This document shows positions 1 to 64,000 of a stretch of 64,000 bases of DNA, one piece after another. The translations under genes were made by a program, and so were the position numbers. Under the pieces are notes generated by a model, which saw only the letters and a list, made by a program, of their open reading frames with translations, ran no database searches and was not told where the DNA came from. Source of the DNA: Uranotaenia lowii (lineage: Eukaryota; Arthropoda; Insecta; Diptera; Culicidae); contig NC_073691.1 in the NCBI RefSeq assembly GCF_029784155.1, positions 129,642,714 through 129,706,713 of the forward strand, written 5' to 3'. Each line of letters opens with the position of its first letter. The first letter of the stretch is position 1.

Positions 1-263
1 GAGCAGCGTATCAAAATTTTGCTCGCGCGTCGTGAAAATCCGAGCTACTCGCACGCAAAGCTGGCAAAATCGCTAAATCGCCAAATCAACCGTTACAAAT
101 GTAATTAAAGTGTTTGGGGAACGTTTGTCGATAGCCAGGAAGCCTGGGTCGGGGGGAAATCGAAAAGCGGAAGCCGCTGAGGTGACAAAGAGAGTTGCCG
201 GTAGTTTCAAGCGAAACCCTAACCTCTCTCTCCGAGATGCCGCAAATAAGCTGGGTGTATCGT
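1..263 (+). pseudogene. ITmD37E mariner transposase, N-terminal fragment
   Basis: This stretch is nearly identical to 56379-56641, the start of a fuller ITmD37E-type transposase later in the window. Conceptual translation gives the DNA-binding start (EQRIKILLARRENPSYSHAKLAK), then stops and frame changes, so it is dead. The match ends abruptly at about 263, where copia sequence takes over. The left end runs off the window. The shared sequence is seen directly; the ITmD37E family name rests on the fuller copy. Confidence 0.75.
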
Positions 264-281
264 GTTTGTGTTCGTTTTTTT

Positions 282-850
282 TCTTCGAGACCAGACATCT
301 GTGCTGCGGTTAGCGCACTGAGCAAATACCAGGTCAGCTCGGCGGATAGGCATTGGCAAGGCCTGAAGCGTATTCTGCGATACTTTCGAGGTACGATCGA
401 TACGGCGTTGGTATTTCGCAGAAACGCGATATCGGAACCACTCATCGAATATGCTGTTGCAGACTTTTCCAACGACTCCAATGGCCGAAGGTCTGTACCA
501 GGTTACGCTTACATGATCTTCGGGAATCTTATTTCGTGGTCAACGAAACGTCAGCAGACGGTCAGTCTGTCGTCGACTGAAGTTGAAATAGCAGCCCTTG
601 TCATGCAGTCAAGGAAGGTTTCTGGTTAACAAACTTCCTTGGTGAATTGGGTGTGGTTAGCACTCCTTTCACGTTAATGGAGGACAACAGTCCTTGCATC
701 CAGTATCTGGAAGAGACGCAAACTCCTCAGCGGATGAAGTATCTGGACGTAAAGAATGCCTTCATCAGGGAGATCGTAAAAAGCGGTCAGCTTTCTTTGA
801 GACACATCTTTACTGAGGATCAGCCAGCTGATGCGTTCACGAAGGCGTAA
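282..850 (+). pseudogene. Ty1/copia polyprotein fragment (end of RT and RNase H)
   Basis: The translation shows the typical end of a copia polyprotein: RPDI followed by an ALS motif, then HWQGLKRILRYFRGT, a GY/ISW segment, SLSSTEVE in RNase H, and a C-terminus HIFTEDQPADAFTKA before the stop. A stop and frame change near 605-630 split it; the second frame picks up with EGFWLTNFLGELG. Gag, protease, integrase and most of RT are missing. It joins directly to the mariner scrap on its left. It is a dead fragment of an RNA-mediated transposon, with no host function to suggest. Confidence 0.85.
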
Positions 851-902
851 CCAAGGGCGAGGCAAGCTGTTCAGCATTCTCAATTTACAAATTGACGGGA
901 GG

Positions 903-1133
903 TGTTGAAACTTACGGTTTCCTCCGGCTTCCGGAACAGCAGCAGACTTCTGCTGCCACGAGCAGAACCAAAACATTATTTGTTTTGGTTCCTCTTGTTA
1001 TGTCCAATTCGCAATCGAGAACAATAGATCAATGATTGCTGATGACAGGTGATGATGATAAACGCGGTACAAATGGTTACATTATCACACGGTTAAGCAA
1101 TACTACTCAAATTGGGCTCGTGGTAGCACAACA
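903..1133 (+). repeat. Possible 3' LTR of the copia fragment
   Basis: A short purine run (GGGAGG) follows the copia stop by about 45 bases and is followed by TGTTGAAAC. The segment from there to ACAACA at 1133 has the TG...CA ends and 231-bp length plausible for a copia LTR. There is no second copy in the window to compare with, so the right boundary is a guess. Confidence 0.35.
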
Positions 1134-1727
1134 GTGTTGCCAGATATTCTGGGTAAGAGTATCAAAGTACACATTCAGAAATGAGTACTTTTCCGGTTAG
1201 GAAGATGATAAGTGAGAGTGAGACAATAGCAATCGGTAGGGGAGAGTGGGGATACTTGATCCCCTTTTCTTATTTTCACCATATCTTTTTGGAAAAATTT
1301 AGCAACTCGCCGTCTTTGACATTTTCTGACAGCTTGTAACTTCAAGTTTCTATGCTCCAAAAATTTGATCGATACTTGAACCCGTTGATGAACTAGAAGC
1401 ATTTTCGTGGGAGTAAAAAAATTGCGATTTTTCTGAAGTTAGGAGAGACTTGATCCCCTATTGAAGGAGACTTGATATTTTATTCAGGAAGCCCTAATCC
1501 TTGTATAAAAATCAAACAAAACCCCAAGATAGAATGTTAATTGACTATTTTGGTCATGTTTGTTCTCATTTCACAATTTATAGCAGACATAAGAAGAAAA
1601 TTCTATAACTTTGTCTCAACGCTACTAACATTGCATACTTAAAGGCGCTATTTTTAATAATTAAGAGAAAATTAATTATTTTTGCTCTTTTCTTCAGACA
1701 ATTGTTTGATAAATATTAGTTTTTGGA

Positions 1728-1752
1728 TAAATATTAGTAATTTCGTAATCAG
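1728..1752 (+). repeat. Direct repeat, left copy (25 bp)
   Basis: Identical to 9914-9938; begins TAAATATTAG and ends CGTAATCAG. The two copies bracket 1753-9913 and lie inside the two halves of a foldback element, as expected for a target-site duplication of a non-LTR insertion. Confidence 0.8.
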
Positions 1753-4108
1753 GTGGTTTGGCAACGCTGGTTGCAAATGGTGCGAATAAAAGTGTGGTGT
1801 GAGGAAAATCATATAATTTTGCCTATTAGAGGCTCTTTAAAATAGTGTTGTGGTGTTATTGTTTTAAGTGGAGGTGCTCTGAAGTACAGGTGGTTTTATT
1901 CTAATGATTATTCCATCTAAGTGAAAAGATAAATGCTTTAAAAGCTGCATGGTGATTTTTTTTTTTTAATGACCCACTTTTCGGGTGTTCCTTGCTGAGC
2001 AAAAATCCGGGTTCCCATGATTAGATATTTTTCGAAAGATTCTCATGGTGTTAGCTCGATAAGGTATAAAAATAAATAGTTTTCAATACCCCCCGGCGTG
2101 GTGTTACGAAATGATTGTAAAATGAAACGTAACGCCTCCAATGTACGAACGTCAAATACGGTGAACGAACGAGTGATCAAAACAGACGAACAGAAATTTA
2201 TGTTTACGGTACGACACTCGACGGTGGTTCGAGGAAATATTGCTGTATGTACCTGATTTCTAAGGAGTCCGAATTTAAGCTAAGTATTCTGTGTTTTTTT
2301 TTTTTTTGCCTTTTAACCATACACCAAGGGTTTTCAAAGCTTATTGTTTGCTAGTTTTGTATGCTTGTAATTTTTGCTCTCTGATTACTGTGTTTGATGT
2401 AGACAAGCAAAATTAAATTGGTAAATCTACTGAAACTGTTCTGGCAAGTTCTGAAGCCAACCTGTGCGGGGTTATGCTGTTGTAGGATTAAGAGAATCGC
2501 CCGTCGTGTTCAGTTGAAGTGAGAATTGTTGAAGATAAGAATGAGATTTGGTAGTAAGAGGCAAATTATAAACGGCTGAGTAGTTGCATGTTTCATTGGA
2601 AGAATTCTTAATGAACATATGTAGGATGTTGACGCGTAAGTTTTTATTTATTTCTTTTTCTCTGATTTATTTCACTAAACCTAGGGTAAACAAAAATCTT
2701 GCCCAGTATAGCATTCGAACCTTTTCCCCAAGCTATCAAACGACAGAACATCGTTCCCACAACATCTAATTCGAGACGCTATGTGTAGGTACTCTCAATA
2801 AATGAAACCACCCATTGTATCAGTTCAAAGATTTAGTAGTTTGCACTTTCGAATCCTTCGTTTGTTACTGTTCTTAAGCTATACATTTCCATTCACAGCA
2901 TGCATTCGCTAATCGGACGCTTTTTCGTCTGACATATCCAGTAATCGAGATTCTTAAAACATCTGAGGCCATTAACAGTAGCTTAAAGAAAGTTTTCTTC
3001 AAGAATTCAATAATCGAATGTTTTCTTATAAATAATTTTTAGTCGTACCTTTAGTCTGTAAATTTACTATTCTCTAGTCGAATGTTTTCTTTAGCTCAAT
3101 CATCGTCGTATTTTTAAACAGTTGTTTTATTTTTTTAAGTGTAGGTTTTCTATATCTGTTTTTCTTATGGTTAGTATTATCTTCTTTAATGTAAATGATA
3201 AAAAATGAAATATTCGCTCGAGCTGATGCTTTTTTACGAACTTTTGGTTATCGGACGTTTTTGTTAATGGGATGGAATCTTTCAGTACCAACAGTGACCA
3301 ATTAGCGAGCGAGTACTATATTCATGTTGAGATATCGGAAAACGTTCTATGGGATTGGATCGTTATTTGTGTTAGCATGAAATTGCCATGATTATTATGT
3401 GAGTCATTATTACTTAAGGATAACTCTTTGATGTTTTTAAATTCAAACGCATCACAGATGAAATTGTTTTTATAAATTTATTAAATCATTTAATACTATA
3501 TTTGCTACATGCTTCAAACACTTAATCGTTATCTACTTCAATTCAATCTTCTATTAAGATAACACATATTTACAAGTTATCGTTATTTTTTCTCACATAA
3601 CAGCTCAATAATAAGGAAACAAAATTCCACCAGTATAACTTTTTAATTAGTGTTTTCTGGAGATTAAATAATTCAAAGAGATTGGAGAAATATATTATTT
3701 GGAATTATAACAGTGCTAAGAAAATCAAATTACTCGGTTCACATACAATCAAGAAAAATATATTAATTTACCAATCATCAAAAATATTGAAGAAAATTTA
3801 AAGAAAACTATGCAATATCTATTGATCAAATCATAAATTTAACCTAAATTTGACATGACACGTTTTACTTGAGCCACACAAAAGATTTCTTCGTGCACTG
3901 CAATTAGTAATTATAACAGTAAGTTAAACAGCTAGATCGCTTAAGGTTTTTATTTATTTATTTTTTTTTTTTCTTTTCTTATTTAGTTTTCTATTTAAGC
4001 TTGAGTTGAGTAAACCAGGTGAAAGTGATTTATATCTCTTCATGAAATTGTGGCTCTGCTTTGATCATTGATCATTTTCGTATTCCGAATCTGGCAATGA
4101 AATTAGAG
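1753..4108. other. Non-coding, downstream of the OTU-EN-RT gene
   Basis: AT-rich, without a recognisable coding frame or RNA gene on either strand. If the donor at 4149 is used, the last small exon of the minus-strand gene should lie here, but I could not pick it out. The segment around 2090-2260 is somewhat richer in CpG than its surroundings. Confidence 0.4.
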
Positions 4109-7100
4109 TTAATGAGGCCAGATATATTTACTTTTCTTTTTTAACTTACCCGAATCTGATTCATTATAATCATAAATTTCCAATAATTTCTTGTGGAATT
4201 TCTCTCGATCCTGAGCTAAACTCTGCCACTCTCCTTCGGTCAGATTTCCATAGCGCTCCATATTTTGAAGAATAACGTTTTTCCAGGTATAACTTGGACG
4301 GCAAGGTCGCAGATTAATAGATTCTAGCTGAGAAGCGACTCGGAGACGATGTGGGCGTTCACGCCGGTGAACGTGGCCCCACCACCGCATCTGATACATT
4401 CTAATCTTTTTAGTTATCCGACGTTTTTGCAACAACTTGTTTACAGGCTTATGTCTTATGGTATTATTTTTTTGATCGCATAAATTTGACATCGCTTTCA
4501 CTATTTGTCTCTCGTAACCACGCAAAGATGTTCTATTATATTTTGTAAGCACAGATGTTTGAGTGCCGTAGATCATTGTTGGTACTATAACAGACTCATA
4601 TATCATCCTCCCCAACTCCCAAGGGGGCTTAAACGATTTTAAGAAGTCTAAAATCAGTTTTGAAGCTCTAACTGCATCTCTACATCTTGTTCTAGTTGTC
4701 AAAGGCCGTTCTAGTCGCGATGTTAAGTATACGCCAAGGTACTTCAGGGGCTTCGTTGTTTCATAGATTTGGGCGCCGACTTCGAGTCGTTCGATAGGTT
4801 GTTCATAAGGATTTCGAATCAGAATTTTACACTTGTTCTTATTTAGATTCAGACCGACATACGAGAGATACTCCTCAAGGGCACTAAAAACTGTGGACAC
4901 TCCTACTTGGTCCTCTGCGATGACCAACAAATCATCCGCAAATGCCATAATCATTGGCAAGCTGAACTCGCAGTCCTGATTTAGTCGCAGATTGGGAATA
5001 ACGTCCTCCACTGACTCTAGAACTGCCTCCATTATAAGGTTGAATATGAAAGGGGAGAGTGGGCATCCTTGTTTTATTCCCCTCATCCTTAGAACCTCAG
5101 AGCCGAGTTGGCTATTCCATAGCACTTGTTGTATTTCTCCGAGGAGACACTCGGTTATTTTGTTAATCAAAATACCTGGAACGCCTTTACCTACGAAAAT
5201 AGAATAAGTAATGATTTCATTACATGAAAATAAATATCAAAAAGTTTAGGAAATGACAATGATATGGTTAAGGCCATTTTCAAATTATGAAAACTTTCAT
5301 GATTCACGATAATCACCTTTCAGAATAGCAGGAAGAGACTGAAGCGACACTCGATCGAAAGCTTTCTCGATGTCCAACGACATCAGGACCAAGGTATTGC
5401 CTGAATTCCAATTCTCTTGCAGTAGCCGTTGCAGAACAAACAGATGGTCGCTTGTGGATCGATTCGAAATGAACGCTGCCTGGTGTGATCCTAAGGGCCC
5501 AACGTACTCCTGGAGCTTCCTCAGCAATTGCAATGCGTACACTTTGTATGCAGTGCAGCTAAGAGCAATTTTTCGGTAGTCATCGACAGTTTTCGGATGC
5601 TTCACTTTAGGAATAGGAACGAGGATTACCCTTTTCCATTCGTCAGGCAACTTGTTCTCGTTCCATACCCTGACTAGCAGTCTATGCAAGCTAGCGATCG
5701 TACCGGCATTGCTATACTTGATAAGCTCAGTTGCTAAAAAATCGACACCGGGTGTCTTTCCGTTTTTCATGCTATCTATGATAGACTGAATCTCCGATAG
5801 GGTTGGCGGATCAAGAGGAATATCTGATCCAGTCTCTAGTAAAAAATCTGGCAAGAGAGATGATTCAGAGGAATCTGGAGTCCAGTCTTGAAGACTAAGG
5901 GATACACGAGAACTAGAATGTTTAGCTCTTTTTTTAAATCGTTTCAAATACCGATATGTCCGATTGACTCGCTCCCCAGTAGGATACGTCTGAACTTCCT
6001 TGAAAAAATCCTTTACTTCTTTCTCTTCAACGAGCCGAATTTTTCTTCCCAAGTCTGCTTTTGCGTCGGCCAAGCGATGTTTCCATTTCGGATGGAGAGA
6101 CCTACTAGCCCAAAACGCAAATTTCTTTACGCGAGCTAATGCCAATCTACATCCTCGATCAAAAATGAACGATGGTCTTCTTCGGAGGGTCTTGTCAGCA
6201 GAGTTTAGAATGCTAGTTTTTAAATCTAACCAGTCATCATTGATAGATCCCGTCTTTTGATCAACTGCAACGACTTGGTTCAGATGTTGCTGATAGCGTT
6301 TTCGGATGATATCATGTTGGAGTAGTCTTGGATCAATACTGTTATGCTTCCTAGAACCTACCTGCTTTGCCTTCTGTGTGTTAATAGATTTATTATGTTG
6401 TCTTAGCGAAATATAGCCGATGAGGATTTTGTGGTCGGTTTTAACAGATGTGTGGGAACACTGAAGTCGTTTCAAGAAGATATTGGTTCGTAAAGATGTG
6501 AGTATATGGTCTAGTTGACTGGAATATGAACCATTCGTCCAGGTTTTTTGAAAACTTGCATTAGCTGAGCCAAGGGTTGACCGTACTGCCATGGAATGCA
6601 ACCCAAGAAACATTCGCATCTGTAACCCATTTGGATTGAATTCCTCATGGCCAGCAAACTTTCCGATCAACAAGGATTCTTCAACACTAATGTTTTTGCT
6701 GCTGAGATGACTATTAAAATCTCCCAGTAAAAGTACCTGAGATTGATCTTTAGTCGAAAGAACTCTACCGAGTAATGAAAAAAAGCGATCGTTCTTTTGA
6801 TTCGGCCCGTGCACATTAATAACTGTCACCCTACAGCTTCTCTGATCGACCTATATTAAAGCGAATCAAAATATGAACATAAAAAATTTTCTCTTGCACA
6901 CATTTTTGGTGTACATAAATATATATAATTGTATAAAAAAAATAGATATAGATAGATAAAAGAAATATATACCTAACCATGTCCGCTATACAATTGAAAA
7001 GAATCTTGTTCATACTAACCTTATAGACCATCTCGGCACTCTGAATGTTGGACCCCACTGAACTAAGATTATCCAAGTGTATATCTAAACCTTTTCGGAG

Positions 7101-8351
7101 CAGGATAGCAAGACCTCGTCTTTTGTTGGATGATCCAGAGCCAAGAAACCAGTAATAATTGGGAGTCTCCGCTTGTGAACAAGCCAAATTGACTTCCTGC
7201 AGGGCACCAAAGTGTATGTTGTGCTTTAGCAGACATTCATCTATCTCTCTCCTCTTTTCGGCTGTACGGCAACCATTCACATTGAAAGTAGCGAATTTTA
7301 AACCGCGCTGAGCGTTAAGATGCATGATGGTGAGGTCGTTGATCTCCTTTGAAGGGGTTGCTGAAATCTCGTCATTTAACCTCCGTTGTGCCAACTGAAT
7401 AATGTCACTGGAAGTTTGTTGAATATTGTGAATGTTGGAGTGTTGCCTTATTGAGAGTACACTTCTATATGTTTCTCGCGAATGCTCATATAATTCTATT
7501 ATATGAAGAGTAATGTTTGTTATTTTCTCAAGTGGTTCCAATTTCCTTGAATCTTGAATAGGACTGTGAAGCAAGACCCTTACACCGAAACATGAAACGA
7601 GCATAGCTAGTGATATCACACTACTACTGCATTCACCTTGGATGATTTGGTTATTCAGGTTTGGATTCTTACTGAGTTCAGCTGAAACTATATTACGGTA
7701 CATATCAGCCTCTCGGCAAGTTATACTATCCCCGGTTAGCTGATGGTGAAAAGCGGTAAATATGTCGTGACAATCAGCAATAACACCTACTCGAGCAATG
7801 TGAGCGTTGTCAAAAAACTTAACTTCGAATGCCCTTGAAACATTTTGGTCCAAAGAAATACAAGCTGGTCTGGTAGATATGATGGAGTCATAGTGCGCAG
7901 AATGTTGATTATCTCCTCTATAAAAAACGCGGAAGTGTCCTCGGTCTACAGAGTTGGACTGAACAGATCTAAATATTATCGGTACGTCGCTGTGAGACTG
8001 GTATACGCTAATATCGCAGCCATAGTAATGACAAAGAGCAGCCAAAGACTCCTCTCCTCCCCAGAGGTTGCAGAACTCAAGTTTGAAAAGGTAATGCTCA
8101 ACTGCTGCCGAGTCATTTCTTTTGAGCACTTCAAAAGCTTGCCTCTGAATGCTTTCACGGTAGATATTAAGGTTGGATCTGATAGTTGCAACTGCGTTAT
8201 GACGAAGCAATTGGCAGCGCTCCGAATATTGTGGGTGGGTTGGAAGTAGTTGAAACATTTGATGAACGAGCGACCCAAACAAACAATTGCCATCTCCCGG
8301 AATTGGCAAGATCCAATAAGTGAATCCTGTCGCACAAGATATTGTCTCCAT
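4109..8351 (-). CDS. OTU protease + APE endonuclease + reverse transcriptase, with introns
   Basis: Exons: 8351-7020, 6850-5317, 5190-4109 (or to the donor at 4150). Spliced length is 1,315 residues with no stop or frameshift. The OTU domain comes first: GDGNCLF has Asp20 and Cys23, and SAHYDSI has His153, so its triad is complete. The APE endonuclease follows from about 350 (FNVNG with Asn357, LQE with Glu386, GDFN at 487-490, LDHIL, TDH at 582-584). The RT has LDIEKAFDRV (Asp937), GIKQGCPLSP and FADD (1039-1042). The tail RWWGHVHRRERP resembles RTE-group ends. The codon at 8351 is preceded by an acceptor-like site, so an upstream exon is possible. All key residues are present, unlike most retroelements here. 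It is either an active intron-keeping non-LTR element or a domesticated gene; the clade is uncertain. Confidence 0.85.
5191..5316 (-). other. Intron 2 of the OTU-EN-RT gene (126 bp)
   Basis: The donor CTGAAAG|GTGATTATC and an acceptor with a pyrimidine tract (TTCTATTTTCGTAG|GT) lie between the LDIEKAFD and QGCPLSP blocks of RT. Splicing gives PAILKGKGVPGILINK in phase 1, the expected connection in this part of RT. Without splicing the frame stops just after ILKG. Confidence 0.88.
6851..7019 (-). other. Intron 1 of the OTU-EN-RT gene (169 bp)
   Basis: The donor AAG|GTTAGTATG and acceptor AATATAG|GTCGATC bound an AT-rich stretch inside the endonuclease domain. Removing it joins ...EMVYK to VDQRSCRVTVINVHGPN in frame (phase 0) and restores normal spacing between the Glu motif and the GPN/GDFN motifs. 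Confidence 0.85.
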
Positions 8352-8393
8352 CTCTATAAAGAATAAATTATTATTAGGCTTTATATGAAACAC

Positions 8394-9390
8394 GGGTCAA
8401 ATTGTAATATTACCAACTCAAAAAGCGAAGAGTATCCGGGAATTTAGAAACCAGGGAGTCACGTGTGTAAATAAGATTTATCCACACAACTTTAAAGGAA
8501 AATGTATTGCAGCTGTGGAACGTTATGCTCATCAACATAAATAATGTAACGCCTCTATGTCAAACACGTGTATTGGTACGTCGTTTCTGTAATATAGCTT
8601 TCCCTGTCTGATTGGTGCTTTAAATCAAAGTTCAATGTTGCAATGCAATATAGGTAAATCGGCGTTTGTGTCAGGAGCGGCATTTAAATGAAAATCACGT
8701 ATGAATACAAACTAATTGATAAGGCTAGTAAGTGATCAATGAACCATTTTCGATAAAATTAAATCAATAGTGGAGTACTAGTACTATTTTAAATTATTAA
8801 ACATCAGATTGTTTCAGGATCATGTTTCAAGTATTTCACCTATTGAGCTACTGATAAATAGATACTTCAAAAACATTATTGTCAACTTCAATAAATACTA
8901 TTGAAATAGAGTCTCAAATAAGATTGAAATCATATGTCGGATAATATATCATTCTTAAAGCAATAAATTCCAAACTTGTGGTATTAACTAGTATCATCTT
9001 AAACAAGTGCACTGAATGCATAAAACTATATAGTTTATATGATAACGATAAATTACAAACCAAAAGTTAACTAAGCCCGAAAGAAAACATTCTTGAATAA
9101 TCTGCAAGGAATAATAAAAACTATTCAGATTCTTGATTGTAAACTCAATGCATTCTCAAAATGTATAGATCTTCCTATGTAAATGCATTGAAATTAGAAA
9201 GGTTGAATGAAATTAACACATAAAAAAGACCAGATAAAGGTTATAAATCTTTTTAAAAATAAAAGATTATTCAATGGATCTTATAGCTTTGCAAATAATA
9301 ACATTATTTTTTTGAACATTGCGCAACAATATGCTTTCTCTTCATCTAAATTTTAACAAACAGCTCGTCTACCTCGAAATGAAGAGATTG
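8394..9390. other. AT-rich non-coding stretch upstream of the OTU-EN-RT gene
   Basis: There is no reading frame of note. If the gene has a first exon or promoter within the insertion, it would be here on the minus strand. I could not identify one. The acceptor-like TTTATTCTTTATAG at 8354-8367 and a branch-like CTAATAAT upstream of it suggest such an exon exists. Confidence 0.4.
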
Positions 9391-9913
9391 CATCACACTA
9401 GTCAAAAGTGTTTCCTGACCATATCCTTTCACCCAAATCCTTAAACCAAAATTATTTTGCTAGGATGCAGAGGTGACCTCGATCCTAAAGCATGAAATTA
9501 TTCTTTCAATCCTTTCTCTCTTTTCCAACCTATCTATTGACTACTAGGACGTGGCCGGCGCCGTTATTGATGATTTAAAGAGAGAGCATCAGTTCTGTGC
9601 ACTGAGAATGGTCTGCTAATCCCAAGCACCAGTCTTTTGACCTTTGAACAAAATTGGTGGCCTCGGTCAATCACGGAGTAGCAACCATTGGCAAAGTGGA
9701 ATTCGTTCTACTGAGCCACGCCTGCGATCATGGTATTCGAAATGCATAAATAATAATGATATGATTCAAGATTAATTCTTTAAATACATTCAATTGAAAC
9801 ACAAGAAACCGTAAATAAAAAGCAGAAAACAAAATTCTCAAAGCTAAATGATGAAGCATTTCGGATTCAATGGTTAAAGGTGGATGTGAGTAGTCAATCA
9901 AGCTAAGCTAAGC
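9391..9913 (+). repeat. 500-bp interspersed repeat, copy 1
   Basis: About 500 bp here is closely similar to 63496-63995, in the same orientation, and both copies end in an AAGCT tandem tail after a shared GGTGGATGTGAGTAGTCAA. A tRNA-like A box lies on the minus strand (TGGCTCAGTAGAAC near 9705-9720), as in tRNA-derived SINEs of mosquitoes. The strand of transcription is therefore ambiguous: the tail argues for +, the A box for minus. Confidence 0.7.
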
Positions 9914-9938
9914 TAAATATTAGTAATTTCGTAATCAG
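9914..9938 (+). repeat. Direct repeat, right copy (25 bp)
   Basis: Identical to 1728-1752. It immediately follows the AAGCT tail of the repeat ending at 9913. Confidence 0.8.
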
Positions 9939-10399
9939 CAATCATAACGATCAATTCAGAAGAAGAATATGCCGTTTGGAAGGGGGATCAATTGTACCCA
10001 ACTCTAGGGGATCAATTGTACCCATAATCAACATTTTCGAAAACTTTTTCTGAAAAAAATTGAGAGTTTTCCATTGCTTTGAAAATATGGCATTATGAAG
10101 TTCATTTTACGCTCGAACGATTGATACATCGGAACAAATATTTTTTTCATAATTTTCCCATGTAAGGAACATTTTAAAGTGATGAAAAAAGATCTTCAAG
10201 TTACATTTTGTGAAATTTTTCAAACAAAGTTCAATTACTCAAACAATTATTTTGTTTAAAATTTTTAAACTACAAGCATTGTTATTTTGCTCATTTTGGC
10301 ACATTTTTCTAGAACATTTGATCTTTGTAAGACATTCCAGTTTCGAGATATAGCTAAGGAATCAAGGATCCCCAGGGATCAAGTATCCTCATTCTCCCC

Positions 10400-10891
10400 T
10401 AATGAATTGTGTAGTTATGTAACGACTAGACTGACGAAATATGAATAAAGATAACTCTATTTCACCACTGAAACCTGTGTTTTCAAAACCGCTAATGCCA
10501 GTTAAATATATTTCTTTCGTATACTTTATAATAAAATTAGAAAAAAACTCCCTAGAGTTTGATTTCGTCAGGCATGCAACCTTCAAAATTTGAAATATAC
10601 AAAATACGGTGATTTAAATCTTCAAACGGACTGAGATATGATATGGATCAGAACATGAGTCCGAATCAGAACACGAATTTCAAATCCGTGCAATTTTTAA
10701 TAATTATTTATATGTTGAAAATATGCAATGTGTTTTTTTTATTTCTATCTTCAGATAACTTTAATCATGTGTCTTATTTTTTCAAGCGTATACAACACAT
10801 TTCTAATTTGAAACAAATTTCAAAGCACCCCAATTTGAATAGTTCATTACTGATGATGCTTTAAATAATTGAATGACCCGTCCAATTACAG
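10400..10891 (+). other. PACRG intron, end portion
   Basis: AT-rich single-copy-looking sequence ending in a TTACAG acceptor at 10891. Nothing else recognised. Confidence 0.6.
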
Positions 10892-11003
10892 GTCCTGTGC
10901 TGCCTGCCGCTGGTGATCCTGCCCATGAAAAAGGCCCTTAGCTCAAAGAATCCAGATGTCATAATTGCCACGTTAAGAGCCATCCAGCAGCTGCTTCAAG
11001 TGG
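10892..11003 (+). CDS. PACRG: PACRG-like protein, penultimate exon
   Basis: The exon is 112 bp, bounded by TTACAG and a GTAAGT donor. It encodes 37 residues beginning VLCCLPLVILPMKKALSSKN and ending AIQQLLQVG with a split glycine codon. This matches the conserved helical stretch of parkin co-regulated gene protein (LPQLIIPIKNAL...VLQHL in the vertebrate family) just before the exon at 34042. PACRG is an axonemal protein of the inner junction between doublet microtubules, so a role in cilia or sperm flagella is expected from the family. The 5' exons lie left of the window. Phase agrees with the next exon. Confidence 0.88.
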
Positions 11004-12043
11004 GTAAGTGTTTTCGATACCGACCCCATCGCATCGCATCGAATTGCATAGCATGCAAACAACAATTGATAATACCATTCCAGTCTTATTACTACCAACA
11101 ATGGGAGGGATAATTCATAAAGCACGCGATGATTAGAAACTTTCAAAATAGTCTGACTTGAGACGGTTTTTTTTTTCTAAAACTAGTAGAATATTACAAA
11201 GCTTGAGTAGCCATGAAGGCGTTGTTCTTGGAAGACCCTAGCCAGGATTTTGTATTTTGTGGAAATGTTTCGATTGGTTACCCAGACGTGGGGATGGGTT
11301 GGATTCTACACTCAACCAACTTATTGTTTTATCAACTAGGTACATTGCAATCGGTTGTTCAATAAAGTACACGTCCATGGTGCTGCAACAATGCTGCCGA
11401 GCATTCTAACTACTCGAATGGGCTGCTACTGGTGGTAATTAATTGATTGCCATGAATGTGGAACCGAACCCGTTACTCGATCCGACCATTTGTGCCAACA
11501 TATTGCATGGGTTATCGAAAATCTAGGTTAGGATTTCATCTTCGTTCGATCGAAAATTCAAATCAAACCTATTCCGGAAAGTGGTTAATTTGCGAGATGA
11601 GGTGTACATTTTGCATTCTGCACTATCTGTGGTAGAATAAATTTACATAAATTGGAAAACTACTGTATGCCGGGCGTTTCAGGCAAGTGGTTGCACTAGT
11701 TTTAGTTGTTTCAAACGGAACACAATACAGATTTGTTTTGAGGAACAGACATGTTACGCCCGAATTGGGTAGGCGGTTCAAACAAGTCCACAAATTTATT
11801 CGGCTTTGAGTCAACTGATCTGTTACATGCCTCTAAATTTTGTCGATAATGGGTCTAACATGATAAACCGGTTCCCTCTTCAATTGCCTTCGAAATCCAG
11901 AATTATTTGACAGCATAAAATTAAAGATGTTTTTGTCAAATAATACATGTGTAAGTATTTTATTTTATTTAAGCGAGGATAGTGGGGAGGTTGAACTCCT
12001 GAAGTTTCAAAATCTTAAATATAAGCACTGAATATGGTTCCAC
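11004..12043. other. Intronic sequence without recognised elements
   Basis: No coding frame, inverted repeat or known repeat was recognised. Reading frames here are short and lack coding character. Confidence 0.5.
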
Positions 12044-12666
12044 TAGGGGAGATAGGGGCATAATGAGCACCCGGGGCATAATAAGCACTCTCCAGCAAAC
12101 ATAAAATCGCATTAAAAATGATAACTCAAGTCATTAAAAACGTTATTGCGAATCGTAAATCCAACTAACGCAAGTAAAAGGTCGTAAAAATGGTTTAAAT
12201 CGGATATGATCAAAAGTCCGCCATGTTTGCAGATTTTGAAGACGATTTCGTTCCTTTTTTCCTCCCGCGTGGGTCCAGTGAGAGAACAGCTTTGTTGTTC
12301 TCTCTGCGACCATCAGTTCGCAAGCGTTGAGAGAGAAAACTTGTACTCTCTTGCATTCTTTCTGTATGTATGAATATGGTGCCGAATATCGTCCAAATCG
12401 TAAACCCTTATCGCTTTAGCCAGAAGTTGAAAATATGTTGCCTCCACTTTGGTAGGTAAATGCTGTTTTTTCGAGTTTCATACGATCATTCTACAATGTA
12501 TATGAAACATATAACAAAGTTATTGAGATATATTTTACAAAAAATGTTTGCTGGGTCCTCTTTTCTACAAAAGTACGTATTTTCTAAAATAAATTTTCAT
12601 GACGATTTGTTTCGTACTACCTTTAGTATAAATATTTCACCAAAAAAGAAATATCCTAATCATCTT

Positions 12667-13196
12667 TGTTCGGGCTCGGCCGATGGGGGGTTCGGATTTC
12701 GGGGTATTTCTTCCCGTCTCTCGTCGACGGCATCCACCAGCAGCAGGAATGTAAGGTGAGTCGCTTTCACTTAGCACCAAAGCAACAGCTGATCACCCGT
12801 TCGGGGGAGATTTAGTTTGCACAGCGTCGGGTTGATTTCGCGAACAAGCACCACTTAGAATGCACAATGATTGCTGCCAATTACTTAGGTTCGATTTCGG
12901 AACTAGTATATAGAAGTCGCTTATTTGGACTTAAACTAAACAGTTTATTGGGAACGAATTAAAATGCCGTGCGTTCAATTCAACTCTAGATTCTATTCTA
13001 ACAACTAAAATGGCTTACTAAACTATTGTATGTAGCTCTCTCTGGGTTCATCGCTATGTTGCGAGAGAGTTGATTATTCACTAGGGTACGATCACAAATA
13101 TTGGTTTTACGAACAAATGAGTTACAGTGTCAAGTGAACATAAGACACATTACAACACAAACTTATTCTAATTCCTGATCGGTGTAGTACCGATCA
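12667..13196 (-). repeat. BEL 3' LTR (530 bp)
   Basis: TG...CA ends on the minus strand, starting with a short palindrome TGATCGGTACTACACCGATC. Essentially identical to 17537-18066. Confidence 0.95.
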
Positions 13197-13397
13197 TTCC
13201 GGCCACCTTGAAACTGCTGTTTTAACGAATTTCGGACCAATTGATTGCGGCCTCCTCAGTCGGTTGGACCATGCGACACGGTTGGGCAGGGTACACAGGT
13301 GGACCAGGAGACACGGCGGTTGGATCAAGACACAGCTGGCACGTCGCACATCGAGGAATCTGCTTCGGCACTGGTGCAGAATCTGTGAATACAAAAG

Positions 13398-14063
13398 AGA
13401 CCCGGTAGACCGAACGGCGTAGGGTAAGGTTATAGGAACGCTAATCACCTGTTAGCGCCCCATTAGCGCGTTGAGCAACGTTCGGCGTGCTCTACCGATC
13501 TTTGAAGATTCTGCTACCATGTGGATGTATGTGGGCGATCTCGCTGGTAAACGAAGCGAATCTGCGACGATGTAAGACAGTGGGCGAATCGAATAAAAGA
13601 CCCGGTAGATCGAACGATTTGGATTAAAGTAATAGGAACGCTAATCACCTGTTAGCGCTCCTTTAGCGCGTTGAGCAACGTTCGGCGTGCTCTACCGGTC
13701 TTAGAAGATTCGGCTTCTGACGTGGCTCGGTGCATGGCGATGAATGCTCGGTGACGATATAGAAATAATATAGGAAAGGATCTGCAATCGACAAAGAACC
13801 GGTAGATCGAAAGAGAAAATGTGACAGTTTGGAACGCTAATCACCTATTAGCGCTCGACATGCGCAGTGAGTCACATTCGGCGTGCTCTGCCGGTCTTTG
13901 TAGAAGGATCTCGATGATGGCGGGTACAATAGGACGTCTAAGAAACTGTAAGCAACAAAGACCCGGTAGATCGAACGATATGGATGGAATGATAGGAACG
14001 CTAATCACCTGTTAGCGCTCCATTAGCGCGTTGAGCACGTTCGGCGTGCTCTACCGGTCTTTG
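13398..14063. repeat. Four hairpin repeats, about 107 bp each
   Basis: Copies at 13398-13504, 13596-13702, 13793-13900 and 13957-14063 start about 198, 197 and 164 bp apart. Each begins AAAGACCCGGTAGATCGAAC and ends with the inverse, CTCTACCGGTCTTT, giving a 13-bp outer stem with one bulge. An inner hairpin AACGCTAA/TTAGCGCT sits mid-unit. Compensating changes, such as the GACCG/CGATC variants, are few. The spacers between units are only weakly alike. They occupy the place where pol should be in the BEL element. Confidence 0.9.
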
Positions 14064-14070
14064 TAGCTTT

Positions 14071-16710
14071 CTAGTTGTCGGGGTTGTCGCGTTGACCTGT
14101 TGACTGCTGGCGGTGAGTTAGATGACAATCTCGCTTGGCTGGCTTAATGACTCCATCTCGACCAGGGTTTTCGGGGAAGTTGGAGGAATGTAGATTCCTG
14201 AACAGTTCACTAGCTGTGATGTGCAATTCCGGAACGCGTCTCCTACTGAGCCCATCAGTATCCTCCTCTGGCAGAACAGGTGCGCATAACTCCAGACAGG
14301 TAACAGACGGCTGCTTGACCAAAGGGACAACGTAGCAGCAGGATCCATAGACAGCGTCTTCTCCTTCGTCGTTGACCTTAGCGGCGCTTGAGGGAGTGTT
14401 GTACAGCTGACTGTGTTGAGCGACGGGACCGACGAGCAGCGTATCGTTGAGCGCGTACCCTGAATTGGGCTCACAGGATCCGTCGAATACCACGCGTTCA
14501 TTGGTGGTTTTGCTGGATTCCTTGAGCACCGGGTGATGTGGCAGATAGCAGTGTGGTTTGTCGTCAACAGGATCGATCTGGTGCTTATTTCCGGGTTGAG
14601 CGTGACTTCCAAGGATTTTGTGGTGTGCATTTCTGGTGGAGTTTCGATATGTGGCTTTCGTTCGGGAATCTCCAAGAGTGATTTGCGGATAATTGAGTCT
14701 GGAATGACGGCCGATGTATCCTCTTTCGTGAACTTGAGTGGTGGAGGGTTCAGCTTCCATTCTCTGGCTCCCATCGGTGGTTTCCATTGGCCGGAACTTC
14801 CTAGGTATCGTTTCTCGGGTTTGATCAACGGTGGAGAGGTAGCACGCTTGCGGTGCGGTGGTGGAGCTGGAATCCACTTTGCCGGAAACTGTCCAGCCAA
14901 AGAGGGTGTCCACCAAAAACGGAGAATTATCACCAAGAGAGTGACGTACGCCTGTGTGGAACTCGTGGTAACATTCTCCACCGATGATCATGTCGATTGT
15001 TGCTGGAACGTTGAAATGAGGATCCGCCAATGGAACCTTTGGTATTTTCCAGGCAGTTGTATCGATCGGGGATGTGGGAAGATGGGAGGTTGGCTTCTTC
15101 ATGACGAGGAAATCGAGTGTGGTGGAGAAGTCGCTGTTCCTGGATACGATCTTGGCAGCTAACTTTTTTCTGATGCGCTTGACTGACTCTCCAATTCCGG
15201 CAACTGCGATGTCCACGGGAGTTTGTCGGGTGGCGAGTTCGTTCGCGAGTTTCCTGGTGATAAAGTTCGACATTGCTGCGGAATCTAGAAAAGCTCGTAC
15301 TGGAATCTTTCTGCCGTATCGATCGACAACTAACAGAGAGACTGTCTCCAAGAGAACAGTTGAATCTGAATGCACGGGAAGATTTACTGTTGGTGGGCTA
15401 AGCAATCTACTGGGGCCTAGATTCGCTTGTGTGGCTTGTGATTCCTCGGATGAGGACTCGTTCGGTGGTGCTGCTTGGTCGTGCAACATAGTATGGTGCT
15501 TTGCTTGGCAAATCCTACACAGGAACTTGGATTTACAGGATCTAGCCTGGTGGTTCGCGCGGAAGCAATTCCAGCAAAGGCTGTGCTGTGTCACAAGCTC
15601 TCGTCGTTGGGAGCTTGACAGGTTCGAAAATGCTGGACATTGATGAAGCGGATGTGTTCTCCAACAACAGTGGCATGACGAAGTACTGGATTGAGTTTCG
15701 GACGTAGCTGTGTTCACAACAGATCGGATGGGAACTGGTTTTTTCGAGATTTGGCCGGCCACCTTGGAAACGGTGGGCACTGAGAAACGATGCTGGAGAT
15801 CGCTGTCCACGGATTTCAACATCCGGACCTGGTGGATGAGGAACTCGATGAGCTCGTCGTATTTCACCTCATCCTTCTGTCGAGTATCTTGCTCCCATGC
15901 ACGAATCGTCGCCGAATCTAACTTATTCGTCAGGATAAAGATGAGCGGAGTGTCCCAATGCTCGATAGGCTCACCCAATTTCCCCAGTGCCTTAACGTGT
16001 CGCTGGAAATCATCAACCAGTGTGTTGAGGTCTTGTGCTGACTCATGCTGGATCGGTGGAAGGTTGTACAGGCCTCGGAACAGCTCCTTTCTTAGGAATC
16101 GCTTGTTGTCGTAGCGCTTTTTCAATGCGTCCCACGTCGACGCATAGTTATCGGCTTGGATATCCACAGACTCGAACGGTTTTCTGGCCTCTCCTTCCAG
16201 TGACTGCAACAGATACTGCAGCTTGTTGACGATTGGTATATCCTCGTTGCAGTGAATCATCGAGAGAAAGTTGTCACGGAACGAGATCCAGCGCGATTCA
16301 TCTCCACTAAATTTCGGAAGATCGATTTTCGGCAGCCGATGATGGAAACTGGAAGCCATGCTGTGAGAAGCCGATGCGTGTATGATCGTCGAACTCAACG
16401 GATGCTCCCTACTTTCCAGTTTGGACAACAAGAAACCTTTCGCTCTGCAAAACCGATCCTCGAAATCCGCCCGGAACTCCAGATGTGTCTCGAACCTTTC
16501 TTCGTTGTCACCCATCTCGATGTCGTTCTGCACGTTCAAGAAGAGTTCGTTGCACTTGTTGAGCGCCTCTAAACGTACAGCAACCTGGCAACAATCCCGT
16601 TCATAGGTGAAATCCGCTACAAACTTCTCCACCACATCTCGTTCGGCACATGCTCGTCGTCTCGTCAGAAGGTCCGCTGCTAACTTTTTCTCCGCCTTGC
16701 TAGTCATCAC
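14071..16710 (-). CDS. BEL/Pao Gag-protease with scrambled pol start
   Basis: The 879-codon frame has a BEL-type Gag region (DUF1759-like, about 125-300, LPKIDLPKFSGDESRWISFR). Cysteine/histidine clusters of the nucleic-acid-binding kind follow at about 346-404, including CWNCFRANHQARSC. A retropepsin-like segment of the DUF1758 kind has LDSAAMSNFI, where the usual DSG reads DSA. The first part of pol is recognisable (YLPHHPVLKESS...VVFDGS...LNDTLLVGP). The sequence then jumps to an RNase H-like QPSVTCLELCA, showing an internal deletion with out-of-frame patches. Gag could still be made; enzymes could not. The start is the ATG pair at 16710 after a leader of about 800 bp. Confidence 0.88.
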   Translation of the reverse strand: MMTSKAEKKLAADLLTRRRACAERDVVEKFVADFTYERDCCQVAVRLEALNKCNELFLNVQNDIEMGDNEERFETHLEFRADFEDRFCRAKGFLLSKLESREHPLSSTIIHASASHSMASSFHHRLPKIDLPKFSGDESRWISFRDNFLSMIHCNEDIPIVNKLQYLLQSLEGEARKPFESVDIQADNYASTWDALKKRYDNKRFLRKELFRGLYNLPPIQHESAQDLNTLVDDFQRHVKALGKLGEPIEHWDTPLIFILTNKLDSATIRAWEQDTRQKDEVKYDELIEFLIHQVRMLKSVDSDLQHRFSVPTVSKVAGQISKKPVPIRSVVNTATSETQSSTSSCHCCWRTHPLHQCPAFSNLSSSQRRELVTQHSLCWNCFRANHQARSCKSKFLCRICQAKHHTMLHDQAAPPNESSSEESQATQANLGPSRLLSPPTVNLPVHSDSTVLLETVSLLVVDRYGRKIPVRAFLDSAAMSNFITRKLANELATRQTPVDIAVAGIGESVKRIRKKLAAKIVSRNSDFSTTLDFLVMKKPTSHLPTSPIDTTAWKIPKVPLADPHFNVPATIDMIIGGECYHEFHTGVRHSLGDNSPFLVDTLFGWTVSGKVDSSSTTAPQACYLSTVDQTRETIPRKFRPMETTDGSQRMEAEPSTTQVHERGYIGRHSRLNYPQITLGDSRTKATYRNSTRNAHHKILGSHAQPGNKHQIDPVDDKPHCYLPHHPVLKESSKTTNERVVFDGSCEPNSGYALNDTLLVGPVAQHSQLYNTPSSAAKVNDEGEDAVYGSCCYVVPLVKQPSVTCLELCAPVLPEEDTDGLSRRRVPELHITASELFRNLHSSNFPENPGRDGVIKPAKRDCHLTHRQQSTGQRDNPDN

Positions 16711-16828
16711 TCAACACCACTCAAATTACACTTTTGACACCAAAAACGATCGGAAACACCACCAACGATTGACTTTTCGGATGTGTTTTATAAATAAAAA
16801 TCGTCAAAATATTTTTATTTAGTGTATG

Positions 16829-17262
16829 TTGCTATCCTTTTGAACGGTACTGTAGTCAGCAACTTGTATGAACGCCACCCAGCAATGTTAAAATCGCCAC
16901 AAAATAAACTCCGAAAGTGATTTGAAATTTTTCAAAAAATCCAATTTATGAAATATTGCTATACTTTTGAACGATACTGTAGTCTAGCAACTTGTCTCAA
17001 TGCGTCTCAGCAATTCTTCAGTGTCTCAGTGACCACTGGAAGTAAATTCCAATTTGTTTAAAAACTTTCAATTTTTTCAAGTGTCGATGTATTTTTGATC
17101 GACACTGTAGAGTGCACCACCCTAAATGCACTTGTACTTCCACCTTGAACCGACCTTTGGCCACAAAATGCAATTAAGTGTAAAAAGTTATTTAATTTTT
17201 CCTTGTTGCAAACCTTTTGTGCTGCACTGTGTTTCAAAACATTCGAACGGCACTGTAGAAAA
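16829..17262 (-). repeat. Degenerate repeats in the BEL leader
   Basis: A motif read on the + strand as TTTTGAACGGTACTGTAG occurs at about 16838, 16969, 17090 (TTTTGATCGACACTGTAG) and 17242 (TTCGAACGGCACTGTAG), some 130-150 bp apart. It lies between the primer site and gag. Function unknown; a packaging or promoter role would be guesswork. Confidence 0.6.
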
Positions 17263-17516
17263 TTTCCGTTTGTTTTGATTCTACGAATTCATTAATCGAT
17301 TTTTTGGTTATTATTGCGGTGTCGGTTAATTTTACCAATTTACAAAGTTATCCGTTGGCCAAGTGAAAGATAGGCCAAAATGATCTGATCCGCGGTGAGT
17401 AAATCACAAAAGGGCCTACCTTGGTGTGGATTATCTACAAACCACAACTGCTATGGCGCTCGGAAGATGGCGATTGATGATTCCTCTGCTGGTCCAGATG
17501 AGCTTCCTGTCCTCGA

Positions 17517-17534
17517 ATCCGGCTCGAAGGACCA
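17517..17534 (-). promoter_or_regulatory. BEL primer-binding site (tRNA-Tyr type)
   Basis: Two bases inside the 5' LTR the minus strand reads TGGTCCTTCGAGCCGGA, complementary to the 3' end of animal tRNA-Tyr (…CCGGCTCGAAGGACCA). Identity continues a few bases into the T arm. Confidence 0.85.
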
Positions 17535-17536
17535 AA

Positions 17537-18066
17537 TGTTCGGGCTCGGCCGATGGGGGGTTCGGATTTCGGGGTATTTCTTCCCGTCTCTCGTCGACGG
17601 CATCCACCAGCAGCAGGAATGTAAGGTGAGTCGCTTTCACTTAGCACCAAAGCAACAGCTGATCACCCGTTCGGGGGAGATTTAGTTTGCACAGCGTCGG
17701 GTTGATTTCGCGAACAAGCACCACACAGAATGCACAATGATTGCTGCCAATTACTTAGGTTCGATTTCGGAACTAGTATATAGAAGTCGCTTATTTGGAC
17801 TTAAACTAAACAGTTTATTGGGAACGAATTAAAATGCCGTGCGTTCAATTCAACTCTAGATTCTATTCTAACAACTAAAATGGCTTACTAAACTATTGTA
17901 TGTAGCTCTCTCTGGGTTCATCGCTATGTTGCGAGAGAGTTGATTATTCACTAGGGTACGATCACAAATATTGGTTTTACGAACAAATGAGTTACAGTGT
18001 CAAGTGAACATAAGACACATTACAACACAAACTTATTCTAATTCCTGATCGGTGTAGTACCGATCA
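17537..18066 (-). repeat. BEL 5' LTR (530 bp)
   Basis: Partner of 12667-13196; two differences in 530 bp by eye. Confidence 0.95.
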
Positions 18067-18391
18067 ATCTTTACAGAAATATTAAAAAATAATCAGCTAG
18101 ATTCGCAAGTGACGAAAATATTATAATTTTTGAGCACCACGAAATAAGCTTGATCTAAAATGCACGCACTGCAACATGATTTACACATTGTTTCTCAATT
18201 TTCACCATCATTATTTTTTTGATTTTTCACTATGATCAAACGCGTTTTTACTTAAATTTGTTGACTCGGGGCAAACAGAGCACTATCAATCGGTGCACGA
18301 TGAGCGTTTTCTGCCAGGGAATCTAGCAGCGAATTCAACTCGATGAAGTCAACTGCATAATAGAGCTGCAGCTTGACTTGTTTCATCTGTA

Positions 18392-18468
18392 GATTTGGCC
18401 TATTGGTAAGGTGTCGGAGAGGTAATCAAAAGACTCTAGTTCGATTCCTGTTCGAGGTGTTTTTTTTC
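18392..18468 (+). ncRNA. tRNA-like Pol III unit, left arm
   Basis: TTTGGCCTATTGGTAAGG fits a Pol III A box, AGTTCGATTCC fits a B box, and T8 follows as a terminator. I could not form a proper 7-bp anticodon loop or a paired acceptor stem, so it is tRNA-derived rather than a working tRNA gene. Confidence 0.55.
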
Positions 18469-18657
18469 ACATACCATTCATGATTGATTTTAGTAGCACC
18501 ATCCGCTAAACAAAGTACCAGAAACATAATGTATAAGCGTGTGTGAATTGTTTGAATTCTATATACAAATAGACCTAGATTATTTTGTTATTGCTTTGTT
18601 TGATGGATCTAAGCCTCACCGTTTAGTGCAAAATGCATCGATCATGAATGATAAATG

Positions 18658-18735
18658 AAAAAAAAAAACTTCTACCAGGAATCGAATTCGAGTCTATTGA
18701 TTGCCTATCCGACACCTTACCAATAAGCCAAATCG
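18658..18735 (-). ncRNA. tRNA-like Pol III unit, right arm
   Basis: Mirror of the left-arm unit: A box TTTGGCTTATTGGTAAGG, B box AATTCGATTCC, then a T-run. It differs from the left copy at scattered positions, yet both boxes and the terminator are kept. Confidence 0.55.
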
Positions 18736-18885
18736 TCAGATGAAACAAGTCAAGCTGTAGCTCTATTATGCAGTTGACTTCATCGAGTTGAATACGCTGC
18801 TAGATTCCCTGGCAGAAAACGCTCATCGTGCTCCGATTAGTGGTGTTTATACTGCCCCAGGGGAGGGGGTTCTCATCATGCCCCT

Positions 18886-19541
18886 ACAGTGACTGGTTTT
18901 CAGCTTTTGACAAAAAATTTTAAAATGCATTTTTAAACGTTTTTATCAACTTTTTCAAGTTTCAGCCAATAAGGCAATAGACTATTTTAGTGTCTGAACA
19001 CGAAACAATGATGAAATTCACATATTATAGCTGTTCTCTATGGTTAAATAAGCGTTTTTCTTAAGGTGGCCAATATGTCCTTATATCCCTCACCACTTTT
19101 CATAATGATGATTCGAGATTCGCTACTTAGATTAAAGGTTACGTATACCACATAAGTAGTCGGATTTGTGTGAGTGTTCAAAAACCTTCAAGGGTGAAAT
19201 ATACCGACTCATACTTGAATTGGACACTGGATCAATCGCTCAAGTCGCAGTGCTTAAATTCGTCATGTTATCAAATGGAGCTTTGATCTTTCCTTTGATG
19301 ATGCTTTTAAGCCATCTTTGATCAATCGTTGCATGGAAGAATTCGAAATATTCGCTTAGTTATTAAGCCTCTGGATTGATCCACAGTTGAATTGATCTCT
19401 CTGAATTCCGCTTCACTTTCGTCTTGATCACTTTTACCACATTTATAGTGCGCGCAAACCATGGTTTTCCACTTCCCAGCTTCCGTGGACATGGTCCTGC
19501 AAGGAGAGAACGTTTCACGCGATTAACGGTCGCTAGATTGC
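18886..19541. other. Intronic sequence without recognised elements
   Basis: No coding frame or clear repeat seen. Confidence 0.5.
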
Positions 19542-19550
19542 ATGCAACAG

Positions 19551-20500
19551 TAGACTGGCCCATAACAAAAAAAATCCTCATATTCCACGCGGCACCCCAT
19601 AGGATGGTGCATTCAGGTTAAAAAATTACTTTCTGAAAGTTTCAGGTCATTTGGCAGAAACACGAGCTGGCGCAAAAGACTTGAAATTTGTATGGAAATT
19701 TTCGGCAAAATGTATGAAAAATCGACATACTTTCGCTCTTTGTGTTTTAAAATATGTTTCCAGTAAGCTAGAAAGCTCAGAATTTCAGGAATTGTAGTTC
19801 AAGCAATACCAAACAAGTTTGTAAAAGATAGTATTGCGATTTGAGTTGACTGTAATGAGTTATTTGCAATTGAATGTGTGACATTTTTCGCATTTCTTTG
19901 ATATATAGTGAACGGCTAATAATCGCACTAACTAGATATCATCGTCACACAATAAGAATAACAAATAGTTTGTGTACTCGGAAAAGTTGCCAAAAAAGCT
20001 TTTTGCAAAGATATTTGTTATAAAATAAGCTACAAATTTGCCGAAGACACAAATTTTCTATCTATTATTCTCATTGTGTGACTATGCGAACAAGTAAGTA
20101 GGTACTAATAATCCACTTATACATCGTTCACGACATATCGATGAAATGCGAAAAAAATGGCACATTCAAATGCAAATAGCTCATCACAGTCAACTCGTAT
20201 CGCGTCACAATCTTCTACAAATTTGTTTATCATTGTTTGAACTGCAATTCCTGAAATTCTGAGCTTTCTAGCATACTGGAAACATATTTTATATCACAAA
20301 GAGTGAAAGTATGTCGATTTTTCATACATTTTGCCGAAATTCTCCATACAAATTTCAAGTCCTTTGCGCCAGCTCGTGCTTCGGCCAAATGATCTTAAAC
20401 TTTCAGAAAGACATTTTTTCACCTAAATGCACCAATCTAGGGGGTGCCGCGTTGAAAAAAATGTTGTAAAAATCATCCCATACAAATTTGGGCCAGTCTA
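19551..20500. mobile_element. Foldback element with 9-bp target duplication (Mutator-like?)
   Basis: Ends TAGACTGGCCCA and TGGGCCAGTCTA are inverse, and the arms match for about 350 bp each. The arms share GCGGCACCCC and the phrase AAATGTATGAAAAATCGACA. The 9-bp word ATGCAACAG sits directly outside both ends (19542-19550, 20501-20509). Long inverted arms plus a 9-bp duplication are the hallmark of Mutator-like elements. A TA duplication one base pair further in is also possible. There is no coding content. A partial relative lies at 29803-30175. Confidence 0.75.
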
Positions 20501-20509
20501 ATGCAACAG

Positions 20510-21337
20510 CCACCGAAATTTGATGAGGAGATCTTTCGACGAGAAACGCACTGGATGCTATCTCCTTTGTGTACATCTTGCCGTTGTAGCGTTGACTCTA
20601 CTACTGCATTGTTAACGTCAATTGACAGATGACGATTAGAGCTAATACACCCCAATTTTTTTCTTAGAAATTGTAAAAAAATCAACCCAAAACAAACTTC
20701 TAAAAAATTTCGCATTTTTTTTACTGGTCAAACTGTATGCTTGTCATCTCTCTTGACATTTGTCTCTAACATACGACTCAATCCATTTAGAAAGTATTTC
20801 ATTATCCGAAGCAAGTGATAAAATTTCACTTCCTACAGCAATTAACCGGAGAAACAACGTGCACAAAATATTACCAAACAATTAAACCAACAGGTGTTTG
20901 AGTGATAAAAAGGCGTCCTTCGAAATAAATTTCTGTCGCAGACAATATAACGGAAGCGTCGGGAGAATTTGATCCTTGCCAAAAACATGGCGAAAGCAGA
21001 AAGATAAAGGTTTTTTTTTTTTATTTATTTGTTTCGCTAGCTTTTTCCCTCCTGGCCGCATCATCCGGTTTGCGGGTCTCAAGATCTGGAATGTTGCTGG
21101 TACAGAAAAAGAGGAATGCAATTTGTAAATGACATCTGTCAACACACTTTGCGGAAGCGGTTATAAAATGTTACCTTGTGTTATCTCGAGTATTTCATAG
21201 CATCGTGCTTTCTAAGAAAAACACTAGGGCATGTTTGATCGGTTTGAGATAAAAGTGGTCTACTTGAAGTCTTTAATTAGAAAACTTTTTAGATAATCAC
21301 ACACATCCGTTATGGCTAAACCAACAAATGACCATCT
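20510..21337. other. Intronic sequence, nothing recognised
   Basis: Only short unsupported frames. A pyrimidine/A tract lies near 21009-21030. Confidence 0.5.
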
Positions 21338-21688
21338 CGATCATGGGCTGGGTGGCCAAGATTTTCATCAAAATAGCTTTATTTTGAAACTAGCGGACAG
21401 CAGAAAATGAATTTCTTTATGATAACTTAGCACCGTAGATCCTTTGAGTTCTGTACATTGTACATTATGTACATTCAATGAATTTTTTTTTACATAATTT
21501 CGGAGATTTTCAATAATATATAAATATAGATCCCTGAAATTATGCAATCATTTCTCTTCCAATACACATAGAAACCCCACATGCGGACGAATAATGCGAA
21601 TTTTCTTCAAAGAAATTCATTTTTTGCTGTCTGTTAGCTTCAAAATAACGACAATTTTGTTAAAATCTTGGCCACACATGATCTAGAT
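21338..21688. mobile_element. Short foldback MITE (351 bp)
   Basis: Arms 21338-21425 and 21597-21688 are imperfect inverses: GGCCAAGATTTTCATCAAAA against its diverged inverse, then CAGCAGAAAATGAATTTCTT. A single arm of the same family appears near 42533-42572 (AATTCATTTGCTGCTGTCCG). Confidence 0.7.
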
Positions 21689-22402
21689 CGAATGTTTCAA
21701 ATCATCGGAAGCGAAGTTCATTTTTTACACATGGTTGGCAATATTTTCCTGGGCCACTTAAAAAATACACCTGTGTACAAAAAGACGCGTACATCAAATT
21801 AACACGTTCGTCGCCATGGGGCCCATTCCGGGTGACGGGTGTGTTGCCTGAGAGGCCCCGTCACATAAAAAACGTGTGACGCTATCTTTCTTACTTGTGC
21901 TTGGCGACGAAAGTGTTCAAGAGCAGCGGAAATCATATTAGTAAATAAATTCAAAAGATAAGTGCAGGAGAGAAGCTCTAGAGCAAAGGTGAGCAACCTT
22001 TTGAATCAAAAGGCCGATTTGAATTTAAAATCGAATAAATTGATTTTCGGCGATTTCAGTCACGAAAAAATCATAAAACGATTTTTATTTCTTATCCAAC
22101 GTTTCGGCATTTATTATGCCTTTTTCAAGAAGTCTATTAATATAACATAATTAATGATGTGTTTAAAAAGGTGTGACAATATATGGTGAACTTACTGAAA
22201 TTTCTCGTTTTAATTGTCCAAAAATTTTTTTGAATCTGCTAAACGGTCTAATCGGGAAATGTAAGTCCAGTTGTCTGTGGTGTATAACAAAAATATTAAA
22301 AGTTGAGCTTTCTACTTGCATGCAATCTTCCTTGGAATCTGTTCTACTTACTATTGATCTGGTTGAGATGGATATAACACTTTGAAAGTTTTGAAAACGA
22401 AA

Positions 22403-23155
22403 CTTACTTACTTACTTAATGATCCCGCGCCGATCCTCCAGTGCATAGGGCCTTGGTAAAAGACCTCCACTGTTGACGATCCGGGGCCAGCGTCTTCACC
22501 TGGTCCCAGTCAAGATTCTCGTCGACAGTTCGGATTTCAGCGGCTAGGCTTCGCCGCCACGAGTTTCTGGGCCTGCCTCTTCTTCGATGACCTTCTGGAT
22601 TCCAATCTAGCGCCTCTCTGCAAATCTCGTTTTCATCTTTCCGCAGCGTGTGCCCAATCCATCTCCACTTACGTTTCCGAATCTCGATTTCTAGCGACCT
22701 TTGATGACACCGGCGATGTAGTTCCTCATTCGAGATCCAGTTGCCAGGCCACCAAGCTCGGATGATATTCCGCAGACAGCGGTTTACAAATAGGACTTGC
22801 AGTTTTCGCGTTGTCACCGCATATGTGCACCAAGTTTCGCACCCGTACAGCAATACGGATTTGACGTTCGACTTGAAGATTCGGATTTTCGTTCGTAGAG
22901 AGATCTGGTGTGACTTCCAGATGTTTCGGAGACTCGCAAACGCAAATCGGGCCTTTTTGATCCGGGTTTCGATGTCTTTCCTGGTACCATCATTAGGCGT
23001 TATCTGGCTATCAAGATACTGGAAGCACTCCACTTTCTCGACCTGTTGCCCAGCTACCATGAAACTGGAGGGATTTCCTGTGTTGATCTCCATCGACTTG
23101 GTCTTTCCGACATTGACTTTGAGACCTGAGGAACTTTCGGTGAGGTCGTCGAGTT
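22403..23155 (-). pseudogene. RTE-clade LINE, 3' end inserted in the Penelope-like element
   Basis: The frame reads GLKVNVGKTKSMEIN, CFQYLDSQI, LLYGCETW and then KWRWIGHTLRKDENEICREALDW with a GRPRNSWRR tail, typical of RTE C-termini. The 3' end is a short TAAG-type tandem (ACTTACTTACTTAA on the + strand). The 14-bp word TTTTGAAAACGAAA at 22389-22402 recurs at 23155-23168, a target duplication. It is 5'-truncated (no endonuclease, no RT catalytic motif). The frame is open for about 250 codons, so insertion is fairly recent. Confidence 0.88.
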
Positions 23156-23199
23156 TTTGAAAACGAAAACGGATATAAAAATAATTTTCACTGTTTTGG

Positions 23200-23720
23200 A
23201 TGTTGTTTTCCACCTAGCCACTACTGATGTTTGTTGTATTTTGTGTGTTTGATGTATTATTATGTGTATTGGTGTGTTTTTGTTTGTTTTTGATGGAGTT
23301 GAAAATACCGGCATAGATGACACTGAGCCCTTAAGTATCGTCTTCTTATTAACCGTGTTGCCATTCCTGTGACACATTTCTAAAGTTTGTAGACCGGAAG
23401 TGAAATTGTAACGATCAATTATTCTCGTGTTGTTCAAATCAAAGGAGTGATCGTGTTTTATGCTGTGATGAAGTAATGCAGTTTGTCCATTCAAATTTGC
23501 CATTCGCGGGTCGTCTTTATCCACTCCTTCGCTTCGTAGTTTGTCCAATGCCTTATTGTTCGATTTGTGTCCGCCAATCCTCTCCTTAAGTGTGTTTGTT
23601 GTCATTCAAATGTATTGAGAATCGCAGTCATTGCAAGGTATCGAGTAAACGACGTTCGAAAAATCGTCCTTGTGTACCGGATCTTTTACTTTCGTAAAAA
23701 TCTGCTTTATTTTAGAAATC
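23200..23720 (-). pseudogene. Penelope-like GIY-YIG endonuclease domain
   Basis: Reading leftward from about 23700: KVKDPVHKDDFSNVVYSIPC, then NDCDSQYI, a stop, and MTTNTLKERIGGHKSNN. This is the CxxC-linked GIY-YIG motif of Penelope-like elements, with a TGA where the glycine of YIG should be. The following segment (LNGQTALLHHSIKHDHSFDL) fits the family's conserved histidine region. The frame runs to about 23200, where the RTE insertion begins shortly after. The catalytic unit is dead because of the stop. Confidence 0.8.
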
Positions 23721-24239
23721 GTTTTCGTAGCTAACTTAAACGATGAATAGTCTGTTTTTAGAAATTTTCCGATTATGTCAGTTAATCCAGGACAATTAAA
23801 ACGAGAAATTTCAGTAAGTACACCATATATTGTAACACCTTTTTAAACACATCATTAATTATGTTATATTAATAGACTCCTTGAAAAAGGCATTATAAAT
23901 GCCAAAACTTCGGATGAAGAAATAAAAATCGTTTTATGATTTTTTCGTGACTGAAATCGCCGAAAATCAATTTATTCATTACCCATCCAGTCGATAGAAT
24001 TTTAATATAAATTTTAAATCTTGTAATTTTTCGATAAAAATTACTTGATATAGTTAGCCCCCACCCCCCTCGCGATGTTTTAACTTCCTAGTGACAAAAA
24101 AACGATCTGAAATTTGTTCTGGCCTAAATGGCCAGAAAAAAGTTAACTATCTGAATGACTGTCGGGCAAATGCAGATAGGTGCATATTTGATCGAGCCAT
24201 ATAAATTGTCCTAACAATCCATTAACGAGAAAAGTTCGG

Positions 24240-25033
24240 CATAAAAATTTGAAAAAAGCTTCGGTTGCGAAGTGAATGCTTGCTGGAGCAAACAGTGACT
24301 AAATATCGGGAGGAGAAAATCAACAATGAACGCTAGGCAACACAAAGCGAAGGAAAAATCATCGTACATAGTTCACTTAGACCAGGCCCACCAATGGTTG
24401 CTAAACCTCGAATCGAGTACATTCAGCAACATATCTATCAATCCATCATCGCACCAACAGTCGCTAACTTGATTCGAGATATAGCATTCGAGCAGTAGGT
24501 TGTTACAGAATGCGTTTATGTAGCAACGCAGCTGGTCGTCGCTATCAGAAAATAAACAAACACATATACCAACCGGGATGGCAACAATGGGTGTGTAAAT
24601 CAGTAAGTAGATAACAACGCAACCAATCAAAACATCTAAAATACCGACCGAAATAGCAACGCCCGGTGGGTTTGGTCTTAGACGGCGCTTTCCTGTTGCA
24701 TGTTTTATGATTCTTTCGCGAGTATCGATTGGAAATTTTGAGACAAACGAAGCGAATATCAGTAAGCCTGGGTTCATGTTCTTTAGAACAAAACGGACAG
24801 AATTGGCGGAGCTTCTCCGTGTTGCTGCAAGAACGGGAAAAGACGCTTCTCGAGGCACTCAGATTTGTAAATATCGCTATTTACTGTGCTCTTTGTCACG
24901 AAAGGCTCACTCCTCAGTCCGCAAAGGCAGATGGCCTGTCAAACGAGATATTCGGCAAAGGACTGAAGCAACTGTCAAATCACATACAAACGGACCGTAC
25001 CGACTTTTTGGAACCAGAACGTCAGTTACCCTT
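24240..25033 (+). other. Possible captured coding fragment, unidentified
   Basis: One + frame from about 24760 reads QEREKTLLEALRFVNIAIYC, ALCHERLTPQSAKADG and LSNEIFGKGLKQLSNH, and looks coding-like in composition. I do not recognise a family. The opposite strand is also open (24373-24858) with hydrophobic stretches, so neither can be preferred firmly. It ends at a MITE boundary at 25034. The end (GTACC...CCAGAACGTCAG) is shared in inverse orientation with 33665-33725, so part of it is repetitive. Confidence 0.3.
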
Positions 25034-25746
25034 CACTCAGAGGAAATCTTATTATAAATTTCATAAGATACATCTTATGAACCACTTTTTTGCGTCCAAA
25101 CTAATTTTTCATAAGAGACTTATGAAATTCTTTCAATTTTCATACGATGTTCTTATGAAAAATAGAAGAAACGGCATTGTGAAAAAATGATGAACACATT
25201 CATTCATAGCATCAGTTTTTTTTCATCATCTAACAGTACGAAGCAATCGCCAGTTCATAGTTATTATAGTTTTCCTTCAATGTTAAATGTTATTGTTATC
25301 TCCGGAATGGTAAGTTCGATTTGATGTTTTTGGTGTGAACGTTGAATATATTAATAAACTAAAATACATTATTTGTTTACTTTTCAGCAAGCTGATCGGC
25401 AAAAAACGAAAGGTCGAAGATTAAGATGCAGCAAAAAAAAACTTTGATGGAGCCGTCTGTTGATGCGCTTCTGATGGTGACCATGAAGGATTTAATTTTA
25501 AACAAATTTGGCAAACAATAAAGTGAATGTTTTCAGCATGAAATATCGAGAATTTTTCTTATTAGAAAGTGATTTACTGTTTCCATAAGAATCTCTTATG
25601 AAAAGCAACAACCTCTCAATGAAGTAGGCGTTCATCTTCAGAATTCATTCGCGTCATAAGACAATCTTATGAATTTCATTAATTTTTCTTATGGCGCCAC
25701 TTCATAAGAGAATCTTATGGCATACATAATAGTATTTTTCTGAGTG
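25034..25746. mobile_element. Hairpin-rich MITE with many CATAAG/CTTATG motifs
   Basis: Inverted ends begin CACTCAGAGGAAATCTTATT and, on the other strand, CACTCAGAAAAATACTATTA. Both terminal zones hold several short palindromes of the form CATAAGA...TCTTATG spaced 3-8 bases apart. The middle (25200-25560) is AT-rich without a clear gene. Confidence 0.75.
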
Positions 25747-26042
25747 TTTGATTTCAATGGCATTTTGGTACCAAAACGTCAGTGCGGTACTAAAATGTCA
25801 GTTCGGAAATTCCCTTCTCTTTCAGCCCCTTGATATTCAGAGGCGAACTTCGACATTTTCTTCTTCTTGAATTTTTCGTCCACATCGAACTTGGGTGAAA
25901 AACTCCAACCCCGGAATTTGCTTAAAATCGGCTTTTATATACGTTTTCCATCACACAGCAGCCATATTTTGTCGCTCATCGCGGTTTGGGAAGTTCTGTA
26001 CCTTGTATGTATGTAGTTCAGCTCTCTTCTTTGCATTCTAGA

Positions 26043-26324
26043 CGTAGCTCTGCGACATGCCGATCTTTTTAGCCGAATCACGGCTTGAGACGTTGGGATT
26101 TTCATTAATCATCCGTTTCACCTTTCCCTCCGTCTTTTTGTTCTCCCCGCTTTTCTTCCAGCTCCTCTGTCGTGGTCCAACATCATCCGCATCCTCTTCA
26201 ACACTCTGGAGGCGGTTGAATGGTGAATGTTCAACATTTTTCCCAACTGCCGGTGCGACAGGTCAGTAAATTCCAGGTGTTTAGAAAGAATTTGTTCCCT
26301 CGACTCGCGTTGGTTCACCTCCAT
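26043..26324 (-). pseudogene. Mariner-type transposase, N-terminal fragment
   Basis: MEVNQRESREQILSKHLEFT is followed by a helix-turn-helix HRQLGKMLNIHHSTASRVLK. After a frame change near 26130 comes GKVKRMINENPNVSSRDSAK and KIGMSQSYV. This is the paired-like DNA-binding half of a mariner/ITmD37 transposase. The catalytic half is missing and no inverted ends were found. Confidence 0.75.
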
Positions 26325-26892
26325 TTTCGTTGAATCGAAAAACAACACTTCGAGTTTGACAGCATGTAAACATCAATGAGAAAGTATGCAAAATTTGGTT
26401 GATTTTTACTTAATGTTATGCCCTGTTGAATGTGTCGCAATGATTTCGTGTTCGCCCTTCGTCCTTGCTGGCTGATTGTTTCCATCCTGCTTGTCTTGTG
26501 ATAGGATATGAGATATGTTTTATTTGGTTTCTTCCAGACATATGCAATGCGGTTGTGCTGGGAGGACAATGCCAGTTATTAGGAAGCTTGTAATGCCGGT
26601 CTGGCATAAAATCTTATACCGATAATTCCACCTCCAAGGAAGTACATTATTGAAGTAGAATCTGATTTTTGGGTGTAGGATAAGCGGAGTTCTACTCTGC
26701 CGCTCATAGCAAGTCTGTCCCATTTGCGTTTTTCTTGAAATGAGAAAAACGGCATTGAAAAATCGTAAAAAGTCCTTCGATAATTCGGCACTTGTATGCG
26801 TTTTTGATCAAAGTAATCAACAGAATCTGTCTCTGCTATGGCTAATGAAAGATTTCCGCTTTATAAGGATTATTTTTTTGTTTTGATTTTGA

Positions 26893-27791
26893 TTTGCTCA
26901 TTGTGGCGCTCCTAGTGGACGGATTTGGAAACTTTTTTCACCCATGTGTCGGGAAATTCATTACCTTTCACCATGTATTTATGTCATAACACCAAACGAT
27001 AGAATTTTGTAAACAACCGCCATGGAAGCCGAACGGAGAGATCAAATTGTGCACAGTTTTCTTACGAGTACGAGTACGAGAATTTCTTCGAAACAGCAAT
27101 GAATAATTTTTTTAATTTTTTTTTATGAAAGAGTAATGAAAATGCTACATTTGTATGAAAAACAAATTATGAATTCGTTAATAAATGACTGAACTACACG
27201 CAATTGTTTGTGTTCCAATATTAAATGAAGCAGACTTTACATCCGTCGAACTTGGTCAGCACTTGGTCGTACAGCTTTCGAGCACGGATTCTGGCCACAT
27301 TGTTCTGCTTCAGCGTCCGATTTGGCTGTTTGCTGGCTCGGAATGACCTTATTCCTTCCCGGAGACGAATTCGTCGCACCGTACTGTGAGCGGCCTGGAA
27401 CTTATTGGCCAAATCGCGGTCTGAAAGATTGGGATTCCTCTTGACGGCCTTGATGACTTTCCCACGCAGTTTCCGGTCGACAGTTCCACTCCGACGCTTC
27501 GAATACGGCTTCCGAGCCGTCGTCAATGTTTCCTTGTACTGCTTGATAACACGCCATACGGTATTTCTGGGCATTTTAAGTTGTTTAGCTAGCTTCGATG
27601 CCGACAACAATGGATTTTCATGAAAACTGTGCACAATTTGATCTCTCCGTTCGGCTTCCATGGCGGTTGTTTACAAAATGCTATCGTTTGGTGTTATGAC
27701 ATAAATACATGGTGAAAGGTAATGAATTTCCCGACACGTGGGTGAAAAAAGTTTCCAAATCCGTCCACTAGGAGCGCCACAATGAGCAAAA
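26893..27791. mobile_element. Foldback mariner derivative (ITmD37 group)
   Basis: About 168 bp at the left (26893-27060) is the inverse of 27618-27791, including the untranslated leader and the first 13 codons of the transposase. A 28-bp word (TGTTCCAATATTAAATGAAG...) occurs at 27209-27236 and again at 27798-27825, just outside. The element thus has its 5' end at both sides, as produced by template switching or abortive gap repair. Confidence 0.75.
27221..27661 (-). pseudogene. Mariner transposase, DNA-binding half
   Basis: 146 residues: MEAERRDQIVHSFHENPLLS, a first helix-turn-helix (ASKLAKQLKMPRNTVWRVIK), a basic linker, then a second (NLSDRDLANKFQAAHSTVRR) and KQPNRTLKQNNVARIR. It stops at KFDGCKVCFI, just before the first catalytic Asp motif. 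Without the DDE domain it cannot transpose, but the frame is clean and could give a DNA-binding repressor-like product. Confidence 0.85.
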
Positions 27792-28016
27792 GAATTTGTT
27801 CCAATATTAAATGAAGCAGACTTTATGCCATATGGGACCGACTTGCGATCATTCGTTCAATGGGACAAATTTACTTGAGGTTTTTTTCAATGTGCATCAG
27901 AACAAAGTAATGACAACAAAGTTTTCTCTTGATACTACAGATAAAATTAAAGTGTTTCCAGCGATAAACTGAAAAATGATGAAAACGCAAATGGGACGGA
28001 CTTGCTATGAGCGGCA

Positions 28017-29802
28017 GTACTGTAAATCATTCATCAGAAACTGTCCCTCGAATCCGTGAAAGCTCCCGGAAACGTCTGTGAACCCCAACAAAATTTTCAA
28101 CAATCTTAGCCTTCGTCTTCCCACAGGCAAGGAGACAACAGACAACTTCGTTTAGGAATCTAATTAAATGGAAATTTATTAATTCCGGCTAGGTGTTCCC
28201 GCAGGTGTGACCAATATAATAATGCTTTCTTTTGTCTTATTCCTGCCCCAGTCATTCCGTTTCCAATAAGCTCATCTGGTTCGGAAAACGAGCAAAAAAT
28301 AAGAGCAACAAAGCTGCTACTGCTGCTGCTCATTCTCGTGTATCCAAAGGCAAACAAACGCCACATGTGTTGTTTTGCTCCATGGCCTATCGACCGATCC
28401 CGGCAACAGCAATCCAGCAATCCACCCACTCACACATCCGGATTTCGGTCGGGTGCTTGCTTGTTTTATGAACATCTTCGCTTCCGACGGAGCGGATATC
28501 CGGAGGAACCGGATCGGCGAAAATTAACAGATTCCAATAACAGTTTGCTTTTATTGACGAAATATTTCGCCGGAAACGACCTCGGCGAATCGTCATCGTC
28601 AGACGTTGTTGCCTCTCATATCTTTGATGGTTCAACCGGGAGCAGTTGAAGAAACGTTGTCAATGGGAATCAATTGATAACTAATTCATGGTGTTTTATT
28701 TTACTTCTCGCTAGGCCCTGGGAACTGTTCGGGGCGTGAAGGTTGTCGAAAAGTAACACGATTAGTTAAAACCCGGGCAGAAAATTGGTTTTTGCAGGTT
28801 TAGTTTTTGGTGTGAGAAGTATCACTTTGGAAGCACTTTGGAAACAAGCGGAGGCTATTGAGTTATCTTATTTCATCACATTAAGATTATGTTATCAATG
28901 GAAACAATTTCCTTGTACATATTCAGTTTACATTTTTAACGAAATGATCTACTGACAGATCCGTATTGTACAGGCAGTTTTCTATAAGCCTACCTGATAA
29001 GCCCATACTGGTTATTTTCCAGGGATAAAAGTACGAAACGGCTGAATTTTCCTTGAGTTTTTTTTGCATTATCTAAAGAGGCATTTGCATGTTGAACCAT
29101 GACGAATGTCTTTTATTACAAACATCTCTCTACCATAAACAAACATGCAGGACACTCTTCAGAAAATCTGCTCAATTTTTTACAAAGCGATTACACTGCC
29201 ATCTGTTGCCGATATTGCCTACCAACCAATTTCGATTTAAAAAAAAGATTTGGTTACCTCTGCTGACAATAAGGGTATAAACGGTCGATGAAATTGATGA
29301 CTGGTTGGCCTTAGCCATCACCTCGAAACTTGATTCGGATTTTGTCTCATCAGAGTTGCTAGGTTGTTTTGACAAAAATGAATATTTACTCGCTTTTAAT
29401 TTCTCGAATATTTTAACTTAATTTTCAACTATCAACATTACTAACAGATTTGATAGCAACTTAACAGATTTTAAGAGTCATTTAAGCACCTTGCGTATGT
29501 AAAAAACTCAATTCAGTAGATAAAGTAATTTTGTGTGTTTAGACAGTAGTGAGTGATAGAGAAGCTGAAAATGTTTCATATTACGGTTTAATCACTATAA
29601 ATTACAATAACTATGTGCATAACTCAGTTTAGTGGGTTGTGCCAACGTAAGAATTTTTAACTACACAAACACGTCGTGTGTTATTTGTATAGCTATGTGC
29701 ATATTTCAAATTAATTCCTGCAAGTTGTTTTCAAACAAGTAACAATTACAAACCTAAACATATTGAATACGGACTTGAGAAATAAAGTCAATACAGAACA
29801 TA
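28017..29802. other. Intronic sequence without recognised elements
   Basis: 28160-28660 is richer in GC and CpG than its neighbours and has overlapping open frames on both strands, none resembling a known protein. The remainder is AT-rich. Confidence 0.45.
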
Positions 29803-30175
29803 AGACTGGCCCAAATGTGTATGGGATGATTTTTACAACATTTTTTTCTACGCGGCACCCCCTAGACTGGTGCATTTATGTGAAAAAATAACTTTCTGAA
29901 AGTTTCAGGTCATTTGGCAGAAGCACGAGCTGGTTCCAAGGACTTGAAATTTGTATGGAGATTTTCGGCAAAATGTATGAAAAATCGACATACTTTCACT
30001 CTTTGTGTTCTGAAATATGTTTCCAGTATGCTAGAAGCTCAGAATTTCAGAAATTGTAGTTAAAACAATGAAAAACAAGTTTGCAGCAGATTGTGACGAT
30101 ACGAGTTGACTGTGATGAGTTATTTGCAATAAAATGTGTGATTTTTTCACATTTTATCGATATATCGTCAACGGT
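29803..30175. repeat. Single arm of the 9-bp-TSD foldback family
   Basis: From AAGACTGGCCCAAATGTG onward it matches the arm of the element at 19551-20500 (best to the inverse of 20130-20500): GCGGCACCCCCTAGACTGGT, then AAATGTATGAAAAATCGACA. The second arm is missing, so this is a truncated or half-deleted copy. Confidence 0.75.
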
Positions 30176-30231
30176 GTATGGGCTAAGTTACTTTGGGGAT
30201 AAGCTTTATTCGCAGAAAGTCTCGCATATAC

Positions 30232-30327
30232 AGTGATGTAGTTAAGCGGTTAGCATCCTGAGATGGTAATTGCAGTGCCACTGCAGGTATGGGTTTGATT
30301 CTCCTTACCTGCAGTGATTTTTTTTTA
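30232..30327 (+). ncRNA. tRNA-like Pol III unit
   Basis: A-box-like TAGTTAAGCGGTTAGCAT, B-box-like GGGTTTGATTCTC and a T9 terminator. The B box sits in the loop of a perfect 10-bp stem (ACTGCAGGTA/TACCTGCAGT), longer than a true T arm. Probably the head of a tRNA-derived SINE. Confidence 0.5.
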
Positions 30328-30467
30328 ATTTGGGTTTCCAATACATTGCGGTATTAGACTTAGGGGGATGAGTTCTCGTTCAAGAGCTTAACTTTGGCCT
30401 TAAGCCGTCAATAGCCAAACCTGTAGGGAGCAAGGGGCTGAAGAAAACAAAAATTCCCGTACCAAGT

Positions 30468-33350
30468 TTTTTTTTTTTTACTTTAATTCAATTTATTGAG
30501 ACCGAATAAGTTTGAAAAAACTGTTGACGGTCCCCCGACGGTGATACATTTCAAGTGTAGTGTGTGTTTGCTTTTTGCTTATCTACTACTTAAAACTATT
30601 CACTGTTTGCTGCCTTAAGGTTAAAGGAAAAGGAAAAGGAAAAGGAAGGATTCGGGATTGAGTATGTAGAAGGAAGGGTAAAGGATGGATTTAAGGGTAA
30701 TGCTTTAATTTCCCACGCCAGGTTGCACACGGTTATGAAGACCATTTCCTGTCTTCTCCTCCCAAGAGTCCATAGTGTTGACAAGGTTTACCGCGCTTGC
30801 CACGCGTTACTTTGGTGGCGAACTGTTTCTTAGGAGGTCCGTGCAATTTAATTTTGTGTTTAGATTCAAGAAGCACAGTAAGATCACACCCCTCCACTAG
30901 CCATACTATCTATGTACAGTATGGTTTCGTAAGAGTGGGAGGACCCTACTGTGCTGAGTTTCGTTTAAGGTATAGTTGGTTTTATTGAAGTCTAGGAATA
31001 ATTTTAATTGTTTTTTAAATATGGAGAATCTGTTAATACTTTTTAGTTCACTTGGTAGTGAGTTGAATATACGAATTGCTTTATTCACAACACTTTTTTG
31101 AGCAAAAGAAGTGCGTAATCTTCTAGTTAAAAGATTAATGTGAGCTGAGCCTCGAGTATTGTGGCTATGAGAGTCAGATGTTAGGGTAAAATCTAGTTGA
31201 TGTTTAATAAGATTATTTACAACTTTGTATATGTATTGGCATAATTCGAACATATTAAGTATATCTAAAGATAGCACTTTCAAGTTGTAGAGCAGTGCAG
31301 TCGGATGTAAGATAGGAAGATTTCTTATAATCTTGACTGCTTTATTTTGTAAAATTCGAATAGGTTGTAAATAAATATTGGCACTACTGCCCCATATAGA
31401 ATTCATGTAAGTTATATGGGAGTGTATGTAAGCGAAATAAATTTTCCATGCGGTATTTTCAGTAATTATAGAGCGTATTTTTCTCAAAGCAAAAACATAC
31501 GGTGTTATTTTAGAGCGTACGTGTTTTGTGTGCACGTTCCATTTCATACTATTATCCATTAACAAACCTAAGTACTTTACTGAATCAACTTGTTCAATTG
31601 GAGATCCTCGTAACGAGATCTGAAGAGTTTGAAAATTTCCTCGAAGATTAAAGATCATGTAATTAGTTTTTTTCAAATTCATCTCCATGTGATTTGATAG
31701 AAAAAAATCAAACAGTAACTCAAGGTCATGTTCAATATTTTGTTTCAGCAATGTCAAATCCTTAGAAATTGTTGCATCATCCGCGTAAAGCTGTAATTTT
31801 CCTTTCAGTGGCAGCGAAAATATATTGTTGATATAAATTATGAATAACAATGGCCCAAGGATGGATCCTTGTGGGACCCCGTGCTTAATCGTTTGAAGTG
31901 AACTAGTCGTATTGTTGATTTTAACTGATTGTTGCCTATTGTGTAAATACGATTGCATGAACAGTTGAGCGGAATAGGAAAAACCTATTTCGGAGAGCTT
32001 TTTGATCAGTAATTTATGGTGAACTGAATCAAACGCTTTTTTCACATCTATGAATACACATGCTACAACTTTGCCGTTGTCCATTCCACTAGAGATTCCA
32101 TCAATTAGGTTGACAGCAGCAGATAGAGTATTAGATTTTGGGACAAAACCAAATTGGTTAGGGTGGATGATATTATTCGTAACACAGAACTCCTGTATCT
32201 GTGAATATAGTGTTTTTTCAATAGGTTTCGAAAACGCATTAAGTACTGATATGGGGCGGTAATTTCCAAGAACCGTTTTATCAGCCGTTTTATAAACTGG
32301 AATTACTTTTGCAAGCTTCATGATATTTGGAAAATTACTGTTTCTTATACAGTCGTTAATCAAGGTCGTATATTTCGATAAATAAAGGTTTTTATATTTT
32401 TTCATAAACCTGGTGGATATTTTGTCCAAGCCAGTGGCTGCATTGCTATCAAGCTCATCAATGAATTTTGATACTTGATCTTGCAGAACAGAAGAAAAAT
32501 TGAAAGTTATATGTGAAATATCGCTGTTCATAGCCAGTGATTCTAATGGTTCAGGTATTGAATCACAAACATCCAGATAAAAGTTATTAAACGAGTTGGA
32601 TACAATTGTTTCATCAGAAACCAAATTTCCATTTATGTTGATGGTATACTTTGATGATTCACTTTTCCTTGTTTTATTAAAAATCAATTCGTTTATTTGA
32701 TTCCACATAATTTTGGGATTATTCAAATTGTTCTGAATTTTAGAACCATAGTAATGTTTTTTAGAAAGTTTTATTTTATTGCTCACCATATTTCTTATCC
32801 GCTTGTATTCGTTTTCAATAGTAATATCGAGTTTCACAGCGTCAAAAAGTTTTCGTTTCTTCAAAATTAGCTTCAAAATTTCCTGAGTAATATAAGGTTT
32901 TTTTGATTTACATTTTCGAGCCGTAATTGATTTTGTGTTGCGCTCAATAACGTTTTTAAAGTGGTCAATGAATCCTTCCAGGTTATCAACATGGTTCACA
33001 GAAAGATCATTATCAGATATATTATCATAATTGATTATTGTTTTGATAGGCAAATTTTGTTGAATGGTTGATACTTGCTGATTCATGGATAATATTATTG
33101 TTTTATGATCCGATAAGTCGGGATCTCTTTCGAGCAGAGTAAAATGAAAAGTATTTGTACACAAGTCGGTTAGCACATGATCAATGATAGTAGATATAGT
33201 ATAAAATACTCTTGTTGCATATTTTTTTTCTATAGGGTTCAAAATCATAAAGCCATTACCCTGAGCGGTGCTACAATAGCTGAGAACTGTTGAATCGTGT
33301 ATGTCGAGAAGATTGATATTAAAATCTCCAAAAACCAAATTTTCAGTCAA
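30468..33350 (-). mobile_element. 5'-truncated CR1/L2-like LINE
   Basis: The 3' end is a T-run on the + strand (30468-30479), i.e. a poly(A) tail. A 3' UTR of about 430 bp follows, then the ORF2 frame. Homology starts abruptly within the endonuclease at about 33350. No target duplication was found by eye. Confidence 0.8.
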
Positions 33351-33440
33351 GAAACCCGCAGGAAGAAGAAAAATGAAACGAGTGAAACACGTATAGGGGC
33401 AACATGGCGTCCTCATTGCAAAAATTTTAACCAGAGACAA
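30906..33440 (-). CDS. LINE ORF2: endonuclease C-terminal half and reverse transcriptase
   Basis: The 844-codon frame is uninterrupted. LINE homology begins near residue 33 with LVFGDFNINLLD (GDFN at 38-41); the preceding residues are read from flanking DNA. The rest of the endonuclease follows (IDHVL, LSDH at 110-112). RT shows NYRPISVLNAFSK, FIDVKKAFDSV (Asp465), GVPQGSILGPLLF and YADD (552-555), then MNLKKTNYMIF and VKYLGLLMD. The NYRPIS and YADD forms point to the CR1/L2/Jockey side of LINEs; exact clade not fixed. The missing N-terminal half of the endonuclease makes it non-autonomous, yet RT is intact. Confidence 0.88.
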   Translation of the reverse strand: MSLVKIFAMRTPCCPYTCFTRFIFLLPAGFLTENLVFGDFNINLLDIHDSTVLSYCSTAQGNGFMILNPIEKKYATRVFYTISTIIDHVLTDLCTNTFHFTLLERDPDLSDHKTIILSMNQQVSTIQQNLPIKTIINYDNISDNDLSVNHVDNLEGFIDHFKNVIERNTKSITARKCKSKKPYITQEILKLILKKRKLFDAVKLDITIENEYKRIRNMVSNKIKLSKKHYYGSKIQNNLNNPKIMWNQINELIFNKTRKSESSKYTININGNLVSDETIVSNSFNNFYLDVCDSIPEPLESLAMNSDISHITFNFSSVLQDQVSKFIDELDSNAATGLDKISTRFMKKYKNLYLSKYTTLINDCIRNSNFPNIMKLAKVIPVYKTADKTVLGNYRPISVLNAFSKPIEKTLYSQIQEFCVTNNIIHPNQFGFVPKSNTLSAAVNLIDGISSGMDNGKVVACVFIDVKKAFDSVHHKLLIKKLSEIGFSYSAQLFMQSYLHNRQQSVKINNTTSSLQTIKHGVPQGSILGPLLFIIYINNIFSLPLKGKLQLYADDATISKDLTLLKQNIEHDLELLFDFFLSNHMEMNLKKTNYMIFNLRGNFQTLQISLRGSPIEQVDSVKYLGLLMDNSMKWNVHTKHVRSKITPYVFALRKIRSIITENTAWKIYFAYIHSHITYMNSIWGSSANIYLQPIRILQNKAVKIIRNLPILHPTALLYNLKVLSLDILNMFELCQYIYKVVNNLIKHQLDFTLTSDSHSHNTRGSAHINLLTRRLRTSFAQKSVVNKAIRIFNSLPSELKSINRFSIFKKQLKLFLDFNKTNYTLNETQHSRVLPLLRNHTVHR

Positions 33441-34041
33441 TTTTTAATAATCCTTAAAATGATATCTGCGGCTCGAGAATGTCAATCAAAGGGATCTTTG
33501 GTAACATTAATAAATTATGGTTTAGCACAAAATGCAGAGTTTTCAGCATAATCCTTGTAAAAATTCATTCTAAATCTGCAGTATGACAACAACAGATGCG
33601 TTTGGAAACAAAAATGTTACCCTATTTCGAGTCTGTTATGGGGTGAAGTGTTTAATTTCGAGAACCACACTGACGTTCTGGTAGCAAAAATTTGGTACGG
33701 TGCGTTTGTATGCGATTTGACAGCTGGTTCAGTCCTCTGGTAGGGAGAGAGTTTCAAACGGGTTGGTTGGGAAAGTTCTCAAGTTTGGGTATTTTCGAGA
33801 TTCAGTGTATATCAATTGCGCGACTCGGTAGCTCTTGTCGGAAAGTGCGGTGAGATTTGTCAACACGAACGGGAGAAAAACAGAATGGTACACATGAATT
33901 CATAAAATGTAGTCTATTTTAGCTTCAATCTGTTACAATAAATATCGCTGCTTCTCGAGGATTCTTTTCTCGTCCTAAAACCCTCGATGTATCTTTCAAA
34001 AATGCTTAAATAATATTGAACTTTTCTTCTCCCATTTGTAG
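33441..34041. other. End of the PACRG intron
   Basis: 33665-33725 (CTGACGTTCTGGTAGCAAAA...) repeats in inverse orientation the sequence at 24976-25030. Otherwise nothing recognised before the acceptor TTTGTAG at 34041. Confidence 0.5.
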
Positions 34042-34277
34042 GACCCTGCATTGGACGCGCCCTGGTGCCGTACTACCGACAGCTTCTGCCGATTGTTAAT
34101 CTGTTCCGCAACTTCAACGTCAACCAGTGCGATAGGATCGATTTCAAGGGCGGCCATCGGTTGGGTGACGTCATCCGGGAAACGCTTTGTCTGATGGAGC
34201 AAACCGGTGGAAAGGATGCGTACCTCAACATCAAGTACATGGTTCCAACCTACGAAAGCTGTGTGCTCAACAGATGA
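34042..34277 (+). CDS. PACRG: PACRG-like protein, last coding exon
   Basis: 236 bp from the TTTGTAG acceptor to TGA. It encodes [40 protein letters not shown], then [20 protein letters not shown] and [18 protein letters not shown]. The VPYYRQ, NVN and NIKY(V/M)VPTYESC(L/V)LN blocks are diagnostic of PACRG, and the family C-terminus is kept almost exactly. The split glycine codon fits the exon ending at 11003. Spliced together the two exons cover the C-terminal 40-45% of the family's usual length; the rest is off the left edge. No inactivating change is seen, so the gene looks functional despite its 23-kb intron. Confidence 0.92.
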
Positions 34278-34364
34278 TTTAGGTTTTGAGATTTATAAAT
34301 AATGGAACGGTTCGAAGTTTGCTCAAGGCATTTGCTGTCAAGTAATTCTTTTTTTGTTTTGTTT

Positions 34365-34370
34365 ATTAAA
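34365..34370 (+). terminator. Candidate PACRG poly(A) signal (ATTAAA)
   Basis: The variant hexamer ATTAAA lies 88 bp after the stop codon. It is the first plausible signal downstream, and no AATAAA is closer. Confidence 0.35.
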
Positions 34371-37283
34371 AACGTTTTACATGACCTTCTTGAGTATTCT
34401 GTATATTTGGTACACATTTAATATGAAAATTTGCCACCAAGGTATTGTAGACCAACAATGAAGAGATTGTTAAATGTAGCTCGTAAGTCTGATTGAACAA
34501 CTTTTCTTCTGATCAATGTCGAATCAACAGTTGGAAAGTTTTTCTACCAGCAATGAATCGTTGTCCTGAATCTCCATCTAATATATTTCTGAAGTCAAAA
34601 CCTTTAGGAGTCACACACAGACGCACAAAAACCAACCTAAGTAAGTTACAGCCAAGTGAAAGAAGCAGCAGTGAAACTTCAAAAGTTTATCCGTTAGCTT
34701 TTGCAGTAGGTAAGCAAAAAAAGAAAATAAGAAGGAGGAAATCTCGTAAAATAATGTATGGCCATGATAAGCGGAAAATTGGGCAAAGAACCTTCCCGGT
34801 AGCTCTTGTTGCCGTTTAGCAAGGCTAGACATTAGACTACAGATGTATGTGTGTATGTATGTAGAGTAGATACCAGAATTCAACACAAGGCTGCCGTACA
34901 ACCCCAGAACCAGAATTGTAAGTGAACGAACATTTTACGAACAGCACCCATTCGCCCACCAGCCATGATGCATTCCGGATATCTACGTAGTTCCTAGAGA
35001 AAGTTTGTTGTTTCCTTCTTCATCCCAAACCTGTGCCAATAAATTCATAAACAGAGAAGAACGCGAGTTTTCCCACACATTATGTCGTGCATACTTACTC
35101 AGCCCCAAATCGCTGCTCCTCTTTTGTACCACTCACTGCGCTGGGGAAGATATGAATGAACATAAGGGAGTTGCTTATCCTGTGTCTTTCGGGATGTTTC
35201 GGTGCAACAGAGACCAAAAATCCTGTCTGTCGACTGTTGTTGTTGTTGGCACAAGATGGGGGTTAGATTCTAGCCCTCGGCGTACCATTTGCCGAATGCA
35301 ATACGTCTGGATATCGTTATTCTTTTCGAAATCTGAGTTTTGGCCTTTAAATTCGACTACTGTATCACAATGCTTGAAAATTTCGAAAAGAAAATCGATT
35401 TTCTAGGTCATTTTATCTCTAGAATAAAAGGCAAAATTTTAAGTTTACACAAGTTATAATCATGGTGGAAATGTATTTCTAAGGAAAATGACCTATTTTG
35501 GAATTTAATTTAACTATATTTATATGAATTGGACCAAAACTGTAAGAAATGGGCCTAATTTTTAACAGGATTTTAAAATATAAAAAATTCAGCCAATGAT
35601 GATTATTTACACACATGTTTGGGTAGCATTGGGTGTAATAATTGTTTGTTTTTGAGAAATTATTTAAATGTTTTTCCCGCCAAAACCGGTCAATAAGTAA
35701 CATAAATTGAGAAAACATGTTAACAAAAACCGTATCAAGTATAAAAAATGTATGTCTTGACTTCATATTTTAATAAATAGGTTTGGGCCTCAACGAATTA
35801 GTGATCCCAGTCAGCGTTTCTCGAGTTCAAAAGTTAGATGAATAAGAAAAGGGAAAAAACAGAAGCATCCTATTGAAATTAACGCAAAACAACAATAAAC
35901 TTTAAAAAAATTAAAAAATTTGAATATCAACAATATTTATAATCTACACGAACAATATATCATAGTTCACGGTTTTAATATAAAAAACGTGAAATATGAT
36001 GTATTGTTCGATAGCATTGACTGAACTGACATGATTCTTAGAAAAAATCCTTTCAATTTCTGGCTAAAAAAAAGTCGTCTGCTACATTACGAACTACTGA
36101 TAATTATGAAAATTTTACTTAAGAATACATTAAAGGAGCATGCTTGCCAATCTGTTAAATTTTCCCAAACAAATGCACAAATATGTTAAATGAATTTTTT
36201 ACCTTTTTTTTAAAAGGTATCTCGAAAACAAGAAATGATAAGCTAAAATAATATTTGGAATCAGCACCCCAAAATGAGTCAATTTTTAAAAGGAAAATGT
36301 TTTTCTTTGTTTCAATTAAGCTTTTTTTCTCGCTGCTAATAGTCAATTTGGCTTTTAAAGCTTCGTTCAATCATAGATACAAATCGGTTTCAACTGGTTT
36401 CTTCCAACTGGTAGTTGTTCAATGAGCCAATGTTTATGTCGAAACTAGTCAGGTCGTTGTCAATTAACCTAGTTGAAACTAGTCAAAATGGTCAAAACCG
36501 ATCTAGCTCGACAGGGGGTTTCGTTGCGGCCTGGAAGAAATCGGTCGAAGTCAATTGGAAAAAGAAAGATATTCAATCGTCAATCCATTTCTACTTGCTT
36601 CGAACAAACTCCATTAAATGACGATGTAAAACTCAAAACTTAGCAATTTTTCTATTAAAATGAGTTTTTTTTCTTCTCAATTATTCAGTGTCTGCAATAA
36701 ATGTGTACCCGTTTCAAATTTTCTATCATACCGGTGGGGAGCGCGTGTTTTAGCCGATTAAAAAAGAATTAAAACTTAGCTTAAACTGGTATAAAACCAA
36801 TAATTACGCCTGTACCGTTGCAGGCGCTCTCATACTAACCCCCGGTGCGGTATGAGAGTGCGTGATGCTCTTTGCCATTTGTTATACCTGCACGCTCCTT
36901 TTTTCAAACTCAAAATTAGGCTGTTTTGGTTCTAAACAACTTAATTTTGCCCTCAACTTTGAGTCCGGTTGGACAATCTCAAAACTAAGTTCTGATAGGC
37001 TAAATTCGGCAGCCGAACTTAAATTTGTTCTTTTTCTTCAAGGGCTGTTTATTTTCAGTGAATCAAAGGAAGATTTCGTAACCGGACATTGCTGTTCCGG
37101 TACATTTAGTTGCAATTACACAAAACCACAAAGGAAACATCAGGATGTTACTATTTACTCATGGCCCCCCGTGGAAATCCGGTAGTTTCCAGACATTCCT
37201 AGCCGTTTACCATATAATGACAATGACGGATACAAGTTAACGCTGAACACGGCGGACATTGCATTACGACGTTCCTTTACAGT
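34371..37283. other. Downstream flank of PACRG, no gene recognised
   Basis: Mostly AT-rich. 34900-35290 is somewhat GC-richer with an open + frame (35005-35406) that resembles nothing known. 36370-36520 has repeated ACTAGT/GTTGAAAC words. Confidence 0.45.
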
Positions 37284-37524
37284 CCCCCTTATTCTGCGCC
37301 GCGCGTGAGGTGATGGTAGTCGAGTCACCCGATTCCAGAAGTCGCTTTAGGTGAGAAACGTCTTTTAGAATGAACTTTTTGAGATTTTATCCTTATCTAG
37401 TAGTCACCGTGAGTGACAAATCGTATGCTCTGTCACATCGGTTCTGGGAATAAGGTGACAAGACTCACGTGACTCCGACTCGACTCGACTATCGTCACCT
37501 CACGCGAGGCGCAGAATAAGGGGG
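37284..37524. mobile_element. MITE, 241 bp, with CCCCCTTATT ends
   Basis: The ends CCCCCTTATTCTGCGCCGCG and CGCGAGGCGCAGAATAAGGG are inverse, and the inverse pairing continues through GTCACC/GGTGA words. AGT on both sides may be a 3-bp duplication. No coding content. Confidence 0.75.
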
Positions 37525-38144
37525 AGTATTTCGGTAATTATTACGGAATGACAAAATATTGCGACGTGTTCGTTGGTTGCTGTTTCGGTTCGAATAATTT
37601 TTAGTTCATAAGGACGAACTGAGTTTTGCTCCATCGTCGAAGGATAAAAAAAGGGATTAGTTTCGCAGTAAAAACTCCTTTTTGAACCTTCGCAAGTGTG
37701 GAACGTTTGGCTTATCACACGACTGGCTGGACGGGAGACACGCGCCTTGTCTCACTGATGGTTCTTCGTGAACTGACCGACCGCTCACGACAGGGCAGTT
37801 CAGTCGTCGAGTGTGTGCATGTTGAAATGGCGATGCAGGGAGATTGCTGAATTGGAAAGGCCTATCAGCCGAGAGAGTATGATGCTCACAACTATCGGCT
37901 GCACATCTCCCCCTGCACAAACATGAAAGACGGAAACAAAAATGTTTTAGGTGAAAAATTTTAAACTGAGAAATACACAAATCGCATGAAGATTTGTTTT
38001 TTTTTTATTTTAGGCATTAACCAAATAATTTTTGTAAGTGCAGTTTAAATCTCAATTTGTACATATTCATACCAATATTAAATTTTTTCAAGGTTCCGAC
38101 GAATTCGACTGGTAACCAAGGCATGGTTTAAAAATAACCATCAC

Positions 38145-38566
38145 AAAGTTGATCTTCAGAACACTCTTCATGTTGGTCCTCCCGATCCAAGGTAAATTCC
38201 TAAAGTGAACCTTCAGAACACTTTTCATGTTGATCCTCTCGATCCAAATCTAATTTTTTAAGTGAACCTTCGAAACACTCTTCATGTTGGTCCTCTCGCT
38301 CCAACGTTAATTCGTTAAGTGAACCTTCAGAACACTCTTCATGTTGGTCCTCCAGATCCTACGTAAATTCATGAAGTGAACCTTCAGAACACTCCTCATG
38401 TTGGTCCTCCCGATCCAAGGTAAATTGATGAAGTGAATCTTCAGAACACTCTTCATTATGGTCCTCCCGATCCAACGAAAATTCCTAAAGTGAACCTTCA
38501 GAACACTCTTCATGTCCTCTCGATCCAACGTTAATTCGTTAAGTGAACCTTCAGAATACTCTTCAT
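38145..38566 (+). repeat. 57-bp minisatellite, block 1
   Basis: About seven copies of a unit with ACCTTCAGAACACTCTTCAT, then a GTTGGTCCTC...GATCCAACG...AATTC segment, with units of 50-58 bp. On the minus strand it is open and would read repeats such as MKSVLKVHFRNFRWIGRTNM. This may be accidental, since 57 is divisible by three. The array continues after insertions at 40016 and 40499. Confidence 0.9.
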
Positions 38567-38568
38567 TA

Positions 38569-40013
38569 GGGTGTCCCAAAATTGCATAACTTCTGGGAAT
38601 CTGGGGGCTCACCCTCCAAATGGTAGATTAGGATGTGCAGAACAAACTTTTGTATGGAGCTGACTAAAAAAAATCATGTTTAGAGGTTCCGCAAGCGCGA
38701 TCTTTAAAAAAAGTCCACTTTCAAAATATTTGATCTTAAATAAATTCTGGGTCCAAAAATTTTCATAAAATTTATATATTTTATATTTTTTTAATTTTGT
38801 TTGAGTTAAAAACTACACGTAAAAAATACAAAATGAACCAAATTTGTATCCAAATGTAAAACTAGCAAGCTATTTTCAAGAAAGAAAAATTTTTTGGTCC
38901 AAAAATTTTGAATTCAACTGACCAAAATGTGTATCAAGCGTAGAATATTTTTGATACCAATGCCATCAAAAGATGCGGATTTTTGTGCACTTAAACTTTG
39001 CTGAACAAAACATATGGTTTGTATAAACGTGTGAACAGCTATTCACGACTTACTGCTTAACAAAAATTACAATTTAGGATATTTTTTATTTAATTTATCA
39101 AATTTGTCTTAATAAATACCTACTTTAAAATCAAAATACTTGCAAAAAAAGACTTTGATGGTTTAAAGGAGTCATCAGAAGGCCATATGCCGAATTTGAG
39201 CAGAATCGGACAACAGGAAGGGGTTACACTGAATCTCAATTGTGAAAGGGATTCTGAGACATAGTGTTCTAAAGAAGCATAAAAAACTGGTTTTTCATCA
39301 TACATTTTTGTCTTTACCAATCGATTGCTTGATTATGTAAGTTTTATTAAAATTTCAATTAAGACTAACATTTCACTTGAAGACTGCAACTCGATTGGAC
39401 TTAAAACAAAAAAGTTATGGCTGTTCAAAGATTGTATTTTTGTGGCAAATTGTCGTTTAACACACAATGAGTACTTTTTACTCATTGCGTTTTACAGGAC
39501 TTTTACTAAATTGTAATTTTTGTTAAGCAGTAAGTCGTGAATAGCTGTTCACACGTTTATACAAACCATATGTTTTGTTCAGCAAAGTTTAAGTGCACAA
39601 AAATCCGCATCTTTTGATGGCATTGGTATCAAAAATATTCTACGCTTGGTACACATTTTGGTCAGTTGAATTCAAAATTTTTGGACCAAAAAATTTTTTT
39701 TCTTGAAAATAGCTTGCTAGTTTTACATTTGGATACAAATTTGGTTCATTTTGTATTTTTTACGTGTAGTTTTTAACTCAAACAAAATTAAAAAAGTATA
39801 AAATATATAAACTTTATGAAAATTTTTGGACCCAGAATTTATTTGAAATCAAATATTTTGAAAGTGGACTTTTTTTAAAGATCGCGCTTGCGGAACCTCT
39901 AAACATGATTTTTTTCAGTCGGCCCCATACAAAAGTTTGTTCTGCACATCCTAATCTACCATTTTGAGAGTGAGCCCCCAGATTCCCAGAAGTTATGCAA
40001 TTTTGGGACACCC
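38569..40013. mobile_element. 1,445-bp foldback element inserted in the minisatellite
   Basis: Arms of about 508 bp (38569-39078 and 39506-40013) are nearly perfect inverses, beginning GGGTGTCCCAAAATTGCATA. TA borders both ends, and the minisatellite resumes on both sides. The 426-bp centre has no recognised coding frame. TA duplication points to Tc1/mariner-type mobilisation. Confidence 0.9.
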
Positions 40014-40015
40014 TA

Positions 40016-40285
40016 CTCTTCATATTGGTCCTCCAGATCCAACGTGAATTCATGAAGTGAATCTTCAGAACACTCTTCATTATGGTCCTCCCGATCCAAC
40101 GAAAATTCCTAAAGTGAACCTTCAGAACACTCTTCATGTTGGTCCTCTCGATCCAACGTTAATTCGTTAAGTGAACCTTCAGAATACTCTTCATATTGGT
40201 CCTCCAGATCCAACGTGAATTCATGAAGTGAATCTTCAGAACACTCTTCATTATGGTCCTCCCGATCCAACGAAAATTCCTAAAG
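40016..40285 (+). repeat. 57-bp minisatellite, block 2
   Basis: Continuation of the array at 38145 after the foldback insertion, about four and a half units. Confidence 0.9.
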
Positions 40286-40498
40286 CACTGATAAGCTGAT
40301 GTAACTCTGGGCTCCCTTTTCATCAACCATCATTTCAATAGTTAGTGATTATACCGTTGATAGTGATGGCGCTAGTAGAATAGGAAATGCTCACACAGGA
40401 GCCTATGGTTCGGAAATGATGAGCTAGATGTCGCCCAAAATTTCTGGGCGATAAATCATTCTTTCGTTTGCTTAGGGAATTACATCAGTTTATCAGTG
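40286..40498. mobile_element. 213-bp MITE inserted in the minisatellite
   Basis: Ends CACTGATAAGCTGATGTAA and TTACATCAGTTTATCAGTG are 19-bp inverses with one mismatch. Relative to the unit consensus, four bases (TGAA) are missing at the junction and no target duplication is evident. Confidence 0.85.
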
Positions 40499-40650
40499 CC
40501 TTCAGAACACTCTTCATGTTGGTCCTCTCGATCCAACGTTAATTCGTTAAGTGAACCTTCAGAATACTCTTCATATTGGTCCTCCAGATCCAACGTGAAT
40601 TCATGAAGTGAACCTTCAGAACATTCCTCATGTTGGTCCTCTCGATCTCA
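40499..40650 (+). repeat. 57-bp minisatellite, block 3
   Basis: The last two to three units, fading at about 40650. Confidence 0.85.
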
Positions 40651-40762
40651 ACTTTAAGTTCATAAAATCGAAGTATGTTTTGAACCACTGTCAAAATTTA
40701 TTTGAGTTTGAAAAACAAAGAGCGTTTGAGTCAGTTGAAGAACGAGGATTAATTGTCATAAA

Positions 40763-42074
40763 TCATGGATCACTACAAATCTGGACGCATTAAAACGGGT
40801 CTATCTCGGAGCTATGTAAACGAAATAAAAATGTTTTGAACTTGAAATGTAGGATTTTTATTGCACTTTGAAGGAAAAATAATAAAAAATTATTCCGATG
40901 CTGTTTTGATGAATTTTCGAACTTTTCGTTGAGTATCACTCATAGTTAGAACACCCTATTCGCTGACCTCAGCGGCCATTTTGTTCCACAATCTCTTCAT
41001 CTCTGTTGCATCTCAAGTCGTCCTACCATTCTTCTTCATCTTCTGCCTGACAATTGCCCAAAATTTTTCGATAGAGCGGAATTGAGGACAGTTGGGTAGG
41101 TTGATGTCCTTTTCGACAAAATCCACCCGTTGGCCCAATACCACTGTAGAACCTCCTAGCTGTAGTGGCAGCTTGCCAAATCTGGCGAAAACTTAACTAG
41201 TCCTTTGTGAGATCTAATGTACGAAAAAAAAAGTTTTTCAGGCATTCCTCCTTGTAAATTTCGGAGTCCATGGGCTTGTTTTTCACAAAAACCGGAATTT
41301 TTCGTCTGCAGCTGCAAATACCTTGCCAGATCAAACACTTTCTTGCAAACTTATCAGCAAAACGAATTTGAAGTTGCCGGGAACATCACCATGACCAGTG
41401 CAGTGCACCACTGCAGTGGCTTTACATAATTTTTGGCCAGAAAGCTGCCCAAAATCCATCTTCACGTACGTTTCGTCATCCATGAGGATGCATCCGTCGA
41501 ACTTCGTTGGAATCTTCTTGTATAACTTGCGGGCACATCCTTTGGCTACTAAATTCTGCTTCAATGTCCGGTTTGGTTGCTTACTGGTCCGATAGGATCG
41601 TATTCCTTCGCGTAGACGAATTCTGCTGACAGTGCACCGGTCGGCGTTGAACTTCTTGGCCAAGTCATAGTCCGACTACCCTGTGTTTTCCTTGATCGTT
41701 CTCAACACCTTCAAATGCAGTTTCTGATCCTTAATTCCACTATGATGCTTGGTATGAACCTGCCGATCTATAGTACGCATCTCACAGACCCGTTTGAGAA
41801 CGCTACACACGGTTGATTTGACCTTTTTTTAACGATTTCGCGATTTTTGAACCCGACCACGTCGGGTTTTTGACGTGGTTGTTCAAAATTTATTTTCATT
41901 TCGCGGCTTCCATCACGTGTAACTTTTTCGAAGCAAAACGAATCGTAATGAAATTTTCAGGACTGGTAGAAGAAACATTCCTCTACAAAGTGCTCCCAAA
42001 ACATTCCAGATCCGACAACTAGGAGCACTATGGTAAAATAAATAGTGCGTCCAGATTTGTAGTGATCCATGCTT
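40763..42074 (-). mobile_element. ITmD37E mariner, degenerate
   Basis: CATGGATCACTACAAATCTG at 40763 and its inverse ending at 42074 extend over 26 bp as terminal repeats; a further GGATTA matches outside. The transposase remnant occupies 40985-41900. Length of about 1.3 kb is normal for the group. Confidence 0.8.
40985..41900 (-). pseudogene. ITmD37E transposase pseudogene
   Basis: Readable pieces on the minus strand in order: MAKKFNADRCTVSRIRLREG, KQPNRTLKQNLVAKGCARKL and KFDGCILMDDETYVKMDFGQ, the last containing the first catalytic Asp. After frame changes come VDFVEKDINLPNCP and QFRSIEKFWAIVR with the terminal Glu. Several stops and shifts separate them, and the second Asp region is damaged. 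Protein similarity with the transposase remnant at 26893-27791 (KQPNRTLKQN) shows they belong to neighbouring families. Confidence 0.88.
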
Positions 42075-42580
42075 TAATCCTTCCTTCACGGTCAATCAGA
42101 GGTGCCAGGTTTCCTGATTTATCAGGATTGGTACTGATTTTTCAAAAACTCGCAAATTGTCTTGATTTTTGAAATGTCTCGTAACGACGTACTGTTCTTA
42201 TAAAAATTTTGGAAAATTATGTCTCGTTTGTTTGTAAGTATTTCATGCAATCCGAGGTGGTCCTTCCCCCGACTATCTCGAATAACAGGAGTTTTTCTGA
42301 ACATAAGATTGGCCCAAAACAGTGTATAAAAACTTGTGAAACCTTACACGTTGCATGCCAATTTGATTCTAGGTTTAACATAACGTCCCATGCAAAACTT
42401 GGGCCAGACCGGAACACGGGAAAGGGTTGCGCAATGAACCTAAATTGTATGGAACTTTTAGACATTTTGTTCGGGAAGAACATCGAAAACTAAACAGCAC
42501 ACCGGCGGATCTATGATGTGAAATTTTCATAAAGAAATTCATTTGCTGCTGTCCGCTAGCTTCAAAACTTAGCTGTTCAC
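42075..42580. other. Repeat debris
   Basis: Contains an ATAAGATTGGCCCAAAA word resembling the ends of the 9-bp-TSD foldback family, and at 42533-42572 a single arm of the 21338-21688 MITE family. No gene. Confidence 0.45.
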
Positions 42581-44062
42581 CCTTATTCTGGTTTTCGTTC
42601 GAATGGCATTCGTTCGAAAGTTTCTCCAATTTCTATTCTTGTTTTCGATCGAACGTATAAGTACAGTTCGATCTTTCGAACATAGTTCGTTCGTACGAAT
42701 TAATGCATTCTCGTTTTCGATCGAACGTATTTTTGCTACCGCCTTTCAAACGCAAGTCTTATGCTGCGAATCGCGGGCATTGAATTGAAAAACTCTCATA
42801 AGATGCAAACATATTTTGTACAAAATTGAAAGGAAATAGGAGAAAAACTGAACATAAGGAAATTCTGATTTAAAACTTATTAAGCCAACAGTTTTTGTTT
42901 TTGTTATTGAATAAGACCGGTTATGGACGTTTGAATTATTTAACTTTTGTGGGGTCAATGTCACGAAATTTTAATAAAAAAAAAATCAAATCGAAATATG
43001 TTGATCATTTTTATTACAGGAAATGTCTAGTTTTATATCGATTTTCACATCGAGTCCCGTACATCATAGGCGGAACAACTTTTCAGCCGCAACAGAGAAT
43101 CACTAACACCGGCTGGTATCGGCTCCGGTGCCATCTCGTAAACACTTGTTTTAGCTGCTACTGGTGGTGTTGATGGTGGTTTTGGCAGGCAAGATCCATT
43201 TGTTGATAAAATTCGCCTCGTCTCTAAAGCCTAGTCCACACTAGGAGACGGTTCGTCTCGAGACGGTCTCAGCGTCTCCCATTTTCTTCGGGAGACACTG
43301 AGACCGTCTCAGCTTTCCAACAACAACAACAGACAACAAAGTTCGTCTAATAACAAAAATCGCAGTTCATGTTGCCTAGTGTGGACTAGGCTTAAGGCGC
43401 TTGCGAGGTTTCTTATTGATTCTCTCTAGTAAATACTTCAATCCGACGGGAAAAATTTCACAGTATCACCAAACGAAATCGATTGTTTACATCGTGTTAG
43501 CTGGCGAGAAATGTCAATTTGAAACGCAGGGCTGCCTAAAAATTTCGAATTTCATCTGGTAACACCAACCTCGAACGTATCGCGTTCGAACGAAAACAAG
43601 AATAAAGTATTTCCCGACTTGTCAACCGAACAGCTGATTTCTCATGTTTACAATTTTCGGCATTTGGTGGTAGGGTAAAAATAACAACATCACTACGCAT
43701 GTTCAATGGCCGAATAGTAACGAAACGAAATTGGAGGTGCAATAGTAATGGTTGCAAAATTCTTAATTTTTTTAAACTAGCTAAAATTAAAAAAATTGCA
43801 GACATGACATACTTTGAAGGTAATGTTGATGTTATGTAATGTTAATTGGAAAAATTATATCTTTTGAAGAAATAATTAAACAGTGCTAATCTCCCAAGTT
43901 CAAAATGGCGACCAGTAGGTGTATACATTTTTCAAAACAAAAACAAACTGCTACCCTACCACCATCTGTCTCAGGAAATGCTCTATAGCTTTTTAGAATT
44001 CGTTCGAAAGTATCCATTCGAACGAAAGCCAGATACGCCGTAAACAAGAATAAGGCTGGTTA
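42581..44062. mobile_element. Nested palindromic element with TTCGAACGAA words
   Basis: The left end CTTATTCTGGTTTTCGTTCG and the right end CGAACGAAAGCCAGATACGC...AAGAATAAGG are inverse. A second inverse pair lies inside (TATTCTTGTTTTCGATCGAA near 42636, CGAACGAAAACAAGAATA near 43590). A separate small MITE sits at 43228-43392. It is likely a foldback family copied into itself. No coding content identified. Confidence 0.6.
43228..43392. mobile_element. Tourist/PIF-like MITE, 165 bp
   Basis: Ends AGCCTAGTCCACACTAGG and CCTAGTGTGGACTAGGCT are perfect 18-bp inverses with TAA on both sides, the 3-bp duplication typical of PIF/Harbinger. The interior folds again (GAGACGGT..., CTCAGCGTCTCCC/GGGAGACACTGAG). 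Confidence 0.85.
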
Positions 44063-44272
44063 TTGTTGAAAATCTTGCCCAGCAAACATTTTAGGAGGTA
44101 TATCGCAGGAACAACAGAATTATTCAAACAATTATACCCGATGAAATGATTGTATTAAACTTAACAAAATAACATATAGCAACAAAAGTGGAGGCGATAT
44201 ATCTACAATGACACGATTTCAACGATTCGATTTCCCCACAAAATGCAAAATAAACGATTTTCAGTAATTTGA

Positions 44273-44340
44273 GTAAAAACCCGACCGAGATTTAAACTCC
44301 AGTTCGGTATCTTACCACGATGCCAACTCATCAGCTGATA
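44273..44340 (-). ncRNA. tRNA-like Pol III unit
   Basis: On the minus strand: A-box-like TTGGCATCGTGGTAAG, B-box-like GAGTTTAAATCTC, then TTTTT. Weakly tRNA-like, with no convincing cloverleaf. Confidence 0.35.
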
Positions 44341-46878
44341 TGATCCACGCTATAGCTCTATTTATAGGTGAGATTTTCTTTTTACGAACCGGTCAAAGGA
44401 AGAAAGGGAGAGATCGGATAGAGTTTCAATCGGTGGACCGCCCATTTATCGTAAATCAGTTCAATCAAATCGTAAATGTTGAATTAGCATATTCCCAACT
44501 TTTTGAAGACATATTTACAAACTGACTAAACTGCTATCCGACTATTTTTGGGCAAAGCTTGTCGTAAATGAATGATAGAAAATCACTCAATACCACCTTG
44601 ATTACGATGGTTATTGAAAATGTCTTAATATTCGATTTGGATTATCATTTCTATTACGATTTCATGTTAGCTGGGTGGCTACCCGTGATCTAAAGGCTCG
44701 GATAGCCGGAGCTTTAGCTAGAAGCTTATAAGAATAAGCCTTGCTCAATGCAAATTCAGATTCCTGTTCAAATTTCGTAAGGTCTTCTGTTTATGTCACG
44801 ATTCTTGTTAAAGTCTATAGTGATATCGAATTCAAATATGTTACATTATCCTCCCGATGGTTCACCTCTAAAAGCATCAGTAAGTTTTTTGACCTCAGTT
44901 CCAGGACATCAATCTTATCTTGTTGTTTTTCAGCGAAAGGTGTGTTGTAGAATCCATAGAAAATAAAAAGTTTGGTTGAATAGTTAATCAAAAACTTTAT
45001 TACCTTCCATCCATCGTCCTTATCATGAGAAACCGCGAAACAAGACACAGGGAATGAACAGTAGGTTTTAATTCTTAATTCATAAATCCACAAGACAAAC
45101 TAACCTGTCCTGGAAAGGGTGCGAACACCCGAGAACCAATCCTCAGGATGCAAAGTTCCATTCCCAAATCCTGCGAACATTTGCACCCAACTCAACCCGA
45201 TGTACCCAAAGGAGAAAAAAACGCAAACCTCAACAGGAGGTGGAAAACTTTGTTCTTCATAGAGGAAGGTCGCGCGTGGTGCCAGCAACTTGCAAAGTAG
45301 ATATGCTAAACTTTCCCTTCCTTGCACGTGAACTTGTTCCTCAACTTTTCCCCCCAAAATGCACCCCCCACTTCCTAGTTTTCGGGGGTTGGCTTTTAAT
45401 GCACTTTCCCAGAGAACCTTATCCGAACGTTGTTGGTTGGCGGAATGCTGCCCTTGCTAGCTATGGAAGAGCAAGCGAAAATGTGCTCGCCGAGGAACTT
45501 ACCCCGATGCGCCGATGATGATGCCCGGGTGCGGTGTAGTCGCATTTCGGTGCAAGAGAGTTGGAAATGATTTAGCATTTTCCATTCAATTTCGCCATGA
45601 TGGATGGGAGTTTGGATTTCGGGTGCATCGATCTTACACGTGCGCGCATCCGGAATGAATATGGGAAAAGCCATACAGAGATGTTCTGGTGGCTGTTCTG
45701 CATACATTCTGAAATCTGTCCGGAATGTCTGCCCTCCTGCCGGAAGCATGACCGGCAGGCAGCTGGACGAATGCAGCATCTGGTTCTGCTTACTTACTGT
45801 ACCATGAGCAGGAAGGCCGAGAATGGTAGCCGGGTTGCCTAAGCTCTGGGAGAACTTTTCACAAATTGCAAAACGACAGCTTTCCGCCTGATTCCGATCA
45901 ATCTCGGACGAGTGCAGGGAATGCAGATGAATTTTTTTTCTTAAAATTTCTTTCTCACCATCACCACCCAGATTGGTGACGTCAAAGTTTTGATCGATCA
46001 TCTTGGGAACTTTTCTGGCAGAGATTTGTGGCGCAATATTTTTTGTTGCCCTCCTTCTCTGCTCTCCGGATGCATCAACTTTGACAAGAACAAAATTGAA
46101 GAAATTTGTATAGAACTTGTGAAGCAATCGCTGAAAAATGACGAAAACTAATCTGGCATGCACCTGCTTTCAGCAGTTCAAAAACATTTTATGAAGGTCA
46201 CGCGTTTTCAATGTGGATTATTACTGATTCATTGGCTTTCCGTTATAAAAACTTCAGTGAGATAATGACCAGGCAAATAAAATTTATTACTAACTTTATG
46301 AAAAGACTTGAAAAATCAATAAATAATTAACAAACATATGGAATCGTTAATCAGATTAAAAAAAAATTCACACGAAAACAATTATCCTTTTCAACGGCTC
46401 GTTATCTCAAAAAGTCACTGTATCGATAACATTCGTTTGAACCCTAACGAAGTATTTTGAGATCTCTTCAGGATTTGTAGTAAACAAAAGCAAACACTTT
46501 AGAAAAAATACATTCTCCAAGGTCGAAAAGGGAAGCAAATCCCATATCCCGGGCCATCATCATTATCCGGGGGGATTTGGCGCTGGCCTTGATCTCTGAA
46601 TTGGTGCTGAAATCCTTCCCGGGTGCACCGGAAGGATTTTGTTTCACTTCGGCCTTGTCACTCTGTGTCAGAGGATTTTCCGCTACTACACACCGTTACT
46701 TGAATGGTGGATTTTGGAAGTATGTTCAAGCTTTACAGAAATGTTTTTGATCAAAAGATAATATTTATCAGGTACCGTAATCCGGGGTAAGATTGGTCAC
46801 TTTTTTCAATATTTTTCGATTATTTTTCTATTAACAGGGGGTGACCTCTTTCATATTTTTAAAACCGGTACTGGACTC
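44341..46878. other. No gene recognised; GC-richer core
   Basis: 45100-46110 and 46530-46700 have higher GC and several overlapping frames on both strands (up to 255 codons at 45396-46163 minus). The translations lack domain motifs, and both strands are equally open. This could be a conserved non-coding or old gene remnant; the sequence alone does not say. Confidence 0.4.
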
Positions 46879-47117
46879 TGTAGAGAATAGATGAAATAAA
46901 GGAATGTTTAGAAATAAAAGAAAATTGTTGATACAAATATCATGGATGAAACCGGTCACAAAAAACGTATTATTGAGTTTTGAATAAAATCGTGCAATGA
47001 GAATGAGCAAGAATATTTCGGAGAGCACGAACAAGAGCACTGAGTGCGTCAGTTGATTCGCGACGATTGTAAAGAACGGATGCTTGATTCTAAGCAGTTT
47101 CACCGGCGGATTCAACA
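46879..47117 (+). repeat. 5' LTR (239 bp)
   Basis: Nearly identical to 49534-49772; by eye two differences (GCGACGATTG versus GCGACTATTG, and AACA versus GACA at the end). Confidence 0.93.
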
Positions 47118-47118
47118 A

Positions 47119-47131
47119 TGGCGCAGTTGAG
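47119..47131 (+). promoter_or_regulatory. Primer-binding site, tRNA-Ser-like
   Basis: TGGCGCAGTTGAG starts one base inside the LTR. Its first nine or ten bases match the TGGCGCAGTCG primer sites of insect gypsy-group elements that use tRNA-Ser, then it diverges. Confidence 0.55.
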
Positions 47132-47318
47132 ACTCCCTTCGCCAGGTGAGTGAATGTGTACGTGAGGACGAACGAATCTTCAGGATTTCGTTTAGAGAAA
47201 TGTGAAGGTAAAAGAAAATGTGTTTTAGTGGTGTTTACGAAAAAAATGAAACAAATGTCCGGTTGTTCGCTCAAAGGAATAAAGAGCGAAGAAGATTTGA
47301 GCGAAGTAGAACAGGGCA

Positions 47319-47760
47319 GAGCACTGACGCAAGGGCAGAGCTCTGGTTGTTTAACGTCGGGCTAAAATGGAGGAGCTCTGACGCAAGGGCAGAGCTCCAG
47401 TGTAAACAGAGCACTGACGCAAGGGCAGCACTCTAGGAAAAAATGTAGCAATATGTTGAGAACGGACTCTGACGCAAGGGCAGAGCTCTAATGAGTTAAT
47501 ATTTTGAAAAACAAGCGAAAAAAAATAATAAAAAAGTTGAGCCTGACGCAAGGGCAGAGCTCTGAGAAAAATACGAGCTTTGACGCAAGGGCAGAGCTCT
47601 ATAAAAATGTAGCAATATGTTGAGAACGGACTCTGACGCAAGGGCAGAGCTCTAATGAGTTAATATTTTGAAAATCAAGCGAAAAAAATATAAAAAAGTT
47701 GAGCCTGACGCAAGGACGTGCTCTGAGAAAAATACGAGTTTGACGCAAGGGCAGAGCTCT
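47319..47760 (+). repeat. GACGCAAGGGCAGAGCTCT repeat cluster
   Basis: Nine copies of a 19-bp core (CTGACGCAAGGGCAGAGCTC) at about 47319, 47376, 47411, 47467, 47542, 47577, 47631, 47703 and 47737. They are separated by unequal AT-rich spacers. Some copies are flanked by GAGCTC on both sides. Within it a block of about 165 bp (47440-47600) is repeated at 47604-47760, so the cluster grew by segment duplication. Confidence 0.92.
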
Positions 47761-48099
47761 ATAAATGAAGCGAATTGAGTCGTTATAAAACTAAAGTTGT
47801 TTTGACGAAAAAGGTCGAGCTATGTACAGCAACAGTTGAGTGGTTGAAAAAGAGTTGTATATTCGAGAATATAAGTTTTTTTTTGAAAACGAATGTTATT
47901 GAAAATCGAACAAGATAAAAAAATTGACAAATAGGTCGGAAAAATTAATTTAGGAGGAGGAAAATAGAAAAACTTTGATTTACAAAAAAAATTAAAAAAA
48001 AAATCAAAATCATCTGTAGTTTTTGAACAAAATTTTCCAGCAGGGTGCTAAAAAAAACATATTGTAAAATTAGAACTGAAAAGCAATGAATTTGGGGTT

Positions 48100-48825
48100 G
48101 AAATTATGTGAAAAGAGAATATTGAAAAGATTTAGAAAAGTAAAGATAAAGAAATCGATGATTTTTTTCAAAAAGTGATAGTTAAACAACAGATGAAATA
48201 GACAAATTTGTTGGAGAAAGGAAGCTGTTAAAGAAAGGGATAACAGAATGACTGTTCTTTGAAATTATGTGAAAAGAAAATAAAAATTGAAAAAAAAAAA
48301 TGGAAAATGTTTGAAAATCATACAAGAAAAAGAAATAGACAAATGTGACGGGAAAAGAAAGTTGATGAAAAAGGGATTGAAGAATAGCTTTGGTTTACAA
48401 GAAGAGTTGTAAAATAAATCAATTGGATTAATTTTGTATTTTTTTTAAATAGAGTGAGTTTAAATTATGTGAAAAGAGAATATTGAAAAGATAGAAAAAG
48501 TAAGGATAAAGAAATCGATGATTTTTTTTTTTCGAAAAGTGATAGTTAAAAAACAGATGAAATAGACAAATTTGTCGGAGAAAGGAAGCTGTTAAAAAAG
48601 GGATAACAGAATAACTGTTCTTTTAAATTATGTGAAAAGAAAATTAAAATTGAAAAAATATGGAAAGTTTTTGAAAATCATTCAAGAAAAAGAAATAGAC
48701 AAATGTGAAGAGAAAAGAAAGTTGATGAAAAAAGGATTGAAGAATAGCTTTTGTTTACAAGAAGAGTTGTAAAAAGAAATCAATTGGATTAATTTTGTAT
48801 TTTTTTTAAATAGAGTGGCTCTTTC
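48100..48825 (+). repeat. Two tandem copies of a 361-bp unit
   Basis: 48103-48463 and 48464-48825 match along their length (ATTATGTGAAAAGAGAATAT...TTTAAATAGAGTG), differing by small insertions. The unit itself contains a shorter inner repeat (GAAATAGACAAATTTGT, then GAAATAGACAAATGTG). Confidence 0.85.
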
Positions 48826-49533
48826 AGCAAGGTGCTGGTATAAAAAAAAAAATGAAAAATAAGATTATATTGAAAATGTGGGAAGATAGATTTATTATGG
48901 AGCAAAGACTAAAATCTCAGAATTGATCATAATTACAAAGTTCTGGTAGCAAGAGGGATCTAAATAGCAGAAAACTACTAACAGAGCTTACTTGGCTGAG
49001 CGATAATTTTTTTGGAAAGTGAGTTTTATTGAAAATTAATCAAGAAAACAAAAAAAGACCAATTTCGTCGTAAAAAGAAAGTTGTTGAAAATGAAACGGA
49101 AGAGTTGTAAAAATAATCCTTTTTTTTAATCAATTTGGAATTTATAAAAAAAAGTCCCTTACAGAAAATCTATAAAAAGGTTTTTTTTTAAAAAAATGTG
49201 AGTTTTGATATTGAGATATATTAATAGAAAAGAATTTGTTTTTCTTTTAATTATGAAGTTAGAAAATATTGAAAAGATTTAAATACCTAGATAGTCTGGG
49301 AGAAAGCTGAGACTCTTAAAACCAGAAAAAAAAACTAGAAGAAGTGATGAAGATAAACAAGGAAACACTGTGGCAAAATAAGGATTATTTCGAGATAAAT
49401 TTACCACTTTCCCGGTTAATGTTGCTTTTTTTTTAACATAATTACAATAGAAACATTAGGAATAATAGCCTGTTCAACTGTATCCTAGCTAACGAATCTA
49501 TCCTGTATGGGAAAGAGTAGAGGAGGAGATGAA

Positions 49534-49772
49534 TGTAGAGAATAGATGAAATAAAGGAATGTTTAGAAATAAAAGAAAATTGTTGATACAAATATCATGG
49601 ATGAAACCGGTCACAAAAAACGTATTATTGAGTTTTGAATAAAATCGTGCAATGAGAATGAGCAAGAATATTTCGGAGAGCACGAACAAGAGCACTGAGT
49701 GCGTCAGTTGATTCGCGACTATTGTAAAGAACGGATGCTTGATTCTAAGCAGTTTCACCGGCGGATTCGACA
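49534..49772 (+). repeat. 3' LTR (239 bp)
   Basis: Partner of 46879-47117. Confidence 0.93.
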
Positions 49773-51400
49773 GACTCCTATGAATGTAAAACATGGTTAC
49801 AAAAATGTATAAGACTACTTGAAATTTGATTTTAAATCGATTTCGTCTTAGTTCAGAATTTGATGCTTTGGGGTAACACTGATCAGTCTTTTGAAAACCG
49901 TCAATCTAGTTTTCTTGATCAAAAAGGATACAAAACACCTTCATAATATTTACAAATGCTTGTAATTGATAAACTAAAACAGTTCGGAGCAAATAATATA
50001 AAATTAATCATGAAACTTTACAAAATTGAACACAACACCTTCGGTGTTGTAACTTTTGGCCCAGTGAATTCTAAGATATATACAACGCTGAATTTGGTTG
50101 ACTGTTTTCTTAGTATTCAAAACAGAAAACAGTCAACCAGAGAACTGATGTCCAAACTCTCAATTCCATCTTTGCATCAGTTGTGGATCACAAACACAAT
50201 TACAAAAAGAGCGATAAAAAACTTGTCAAAAATATCGATATCCAGAAAATAACGCAATAGGAAACTATTCTAAACAATTCTACGTAACCCAAGAATTGGT
50301 CCCAAGTAACAATTTTAGTTTTATTATGGTCAGCAAAATTCGTTTGGACTATAGCATTAATCTTCATAAAAAGCTAAAGTGCATTCTATAACATCACCTG
50401 AACCCTGGAAAGCCAAAATCACGTCATCAATGTCATTTTTTTTTGTTTCGATTATAGTCGATTTACCATCTTTATGGCATTCGTGACTATATCAACGTTG
50501 CAGTTGGCGGATCGTTATTGAAAAACTTATCCGGTACAACTGTGTTCGATATTTACTCTTGGGCTCGAACTCGCGGACATCGGCTTAGGAGACAACAGAC
50601 TTGCCAACTGAGCTATATCACAAGCCCTAACGTCATCATGACCAATCATTGTTGGTCATCAATGTTGGTTACCAAAGCTTTTAAAAAGCTTTTATTAAAC
50701 ATGTTAGTAATTTTTGTTTTTTTTTCGATTCTGTGAGTTCTCGGAGTTCTTTTTTTTTCAGCAACCATAATGGGCGATGAGCGCGCTCGCAGTCCCGGTA
50801 TACGATTTCGCGTGTGTTAAACGGAGAGAGAAATGACCTTCACTCCAATTTCACTCCGATTAGCTGTCATTCTTATGGAAATCTGTGTAAGAGTAAAGAG
50901 CAGGCTTTATTCTTTTTAGCAGGCCCAATCCCAATGGTTGATGAATGATAATTGCATTGTTGAGATATGATCTGGTAAAATTAATAGCCAAAACACCAAG
51001 ATTTTAACCTTATTATGAGCATCTTAGGTAAACTGTGGTAAACTGTGTATGAAATGGTATCTCAAAATAAAAGCGCTTCGTCAAATCTGATGGCCAGTCA
51101 TAATGGGATTGATGGAAAATAGGCCTGAAAAAATATTTTCAAATGCTTGCATTGTGAATCCATCAACATGGCGTCATTTTGTGCCCTTTTTAATGATCAG
51201 ATAAATGGCTAATTAGTTTTATTATGGTTCAATGATGACCACATAAAAAGCTACGATTTGACGTTTCTCTCGCAAGCCCACCAATTACACGCTTAGGATG
51301 AGTTTCTCATTTCTGAGTTGTTAATCATTAGTACAGTAAATAAGGACAGATTTTTTGAATAAAAAGAGATTGGTTGTAAATGACCCGTGGAAAAAACCAT
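49773..51400. other. AT-rich flank with a tRNA-like unit, no gene
   Basis: A 98-codon + frame (49956-50252) shows no similarity that I know. The tRNA-like sequence at 50553-50627 is listed separately. Confidence 0.45.
50553..50627 (-). ncRNA. tRNA-like Pol III unit
   Basis: Minus strand: A box TATAGCTCAGTTGGCAAG and B box GAGTTCGAGCCC are near-consensus, 34 bases apart. The acceptor and T stems do not pair well and there is no T-run directly after, so it is more likely a SINE or MITE promoter than a tRNA gene. Confidence 0.5.
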
Positions 51401-51402
51401 CA

Positions 51403-52342
51403 AATTTCGTTGTCTGACGCCATCTTGAAATGGCGGCTTCCGCTGATCTTTCAAATGTTGTAAATCACTTAAAATCGCATGAAACCCCAACAATATTGGT
51501 ATTTGGTGAAAGGGCTAAACGAGTAGAAGTCGAATATTGCTATCAGAAGCCATGTTGAAATCCAAGATGGCGGCATCCGCTCAACTTTGAATGCTGTTAA
51601 AGACAAAAAGTCGCATTAAACCACCACTATACGGGTATTGGGTAAAAGGGCTAAACTAAAAGAAGTAAATTTTTTCTTTCCGACGCCATCTTGAAATCCA
51701 AGATGGCGGCTTCCGCTGAACTTTGAAATGCTATTAATCACTGAAAATAGCATGAAAGGCCCACAATATTGGTATTTGGTGGAAGGACTAAACTAGAAGA
51801 AGTTGAATTTCGCTATCGGACGTCAAATTCAAATCCAAGATGGCGGCTTCCATGGAACTTTAAATTGCTGTTAATCGCACTGGAAATCGCATGAAATTCA
51901 AGTTGAAAAGGATCAACGAGTAGAATACAAATATCGCTATCAGGTGTCATCTTGAAATCCAAGATGGCGGCTTTCAGTGAAATTTGAAATGCTGTTAATC
52001 ACTGAAAATCGCATGAAACTCCCACAATATGGGTATTGGATGAAAGGACCAAACGAGTAGAAGTCGAAGTTTGCTATCAAACGCAATCTTGAAATCCAAT
52101 ATGGCGGCTTCCACTGAATTTTAAAATGATTTTAATCACTGAAAACCGCATAAAATCACCACATTATGGGTATTGAGTGAAAGGACTAAACTAGAAGACA
52201 GGGTATTGGGTGAAAGGGCTACACGATTATAAGTCGTGTTTCGTTGTCTGACACCATCTTGAAAGCCAAGATGGCGGCTGCCGCTCAACTTGAAAATACT
52301 ATAAATGACTGATAATCGCATAAAACCCTCACAATATGGGTA
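51403..52342 (+). repeat. Satellite-like array, seven units of about 140 bp
   Basis: Each unit contains CCATCTTGAAATCCAAGATGG, which is a hairpin, then CGGCTTCCGCTGAACTTTGA, AATCACTGAAAATCGCATGA, a TATGGGTATTGGGTGAAAGG segment and ...GAGTAGAAGTCGAA. Hairpin centres are at about 51425, 51563, 51700, 51838, 51960, 52098 and 52270. Units have diverged 10-20% by eye. Confidence 0.92.
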
Positions 52343-52344
52343 TA

Positions 52345-53941
52345 CAATGTCGGACAATAGAATAGGACCGCTCTAATGCAAAATATTCAAATCACCTTTA
52401 AACTGCCAATTCAAATATAATAATATGCGACACCTAGCGGCAAGCACTTATTGTAATATGCCAACTTTGTATACTGCACGTTTGTTGCAATCACAGCAAC
52501 CCGTTTGTTCTACTCGACCAGAAAGCTGTCAGAGGGTGAAAAAAGTCGCGTCATAAAATAAGACCAGCTCATCGGTTCGGCTGTTCCGGCATTTTCAGCG
52601 CTCTAGATTTGAAGAAAAGGTGTTGTTTTCGGTGTAGTTTGTCCATTTTCGTGTCCTGGTAAGTATTTCCCATAAAATTAATCATGTAAATCATGAAAAC
52701 AAACAAAAAATGAAGATTTCCTTCCTCCTACTCTGTTTCCAGCGAAAAAGCGATGGGTCGGGCACAGCACTGCATGGAGGTCCAGCGAGCGATCATCCGG
52801 AATCTGTACAAGGCTGGCAAAAGCCAACGTGAGATTGCCGACAATCAAGCGGGCCTCGCAAAAGGACCCTTTCAAAGCATCCGAACAGATCAGAGACGAG
52901 CTGAACTTATCTGTGAGTTCCCGGAGGGTTCAGCAACGGTTGGCGGAGAAGGGACTAGGAGGAAAAAGTCCCCGGAAGGTGCCGATGCTGACGCCGAAGC
53001 ACTTGAAGGCGCGGCTGAAGTATGCATAGACCACTTCGATTGGCTCGGTCCGGAAAAGGAGAAACTATGGAGAAATGTGCTGTGGTCGGATGCGACCAAA
53101 GTGAACCTCATCGGCTCGGACGGAAAGAGTTGGGTCCATCGCCCACTCGGCTGTGCGTATACGCCCCAGTATACAAATAAAACATTCAAACATGGGGGAG
53201 GTAGCATCATGGTGTGGGGGTCCTTTCTTGGTACTGGGTGGGTCCCTTGTACTGGATCGACCGGATTATGGACCAGCATCTCTACGCCTAGATACTTCGG
53301 GAAGTAATGCTGCCACACGCCGAGTGGGAGGTGCCCCTAAAGTGGCAGTTCCAGTAGGACAACGACCCCAAACATACCGCTAAAACGGTTAAAAAGTGTT
53401 TCCAGTATTTTAAGGCAGACGTTATGGAGTAGCCAGCACAGTCCCCTGATCTCAATCGCATAGAGAACCTATGGGAAGTAGTTAAACGTAAGGTGTACAT
53501 CGAAAAATAAAAAAAAACAAGCAGCAGCTAAGGGAGAGAATCCAGGCGGTGTGGTACGCTATCCCGGTGAGAACGCGCCAAAAGCTGGTGGATTCGATGC
53601 CGAACCGGGTGCGGGAAGTGATGCGTAATAAGGATTATACCACCAAGTACTAACCCTGCCAATCGATCACAGTATGAATTTCCTTTTTTTTATATTTTTT
53701 TTACCATGAATTCTAAAGCGGTCCTATTTTATGTCGCGTTATTTTAGTCAGTAAGTATGCTTAAAACGCATTTTTATATAAAGGACAATTGTTTTGACTA
53801 CGGATGATTTTAATTTCTTCGAAGAATGGAATTTACAATTTGTAAATGGTTTGATGCATTTAAATGGAATTTTTTTTTCTCTAAGTTTTGTCACTTTTTG
53901 TTTTGGATTGAGCTGTGGTCCTATTCTATTGTCCGACACTG
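52345..53941 (+). mobile_element. Tc1-type transposon with IR/DR ends
   Basis: Flanked by TA. The outer repeat AATGTCGGACAATAGAATAG at the left is inverse to 53941. A second, related direct repeat lies 200 bp inside on both ends (52544-52570, 53717-53741: GCGTCATAAAATAAGACC and its inverse). Both terminal zones are about 225 bp. This IR/DR layout is known from Tc1-like elements such as Sleeping Beauty. It interrupts the 140-bp satellite. Confidence 0.92.
52753..53652 (+). pseudogene. Tc1 transposase (DD34E) pseudogene
   Basis: MGRAQHCMEVQRAIIRNLYK and AGKSQREIADNQ form the paired-like domain start. A deletion and frame change follow, then KASEQIRDELNLSVSSRRVQ in another frame. DHFDWLGPEKEKLWRNVLWS has the first catalytic Asp, and WSDATKVNLIG is typical Tc1. 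Further on, DNDPKHTAKTVKKCFQYF, then a stop, then QSPDLNRIENLWEVVK gives the DD34E spacing. At least three stops and two shifts make it inactive, although the ends look intact. Confidence 0.9.
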
Positions 53942-53943
53942 TA

Positions 53944-54085
53944 AGTTCAAAGCGATCAAAGATAGCGAAATTCGACTTCTACTCGATTAGCCCTTTTACC
54001 CAATACCAATATTGTTAGGGATTTATGCGATTTTAAGTCATTTACTACATTTTAAAGTTCAGCGGAAGCCGCCATCTTGGAACCA
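53944..54085 (-). repeat. Inverted unit of the 140-bp satellite
   Basis: After the Tc1 element one unit continues but in the opposite orientation (GCCATCTTGG preceded by GTTCAGCGGAAGCC). The array around the Tc1 insertion is therefore head-to-head rather than simply interrupted. Confidence 0.8.
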
Positions 54086-56205
54086 TTGAAGTTGTAAATT
54101 GTAGCATGTTGCCTCTGTTGACGGTATGCAAGCTTGAATGCAATAATTTGTAATTCACTGGATAGCAACACTTAACATCAGCTGCAAATTTCAAATAGGC
54201 CCATAGAATAATCCCAAATTACATAATGAAGATGTAGTTTTCTGTTAAGTTCCGCAAAGCAGAAACAATAAATTAGTAAAAATTTAATACTACTTCAAAT
54301 TCAATAGGTCACATTTTGCGAATAGCGTTTGTTTTGTTCAATCTTATTGGATCAAATGCATCTTTCAGAAGCTTTTTTTCATCCTCTCAAACTGGTGCAA
54401 AAAGGCAAAAATGAAAAAGAAAAATAAATAGCGGAAACCAATAAACCGTCGATGACTGTCAATGCATATTTTATTGAGCGGGAGCATCTACATATACCTA
54501 CGTATTCTACACTGATGGACATAGGTATTCGATACTTTTGGTGTTCAGTTGAACTTTTAGTTCCATATTCGCTTTTTGTTTTGGAAGTAGAGTTGAGTAT
54601 AGGAAATTTCGTTCCCTTATAAAGAGATTCGTGGAATCTTTAAACATAAAAAATATTTCTAACAAGGCTTCTATTTGCAGGTTTTTTTTTCTGCATCAGT
54701 ACGGTTCTTGGACACAACTCTTTCAAATTAACACGTATTTTGAGCTAAATTGTTCCAAGTCGAAAAAATTACCACGTAAAAAAATCCTTAGTGTATCACA
54801 ATCTTTTCAGCGTAAAACAAAATTTAAATAAATGCGATAAGTTAGCTTATGTCGAATACTTTTGTCCATCAGTGTACGTATACGTGTCCGAATAAGTATG
54901 CGGGTGTAAGCAACATCACCAACAACAGCGGAAACCACGGAATGGAAGTGGCCATTTCGTGTGATATTTCCTTCCTGTCGGTTCCTTGCACCCAGATCCA
55001 TCCCTTCCCCCGTCCGACAATCAACCAAGTGTGGTTCGTTCCTTGGAGCAGGATTTACACGATTTTGTTTTTTGTGAAGCTTGAATTTTTATTCATTCGG
55101 GTGTAGGATACTTTGACTCCACACTGGGGGAGCTGAGCGAAATGTTCATCATAAATAAATTGTTTCCTTCGCTCAATCGGAGAATGGGTGGCAGTGTGCC
55201 CCATTTCGCTGGATCTGACTGGACAGGGTGATTTGAATTTGAAATTTCCATAAACACACCAAAGCTAAATGGTTGAAAGAATGAACATTTTCAAGGGGAA
55301 CCAACCATTCACATATTTGCAAAAATTACCTCAAATATGGCTTAAAATGTTTGAGAAAGCTCTATTGATATGTCCACTGTAAATCAAACATTTTAACACG
55401 AATTACTGAAAACAAGCAACAATCTGATGGCCAATTAAACCGTGATTCGTGATTGAAAACTTCCAGATAGATTCTACAGAAAATAGGTACATATGATAAA
55501 AAATAAAAACAAACTTGACAAATTTGCATGGTGCGGTGTTGAGAAATCCACCTATATTGGATGGGAATGAGTCACGCTAGCTAAATTTGGAATTGTCTGC
55601 CACTGGGGCGGGATGGATTGATGGTGACATCCTTTGGGTGAGAAATCGTAACCATTCATTGCTGCCTCGCAGACTAATGGGCACGAATATAGTTTTGTCA
55701 CTCGGCGTTGTTGATTTTCGAATGGGAACCAAGTTATTCGTGATGCAAGTTGATTTTTTTTAATTTGAAAATTATTTGTGAAAATATTCAAAGGAAATAC
55801 AAAAGAATTTTCAATCATATTTCGATTTTTTTTTTAATTCGTTTTCTTAGTTCGTCGTATCGAACGTAAATTTTCAATACGAAGGCTTATCATAAAACAT
55901 CTTAAAAATGATGGTGATCACTCCACTCCCCAAGCGGCAAAAAAAACCGTTACAAAATATACGAAAACGCTAAAATTTCTATAAAAAATTAGAAATTTTC
56001 TTTGTAGATGTACTTTAGAATTTAAAAAATTTTTCACTCCGTGGTTGAGTTTATCAAACAGAAAAGGCATAGGTTGAAAAAATGGGTACTCCAAACACAA
56101 ACAGCCATAGCTAGCAAATCCTAGGCCAAATTTCACCAAAAAACTTTTGCTTAGTTATTCAGACTGTTGAGTTAAAATTTGCTGGTTTAATTCGCTTTTA
56201 TGGTA
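54086..56205. other. No gene recognised
   Basis: 54840-55230 is mildly GC-richer without coding character. The rest is AT-rich. Confidence 0.45.
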
Positions 56206-56213
56206 AAGAGTGA

Positions 56214-57570
56214 TACGGTCAAAATTTGGTTAATATCAACTTGACGTATTTCTTTAAATTTTGTATTTAAAAAACCTGATCACCCCTCATTATGTAGGTG
56301 TGTGTGTAGAATGTTGCTCCTTTTTTTTTATTTTGGAATTCACTCTTCAGTTGTCATAATACCGCCAAAGGAAGAAGAGCAGCGTATCAAAATTTTGCTC
56401 GCGCATCGTGAAAATCCGAGCTACTCGCACGCAAAGCTGGCCAAATAGCTAAAAGTTGCCAAATCAACCGTTACAAATGTAATTAAAGTGTTTGGGGAAC
56501 GTTTGTCGACAGCCAGGAAGTCTGAATCGGGGGAAATCGAAAACCGGAAGCTGCTGAGACGACAAAGAGAGTCGCCGGTAGTTTCAAGCGAAACCCTAAC
56601 CTCTCTTTCCGAGATGCCGCAAATAAGCTAGGTGTATCGTCTATAACCGTGCATCGAGGTAGTGCAAGAAGATAGTGACTCCGAATCGCGATGATAAACA
56701 AAATACGACGGCCAAAGCGCGATCCCGGAGTGTACAGCGACGATGCTGGCGAAGTTTGACTGCGTGGTAATGAACGACGAAACCTACGTCAAAGCCGACT
56801 ACAATCAGCTTCCGGGACAGGAGTTTTATACGGCAGAAGGAAGTGGAAAGGAAGCAGATATTTTCAAGCACATGAAACTGTCAAAAATCGTGAAGAAATA
56901 TCTGGTTTGGAAACCATCTGTACCTGTGGCTTGAAAAGCAGCATTTTCATAGCTTCCGGGACTGTCAACCAAGAAATTTATGTGAAAGAGTGTTTGAATA
57001 AACGTGTGCTGCCTTTCCTGAAGAAACACGGTTGTTCCGTACTGTTTTGGCCGGATTTGGCATCTTTCCATTACGGTAAAAAGGCCATGGAGTGGTACGT
57101 CGCCAACAACGTGCAGGTGGTTCCCAAGGACAAGAACCCTCCCAACACGCCAGAGCTCCGCCCAATTGAGAAATACTGGGCTATTGTCAAGCGGAACCTA
57201 AAGAAGACCAAAAAAACTGCTAAGGACGAGCAGCAGTTCAAGGCAAACTGGCTTTCTGCGGCGAAAAAGGTGGACAAGGTGACTGTACAAAATTTGATGG
57301 CAGAGGTTAAGCGTTAGGCGTTAAAAATAGCGAAACATACTATTTAGATGATTTATTTGAGAAGGAACGTTCAAATTTCAGAATATCATTAAATAAAATT
57401 TATTCAAAAATCGAATGTAAGGAATTTAGAATTACCTCAAATCAGAAGAGTACGGCTTTTCAAAACTAATGATAGTTTAATTTTTCCATTGCTAGCAAAA
57501 ATATTTTTTCTTGTTTAGATTTTTATTTTGGTAAGATTTAATTAGAAAGGAGCTTCGTTTATATTGACCC
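56214..57570 (+). mobile_element. ITmD37E mariner, about 1.36 kb
   Basis: The left end (TACGGTCAAAATTTGG) and the right end (inverse: TACGGGGTCAATATAAAC) are short imperfect inverses next to TA. It encloses the transposase remnant 56359-57317 and has the normal length for the group. The boundaries rest on weak terminal repeats. Confidence 0.6.
56359..57317 (+). pseudogene. ITmD37E transposase pseudogene with intact C-terminus
   Basis: The start codon reads ATA. PPKEEEQRIKILLAHRENPS begins the DNA-binding half, with a stop after HAKLAK. Frame changes occur near 56500-56720, then VMNDETYVKADYNQLPGQEF carries the first catalytic Asp. From 56907 a clean 136-codon frame gives GCSVLFWPDLASFHYGKKAM and PPNTPELRPIEKYWAIVKRN. 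There are 37 residues between the Asp of WPD and the Glu of RPIE, fixing the DD37E class. The first 263 bases of the window are a second copy of its N-terminal part. Confidence 0.9.
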
Positions 57571-60184
57571 CGTATATATTGTGCCTCTATTACAATCAAA
57601 CTATTTTTAATAATGATTCAAAAAAATTAGAAAATTTTATTCTGAACAAAAAACTGAAAAAAGTCATGGTTATTGAGCAAAAAATGGCAATGCAAAAGTT
57701 GTTTTGCGACCAAAATACGTTGAAAATTATGAAAATATATTTTTATAATATAATTCACAGTAAAGTTTCAAAAATCATATACAACAAATGATTATGTCGA
57801 TTTAATATCCATTTTTGAATGTATTTTCGGGGAACAAGAGGTTCTCTATTAGGATTTTTTTGAGTATTTCACGATATTTCCAAATTCGAGGGAAAATCAT
57901 ATATTCAGAATCATAATCAAAATATTTAAATAAATTTTTAATTTCTGAATAAAAAGCTTATCTTACCTATGTACATAAATAAAATTTAAATTGAATCATG
58001 AACTTCTAATTGATTATCAGAGCTAAATCTAAATCTCCCAAATGGATTGCAAAATAATAAATGAGGTTCTGAATCAAAGTAACATTTCTTATGCACGCAT
58101 TTCTCTCACCCTTAATTTACCATAATTAAAAATTAGTTATGAAATTCAAAAGAATTACTTTAAGAAGTTTATAAAATTATTCAAATTTTAGATACAATTT
58201 GATTTTATTCCGTTTCAAATCTATCACATCGAATATATTCAAGTTAGAGCGTTAATACACAAAAATTACAGCAAAAAAGGGTGCTTTTAGCTTTTTATTT
58301 ATTTTTAGAGTTTTCAGAGCCGAAACGAAATATTTATATTTTTATTTATTTCGTCTTTGGTTTCAGTTACCGTACAGACTGAATACTTAATAATTGCGAA
58401 ATTTATTCCGCTTGAACCTTATTTAAACGATGTTTGCACATATTAAAATTAAACAAATGATACAGCAAATTCATAAGTATTAAATGATGCTGTTTTTCGA
58501 TGATACTGTTTTAACATGAAGGAATTTATGCTTTGGCGATAAACATTTAAATTCATCTCCAGAACACAAAATAAATATTCACGAATAAATAAAAGAAGGC
58601 AAATTAATTCACATATTTCCGAAATGCAAGGAATGTGAGCACTGATTTTACTTATTTACTAAATCGATGGCTTCAAACTGTAATTAATTTTTGTTTAATG
58701 AAATTATTTTATCGGCTATATCGGTGAAATTTTATATTCTTTGAGAAAGAATATTTAAGAATTGAAAGAATATAGACGGATAGAAGATTAGAATAAGGTG
58801 AAAGATGTTTGAAAATGAGCGGGAGGGTATTTTTAATTTGAAAACTTTTCATCACATTTCATCGTTTTGTTCCTCAATGAAATATGATGAAAAGTTTTTC
58901 AAATTTTAAGTAGAAATCGCAATGGATTAAGATTTTTCATTACAAAATTTAAATAACTATCAGAAACTAACCCTTAATTTTAAATTTTTATTTTTATAAA
59001 TTGAACAAAAAAAAATGGAAATAATGTGTACTGAAAGAAAAAGATACGCTTTTTTACTTTTTTTTCAAAAATCATTCACGGTGTGTTTCGTAGAAGGACT
59101 TAAAGAAAAAAAATACAGTAACGCTAATTTTTGCGTGGGTAGAAAGTAGAGCCTCTTCCGGTTCATTTTCACCGAAAATTAAAATATTTTGTCGGTGACC
59201 CCCCATACAAAATATTTTTTTGAAAATTTTCTATTTAAAATCTTTAAAAAATAAATATATTTTTAGTGTTTTATAATTTCAGAGGAGCTAATTTTCTTAG
59301 TTTTTACTTTTAATACCTTTAAATTAAACTCAACAATGTCATTAAAAACTTTGAAAAATTTTCAAATTTTTTAAAACTAGTTACAGAGCTGTTTAACATC
59401 AAAAAATGCTTAAGAAGTATCTTCGTATCCTAAAAAAAAATTAAAATTGGCTGGCAAATCCTGTCAGTAGTCTGAGAGGGTCAAATTATCTTAAATTATT
59501 AGAATTATCTTAAATAATATGAATCCATTTGAATCCTTATTTTTTAGATTTTTTGATTGTGGCAACACTGGAGGAAATTTTATTGAAAAAAAGCTCAATG
59601 TGTAAGAAAATTAGTAAACACTAGGTATCGCTATAACTTTTTTATGATAACTCTTATCGTAATGCGCTCAGGAGTAGAATCGTTTGCCTTAATTTAAGCT
59701 TTGAAAAAAATATTACGATAATGAATTTCGGAAAGTTAACGATACGTTAAAAGACATCTTTGATGAGAAATTCGTTTTTATACTTCTTCTGAGTTAAATG
59801 TCTCGAAATTCCAATCGCACTTCAGACTCAATGCAAATCGCAACAGCAGTTCAATCTAGCTTAAATTTTGCTTGTTTCTGTCTTTTGATACAATTATCAT
59901 TATAAGCCTGGAGTTTGCTTAAACTTTTTTATTTTTATTATTTTCTAGCCCAAGTTTTGTAACCCTGCTGCACTCTGTGATTCTTCCATTTTATTTTTAC
60001 TGTAAAGATTAAATAATCTTAGCTTCCACGATTTCCAAACCACTATATTATTTAAATCATCTCTTAAATTCATTGTTTTAAATAAAATTTTACAGTTTTT
60101 TGGAAATAAATTTATTTTATGGATGAATCTAGTCTAAAACTGTGATAAATTTGAATTTTTCTAAAAAAAATGCATTTCAATGTT
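57571..60184. other. Very AT-rich, no gene recognised
   Basis: Frames here (for example 57564-57791) are made of AT-rich codons and show no motif. No repeats of note by eye. Confidence 0.5.
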
Positions 60185-60275
60185 TTTGTCGATCTTACAT
60201 GTACAAAAATTATCAGTATTGCTGGCAAAAGCCAATTGCAGATTATCGATAGCAAACTAGCCTGCAGCGCGTCGA
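60185..60275 (+). pseudogene. Relic of a Tc1 transposase start
   Basis: GCTGGCAAAAGCCAATTGCAGATT followed by GATAGCAAACTAGCCTGC aligns with 52813-52857 of the Tc1 element (AGKSQ motif). About 60 bases are similar and the rest has decayed. Confidence 0.45.
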
Positions 60276-63200
60276 ATTCATCATATTTTGTTCATCCCTT
60301 ACTTATTTTAATTATTCTACTGTACACTGAAGGTCTCTTTATTAAATAGAACCATAATGAAGCATTTATGTTACAGTAAAACAATCATAACTTCTACAAT
60401 TGTATACCAATTATGGCAAAAAGTATAGAAATCATTGATTTGAATAAACCATAGGAATTCATAAAAACAAAAAAAATAAAACGCATAAAGCAGGTCCAAA
60501 ACCGTCGATAAAATAGAAATTTCTCTAGAAAAAAAAATGGTTTTTCATCGTTTTGTTGATCATGAATATGAAAATATCAGCAGTACTTCAATTCTTAAGC
60601 AAAAGTGAAGTTCAAATGACTTATAGAAAATTTATTCACCATCAATATGAGAAAAAGAAATTTAAAATAGATGTTATGTAGCGGAAGATAAGCAGATTTC
60701 AGTGAGAGTACTTTAACTTTTAACAAAATTTTATTGAAAACTGGTCTTCTTAGATATGTTTAAATCTAATATTTATCTTTAAATTTATTTTAAAAATGCC
60801 GTAAACGAGTGACATCATCCAAAATTAAATTTTTGTTTTCAAAAGTGCGTACCCATATGCATCAGAGCCTGCAAATATTGTGGAAATATAGCAAAGAACA
60901 ATTTAAAAAAAATAAAATATTTTTAGTATTTTGTTGTAAACAAATCAAATGGTGTTAGACTGTTCTTATTCATGTATCATAACATTTTTTTTAACCAGAA
61001 TTAGTTCTCCAAGAAACACACATATAAATATAAATTCATGTTACATTTGGATAACACCAATAATAACAAGGATATTCCAAATAATAAAATTTAAAATAAA
61101 ATGTTCATATAAAAATAAGTTTTTCAGGAAGTCCAAATCACTTATCTTTCCAGGCGTTGAAATTTTTTATTGTTTCAGAATGACAAAATATTTCAGTAAA
61201 AATAAAAAAAATAAGTTTTCCATGAAAAAGGTTACTATTCCATTGCATTGGAATGAATTTACAGGTAATAATTTCTAAATATGGACTACAAATCTTCAAA
61301 AAAATAAAACGTATGAGGACTCACCGACCAAATATTTTAATTTTGCCTGAAAATGATTCAGAAAAGGCTAAATTTTTCATTTCTGAAAAAATTAGAGTTA
61401 CTGTATTTTTTCTTTTAAACATTTTCCATAAAAGCACCGTGCATTTGTTACAAGCTTGTTATTATTTCACTCGTTTCATTTTAAATATAATTAAAAATCT
61501 GAAATAAGAGTTTGAAATTGAAAAGGAAATCAATAAAAGTTAACGTCCAAAAGCTTTATAATTATAATTATTTCGAATTTCACCGTTCAACAAAAAGCTT
61601 AAGAAAACAATATCATATCGGATTTTACAATCAGTTTTGAATTTATAGGAATTTTTACCAAGCACTTTTCTCAGGAGAATTTGTTGTTTTGTTTCAATGG
61701 TGTTAAAGAATATTGAAGAATGGATATTTCGATCCTTTCGGGCTTGGCAATTGTGGACGGATCTTCAAGAGACGGACAGATCCAAGGTCCCCGACAAGGA
61801 TGTGAACTCGTGGTTTTGCATTGAAATGGAATCTGTATTCCTTGATTCTCTGCGAAGCAGATCTGAACTTTACAGTCATATCAAAAGCTAAGTATTATTA
61901 TTTCATTATTTGTTTTAACTTCCATCAAAATCATTCATTAGCTGTTTTATATTTAAATTATCATGTTTATTCTTGGGCGTCATTATTTTTTCCATCGTAA
62001 ACCGGCATTTATTTTCATGAACACTTTAAATAATTTTGAATATATTTTATTGCAGAACTCAAAGTAGGAAATTTAGCAAATTTTCATTTTAGCTATGTGT
62101 ATCATTTGATCAAAATATTTTTATTTTTTATTTTTTATTTCTTATTTTTATTTTTTATTTCAAAATGTTTTATCTGAATCACAGAAGAGACATCAAATGA
62201 AATAAGAAGCGGAAGAATTACAAAAACTATGGCAGCAAATGGTAAGACCCAACCATTTTCAAACATAATATTTATTTGTTCAATAATCACAAAATATTCT
62301 AAAAGTTATAAATTTTATACAAAATCAATTTGAAATTTTTCTTTTATAGTGTTTGACTTCTATTTTATCTAAGATGTTATTTGCCTTTTTATCTTAAATA
62401 ATTTACTGTGGATACTTCAAAATGTATTAAAGTTGAGAATCTAAAAAGTTACTTGGGTCGAATTCAACTAAATACTAATTTCTTTACTGAACTGGCCCAA
62501 AAATGCTTTTTGGGCAACAAACATCATTTTCATATTTTGTTTTCAATAGCAAACAACATAATGACATATGATATTATTTTATAATCTTTTGGTATTATTT
62601 TGTGTCAGCTATTCAAAGTGTAGGAATAAAATATAGTCGTTATAAAGTTATCGATTTTAAGCCGTACGCCGTTAATGCTGACTTTGTAAAGTATCATGTA
62701 CAAATATGCTTCAAACGTATTTTTTACATAAAATCTCTTAGATTTATCATCCAGTTATGTGATCCGTTAAGTTTTAATTTTTTTTTCGTGTACAATTTCA
62801 GACTTGAATAAAATTGAATCGAAATATTTATAAAACTCTACTATACTATACGAAAGCAAAAAAAAAATAAAATCATTATAAGTATTCATTAAAAACATGA
62901 TAATTTTCAAAAACCAGGACACGACTGAACTTCGTAAAAAACATAGCTTAAACATTCGTGTGTCGCTTATTAAAAGGAAGATTATGTCGATATTATTCCC
63001 GAAATGGCGCATTTTAGTTGCGCACTTTTCGAAAATCGATTCTGATCTATCATATTTTGAGGTTAGGCTGAGGCCTTCAAACCTGTAAAATTCACAATCT
63101 ATCATAATTGAAAGAAATTATTTGAAAATTCTGCCAAGCTTACTCTCTCATCATTATTATTCAATAAAGGTGTTTTTATGATTGTTCAGAAGTTTGATTA

Positions 63201-63495
63201 GGAAACCTACGAAGTTCAGAAGCTTAGGAGTTTATGTTTAAAGTGGTCAATCGTTTACCAAGTAGCTTACAAATATCAGCCGAAGAAAAACTTTTAATTA
63301 AATAATTTTTATTTTTATTTTATCTACACTGTTTTTATAGTGAGATTGTTACGCTAGTGGGCCGATACATGTTATTCACAATAAGTTTCATGTTTTTTCC
63401 GTTAACAGATGTACATGTCTCGTGATTTTTTGTTGTTGTGTAGAGTTAAAAAACATTTTGTTAGGAACAATGAAAGCACCGGAAAATAGGTTTAC
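60276..63495. other. AT-rich, with weak exon-like pieces
   Basis: Candidate exon-like segments: 61697-61891 (+), a 64-codon frame VLKNIEEWIFRSFRAWQLWT with more balanced codons than its surroundings, and 62185-62241, a 57-bp open segment with CACAG| before and |GTAAGA after. 62610-62760 also has an open frame after TGTGTCAG. They do not assemble into a protein that I recognise. Confidence 0.3.
61697..61891 (+). CDS. Hypothetical 64-residue ORF
   Basis: ATG to TAA with higher GC than the neighbourhood (RSFRAWQLWTDLQETDRSKV, NSWFCIEMESVFLDSLRSRS). No motif, signal peptide or membrane segment. The TTTTCTCAG just upstream (61677) could be a splice acceptor, so it may be an exon rather than a whole gene. 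Evidence is only base composition and an open frame. Confidence 0.25.
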   Translation: MVLKNIEEWIFRSFRAWQLWTDLQETDRSKVPDKDVNSWFCIEMESVFLDSLRSRSELYSHIKS

Positions 63496-63997
63496 TAAGA
63501 TCTACACACTTGTCAAAGGTGTCTCCTGATTATATCCCTTTTCTCCCATCCCTACAAAAATTGTTTCGCTAGGATGAAGAGGAGACCTCGGTCCTAAAGC
63601 ATAATTTTACATTCTATCATCCCTTTCTCTTATTTTCCTCTCTATCTATTGACTACTAGGACGTGGCCGGCGCCGTTATTGATGTATAAAGAGAGAGCAC
63701 CAGTTTTGTTCATTGTGAATGTGTTGTCAATCCCAGACACCATTCTTTTGACCTCTGTGCAAAATTGATGGCCTCGGTCAATCACGGAGTAGCAACCATT
63801 GGCGATGTGGAATTCATTCTACTGAGCTACACCAGCGGTAATGGAATTCGAAATGCTTTAGTACTATTATGATGGAATGAACTATGGAAAGTAAGAACTT
63901 TATATCATTTTAAAAGTATGATTCCGAATTTTTAACGGCATTTCGGTTTCAATGACTTAAGGTGGATGTGAGTAGTCAATCAAGCTAAGCTAAGCTA
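63496..63997 (+). repeat. 500-bp interspersed repeat, copy 2
   Basis: Closely matches 9391-9913 from CACTTGTCAAAGGTGTCTCC to the AAGCT tail. Shared phrases include GGACGTGGCCGGCGCCGTTA and ATCACGGAGTAGCAACCATT. Upstream flanks differ, so this is where this copy begins. A tRNA-like A box (TAGCTCAGTAGAATGA) sits on the minus strand near 63810-63830. Confidence 0.75.
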
Positions 63998-64000
63998 TTT

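Follow-up and report, generated by a model that had tools for sequence, protein, structure and literature searches.

An intron-bearing OTU-APE-reverse transcriptase gene antisense to the tailed 3′ end of its mobile unit in Uranotaenia lowii: a candidate negative-sense non-LTR retrotransposon

The gene and its introns

The window analysed here, a stretch of 64,000 nucleotides of the Uranotaenia lowii genome (NC_073691.1), carries on its minus strand a gene that combines OTU, APE endonuclease and reverse transcriptase (RT) domains and comprises 1,310 codons once spliced (Table 1). Removal of segments 7019-6851 and 5316-5191 yields a single open frame on this strand, which upholds, to the exact position, the two introns proposed in an earlier note on this DNA, as do the Pfam domain matches its proposal of an OTU/APE/RT frame of about 1,300 codons. 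Exon frames measured from stop to stop are 521, 517 and 375 aa long (n=3), and the exon/intron borders read AAG/GTTAGT...ATATAG for intron 1 and AAAG/GTGATT...TTCGTAG for intron 2. A donor at 4149 and an acceptor at 8354, previously taken as hints of further exons, can now be assigned to introns 3 and 0, respectively. After removal of intron 3, the C-terminus reads ...SDSDSEYENDQ with the stop codon at 4067-4065, and intron 0 ends just ahead of the ATG. A T-rich run (3947-3997) is found downstream of the gene.

Table 1. Coordinates of features in the window.
Feature	Positions	Strand	Observation
Left target-site duplication, TAAATATTAGTAATTTCGTAATCAG	1728..1752	+	25/25 identical to 9914-9938
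Mobile unit, in reverse-transcription polarity	1753..9913	+	Near-identical copy at C3:345.34 Mb, flanks different
Unit 5′ region, TGGCAAC near start	1753..2290	+	Alignments to other loci
Exon 4 (last codons and stop)	4065..4090	-	Spliced SEYENDQ, TEFDDEA in copy 3
Intron 3, GT-AG, 59 nt	4091..4149	-	Matching site: copy 3, 57 nt; L040, 58 nt
Exon 3 (second RT part with ADD motif; C-terminal part)	4150..5190	-	RVT_1 1.2e-18; R2 and LINE-1 ORF2 chains (sequence)
Intron 2, GT-AG, phase 1, 126 nt	5191..5316	-	Matching site: copy 3, 88 nt; L040, 59 nt
Exon 2 (second APE part and first RT part)	5317..6850	-	Exo_endo_phos_2, RVT_1, LINE-1 ORF2
Intron 1, GT-AG, phase 0, 169 nt	6851..7019	-	Matching site: copy 3, 166 nt; L040, 67 nt
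Exon 1, counted from acceptor; ATG at 8351	7020..8353	-	OTU, Exo_endo_phos, OTUD2 chain
First APE part, within exon 1	about 7292-7080	-	
OTU, within exon 1	about 8300-7890	-	
Intron 0, GT-AG, 60 nt, presumed 5′ UTR	8354..8413	-	Counterpart introns in copy 3 and L040
Conserved 520-bp 3′ end, common to a large family	9395..9913	+	40 scored matches at 84-100%
Microsatellite tail (AGCTA)3	9901..9915	+	Present in other copies, unit number varies
Right target-site duplication	9914..9938	+	25/25 identical to 1728-1752
3′ end of another family member, at window edge	63505..63997	+	83.5% to 9394-9745, 93.3% to 9856-9915

The OTU domain is recognised by Pfam (E 2.3e-10) and by a match to the OTUD2 chain (0.0043). 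The AP endonuclease, N-terminal to the RT and aligning with the endonuclease part of LINE-1 ORF2, is matched by Exo_endo_phos (1.9e-4) and then, beyond intron 1, by Exo_endo_phos_2 (1.1e-4), both under the curated Pfam cut-off. RVT_1 is interrupted by intron 2 (1.1e-7 in exon 2, 1.2e-18 in exon 3), and the chains of LINE-1 ORF2 and R2 are matched with values of 1e-9 to 1e-10 (9.6e-10 for LINE-1 ORF2 with exon 2), which marks the RT as LINE-type. Neither a Penelope-type RT nor a GIY-YIG nuclease appears among these domain matches, which are to an APE nuclease and a LINE-like RT, and no Rep/helicase was detected among the 10 window ORFs scanned.

Splicing of introns 1-3 is predicted at positions common to the window gene and two diverged homologues in the same genome, copy 3 (on C2) and the gene at locus L040, whose introns are of other sequence and length. 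Since the same GT-AG positions recur in proteins with 69.4% and 46% identity to that of the window despite these differences, the intron calls are not due to chance. Intron 0 also has counterparts, before the ATG in copy 3 and within codons in L040 (55 nt).

The mobile unit, its copies and its gene-less relatives

The gene is contained in a unit of 8.16 kb bounded by an exact 25-bp duplication. A chance direct repeat was rejected as its origin, the longest repeat between the flanks after this one being 11 nt. The 3′ end lies at about 9913, with an ambiguity of 2 bp shared with the duplication. This 3′ end and its tail are on the plus strand and the OTU-APE-RT gene on the minus strand, i.e. antisense; neither the duplication nor the opposition of strands figured in the earlier note. 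Besides copy 2 (see below), four further places align with the first 536 bp of the unit at 73-78%, three of them from base 5, and TGGCAAC begins within the first 16 nt in 7 of 17 units, two pairs among the 7 being near-identical. The family member at the window edge has the polarity and terminus of the unit itself. Rfam gave three matches in the 64 kb, all below the gathering score and none inside the unit.

Copy 2 (C3:345.34 Mb), located on another chromosome, is 99.65% identical over 5,189 columns and 99.83% over 2,988 columns, retains introns 1 and 2, has its own 23-bp duplication and a tail of 2 units, and agrees in its 5′ start within about 4 nt. This shows mobility with introns in place. 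Exon 1 of copy 2 has a one-base indel, which leaves the window copy, copy 3 and L040 as the three read as open throughout. Copy 3 (905/1,304 aa identical), with every exon open, has the same antisense 3′ end, its own 24-bp duplication and 4-5 tail units; about 4 units are usual in the remaining copies read. In L040 (600/1,291 aa identical), introns and antisense 3′ end are as in the window unit, and a twin with this layout, located on C3, matches it at 100% identity over positions 2-1281 and 2554-10000 of 10 kb; no target-site duplication was found for either. The RT is thus antisense to the tail-bearing strand in the window, copy 2, copy 3 and L040. The gene copies give a dN of 0.198 and a saturated dS of 2.94, i.e. 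a dN/dS of about 0.07, with third-position differences of 51% versus 22.5% and 15.6%, indicating constraint on the sequence.

The terminal 25-mer of the unit has 1,491 exact occurrences in the genome, and nearly all of these loci must lack the gene. From 4,743 candidates, 40 matches to the 3′ end were scored (84-100%), and the upstream stretches of 18 of these were examined in addition to those of the window and copy 2. Exact duplications of 15-27 bp follow the plus-strand tail at 14 of the 18 loci and were not found at the other 4. Among the 14 relatives so bounded, 13 have no frame of at least 200 aa, and none has a sense-strand RT match. Target-site duplications of variable length (25, 23 and 24 bp; 15-27 bp in relatives) are typical of APE-type non-LTR retrotransposons, as is the combination of a constant tailed 3′ end with heterogeneous 5′ ends, although the latter pattern may partly reflect subfamilies rather than truncation, given recurring left limits among relatives (8528 three times, 8666 twice). 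Two gene-less derivatives retain what flanked the lost gene on either side: one lies at C2:31.44 Mb, and the other (C1:32.94 Mb) carries, on one strand, a portion of the 5′ region and, about 1.4 kb away, the 3′ 25-mer. A distant antisense RT (23-24% aa) is present at 2 of the 18 loci, L018 and L019. The former was dropped as a relative, its long minus-strand frames resembling by eye a nested LINE, presumably of Jockey type; at L019, no duplication was found.

The consensus of 21 copies of the 3′ end folds better on the plus than on the minus strand, both as a whole (z -8.6 vs -4.8) and in its core (-2.5 vs -0.7); since the underlying column shuffles ignore descent and the minus strand also beats its shuffles as a whole, this represents support rather than proof. 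Covariation between two copies of the 3′ end carried no information.

More distant relatives in the same genome (28-37% aa for exon 2, up to 46% for exon 3) have single long frames devoid of these introns, with 1,480-1,540 aa in 16 entries of those listed. Examples are a frame of 1,498 aa at C2:290.76 Mb and one of 1,224 aa, which includes an OTU domain, at C2:336.75 Mb. Of the four RT matches on C1 below 78 Mb (5.16, 33.84, 50.73 and 63.69 Mb), only that at 33.84 Mb has a long frame, and all four lie at least 70 kb from any listed exact 25-mer, as judged by eye and with inexact copies escaping. Viral contigs yielded neither relatives of exon 2 nor matches to the 3′ end. The earlier note had considered that an ancestral absence of both segments in related copies would speak against its proposal. 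This applies in part. Given the intronless state of the more distant relatives, gain of the introns within this lineage is probable.

Modes of spread

The tail, the target-site duplications and the relatives sharing the 3′ side all indicate that the strand that is reverse-transcribed is opposite to the gene, which would explain intron retention. Of the possibilities raised in the earlier note, spread without splicing, in antisense, therefore fits best. We consider 1753-9913 likely to be an autonomous non-LTR retrotransposon of the APE type in which the protein is encoded antisense to the genomic RNA. Two transcripts are inferred. One, from the plus strand, would extend from about 1753 through the structured 3′ end and (AGCTA)n and be the template in target-primed reverse transcription; the other, from the minus strand and initiated within the 3′ part, would be spliced of introns 0-3 and translated. 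The resulting OTU-APE-RT protein would work in trans, using the plus-strand 3′ ends of both its own unit and many relatives that lack the gene. In the plus-strand RNA, the introns would be present as their complement, could not be spliced, and would survive each round. The best reading of the introns is that they were gained or protected via inversion in such an element.

An alternative is that the gene is an antisense passenger of retroposons mobilised, via a common 3′ end, by the sense-coded RT of another LINE, and that it serves something else or nothing. The near-complete lack of long frames in bounded relatives would be expected in this case, a family of this size needs an active RT from somewhere, and a sense-RT partner with the same 3′ end was sought in just 18 further upstream stretches. 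Purifying selection on the gene, the same linkage and introns in three diverged lineages, and the lack of a sense-strand RT match in the 14 bounded units nevertheless make this explanation unlikely. Chance nesting of a minus-strand RT element into a plus-strand retroposon, for which the T-rich run would speak if taken as the poly(A) of a minus-strand element, appears very improbable: no inner duplication was found (repeats of 11 nt only), linkage and orientation are the same in copy 3 and L040, and whole units were copied together.

Spread as DNA was also raised previously. Whether by segmental duplication, rolling circle or a transposase, it would likewise keep introns, and OTU and APE also occur in Helentrons (PMC4067079). 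Several observations render it highly unlikely: duplications of 23-25 bp, tails whose unit number varies, flanks that differ between copies, relatives with only the 3′ side in common and the absence of Rep/helicase among the 10 window ORFs scanned. The last possibility, a domesticated host gene of RT origin, would account for few gene copies, introns and constraint, yet seems scarcely plausible: a fixed single-copy gene is not what is observed, several lineages being dispersed within one genome, and near-identical copies of recent origin occupying new sites with duplications of their own. The mobility of copy 2 with its introns disfavours domestication at one locus.

Comparison with known systems

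Autonomous LINEs are generally described as carrying the RT frame on the very RNA that gets reverse-transcribed, and they are believed to persist by cis preference, the RT favouring its own mRNA. Where mRNA and template are separate molecules, simple cis preference is not available. It appears reasonably probable that the window unit represents a class of negative-sense non-LTR retrotransposons, in which RT mRNA and genomic RNA derive from opposite strands, the RT gene is free to gain and keep introns, and the protein acts in trans, feeding more than 1,000 gene-less relatives. The literature listings searched included no report of an antisense-coded LINE, from which absence from print does not follow. 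Such an element would allow tests of how retrotransposons can persist when their RT acts in trans, why gene-less relatives are so abundant, and whether inversion permits intron gain. Spliced RT mRNA and unspliced template could be distinguished molecule by molecule.

APE-type non-LTR retrotransposons share with the window unit an APE-RT polyprotein, target-site duplications, a 3′ microsatellite tail and many incomplete 3′-sharing relatives. They differ in that the RT gene here is opposite to the tail strand and has four introns, those within the coding region lying at positions common to three lineages. Helentrons also combine APE and OTU in one mobile element (PMC4067079). These are rolling-circle DNA elements with Rep/helicase and no long target-site duplication, in contrast to the RT, 23-25 bp duplications and tail found here. 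Penelope-like elements (Penelope, Athena) are retroelements known to keep introns, a likeness offset by their Penelope RT and GIY-YIG nuclease, as opposed to the LINE-type RT and APE-type nuclease of the window unit. Dualen/RandI non-LTR elements also join an OTU-type protease to a LINE RT; what sets them apart is that they are described as algal, intronless and sense-coded. In the indicator cassettes of laboratory LINE assays, finally, an intron is handled differently by transcripts of opposite strands. Those cassettes are man-made reporters, whereas the window unit seems to exploit the same asymmetry for its own RT gene.

An intron-bearing reverse transcriptase gene antisense to a mobile unit

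A constrained, intron-bearing reverse transcriptase (RT) gene, lying antisense to a strand bearing the marks of target-primed reverse transcription at its ends, is shown here in three lineages and in recent copies. Minus-strand frames of 521, 517 and 375 aa become one once 7019-6851 and 5316-5191, the two introns placed by the earlier note, are removed. The note's hints of outer splice sites (donor at 4149, acceptor at 8354) proved well placed, as two diverged copies assign both to introns. The window gene has four introns and 1,310 codons, with Pfam matches to an OTU protease domain, two AP endonuclease (APE) halves (under the curated cut-off) and two RT halves. By sequence comparison, the RT matches LINE-1 ORF2 and R2 chains; for the OTU part there is a weak match to OTUD2.

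Introns of the window gene and other features of the window
Feature	Coordinates	Strand	Remarks
Intron 0	8413-8354	minus	60 nt, window gene
Intron 1	7019-6851	minus	169 nt, window gene
Intron 2	5316-5191	minus	126 nt, window gene
Intron 3	4149-4091	minus	59 nt, window gene
Inverted repeat	1237-1263 / 10375-10401		27 nt, 93%; flanks the unit beyond its duplications
Frame of 879 aa	14071-16710	minus	DUF1759 (1.4e-40); resembles a BEL/Pao-type gag
RT C-terminal fragment	22416-23213	minus	DUF6451 (3.4e-18); weak likeness to the C-terminus of the window RT
Separate LINE RT frame	30906-33443	minus	845 aa; RVT_1 3.3e-34; ~19% identical to the RT of the window gene
Tandem repeat	38154-40663		57 bp, in three arrays

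The other two lineages are represented by copy 3 (C2:300.32 Mb), whose introns 1-3 measure 166, 88 and 57 nt and whose ATG is preceded by an acceptor, and by a more distant relative, L040 (C2:266.55 Mb), with introns 0-3 of 55, 67, 59 and 58 nt; all ten introns measured in the window, copy 3 and L040 are GT-AG, with a GC content of 18-30%. At the protein level, window and copy 3 are identical at 905/1,304 positions, window and L040 at 600/1,291, and copy 3 and L040 at 599/1,288. Because dN is 0.198 against a saturated dS of 2.94 between window and copy 3, with differences of 22.5%, 15.6% and 51.2% at codon positions 1, 2 and 3, respectively, the sequences indicate that purifying selection has acted on the OTU-APE-RT gene.

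Mobile copies and their common 3′ end

The two flanks of the window unit share an exact repeat of at most 25 bp (1728-1752 / 9914-9938), and the plus-strand right end of the unit is (AGCTA)3. Since a PACRG-like exon occurs at 10892-11002 (best 4.2e-05), the unit probably lies beside or inside a PACRG-like host gene. By eye, a short motif, GTAACGCCTC..ATG..GTCAAA, was noted on its plus strand at 2128-2165 and 8530-8564, each of which aligns to copy 3; it may be regulatory.

Intron-bearing copies are mobile. Copy 2 (C3:345.34 Mb) spans 9,310 bp between 23-bp duplications, in flanks unlike those of the window unit and with a tail of two units; its identity to the window unit is 99.65% in an alignment of 5,189 columns and 99.83% in another of 2,988, and it keeps both introns, with a one-base indel in exon 1 and a 1,134-bp insert in intron 1 whose ends we take to be Helitron-like (TC...CTAGT motif). 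Copy 3, its exons all open, has its own 24-bp duplication and four to five tail units. L040 and its twin at C3:329.68 Mb show the antisense layout of the window unit; within 10 kb, positions 2-1281 and 2554-10000 are 100% identical between them, L040 having an extra 1.28-kb repeat. The tail of L040 is present, and no duplication was found for it within the stretch examined. Incomplete forms include a deleted copy (L013, 90-96% identity), a fragment at 84% (C1:96.52 Mb), a locus where the gene is lost and sequence from both its sides retained (C2:31.44 Mb), and one where part of the 5′ region lies ~1.4 kb from the 3′ 25-mer on one strand (C1:32.94 Mb).

The last 520 bp of the unit recur in the window at 63505-63997, with the same polarity and terminus. 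Across the genome (1,077,602,043 bases in 2,009 contigs; C1 216 Mb, C2 437 Mb, C3 370 Mb), 40 matches were scored out of 4,743 candidates, and the terminal 25-mer has 1,491 exact copies (reversed control, 0). The upstream 10 kb was examined for 18 of these 40 loci: exact duplications of 15-27 bp directly follow the tail at 14/18, and none was found at the other four (L013, L017, L019, L026). The 14 bounded units, of 1.5-9.3 kb, all have the 3′ end in common, their bodies matching within groups or not at all. Frames of at least 200 aa are absent from 13 of them; the remaining one, L018, has two such frames on the minus strand (1,246 and 340 aa), with the look of a nested LINE. L019 (C2:242129050-242139049) contains, upstream of the common 3′ end, an antisense match to APE-RT that is distant, at 23-24% aa. 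Full units have a common 5′ start: in alignments to the window unit, copy 2 begins at base 3 and another three places begin at base 5, and TGGCAAC begins inside the first 16 nt in 7/17 units. Relatives of L040 (39 scored of 5,480 candidates) have the 3′ side in common, and in the query their left limits fall at 8528, 8666, 9044, 9058, 9185, 9190 and 9528. Such a pattern is expected if reverse transcription starts at the 3′ end of the plus strand, although limits that recur may reflect subfamilies.

Intronless relatives and the origin of the introns

Among the 86 matches listed for exon 2, 16 lie in frames of 1,480-1,540 aa, and the long-frame matches ranking below a pair at 51% are 28-37% identical. 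Exon 3 matches (up to 46%) fall in the same long frames, and in a 1,498-aa frame at C2:290.76 Mb the exon 2 and exon 3 parts are 18 bases apart. With exon 1 (80 matches), long intronless frames match only across the endonuclease part. The OTU part occurs in the lineages with introns, in scattered fragments and, in a single case, in a frame of 1,224 aa that lacks introns. That frame (C2:336750798-336754292 in the same genome, G000) has OTU, APE and RT matches and is possibly a sense-coded cousin of the window gene. Frames confined to exon 1 at C2:211.11 Mb and on C1591 (32-33%) suggest further intron-bearing lineages. Because relatives sit in intronless long frames, the introns either are derived or were lost elsewhere; we favour intron gain after inversion.

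Proposed mechanism and known systems

In the mechanism we propose, a plus-strand genomic RNA would hide the introns from the spliceosome, and a spliced minus-strand mRNA would supply the enzyme in trans. The consensus fold is stronger for the plus-strand 3′ end, as judged with a simple control, which in this model is as expected of an RT-binding RNA.

Introns are retained in Penelope-like elements, and an OTU domain is carried by Dualen/RandI LINEs; to our knowledge neither is antisense-coded. No report of an antisense-coded LINE was found in the part of the literature that was searched. As for the domains, Helentrons carry both OTU and APE (PMC4067079), and OTU is present in Ginger1 transposases (PMC2836005).
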